In this document: positions 1-10,512 of the stretch, piece by piece
Numbering within the stretch: position 1 is the first letter of the stretch
How the letters are laid out: each line of letters starts with the position of its first letter
Assembly: GCA_005877655.1 (NCBI GenBank)
Contig: VBOC01000026.1
Location: forward strand, 1-10,512
Length of the DNA: 10,512 bases
Source of the DNA: Ignavibacteria bacterium
Lineage (GTDB): Bacteria > Bacteroidota > Ignavibacteria > UBA10030 > SZUA-254
Direction: 5' to 3'
The notes under the pieces: generated by a model
Databases searched by the model: none
What the model was told of the DNA's origin: nothing
Seen by the model: the letters and a program-made list of their open reading frames with translations, nothing else
Position numbers and translations under genes: made by a program

Positions 1-1
1 T

Positions 2-3000
2 GCTGTCACGGACCTCTTGATCAAAGGCGTTTCTGCCGGCGTCACATTCAACCTCCTCAGCGGCACCTACAATGAGCAGGTGACACTGTTTGCTCCTCCG
101 GGCGCCAGCGCCACAAACACCATCACATTCCAGTCCCAATCGGGCAATTCGGGGGATGTGAACCTGCACTATGTCGCCGGCGGTCCCAGTGACAACTATG
201 TCGTGCTGCTTGATGGCGCCGATTACATCCGTTTCCAGAACATGACAATCACCAGTAACACCACTGGCGGGGCCCCGTACTCGCGGATATTCGACCTGGT
301 CGGAGGGGTGGAAGATTTTCGGCTGATGAATAGTGTCCTGAATGGAACGGTGAACGGCACGTCCAATCAATCACAGGCCCTTGTCAATGCCGCGAGCTCG
401 CTTTACACCAGCCGCATGTTCACCGGTAACACGTTCAACGGCGGATACGCGGCGATGTACCTCTTCGGCATCAGTACCACGGCCCTTTCCTCCGGCACGC
501 AGATTTCCGGCAATGCCTTCTCCAATCAGTATTATTCGGCGGTCTATCTCATCTTTCACGATGCGCCGAAGGTGAACGGAAACACAATCACCGGCGCGAG
601 TAGCTACCCCATCTATCTCCAGAACTGCTATAATGCGCTTCAGGTTCTCAAGAATAGGGTGACAGTGGGCGGCGGCTATGGAATTTATCTCTATGCCTGC
701 AATGGGGCGCTGGCGTCGCACGGCCTTGTCGCCAATAATTTCGTCGGAATCGGGGGAACGAGCACCGCTTACGGGATCACTCTGTATGGATCGAACAATC
801 AGGATGTCTATTACAACAGTGTTAATATTACCAGCACCTATACCTACACGCGCGCCTTCGACCTGGAAGGGGGAGGCAGCACGATCAACGTGGTGGATAA
901 TATCTTCGCAAACCCGGGAGGCGGCCACGCCTACTACGTGGGGAGTACGACGGCTATCGGAACGTCTGATTATAATGATCTCGCATACTGGACGGCCGAC
1001 CGCGCGAATCTGGCTGCCCTTAAGACAGCGAGCGGCAAGGACGCTCATTCGGTCTCGACAAGCCCCGGATTCGTTTCGACCGCGGACCTTCACAGGAATA
1101 CTTCCGCGCTGGACAGTCTTGCGACGGCACTGACAAGCAAGGTACCCGATGACATCGACGGGGAACTGCGGCATCCCCCAAAAACAGATATCGGCGCGGA
1201 TGAACGGTATGCACCGGCCGCGGTCCCAACGATCTCGGTCAACAATATAAGCCAGCCCGAGGGGAATAGCGGTACGACGAATGCGATTTTCACCGCTACG
1301 TTATCCGATACAACGAGTCAGACGGTGACCGTGCACTTTGCCACCGCCAACGGGACAGCCACGGCGGGAAGCGATTATACCGCAAAATCCGGCACGCTGA
1401 CCTTCCCTCCCGGAACGCTGACCCAGAAAGACACAATTCTGATCAGCGGTGACACGCTCAACGAACCGGATGAGACGTTTTTCCTGAACCTCTCCACTCC
1501 CACGAATGCAAGCTTGGCCGACAGCCAGGGAGTTTGCACGATCCTCAACGACGATTCGCAGCCGGGTATCGCGACTGCCGACGGTTCTGCGACGGCCGGA
1601 AGCGATTATATCTCCAAATCGGGAACGATCACTTTCCCGGCCGGGACGGTCACGAAGAATGACACGATATCGGTGAGCGGCGATTTGCTTAATGAACCGG
1701 ATGAAACGTTTTTCGTCAACCTCTCCTTGCCGACGAATGCGACGCTTGTCGACAGCCAGGCGCTTGGTACGATTCTTAACGATGATGCACGGCCGACTAT
1801 TGCAATTAACAATGTCAGCGTGCTCGAAGGAAACAGCGGGACGACGAATGCCATCTTCGTTGTCAGCCTCTCCGCTGCAAGCGGTCAAACTGTCAGCGTG
1901 AATTACTCGACAGCGGACGGATCTGCGACGGCGGGAAGCGATTATATCGCCAAATCCGGGACTCTCACATTCCCGCCCGGAACGACGACCAGAAACGATA
2001 CCGTCCTGATTTATGGGGACACCGTCGTTGAGCCGAACGAATCTCTTTTTGTCAATCTCCACAATCCGGCGAATGCGGTCTTCTCCGACAGCACCGGGAT
2101 TTGCACAATCATTAATGATGATTCCGTGACGAGTGCCGGTTCCATCCAGGGCATGAAGTGGCACGACCGGAACGGCAACGGCGTCAAGGACGTTTCGGAA
2201 GAAGCCCTTGCCGGATGGCAAATTTATGCCATCTCTTCGGCGCATGACACGCTCAAGACACTGACGGATACGGGCGGCAATTATTCGTTCACGAACGTCG
2301 CTCCCGACACGTACCGGGTGGAGGAAGCTCCGCAGGCGAATTGGATTCAGACAGGAGGCGAGCCCTATTACAGGGTCGCGGTGGGCAATCAGACGGTATC
2401 GAATGTAAACTTCGGGAATTTCGTCCCGGGCGCGATCGACGGCCAGAAGTTTGCCGATAAGAACAACAACGGCGTCAAAGATCCGAGCGAAAACGGATAT
2501 CTGTACTGGAATATCTGTCTCGTGCCTCAGCAGCACCCGCGGCAGTTCGATCTCGACCGTGTTGCCGTCACGATGTCGCTCGACTTCCCGGGCATCGGCA
2601 CGCAGCAGGTGAAATTCGACGGAATCTTCGTCGATTGCCGCGGCGATTATGTCCCTGCCGGAAACCTCATCCCGACCGAATTGATCGGCCTCACCCTTCA
2701 CTCGGTTCAGCCCATTCATCTTGCGGGAGACTTTCTGGACGTGCTGGTGTCGCTCAGGGTACCCCCCGCGGGCGCGCGCTCGTTCGGCCGGATATCCGGT
2801 AACGGCACTACGTTCCCGGCCGCGAGCTTCTTCGATCTCTTCACGGAGGTGGATTTCCGCAATTATTATACCCAGACTGTCTTCAAGCATACAAATCATG
2901 TCGCGCCTATTCATCTTAAAGGAAACGTCGCAGGCATTCCGCTGGGCACCGGGACATCGTACACCGGAGGCGGCGGAATCGTCCTGAACAATGTTTCGAC

Positions 3001-4636
3001 CGGAGACATTGTGGCGACCATTCAGAGCATCGCCGTCACCCTCGGCGATTCGATATCCGCGTCGAATCCTCTCTGCGTACTCTCGGACAACCGCGGGAGA
3101 TATTCGCTTGCGCCGCTGCTTCCGGGTACATACACCGTTCGGGAGGTGCCAAAGCCCGGATGGGTTCAGACAACCCCCAACCCCGGGAACTTCGCGATTA
3201 CGAGCGGCTCGCACGTCACAGGCGTGGATTTCGGAAATTACCCCAACTTCGGGTCGATCAGCGGGGTCAAGTTCAACGACGTCAACGGCAACTGCGTGCG
3301 CGATGTCGGGGAGAGCGGTCTTCCGGGATGGTTCGTCATCATCAAGCCGCTCGGCTGGTATGGTTACACCGATCGGAACGGCGCATACATGTTCAACAAC
3401 GTTCCCGCAGGCACCTACATGCTCGCCGAGGTGAACCAGCGGAACTGGCAGCAGACATGCCCGGCGGGCGGCGAGTACACGAATATTGTCGTAGCCGGCG
3501 GCGACTCCCTCACCGGGTATAATTTCGGAAACCGCATGATCCCCAACGTTCAGGATCTGAGCGTTGACCTCTCCGCGGGCACCGCCCGTCCCGGATTTAC
3601 CAAGCACTACTCGATTGCCTATTCTAACAAGGGATCGGTGGGTGTTACGGGAGTCGTGACATTTACGCTGCCCCCCGAGGTTGTGTACCAATCGAGCTCC
3701 CCGTCAGGGGTATTCGACGCGCCGACACACACAATTACCTGGAACGTCGGCTTACTCGCTCCGTTGGCGGGTGGGTCACTCGGCGTTACGGTCCAGATCC
3801 CTCCCACCACGCCGATCGGAACAAATCTCGCGGGCTCCGCGAAGATAGAGCCGATCATCGGCGACGCATATCAGGCAAATAACACCTCGAGCGAGACCCA
3901 GCGCGTTTCAGGCTCGTTCGATCCCAACGATAAGGCGGTTTCTCCGGAAGGGGCCGGCTCGGATCACGTCGTGCGCCCGACCGATACGCTCACCTACAAG
4001 GTAAGATTCCAGAATGTGGGGAACGATACGGCGTTCAATATCGTCGTGCTCGACACGCTGGACAGCAACCTCGATCCCAACACGCTCGCACTCGGGGCGG
4101 CCAGCCATCCGTACTCGTTCCAGATCATGAATGGGCGCGAGCTCGAGTGGACGTTCAGCGACATCAACCTCGTCGACAGCCTGCACAACGAATCCGAGAG
4201 CCATGGATACTTCTGGTACTCGATCCGCCCCGATTCGGGCGTGCCGATCGGAACGGTCGTGAAGAATTCCGCCTCGGTGTATTTTGATTTCAATGCGCCG
4301 GTGCGGACAAACACGTTGAGCAACCGCCTCGACACGGTGAGTTCCGGCGTGCACGACGGGGGCCCCCTCCCGAAGAGCTACACGCTGTACCAGAATTATC
4401 CCAATCCCTTCAATCCGAGCACAACGATCCGGTACGAGCTGCCGAGAGCCTCACACGTCAGGCTATCGATTTACGATGTGCTTGGGCGCGAAGTCAAAGT
4501 CCTCGTGGAGGCTCAAATCGGCCCAGGACAACATCAAGCGACCTTCAATGCGGGCAACCTATCGAGCGGGGTCTACTTCTATCGACTCGCTGCGGGAGCC
4601 TTTGTAGAAACAAAGAAATTCCTGCTCATGAGATGA
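2..4636 (+). CDS. Giant T9SS-sorted multi-domain surface/secreted protein (5' partial)
   Basis: The frame is open to the left edge, so the true start and signal peptide lie outside; the TTG at 17 is only the first in-window start-like codon. Numbering residues from that TTG: about 1-395 resemble a right-handed parallel beta-helix (many short N/G/S-rich strands, closing with the DIGADER motif common in such proteins). About 405-704 hold Calx-beta units with TAGSDY and EPDETF motifs; the middle one is truncated. About 708-1170 hold three SdrD-B/prealbumin-like units (GxxxGxKFxDxNxNGVxD, GTYxxxE, FGN), the second interrupted by about 186 residues. About 1176-1298 are DUF11-like. About 1299-1442 match the DUF7619 type (SFDPNDK, then NSASVYFDFNAPVRTNT). 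The last 90 residues are a type IX sorting domain (YPNPFNPST, YDVLGREV, SGVYFYRL). It is probably exported and anchored or released as an adhesin or matrix protein. No enzymatic motif was recognised. The sorting domain is the surest call; the exact job is unknown. Confidence 0.93.
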   Translation, partial: AVTDLLIKGVSAGVTFNLLSGTYNEQVTLFAPPGASATNTITFQSQSGNSGDVNLHYVAGGPSDNYVVLLDGADYIRFQNMTITSNTTGGAPYSRIFDLVGGVEDFRLMNSVLNGTVNGTSNQSQALVNAASSLYTSRMFTGNTFNGGYAAMYLFGISTTALSSGTQISGNAFSNQYYSAVYLIFHDAPKVNGNTITGASSYPIYLQNCYNALQVLKNRVTVGGGYGIYLYACNGALASHGLVANNFVGIGGTSTAYGITLYGSNNQDVYYNSVNITSTYTYTRAFDLEGGGSTINVVDNIFANPGGGHAYYVGSTTAIGTSDYNDLAYWTADRANLAALKTASGKDAHSVSTSPGFVSTADLHRNTSALDSLATALTSKVPDDIDGELRHPPKTDIGADERYAPAAVPTISVNNISQPEGNSGTTNAIFTATLSDTTSQTVTVHFATANGTATAGSDYTAKSGTLTFPPGTLTQKDTILISGDTLNEPDETFFLNLSTPTNASLADSQGVCTILNDDSQPGIATADGSATAGSDYISKSGTITFPAGTVTKNDTISVSGDLLNEPDETFFVNLSLPTNATLVDSQALGTILNDDARPTIAINNVSVLEGNSGTTNAIFVVSLSAASGQTVSVNYSTADGSATAGSDYIAKSGTLTFPPGTTTRNDTVLIYGDTVVEPNESLFVNLHNPANAVFSDSTGICTIINDDSVTSAGSIQGMKWHDRNGNGVKDVSEEALAGWQIYAISSAHDTLKTLTDTGGNYSFTNVAPDTYRVEEAPQANWIQTGGEPYYRVAVGNQTVSNVNFGNFVPGAIDGQKFADKNNNGVKDPSENGYLYWNICLVPQQHPRQFDLDRVAVTMSLDFPGIGTQQVKFDGIFVDCRGDYVPAGNLIPTELIGLTLHSVQPIHLAGDFLDVLVSLRVPPAGARSFGRISGNGTTFPAASFFDLFTEVDFRNYYTQTVFKHTNHVAPIHLKGNVAGIPLGTGTSYTGGGGIVLNNVSTGDIVATIQSIAVTLGDSISASNPLCVLSDNRGRYSLAPLLPGTYTVREVPKPGWVQTTPNPGNFAITSGSHVTGVDFGNYPNFGSISGVKFNDVNGNCVRDVGESGLPGWFVIIKPLGWYGYTDRNGAYMFNNVPAGTYMLAEVNQRNWQQTCPAGGEYTNIVVAGGDSLTGYNFGNRMIPNVQDLSVDLSAGTARPGFTKHYSIAYSNKGSVGVTGVVTFTLPPEVVYQSSSPSGVFDAPTHTITWNVGLLAPLAGGSLGVTVQIPPTTPIGTNLAGSAKIEPIIGDAYQANNTSSETQRVSGSFDPNDKAVSPEGAGSDHVVRPTDTLTYKVRFQNVGNDTAFNIVVLDTLDSNLDPNTLALGAASHPYSFQIMNGRELEWTFSDINLVDSLHNESESHGYFWYSIRPDSGVPIGTVVKNSASVYFDFNAPVRTNTLSNRLDTVSSGVHDGGPLPKSYTLYQNYPNPFNPSTTIRYELPRASHVRLSIYDVLGREVKVLVEAQIGPGQHQATFNAGNLSSGVYFYRLAAGAFVETKKFLLMR
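1229..2127 (+). repeat. Tandem Calx-beta repeat block inside the surface protein
   Basis: Three direct repeats encode Calx-beta modules, which in known families are calcium-binding beta-sandwiches. Unit 1 is about 1229-1570, unit 2 about 1571-1795 and unit 3 about 1796-2127. All carry TAGSDY, KSGTxTFPxGT, EPxExxFVNL-like and TIxNDD motifs, and the DNA is clearly alike (for example near 1580-1626 and 1916-1961). Unit 2 lacks the first roughly 40 residues present in the others, so the block holds two whole modules and one partial one, with the reading frame kept. Confidence 0.8.
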
Positions 4637-4821
4637 GCGTGAGGCGGGTCTGTGCCGGCCAAAGCGAATAATTATTTGCGCCGCCTCCCCGCGAGATCCG
4701 GAGATTACTCAGAAAACTGGAGAGGGTGAAGGCATCACGGGCATTTGCAAAACACATTGCAAAAGTAATGCCGGCAGGGAATCCTGCGTGGGCGGTGAGA
4801 GGGGTCTTTGTGTGGATTACG
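4637..4821. other. Convergent intergenic region with imperfect hairpins (possible terminators)
   Basis: This separates two genes that converge here (stops at 4636 and 4822). Three inverted repeats are visible. GAGGCGG at 4641-4647 pairs with CCGCCTC at 4681-4687 and encloses a near-perfect 16-nt palindrome at 4664-4679 (GCGAATAA/TTATTTGC, one G-T pair). GCATTTGCAA at 4741-4750 pairs with TTGCA at 4757-4761 and AATGC at 4767-4771, with a 5-nt bulge. GCAGG at 4774-4778 pairs with CCTGC at 4783-4787. None is followed by a clear T-run, so intrinsic termination is only a suggestion from position. Confidence 0.3.
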
Positions 4822-5487
4822 TCAGAGCAATCTCTCCTTCAGCGCCTTTGCCACGGCTTCGCTTCTGCTGTGGACATGAAGCTTTGTATAGATGTTTCTG
4901 AGGTGGGTATCAACGGTATGGAAACTGACCCCGAGGTCGTGTGCAATCTGCTTCTTCGGGTTCCCCTCGACAAGCCGGTGGAGAATCTCTTTTTCTGCGT
5001 TCGTGATTTCGTAGTTCCCCTTGGGCGCTCCCATGGCTGCGAACATATCCAACAGCTTGCGCGCAATCTGAGCGTTGATCGGGGCCCCTCCTTCGAGAAT
5101 GTCCGTCAGCGACCGGATGATCTCGTCGGGCGGCGCACTCTTGAGAAGATAACCCGAGGCGCCGGCGCAAATCGCCTGAAAGATCTTGTCGCTGTCATCA
5201 AAGACGGTCAGCATGATGACCTGAATGGAGGGTGCGATGGATTTTACCTGACGTATCCCTTCGATGCCGTCCAGCCCCGGCAGGCCGATGTCCATCAGGA
5301 GGATATCGGGCGCCGCCTCGGATGAGAGGCCTGCCAGCGCCTCCTCGCATGACGAGACTGCCAGGCTGCACGCCAACCCTGCGGTTTCATTGACGAGATC
5401 TCTAATGTTATTCCTGAACCGTTCGTTGTCCTCAACCAGCCAGACATAAACCGTGTGGTCCGCGGGGTAGGGGGGGTTCTCAGACAT
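4822..5487 (-). CDS. Two-component response regulator, NarL/LuxR family (REC + HTH)
   Basis: A cytoplasmic DNA-binding regulator switched by phosphorylation. From the ATG at 5487 it is 221 residues, the usual size for the family. The receiver domain (about 12-135) shows the acidic pair E19/D20 in LVEDN, phospho-acceptor D66 in LLMDIGLPG, T94 in IMLT and K116 in YLLK, so all key receiver residues are present. The C-terminal LuxR-type helix-turn-helix (about 158-221) reads ITNAEKEIL...KKQIAHDLGVSFHTVDTHLRNIYTKL, the normal recognition-helix pattern. An in-frame GTG at 5526 would add 13 residues, but it lies inside the dyad element and adds no known domain, so the ATG is preferred. The gene follows the sensor kinase on the same strand after a 69-nt gap, so that kinase is its likely partner. 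The family call is firm; its target genes are inferred from the shared upstream element. Confidence 0.95.
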   Translation of the reverse strand: MSENPPYPADHTVYVWLVEDNERFRNNIRDLVNETAGLACSLAVSSCEEALAGLSSEAAPDILLMDIGLPGLDGIEGIRQVKSIAPSIQVIMLTVFDDSDKIFQAICAGASGYLLKSAPPDEIIRSLTDILEGGAPINAQIARKLLDMFAAMGAPKGNYEITNAEKEILHRLVEGNPKKQIAHDLGVSFHTVDTHLRNIYTKLHVHSRSEAVAKALKERLL

Positions 5488-5493
5488 AAGCTC

Positions 5494-5537
5494 AATATAT
5501 CCGAACGGCCGGTCGCCCGCAATCACGCATTTGCGGG
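5494..5537 (-). promoter_or_regulatory. Candidate operator-promoter upstream of the response regulator
   Basis: On the minus strand, a perfect 7-bp dyad CCCGCAA (5537-5531), 8-nt spacer, TTGCGGG (5522-5516) is followed by TATATT at 5499-5494. The TTG inside the right arm (5522-5520) lies 20 nt before TATATT, which fits the Bacteroidota housekeeping promoter layout (-33 TTG, -7 TAnnTT). The first 19 nt of the dyad are identical to a site upstream of the GH8 gene with the same spacing to TATATT. The dyad could also form an RNA hairpin between the kinase and regulator genes in a shared transcript. Confidence 0.5.
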
Positions 5538-5556
5538 AATAGAGAATTTCCGCCCC

Positions 5557-8500
5557 TCATAGCCTCCCTGAAAACCTCACCGATGTTCCTTTACCCGGCT
5601 GCGACGTTATCTCGAACTCACCGCGGAGATTGCTTGCGCGGTTCTTTAAGCTGCCAAGACCGTTCCCGCGGCGAACGGCGCCGGCCGAAGACCGATCGAA
5701 TCCGCATCCATTATCGTGAATAACCGTTTCGAGCATCCCATCCTTGTGCTGAACCTGAATCTGCACCCTGGTCGCCGAGGCATGCTTCACAATGTTGGTG
5801 AGAATTTCCTTGAATGCGAGAAAAAAGTTCCTTTTGAAGTCGATCGTCACCTTCATGGAGTTCTCGTTCCTGGATGTTTCAAAGTCGTGTCCGATGTCGC
5901 CGAGCAGAGCCGAAGCCGTGTCCTTCATCCGGAGCAGCAGGTCGTCAAGAGTGTCGTTTCTGGGCTTGATGAACCAGACGATATCCTTCATGCCTTCGGA
6001 GGTGGTCACGGCCGTGTCATAAATCTCCGCGAGCTTGCCTTTCGTCGCCGCGCTCAATTCCGGAGCATGCTGGACGGCTCTGCTCACGATCGCAATCGCG
6101 CTGAGATTGCTGCCCACATCGTCGTGCAGGTCGTCGGCGATGCGAAGTCTCAGACGCTCGACTTCGAGGAGCCTTCTAAGCCGGTACCGGTATGCCGCGT
6201 AGATTGCTCCTCCGGCAAGCCCCGCGGCGATGATGCGAAACCACCAGCTCTGCCAGTAAGGGGGCGTGATGATGATCGTGACCGCCGTACCCGCCTCGTT
6301 CCACACGTTATCGCTGTTGCATCCTTTCACCTGAAACACGTAACTGCCGGGATTAACATTTGTGTAGCTTGCATAATTGCGCGTTCCGGCGTCAATCCAT
6401 TGCTTGTCCACCCCATCCATTCTATAGAAGAATCGGTTCCGCGTCGGATTGGCGTAATCGAGGGCGGCGAAGGAAAATGAAAGAAAGTTCTGATCATGGG
6501 CGAGCCTGATTTGCCCGGTGTTGATGAGATCAGTCGAAAAGTCTTTGCCCGAGACCGAGAAGGAGGTGATCACAATCTCCGGAGGACGGGAGGCCGTAAA
6601 TACGCTTTCGGGGGTGAACTCCGTGAAGCCGTCGAGCCCTCCGACGAAGAACGTACCGCGCGCACTCTCGTAGAACCCGGAGAGTAATTCGGTGAAGGGC
6701 ATCCCGTCGTCCTTGTCGTATCTCACGAAGGCCCCGGTCTTCGGGCTGAATCTCCCCAGTCCGATGCTTGTCGACAACCACAGGTCGCCCGCCCAATCGG
6801 GGGCGATTCCGAAAATGTGCGCTTCATAGAATTGATCGAGCGCGTGCCGGGTAAACGCTCCGGTTCCGGGGTCAAATGATACGAGCCCTGCACGCGTGCT
6901 GAGCCAGAGCAGGCCGTTGCGGTCCCGGGTAAAGGAATAGATCCAGTTCTCTGCGCTTCCGGAGGAGTCCCCCGGAGAAAGAAATCGGGTGAGCGTGCCC
7001 CCGGCGGCTATCCTGACGAGTCCTCGTCCGGCCGTTGCTACCCAGTGATTTGAGCCCTGGTCTTCGAGAATATCGTAAACTCGCTTGCCCCCGTCAGGGT
7101 GGGCGTCTGCGGGATTATCGAGATAGTTCTTGAACCGGTCCGGCGAACCTGGCTCGCGCTTCACCGGAGGCGGGGCCAGTTCAGACAACCCCCCATCTGT
7201 GCACACCCAGATCGAGCCCGAATGATCCTCATAGATTCGACCGATATGATCACCGGCCAGACTTGTCGAATCCCGGTCCCGGTGTCTGTCGATAGCTACC
7301 ACGTTCCGCTGTTTGTCGAGGATCGCGAGCCCGTTCGCGGTTCCCACCCATAGATTACCGCCAGGGTCTTCAATCACGGGCCCAACATCGTTGTTCGGCA
7401 GCGTGAAAGGGTTCGAGGGGTCATTCTGGAAATTCGCGACTCGCCGGTACGCCCCCCGAATGCGCCGGAGCCCATCCAATCCACCCCCCCATAATCCTGC
7501 CCAAAGCATTCCTTCCCGGTCTTCGCGCAACGAGAGCACGGCACCCCGCCCGAGTTGGAGTGAATCCCGAAAACGGATATGGTTGGCGAAAGGGTTCTTC
7601 GAGAGCAGCATCTTGTTGACACCGCTCCGCGTGCCGGTCCAAAGCAGAAGTTCCCGCGCGTTCGTTGCGACCGGGTCCGGATACAAGACTCCGATCGCAC
7701 CCAATGATCGTTCGACATCGCTCAACGTCGAAAATTGCTCGAAGGATCCATGCTGGCAGGCAAGAAGCCCGAGATCTGAAGCCCCGATCCACATTCTGTC
7801 TGTGGCATCTTTCGCTATGGCTACAACGGTGTGCTGAATATACGAATGAAGATCCAAGCGCCGGATGCGTCCCGTGGACTCCTCGAGGACGTCGAGACCG
7901 CCGTGGGATCCGACCCATATTTCCCCGCTGTCACTCTCACAGAGCGCGGTGATGTCATCCGACTGCAGGGAAGTGCGATCTGACGGGTCAGCGCGATATG
8001 AGGAGATACGTGAAGTCGTCACGTCGAGAACATTGAGTCCGGAGACCGTTCCAATCCACAAATCTCCCCGGCGATCGGTGAGAAGTGCCGTTATCGTGTT
8101 GTTGCTCAGCCCATCGCTCGTGGCGTAGCGCCGCAGCGCCCGGGTGATGCGGTTACAGCCGAACAGCCCCTGGGAGGCCGTGCCGATCCAGATTGTGCCC
8201 CTGCCGTCTTCGACGACGGCGTTAATCCGGTCCTCGGAGAATTGGGTGCCGGCGAGAAACGGCACAGATTGTTCCGTCCGGAGATCGAAAGTCAAGAGCC
8301 CTTTTCCGGTGGCCAGCAGGAGGGAACTCTCGGCCAACCTGATCATCGAAGTCACCAACCGATGCTGGGGGTCCGCGGGGGTTCCGGAAAGGAGGACCTG
8401 TATCCGGTAACCGTCGTACTTGCACAGACCGGTGGACGTTCCAAACCAGAGAAAGCCGCGCTCATCCCGGATGATAGCGTTGATCCTGCCGAAGTTCGGG

Positions 8501-8628
8501 GTGGCGATGTGCTCAAATCTGATCAGATACTTGTCGAGGGGCGGGAGCCGGGGTGGCTGCGTACGTGCGGGCTGCGAGAGGAGAAAAAGTGCGAAGATGG
8601 TATGAAGGAGCCCGGACCAAAAATGCAT
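5557..8628 (-). CDS. Sensor histidine kinase with periplasmic Reg_prop propellers and Y_Y_Y domain
   Basis: An inner-membrane sensor that should autophosphorylate and pass phosphate to the regulator encoded next to it. From the ATG at 8628 it is 1023 residues: a signal-like hydrophobic stretch (about 7-19); then 14 Reg_prop blades (about 45-675) carrying D/E-xxG-xLW-x-GT-xxGL motifs, two of them degenerate (near 104 and 661), which fits two seven-bladed propellers. A Y_Y_Y domain follows (about 682-792, FFYRMDGVDKQW, NPGSYVFQVK), then one transmembrane helix (about 795-813). HisKA_3 carries H835 in DDLHDDVGSNLS. HATPase_c shows N945 (NIVKHA), D972 in DNGCGFD and a GNGLGSL lid. Unlike hybrid (HTCS) relatives it has no receiver or AraC domain of its own; those roles fall to the separate regulator. 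An in-frame GTG at 8661 would add 11 residues; the ATG gives a more usual signal peptide. The ligand is unknown; related propeller sensors in Bacteroidota often bind oligosaccharides. Confidence 0.95.
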   Translation of the reverse strand: MHFWSGLLHTIFALFLLSQPARTQPPRLPPLDKYLIRFEHIATPNFGRINAIIRDERGFLWFGTSTGLCKYDGYRIQVLLSGTPADPQHRLVTSMIRLAESSLLLATGKGLLTFDLRTEQSVPFLAGTQFSEDRINAVVEDGRGTIWIGTASQGLFGCNRITRALRRYATSDGLSNNTITALLTDRRGDLWIGTVSGLNVLDVTTSRISSYRADPSDRTSLQSDDITALCESDSGEIWVGSHGGLDVLEESTGRIRRLDLHSYIQHTVVAIAKDATDRMWIGASDLGLLACQHGSFEQFSTLSDVERSLGAIGVLYPDPVATNARELLLWTGTRSGVNKMLLSKNPFANHIRFRDSLQLGRGAVLSLREDREGMLWAGLWGGGLDGLRRIRGAYRRVANFQNDPSNPFTLPNNDVGPVIEDPGGNLWVGTANGLAILDKQRNVVAIDRHRDRDSTSLAGDHIGRIYEDHSGSIWVCTDGGLSELAPPPVKREPGSPDRFKNYLDNPADAHPDGGKRVYDILEDQGSNHWVATAGRGLVRIAAGGTLTRFLSPGDSSGSAENWIYSFTRDRNGLLWLSTRAGLVSFDPGTGAFTRHALDQFYEAHIFGIAPDWAGDLWLSTSIGLGRFSPKTGAFVRYDKDDGMPFTELLSGFYESARGTFFVGGLDGFTEFTPESVFTASRPPEIVITSFSVSGKDFSTDLINTGQIRLAHDQNFLSFSFAALDYANPTRNRFFYRMDGVDKQWIDAGTRNYASYTNVNPGSYVFQVKGCNSDNVWNEAGTAVTIIITPPYWQSWWFRIIAAGLAGGAIYAAYRYRLRRLLEVERLRLRIADDLHDDVGSNLSAIAIVSRAVQHAPELSAATKGKLAEIYDTAVTTSEGMKDIVWFIKPRNDTLDDLLLRMKDTASALLGDIGHDFETSRNENSMKVTIDFKRNFFLAFKEILTNIVKHASATRVQIQVQHKDGMLETVIHDNGCGFDRSSAGAVRRGNGLGSLKNRASNLRGEFEITSQPGKGTSVRFSGRL

Positions 8629-8691
8629 GATGTGAAATGGAATCAAGTTCGGGACCACCACGCAAACCGGCGAGAAGGTTCGCGTTTGCCC

Positions 8692-8722
8692 TAAACCTAC
8701 CCAAAAAGTGACACAGAATCAA
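8692..8722 (-). promoter_or_regulatory. Candidate promoter of the sensor kinase gene
   Basis: Reading the minus strand, TTG (8722-8720) is followed after 20 nt by TAGGTTTA (8699-8692), close to the Bacteroidota pattern TTG-N19/21-TAnnTTTG. It lies about 64 nt upstream of the kinase ATG at 8628. The shared dyad at 8731-8752 sits immediately upstream, so one site could influence both divergent transcripts. It is a pattern match only. Confidence 0.35.
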
Positions 8723-8730
8723 CTACCTCG

Positions 8731-8774
8731 CCCGCAAATGCGTGATTGCCGGAGGCATCCGGCGAGATTATATT
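8731..8774 (+). promoter_or_regulatory. Candidate operator-promoter upstream of the GH8 gene
   Basis: CCCGCAAATGCGTGATTGC at 8731-8749 continues as CGG, giving the dyad CCCGCAA-N8-TTGCCGG with one mismatch; it matches the site before the response regulator at 21 of 22 positions. TATATT follows at 8769-8774, with the same 19-nt gap as in the other copy, and the TTG of the right arm (8746-8748) is 20 nt before it. If TATATT is the -10/-7 box, the dyad centre is near -40, the usual place for a class II activator. A second hairpin (GCCGGA 8748-8753 / TCCGGC 8758-8763) lies between the two parts and is not shared. Confidence 0.5.
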
Positions 8775-8845
8775 CTGACCTCCTACCACTTGACATTTCC
8801 GCTAAAGTTCGCATTATTTCTGCTCGAGATATGAGCAAGAAAGAA

Positions 8846-8852
8846 AGGAAGG
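8846..8852 (+). promoter_or_regulatory. Ribosome binding site for the 24-codon leader ORF
   Basis: AGGAAGG is a good Shine-Dalgarno match and ends 7 nt before the ATG at 8860, supporting translation from that codon. Confidence 0.45.
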
Positions 8853-8859
8853 TCTATCC

Positions 8860-8934
8860 ATGCTGAAGATCTTGTTGGCCGAAAAGGTTCGGGAGGCTCT
8901 CCTCTTGCGCAGGAGGAAAGGCAATGCGGCATAA
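8860..8934 (+). CDS. Small upstream ORF (24 aa), possibly a leader peptide coupled to the GH8 gene
   Basis: The frame starts with ATG at 8860 after a well-spaced AGGAAGG and runs 24 codons to TAA at 8932-8934. The product begins MLKILLAEKVREALLLRRRK, a short amphipathic, very basic peptide with no domain I recognise. Its stop overlaps the ATG of the GH8 gene as TAATG, the classic arrangement for translational re-initiation. The AGGAGG inside its last codons (8911-8916) is 17 nt from the GH8 ATG, longer than optimal, so coupling may be how the enzyme gene is translated. It could be a real small protein, a pure coupling device, or a chance frame; only the ribosome site and the overlap argue for it. 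Confidence 0.4.
   Translation: MLKILLAEKVREALLLRRRKGNAA
8911..8916 (+). promoter_or_regulatory. AGGAGG Shine-Dalgarno with ambiguous target start
   Basis: A consensus AGGAGG lies 7 nt before an ATG at 8924 (wrong frame for the enzyme, frame ends at 9109) and 17 nt before the enzyme's ATG at 8934. It lies inside the leader ORF. It probably assists the GH8 start, but the spacing is odd. Confidence 0.4.
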
Positions 8935-10512
8935 TGAGAAGAAGAGCATTGGAGAGTCCTGTCCGTCTGTTCGTAGCATCGCTTATTCTCGCCCTTCTGC
9001 TGGTGTGCGCCGCACTCGCCCAGTCGCCACGGAGGCCGTTCCCACAACATACTGTGTACGCAGACGGCGCGATCAAACCGAGCAACATCACGCAGGCAGC
9101 GTTGGATGATTCGGTCCGCTCGTACTACGACCGGTGGAAAGCAGGGTATCTCGTTGCCGCATGCACTCCGAATCAATATTATATATCCGGCGGGACGGAT
9201 ATCCCGGACGGGATCAGCGTCTCTGAAGGGCAGGGATACGGATTCCTGATTACCGCCTTCATGGCCGGCTATGACCCGAATGCGCAAACATATTTCGACG
9301 GTTTGTATAATTATTACCGCGCCCATCCGAGCGAGATTAACCACGACCTGATGGCATGGAAACAGCTTACGGGCTGCGTCAGCAGTTCCGACAGCAATTC
9401 GGCGTCCGACGGCGATCTCGATATGGCCTACGGGCTTTTGCTTGCCGACAAACAATGGGGAAGCGCCGGCGCGGTCAACTACTTTCAGGCGGCACTGCGT
9501 ATCATCAACGCCATCCGGGCGGATGAAATCAATCCCGGGACGTTCGCGGTCAAGCTCGGCGACTGGGCGATCCCGGGCGATCAGAGGTACGACGATACCC
9601 GGACGTCCGATTTCCTCGTCAATCATTTCCGCGCATTTGAAATTGCCACCGGCGATACCTCGTGGCGAAGCGTTCTGAATCGCTGCTACTCGCTCGTGGA
9701 TGCGATGCAAACAAATTTCAGCCCTGCGACGGGCTTGATTCCCGATTTCATACGGCATGTCAGCACGAGCCCGGCGCCCGCTGGCCCTCACTACCTGGAA
9801 TCTGCTTATGACGGACACTATTCCTACAACGCCTGCCGCGATCCGTTCCGTCTGGCCGTCGATTATCTTGTCTCGGGAGAGGCGCGGGCCTACGGTGCCG
9901 TCAAGAAGATGAACGGGTTCATCCGGGCAAAGACCGGGGACAACCCCGAGAATATCCGGGCCGGTTACCGGCTCAACGGCGCCACCATCGACACGTTTGA
10001 TATCTCGATGGCATTCATCGCCCCGTTTGCCGTCGGGGCTATGATTGATTCCGGGAACCGGCCGTGGCTGAACAAGCTGTGGACAACTGTCGATACGACA
10101 AACTTCAACAGCAACGATTACTACGGCAATACCTTGAAGATGCTGGCGATGATCGTCCTTTCAGGGAATTGGTGGAATCCGCAGCCGGTTCTCCCCTCGC
10201 CCGCGGCCCCCGCGCTCATTGCTCCGCCGAATTCTTCCGTTGTGCAGAGTTCCCCCGCCATGTTCCGGTGGCGCGCTTCTTCGGAGAGCACATCGTATTC
10301 GATCGAGTGCGCCTCGGATTCGCTCTTCCGCGTGTTGGTGCTCAACGACTCGTTGCTTGCGGACACGAGCCGCCAGTTCGGCGGAATGACAAACAACACA
10401 ACCTACTATTGGCGCGTGCGCGCAAGAAATGCCGGCGGCTCGAGCGCATGGTCCGGGGTGTGGCGATTCACCTATCTGAATCCCGCAACGTGGAAATTAA
10501 TCTCGGTACCGC
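8934..10512 (+). CDS. Secreted glycoside hydrolase family 8 enzyme with C-terminal FN3-like domain (3' partial)
   Basis: The frame runs from ATG 8934 off the right edge (526 codons seen). Residues 1-30 are a clear signal peptide (MRRR, hydrophobic VASLILALLLV, CAALA then QS). Residues about 45-412 are a GH8 (alpha/alpha)6-barrel: SEGQGYGFLITAFMAGYD with the likely catalytic acid E98, and SASDGDLDMAYGLLLADKQWG with D159/D161/D163. YNACRDPFRLAVDYL (298-312) has Asn at 299 where cellulase-type GH8 enzymes have the catalytic base Asp; E289 in HYLES is a possible replacement base. Residues about 424-515 look like a fibronectin-III-type module (TTYYWRVRARNAGGSSAWS). GH8 enzymes cut beta-1,4 glucans, xylan, chitosan or mixed-linkage glucan by inversion; the substrate cannot be fixed here. 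A sorting domain probably follows outside the window. The start is chosen from the signal peptide and the TAATG overlap with the leader ORF. Confidence 0.93.
   Translation, partial: MRRRALESPVRLFVASLILALLLVCAALAQSPRRPFPQHTVYADGAIKPSNITQAALDDSVRSYYDRWKAGYLVAACTPNQYYISGGTDIPDGISVSEGQGYGFLITAFMAGYDPNAQTYFDGLYNYYRAHPSEINHDLMAWKQLTGCVSSSDSNSASDGDLDMAYGLLLADKQWGSAGAVNYFQAALRIINAIRADEINPGTFAVKLGDWAIPGDQRYDDTRTSDFLVNHFRAFEIATGDTSWRSVLNRCYSLVDAMQTNFSPATGLIPDFIRHVSTSPAPAGPHYLESAYDGHYSYNACRDPFRLAVDYLVSGEARAYGAVKKMNGFIRAKTGDNPENIRAGYRLNGATIDTFDISMAFIAPFAVGAMIDSGNRPWLNKLWTTVDTTNFNSNDYYGNTLKMLAMIVLSGNWWNPQPVLPSPAAPALIAPPNSSVVQSSPAMFRWRASSESTSYSIECASDSLFRVLVLNDSLLADTSRQFGGMTNNTTYYWRVRARNAGGSSAWSGVWRFTYLNPATWKLISVP

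Follow-up and report, generated by a model that had tools for sequence, protein, structure and literature searches.

Introduction

Autoregulation is known in general, as are propeller kinases; the sensors of hybrid two-component systems (HTCS) bear Reg_prop/Y_Y_Y domains too, and HTCS have an AraC-type output domain. A long-standing question is how sister transcription factors can shift the DNA they recognise while avoiding cross-talk. NarL-type 7-2-7 sites are already known, and passages of PMC4549865 describe both an engineered NarL site, TACCCCTAAAGGGGTA, and a 7-2-7 site of napF at -40 to -49, from which NarL activates. RcsB contacts bases via K180 and S184, according to parts of PMC5829831. 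The Bacteroides promoter consensus is given in sections of PMC7366714 as -33 TTTG and -7 TAnnTTTG, and the same sections report that no such -33 motif turned up in Flavobacterium.

Here, a 10,512-nt stretch of DNA from an Ignavibacteria bacterium (the window, meaning the whole stretch that was analysed) is compared with these systems. An element repeated within it is, taking all the evidence together, highly likely to be the operator of the NarL/FixJ-type regulator encoded at 4822-5487, presumably acting in activation, and to belong to one of many modules whose operators diverged together with the recognition-helix residues of their regulators.

Results

Genes of the window

The response regulator gene lies on the minus strand (4822..5487), and profile searches identified in its product a receiver and a GerE/LuxR-type HTH (Pfam Response_reg 9.6e-21, GerE 4.9e-16); its start was placed at the ATG (5487) in preference to a GTG at 5526. 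By this combination of receiver and GerE HTH the protein is a NarL/FixJ-type regulator, and its sequence relatives in the PDB are VraR and NarL. It is neither a NarL ortholog (110.8 bits against a cut-off of 250 for the NCBIfam NarL equivalog) nor PorX (44.6 bits against a cut-off of 300 for T9SS_RR_PorX). The adjoining gene on the same strand (5557..8661) encodes the cognate sensor histidine kinase, with a two-component-regulator propeller (Reg_prop), Y_Y_Y, HisKA_3 and HATPase_c; kinase and regulator are separate ORFs, and the pair is not an HTCS fusion. On the plus strand (8934..10512) is the gene for a secreted GH8-family protein with fn3, whose N-terminus was judged by eye to be signal-peptide-like. 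This gene is truncated by the contig end, and the C-terminus falls outside the window.

Some further features were noted. A 1544-aa protein (2-4636), convergent with the regulator and with its 5' end off the contig, contains Calx-beta, SdrD_B and DUF11 domains and a T9SS tail. A 24-codon ORF (ATGCTGAAG...) at 8860-8934 closes with TAATGA, which abuts or overlaps the start codon of the GH8 gene, and is possibly a translationally coupled leader peptide.

Five promoters carrying the same element

The initial annotation had described a 19-mer at 5537-5519 on the minus strand and 8731-8749 on the plus strand, with TATATT beginning 20 nt after it, and both copies as well as both boxes (5499-5494 and 8769-8774) were verified. 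When the home genome (2,528,317 bases in 255 contigs, 79% complete) was searched with up to three mismatches, the 19-mer occurred at 6 places, compared with 0 for a reversed control pattern. Five sites carry 0, 0, 0, 1 and 2 mismatches, namely the two window copies, C167:6670+, C153:8735- and C153:8844+, and the core is identical across 18-19 bases in four of them. The box starts exactly 20 nt past the 19-mer at all five (TATATT in four, TATTTT in one), while the sixth place (C206, three mismatches) has no TATWTT box at that distance. Since three of these sites were absent from the initial annotation, the fixed spacing is confirmed on new data. Most of the bases between 19-mer and box had been called unconserved, and by eye the 19-nt spacers indeed have no evident similarity.

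Downstream of the five sites are the genes for the response regulator and for the secreted GH8 protein encoded divergently from it, and three others. The C167 site precedes a 1244-aa propeller-like protein, and the two C153 sites stand back to back, one leading to a propeller-like protein of 1491 aa and the other to a second protein whose start resembles a signal peptide. The target proteins of C153a and C167 have a T9SS sorting domain scoring above the NCBIfam cut-off. The second secreted-protein gene of the C153 pair (L058, ~9000-9140, plus strand) has an early in-frame TAG and may be broken or mis-sequenced. A W-[NK]-[LIM]-[ILV]-S-[LV] stretch was seen by eye to be common to targets of the window operator and of a same-genus relative (TWKLISVP at window 10480-10511, GWNLVSVP in L057, GWNIISLP in L058 and GWNMLSVQ in L195).

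Among 100 genomes (home and 99 relatives), the 19-mer with TATWTT is present in three: the home genome (5), G005 of the same family (one mismatch) and G028 of the order (three mismatches); the exact operator spelling is therefore rare. The G005 copy (G005:C108), in another genus, has a different spacer sequence and is followed, after 246 nt, by a protein of 893 aa whose start is signal-peptide-like. The G028 match was not counted, as no ATG-started ORF of 100 codons was found within 400 nt of it.

A relaxed pattern, GCGTGATTG-N20-TATWTT with two mismatches, matched 13 places in addition to the five known. C200 and C212, with one mismatch each, were rejected as regulon members because they have 0 and 2 of the 7 arm pairs. 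The other 11 matches carry two mismatches; of these, two were inspected, located immediately 3' of C123 and of C138, both sister regulators. The match near C123 differs from C123's own operator (10/17). The C138 operator, TCACACG-NN-CGTGTKA, occurs genome-wide only at its own two places with up to one mismatch; at two mismatches it gives 13 further strand-matches, compared with 5 for the reversed control (up to 2).

A 7-2-7 repeat adjoining the -33 element

The dyad had originally been read as CCCGCAA-N8-TTGCSGG. Its outer right arm, GGG or CGG in the two window copies, is replaced by GCA, CTA and CAA at the three remaining sites, and a genome-wide search for this pattern with two mismatches returned 74 strand-matches versus 36 for the reversed control. 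On these counts, and with three of the five true sites breaking it, this dyad was rejected. The part kept across the five sites is [TG]CCCGCR-AA-YGCGTGA, directly followed by TTG, and in the C153b copy both inner arms are altered together, from CGCA-AA-TGCG to CGCG-AA-CGCG. Judged by these bases, the true dyad fits a NarL-type 7-2-7 inverted repeat adjoining the TTG of the -33 region, and the TTG in the second half of the earlier dyad is better read as a -33 promoter element.

Before the response regulator gene, the predicted operator TCCCGCA-AA-TGCGTGA (5523..5538, minus strand; 6 of 7 arm pairs, scan p 0.005) abuts a TTG that serves as candidate -33/-35 element (5520..5522, minus strand) and fits the Bacteroidota -33 consensus, and the TATATT taken as -10/-7 element (5494..5499, minus strand) ends 6 nt before the ATG. 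The second window copy, GCCCGCA-AA-TGCGTGA before the GH8 gene (8730..8745), is accompanied by a TTG (8746..8748) and a TATATT (8769..8774) in the same roles, all on the plus strand and read from the sequence. Both promoters fit the Bacteroides -33/-7 consensus as stated in those sections of PMC7366714. Taking TATATT as -12 to -7 places the centre of the repeat near -43.5, a revision of the value near -40 proposed at first. The minus strand carries, at 8767-8796 and overlapping the -10 box of GH8, a TATAAT together with the hexamer ATGTCA; if this were the kinase promoter, the operator would lie just 3' of the kinase start and could block it.

The same layout before sister regulators

The 46 closest regulators (E to 1.4e-41) in 15 genomes of the family were collected, of which 45 had upstream regions long enough for a scan with a 7-2-7 dyad, TTG, N18-20 and TAWNTT, evaluated against 200 dinucleotide shuffles. 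A site was found for 21/45 at p<=0.01 and for 25/45 at p<=0.05, with a 19-nt spacer after TTGN in 22 of the 25. Generic NarL-type regulators of the home genome gave 0/8 at 0.01 and 1/8 at 0.05. For other families, the 60 highest-scoring regulators among the matches listed were scanned, and 21 of these best 60 listed had a site at p<=0.01 and 28 at p<=0.05; among the latter, the spacer is 19 nt long in 26. Control genes from the same loci (ORFs of at least 200 codons, excluding the regulator and same-strand genes up to 1500 nt after it) reached these levels in 1/73 and 2/73 cases, respectively (100 shuffles). No site at p<=0.01 was found for 24/45 sister regulators of the family and 39/60 of the best listed from other families.

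Among distant relatives (79 of 80 scored), 10 reach 0.01 and 18 reach 0.05. The 10 include sites in Chitinophaga (2), Flavihumibacter and Emticicia, one that repeats the site of G053:C206 (L125) and one that is actinobacterial (L194); a Roseivirga site has p 0.02.

With the window included there are 56 called sites, and 52 of them have, 5' of the regulator match, an ORF on the same strand that encodes at least 150 aa and ends no more than 260 nt away. Nine of these upstream ORFs were scanned, and Reg_prop and HATPase_c were found in all nine and Y_Y_Y in eight. An in-frame ATG is present at 52/56 called sites and lies within 12 nt of the -10 box in 27/52, so that many regulator messages should be nearly leaderless.

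Proposed private operators and exported cargo

The operators differ among regulators, although orthologs and some relatives have the same one. A set of 38 operators was assembled from 33 found by the scan at any p and 5 read by hand; left out of the 46 were 7 with no site by eye and 1 that was too short. For 17 of the 38, a second copy in the operator's own locus outranks every other locus. With the 55 automatically called operators, 16 rank their own locus first and 23 place it in the top two, ranks that are lowered because orthologs share operators and because contigs end. The summed own-locus score of these 55 was 1049, compared with a permuted mean of 890 (sd 8.8, maximum 926, 5000 permutations).

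Of 39 same-strand second copies (at least 13/17 bases), 36 begin 4-367 nt past the end of the regulator match, and the remaining three are at 473, 995 and 1867 nt. The window and G001:C59 have the second copy on the opposite strand, 5' of the kinase and facing away, and that of G007:C164 is 3.3 kb 5' of the regulator, also on the opposite strand. Some operators, e.g. those of C123, G005:C219 and G002:C15, had no good second copy in their own locus. In L200 (G009:C40), the regulator is followed by the private operator in three tandem copies, spaced by 70 bp, ahead of one gene with a signal-peptide-like start.

A T9SS sorting tail was found in 15/18 cargo proteins scanned, including the targets of C153a and C167, although 15/18 is not an unbiased rate, the cargo having been chosen after inspection of C-termini. 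The 18 are all complete ORFs and comprise 2 targets of the window operator and 16 of 36 sister cargo proteins.

Operator bases and recognition-helix residues

Within the 38 regulator-operator pairs, half-site position 5 has 1.03 bits in common with the first variable residue of the recognition helix, compared with 0.35 after shuffling (p 0.001). This residue aligns with a NarL lysine, which we take to be K188, and is numbered accordingly below. An automatic set was also formed from called sites (p<=0.05 in the family, <=0.06 elsewhere). Counting called sites only, which 10/20 of the other-family Asp regulators had, Asp-188 occurs with G5 in both arms in 14/14 cases and non-Asp residues in 0/41. 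The other-family part alone, called after the pattern had been seen, gives 10/10 versus 0/20 (Fisher 3e-8), and such Fisher values overstate independence because the changes on the tree are few. In distant genomes, 2/2 Asp regulators have G5. His-188 occurs with C5 in 5/5 cases, not exclusively, and Asn with A in 3/4.

Of the 163 alignment columns, residue 189 (column +1) scores highest for positions 1 and 2 of the half-site, with Ala-189 accompanying TAG in 5/5 cases and Phe-189 accompanying C1 in 8/8; it presumably corresponds to S184 of RcsB. For position 5, columns -15 and -1 reach z of 18.9 and 14.2 compared with 13.9 for residue 188, but with lower excess information. At positions 4 and 6, the best-scoring columns (z up to 10.9) do not belong to the recognition helix and come mostly from the receiver; shared descent alone thus yields sizeable scores.

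On a tree built from the receiver domain only, Asp and G5 each change twice, and as drawn the changes coincide, one being the Asp group and the other a nested shift from Asp to Asn that goes with a shift from G to A. For His and for Phe-189 there are three changes each. In independent pairs on well-supported branches (1-2 per trait) the base changed in the same direction or did not differ, and never in the opposite direction; with so few trait changes, sign tests lack power.

Discussion

The operator spelling tracks the recognition-helix residues of the regulator, so that the regulator encoded at 4822-5487 very probably binds the 7-2-7 site. The initial annotation had assigned the element to the LuxR-type regulator encoded here, a prediction with which the five promoters, the layout before sister regulators, the own-locus copies and the helix covariation all agree. 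By the same evidence, the predicted regulon is wider than the two window genes. From the position of the operator we infer activation and autoregulation.

The opposite sign of effect is the main alternative on this point: the regulator would bind but repress its own gene and the GH8 gene. The operator abuts the TTG, so that a dimer bound there might keep polymerase out; passages of PMC4549865 describe frdA as repressed by NarL from sites close to where transcription starts. The centre near -43.5, however, resembles the NarL-activated 7-2-7 site of napF at -40 to -49 in those passages, and repression appears unlikely. A reading without an operator, in which an alternative (ECF) sigma factor uses the entire conserved block as its long -35/-10 promoter, would explain the distance from block to box, fixed in 5/5 sites, and in Porphyromonas T9SS genes are reported to be under the ECF factor SigP. 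It is nevertheless very unlikely, as the variable part is a 7-2-7 inverted repeat, altered symmetrically in both arms of one copy, and its letters vary by regulator and track the helix residues, while TTG and TAnnTT vary little and match the housekeeping consensus.

The identity of the core over 18-19 bases in four of five sites could also point to a dispersed repeat or a recent promoter duplication lacking regulatory meaning. Copies in unrelated places were looked for, and only five were found in the home genome, each 5' of a gene; the 19-nt spacers are dissimilar while the -10 box is kept, and the motif recurs with a different spacer in another genus (G005:C108). This explanation is exceedingly improbable, and the initial proposal of two co-regulated promoters rather than a plain duplication is strongly supported by five sites 5' of genes at a fixed TATWTT distance. 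There is equally little chance that the element is an RNA stem-loop (attenuator or terminator) and not a DNA site. The regulator-side copy can form a 7-bp stem and the GH8-side fold has z -2.27 (6/200 shuffles as good or better), but the element is upstream of the -10 box. An RNA element was rejected because the regulator-side fold is ordinary (z -0.89, equalled by 34/200 shuffles), the GH8 copy folds into a different stem, and an Rfam search of the window gave no match.

For the activating operator, we propose that a signal read by the Reg_prop/Y_Y_Y kinase would lead to phosphorylation of the regulator, whose phosphorylated dimer would bind the repeat and contact RNA polymerase from a class-II-like position by the -33 element. 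The bound regulator would turn on its own gene, a positive feedback without the kinase, together with exported proteins; as the kinase is upstream of the internal promoter, this feedback would raise the regulator alone. The lineage very probably contains many parallel modules of kinase, regulator, private operator and exported cargo, whose operators have diverged together with two recognition-helix residues, and sister systems should then not cross-talk. On balance, such insulated modules probably reflect a modular recognition code for NarL/FixJ-type regulators, with residue 188 setting base 5 and residue 189 setting bases 1-3. At 188 the code can be read as Asp for G, His for C, Asn mostly for A and Arg mostly for A or T; at 189 it can be read as Thr mostly for TAC, Ala for TAG, Asn mostly for TGA and Phe for C at base 1.

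For many of these regulators the operator lies beside the gene and is often repeated before cargo. Regulator and site thus come already paired, and a residue-to-base code can be put to a direct test across the large NarL/FixJ family. If the code is true, operators and regulons of uncharacterised systems would be predictable from protein sequence alone, and regulons could be assigned to unstudied two-component systems. Propeller kinases would also be linked through these modules to how single type IX-exported proteins are controlled. Named, non-MAG Bacteroidota records contain sites with this layout as well (Chitinophaga, Flavihumibacter and Emticicia at p 0.01, Roseivirga at 0.02), and there the system is open to testing. 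In titles and abstracts of the literature searched, with subscription journals sparsely covered, the operator family is undescribed, and neither parallel private-operator modules before type IX cargo nor the residue-to-base relation was found.

Several described systems share parts of this arrangement. Like E. coli NarL, as portrayed in passages of PMC4549865, the regulator combines a receiver with a DNA-binding output domain, and its predicted site consists of inverted heptamers with a 2-bp centre. The napF site at -40 to -49 is similarly placed, and two sister operators nearly spell the NarL site; operators such as TACCCTG-AA-CGGGGTA closely resemble the TACCCCTAAAGGGGTA given there. NarL is, in that account, one nitrate regulator with one heptamer consensus, whereas here there are many sisters with differing heptamers, which have a site before their own gene and often another before a secreted cargo gene. 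The HTCS of Bacteroides, according to parts of PMC11253607, fuse kinase and regulator, which are here two genes with an extra promoter between them. PorXY-SigP is likewise reported to tie two-component control to type IX secretion, but to act on secretion component genes and partly via a sigma factor, whereas here single exported proteins are the inferred targets, and the regulator contains a GerE DNA-binding domain of its own. Family-wide studies of MerR-type regulators have used residue-base correlations across a regulator family to reveal contacts, as here; the available text of PMC5045206 names MerR, NrtR, Rex, LacI and TetR, with 0 occurrences of LuxR and NarL in the main text. In contrast to those studies, as that text presents them, the operator labels used here come from the sites that lie beside the regulator genes.
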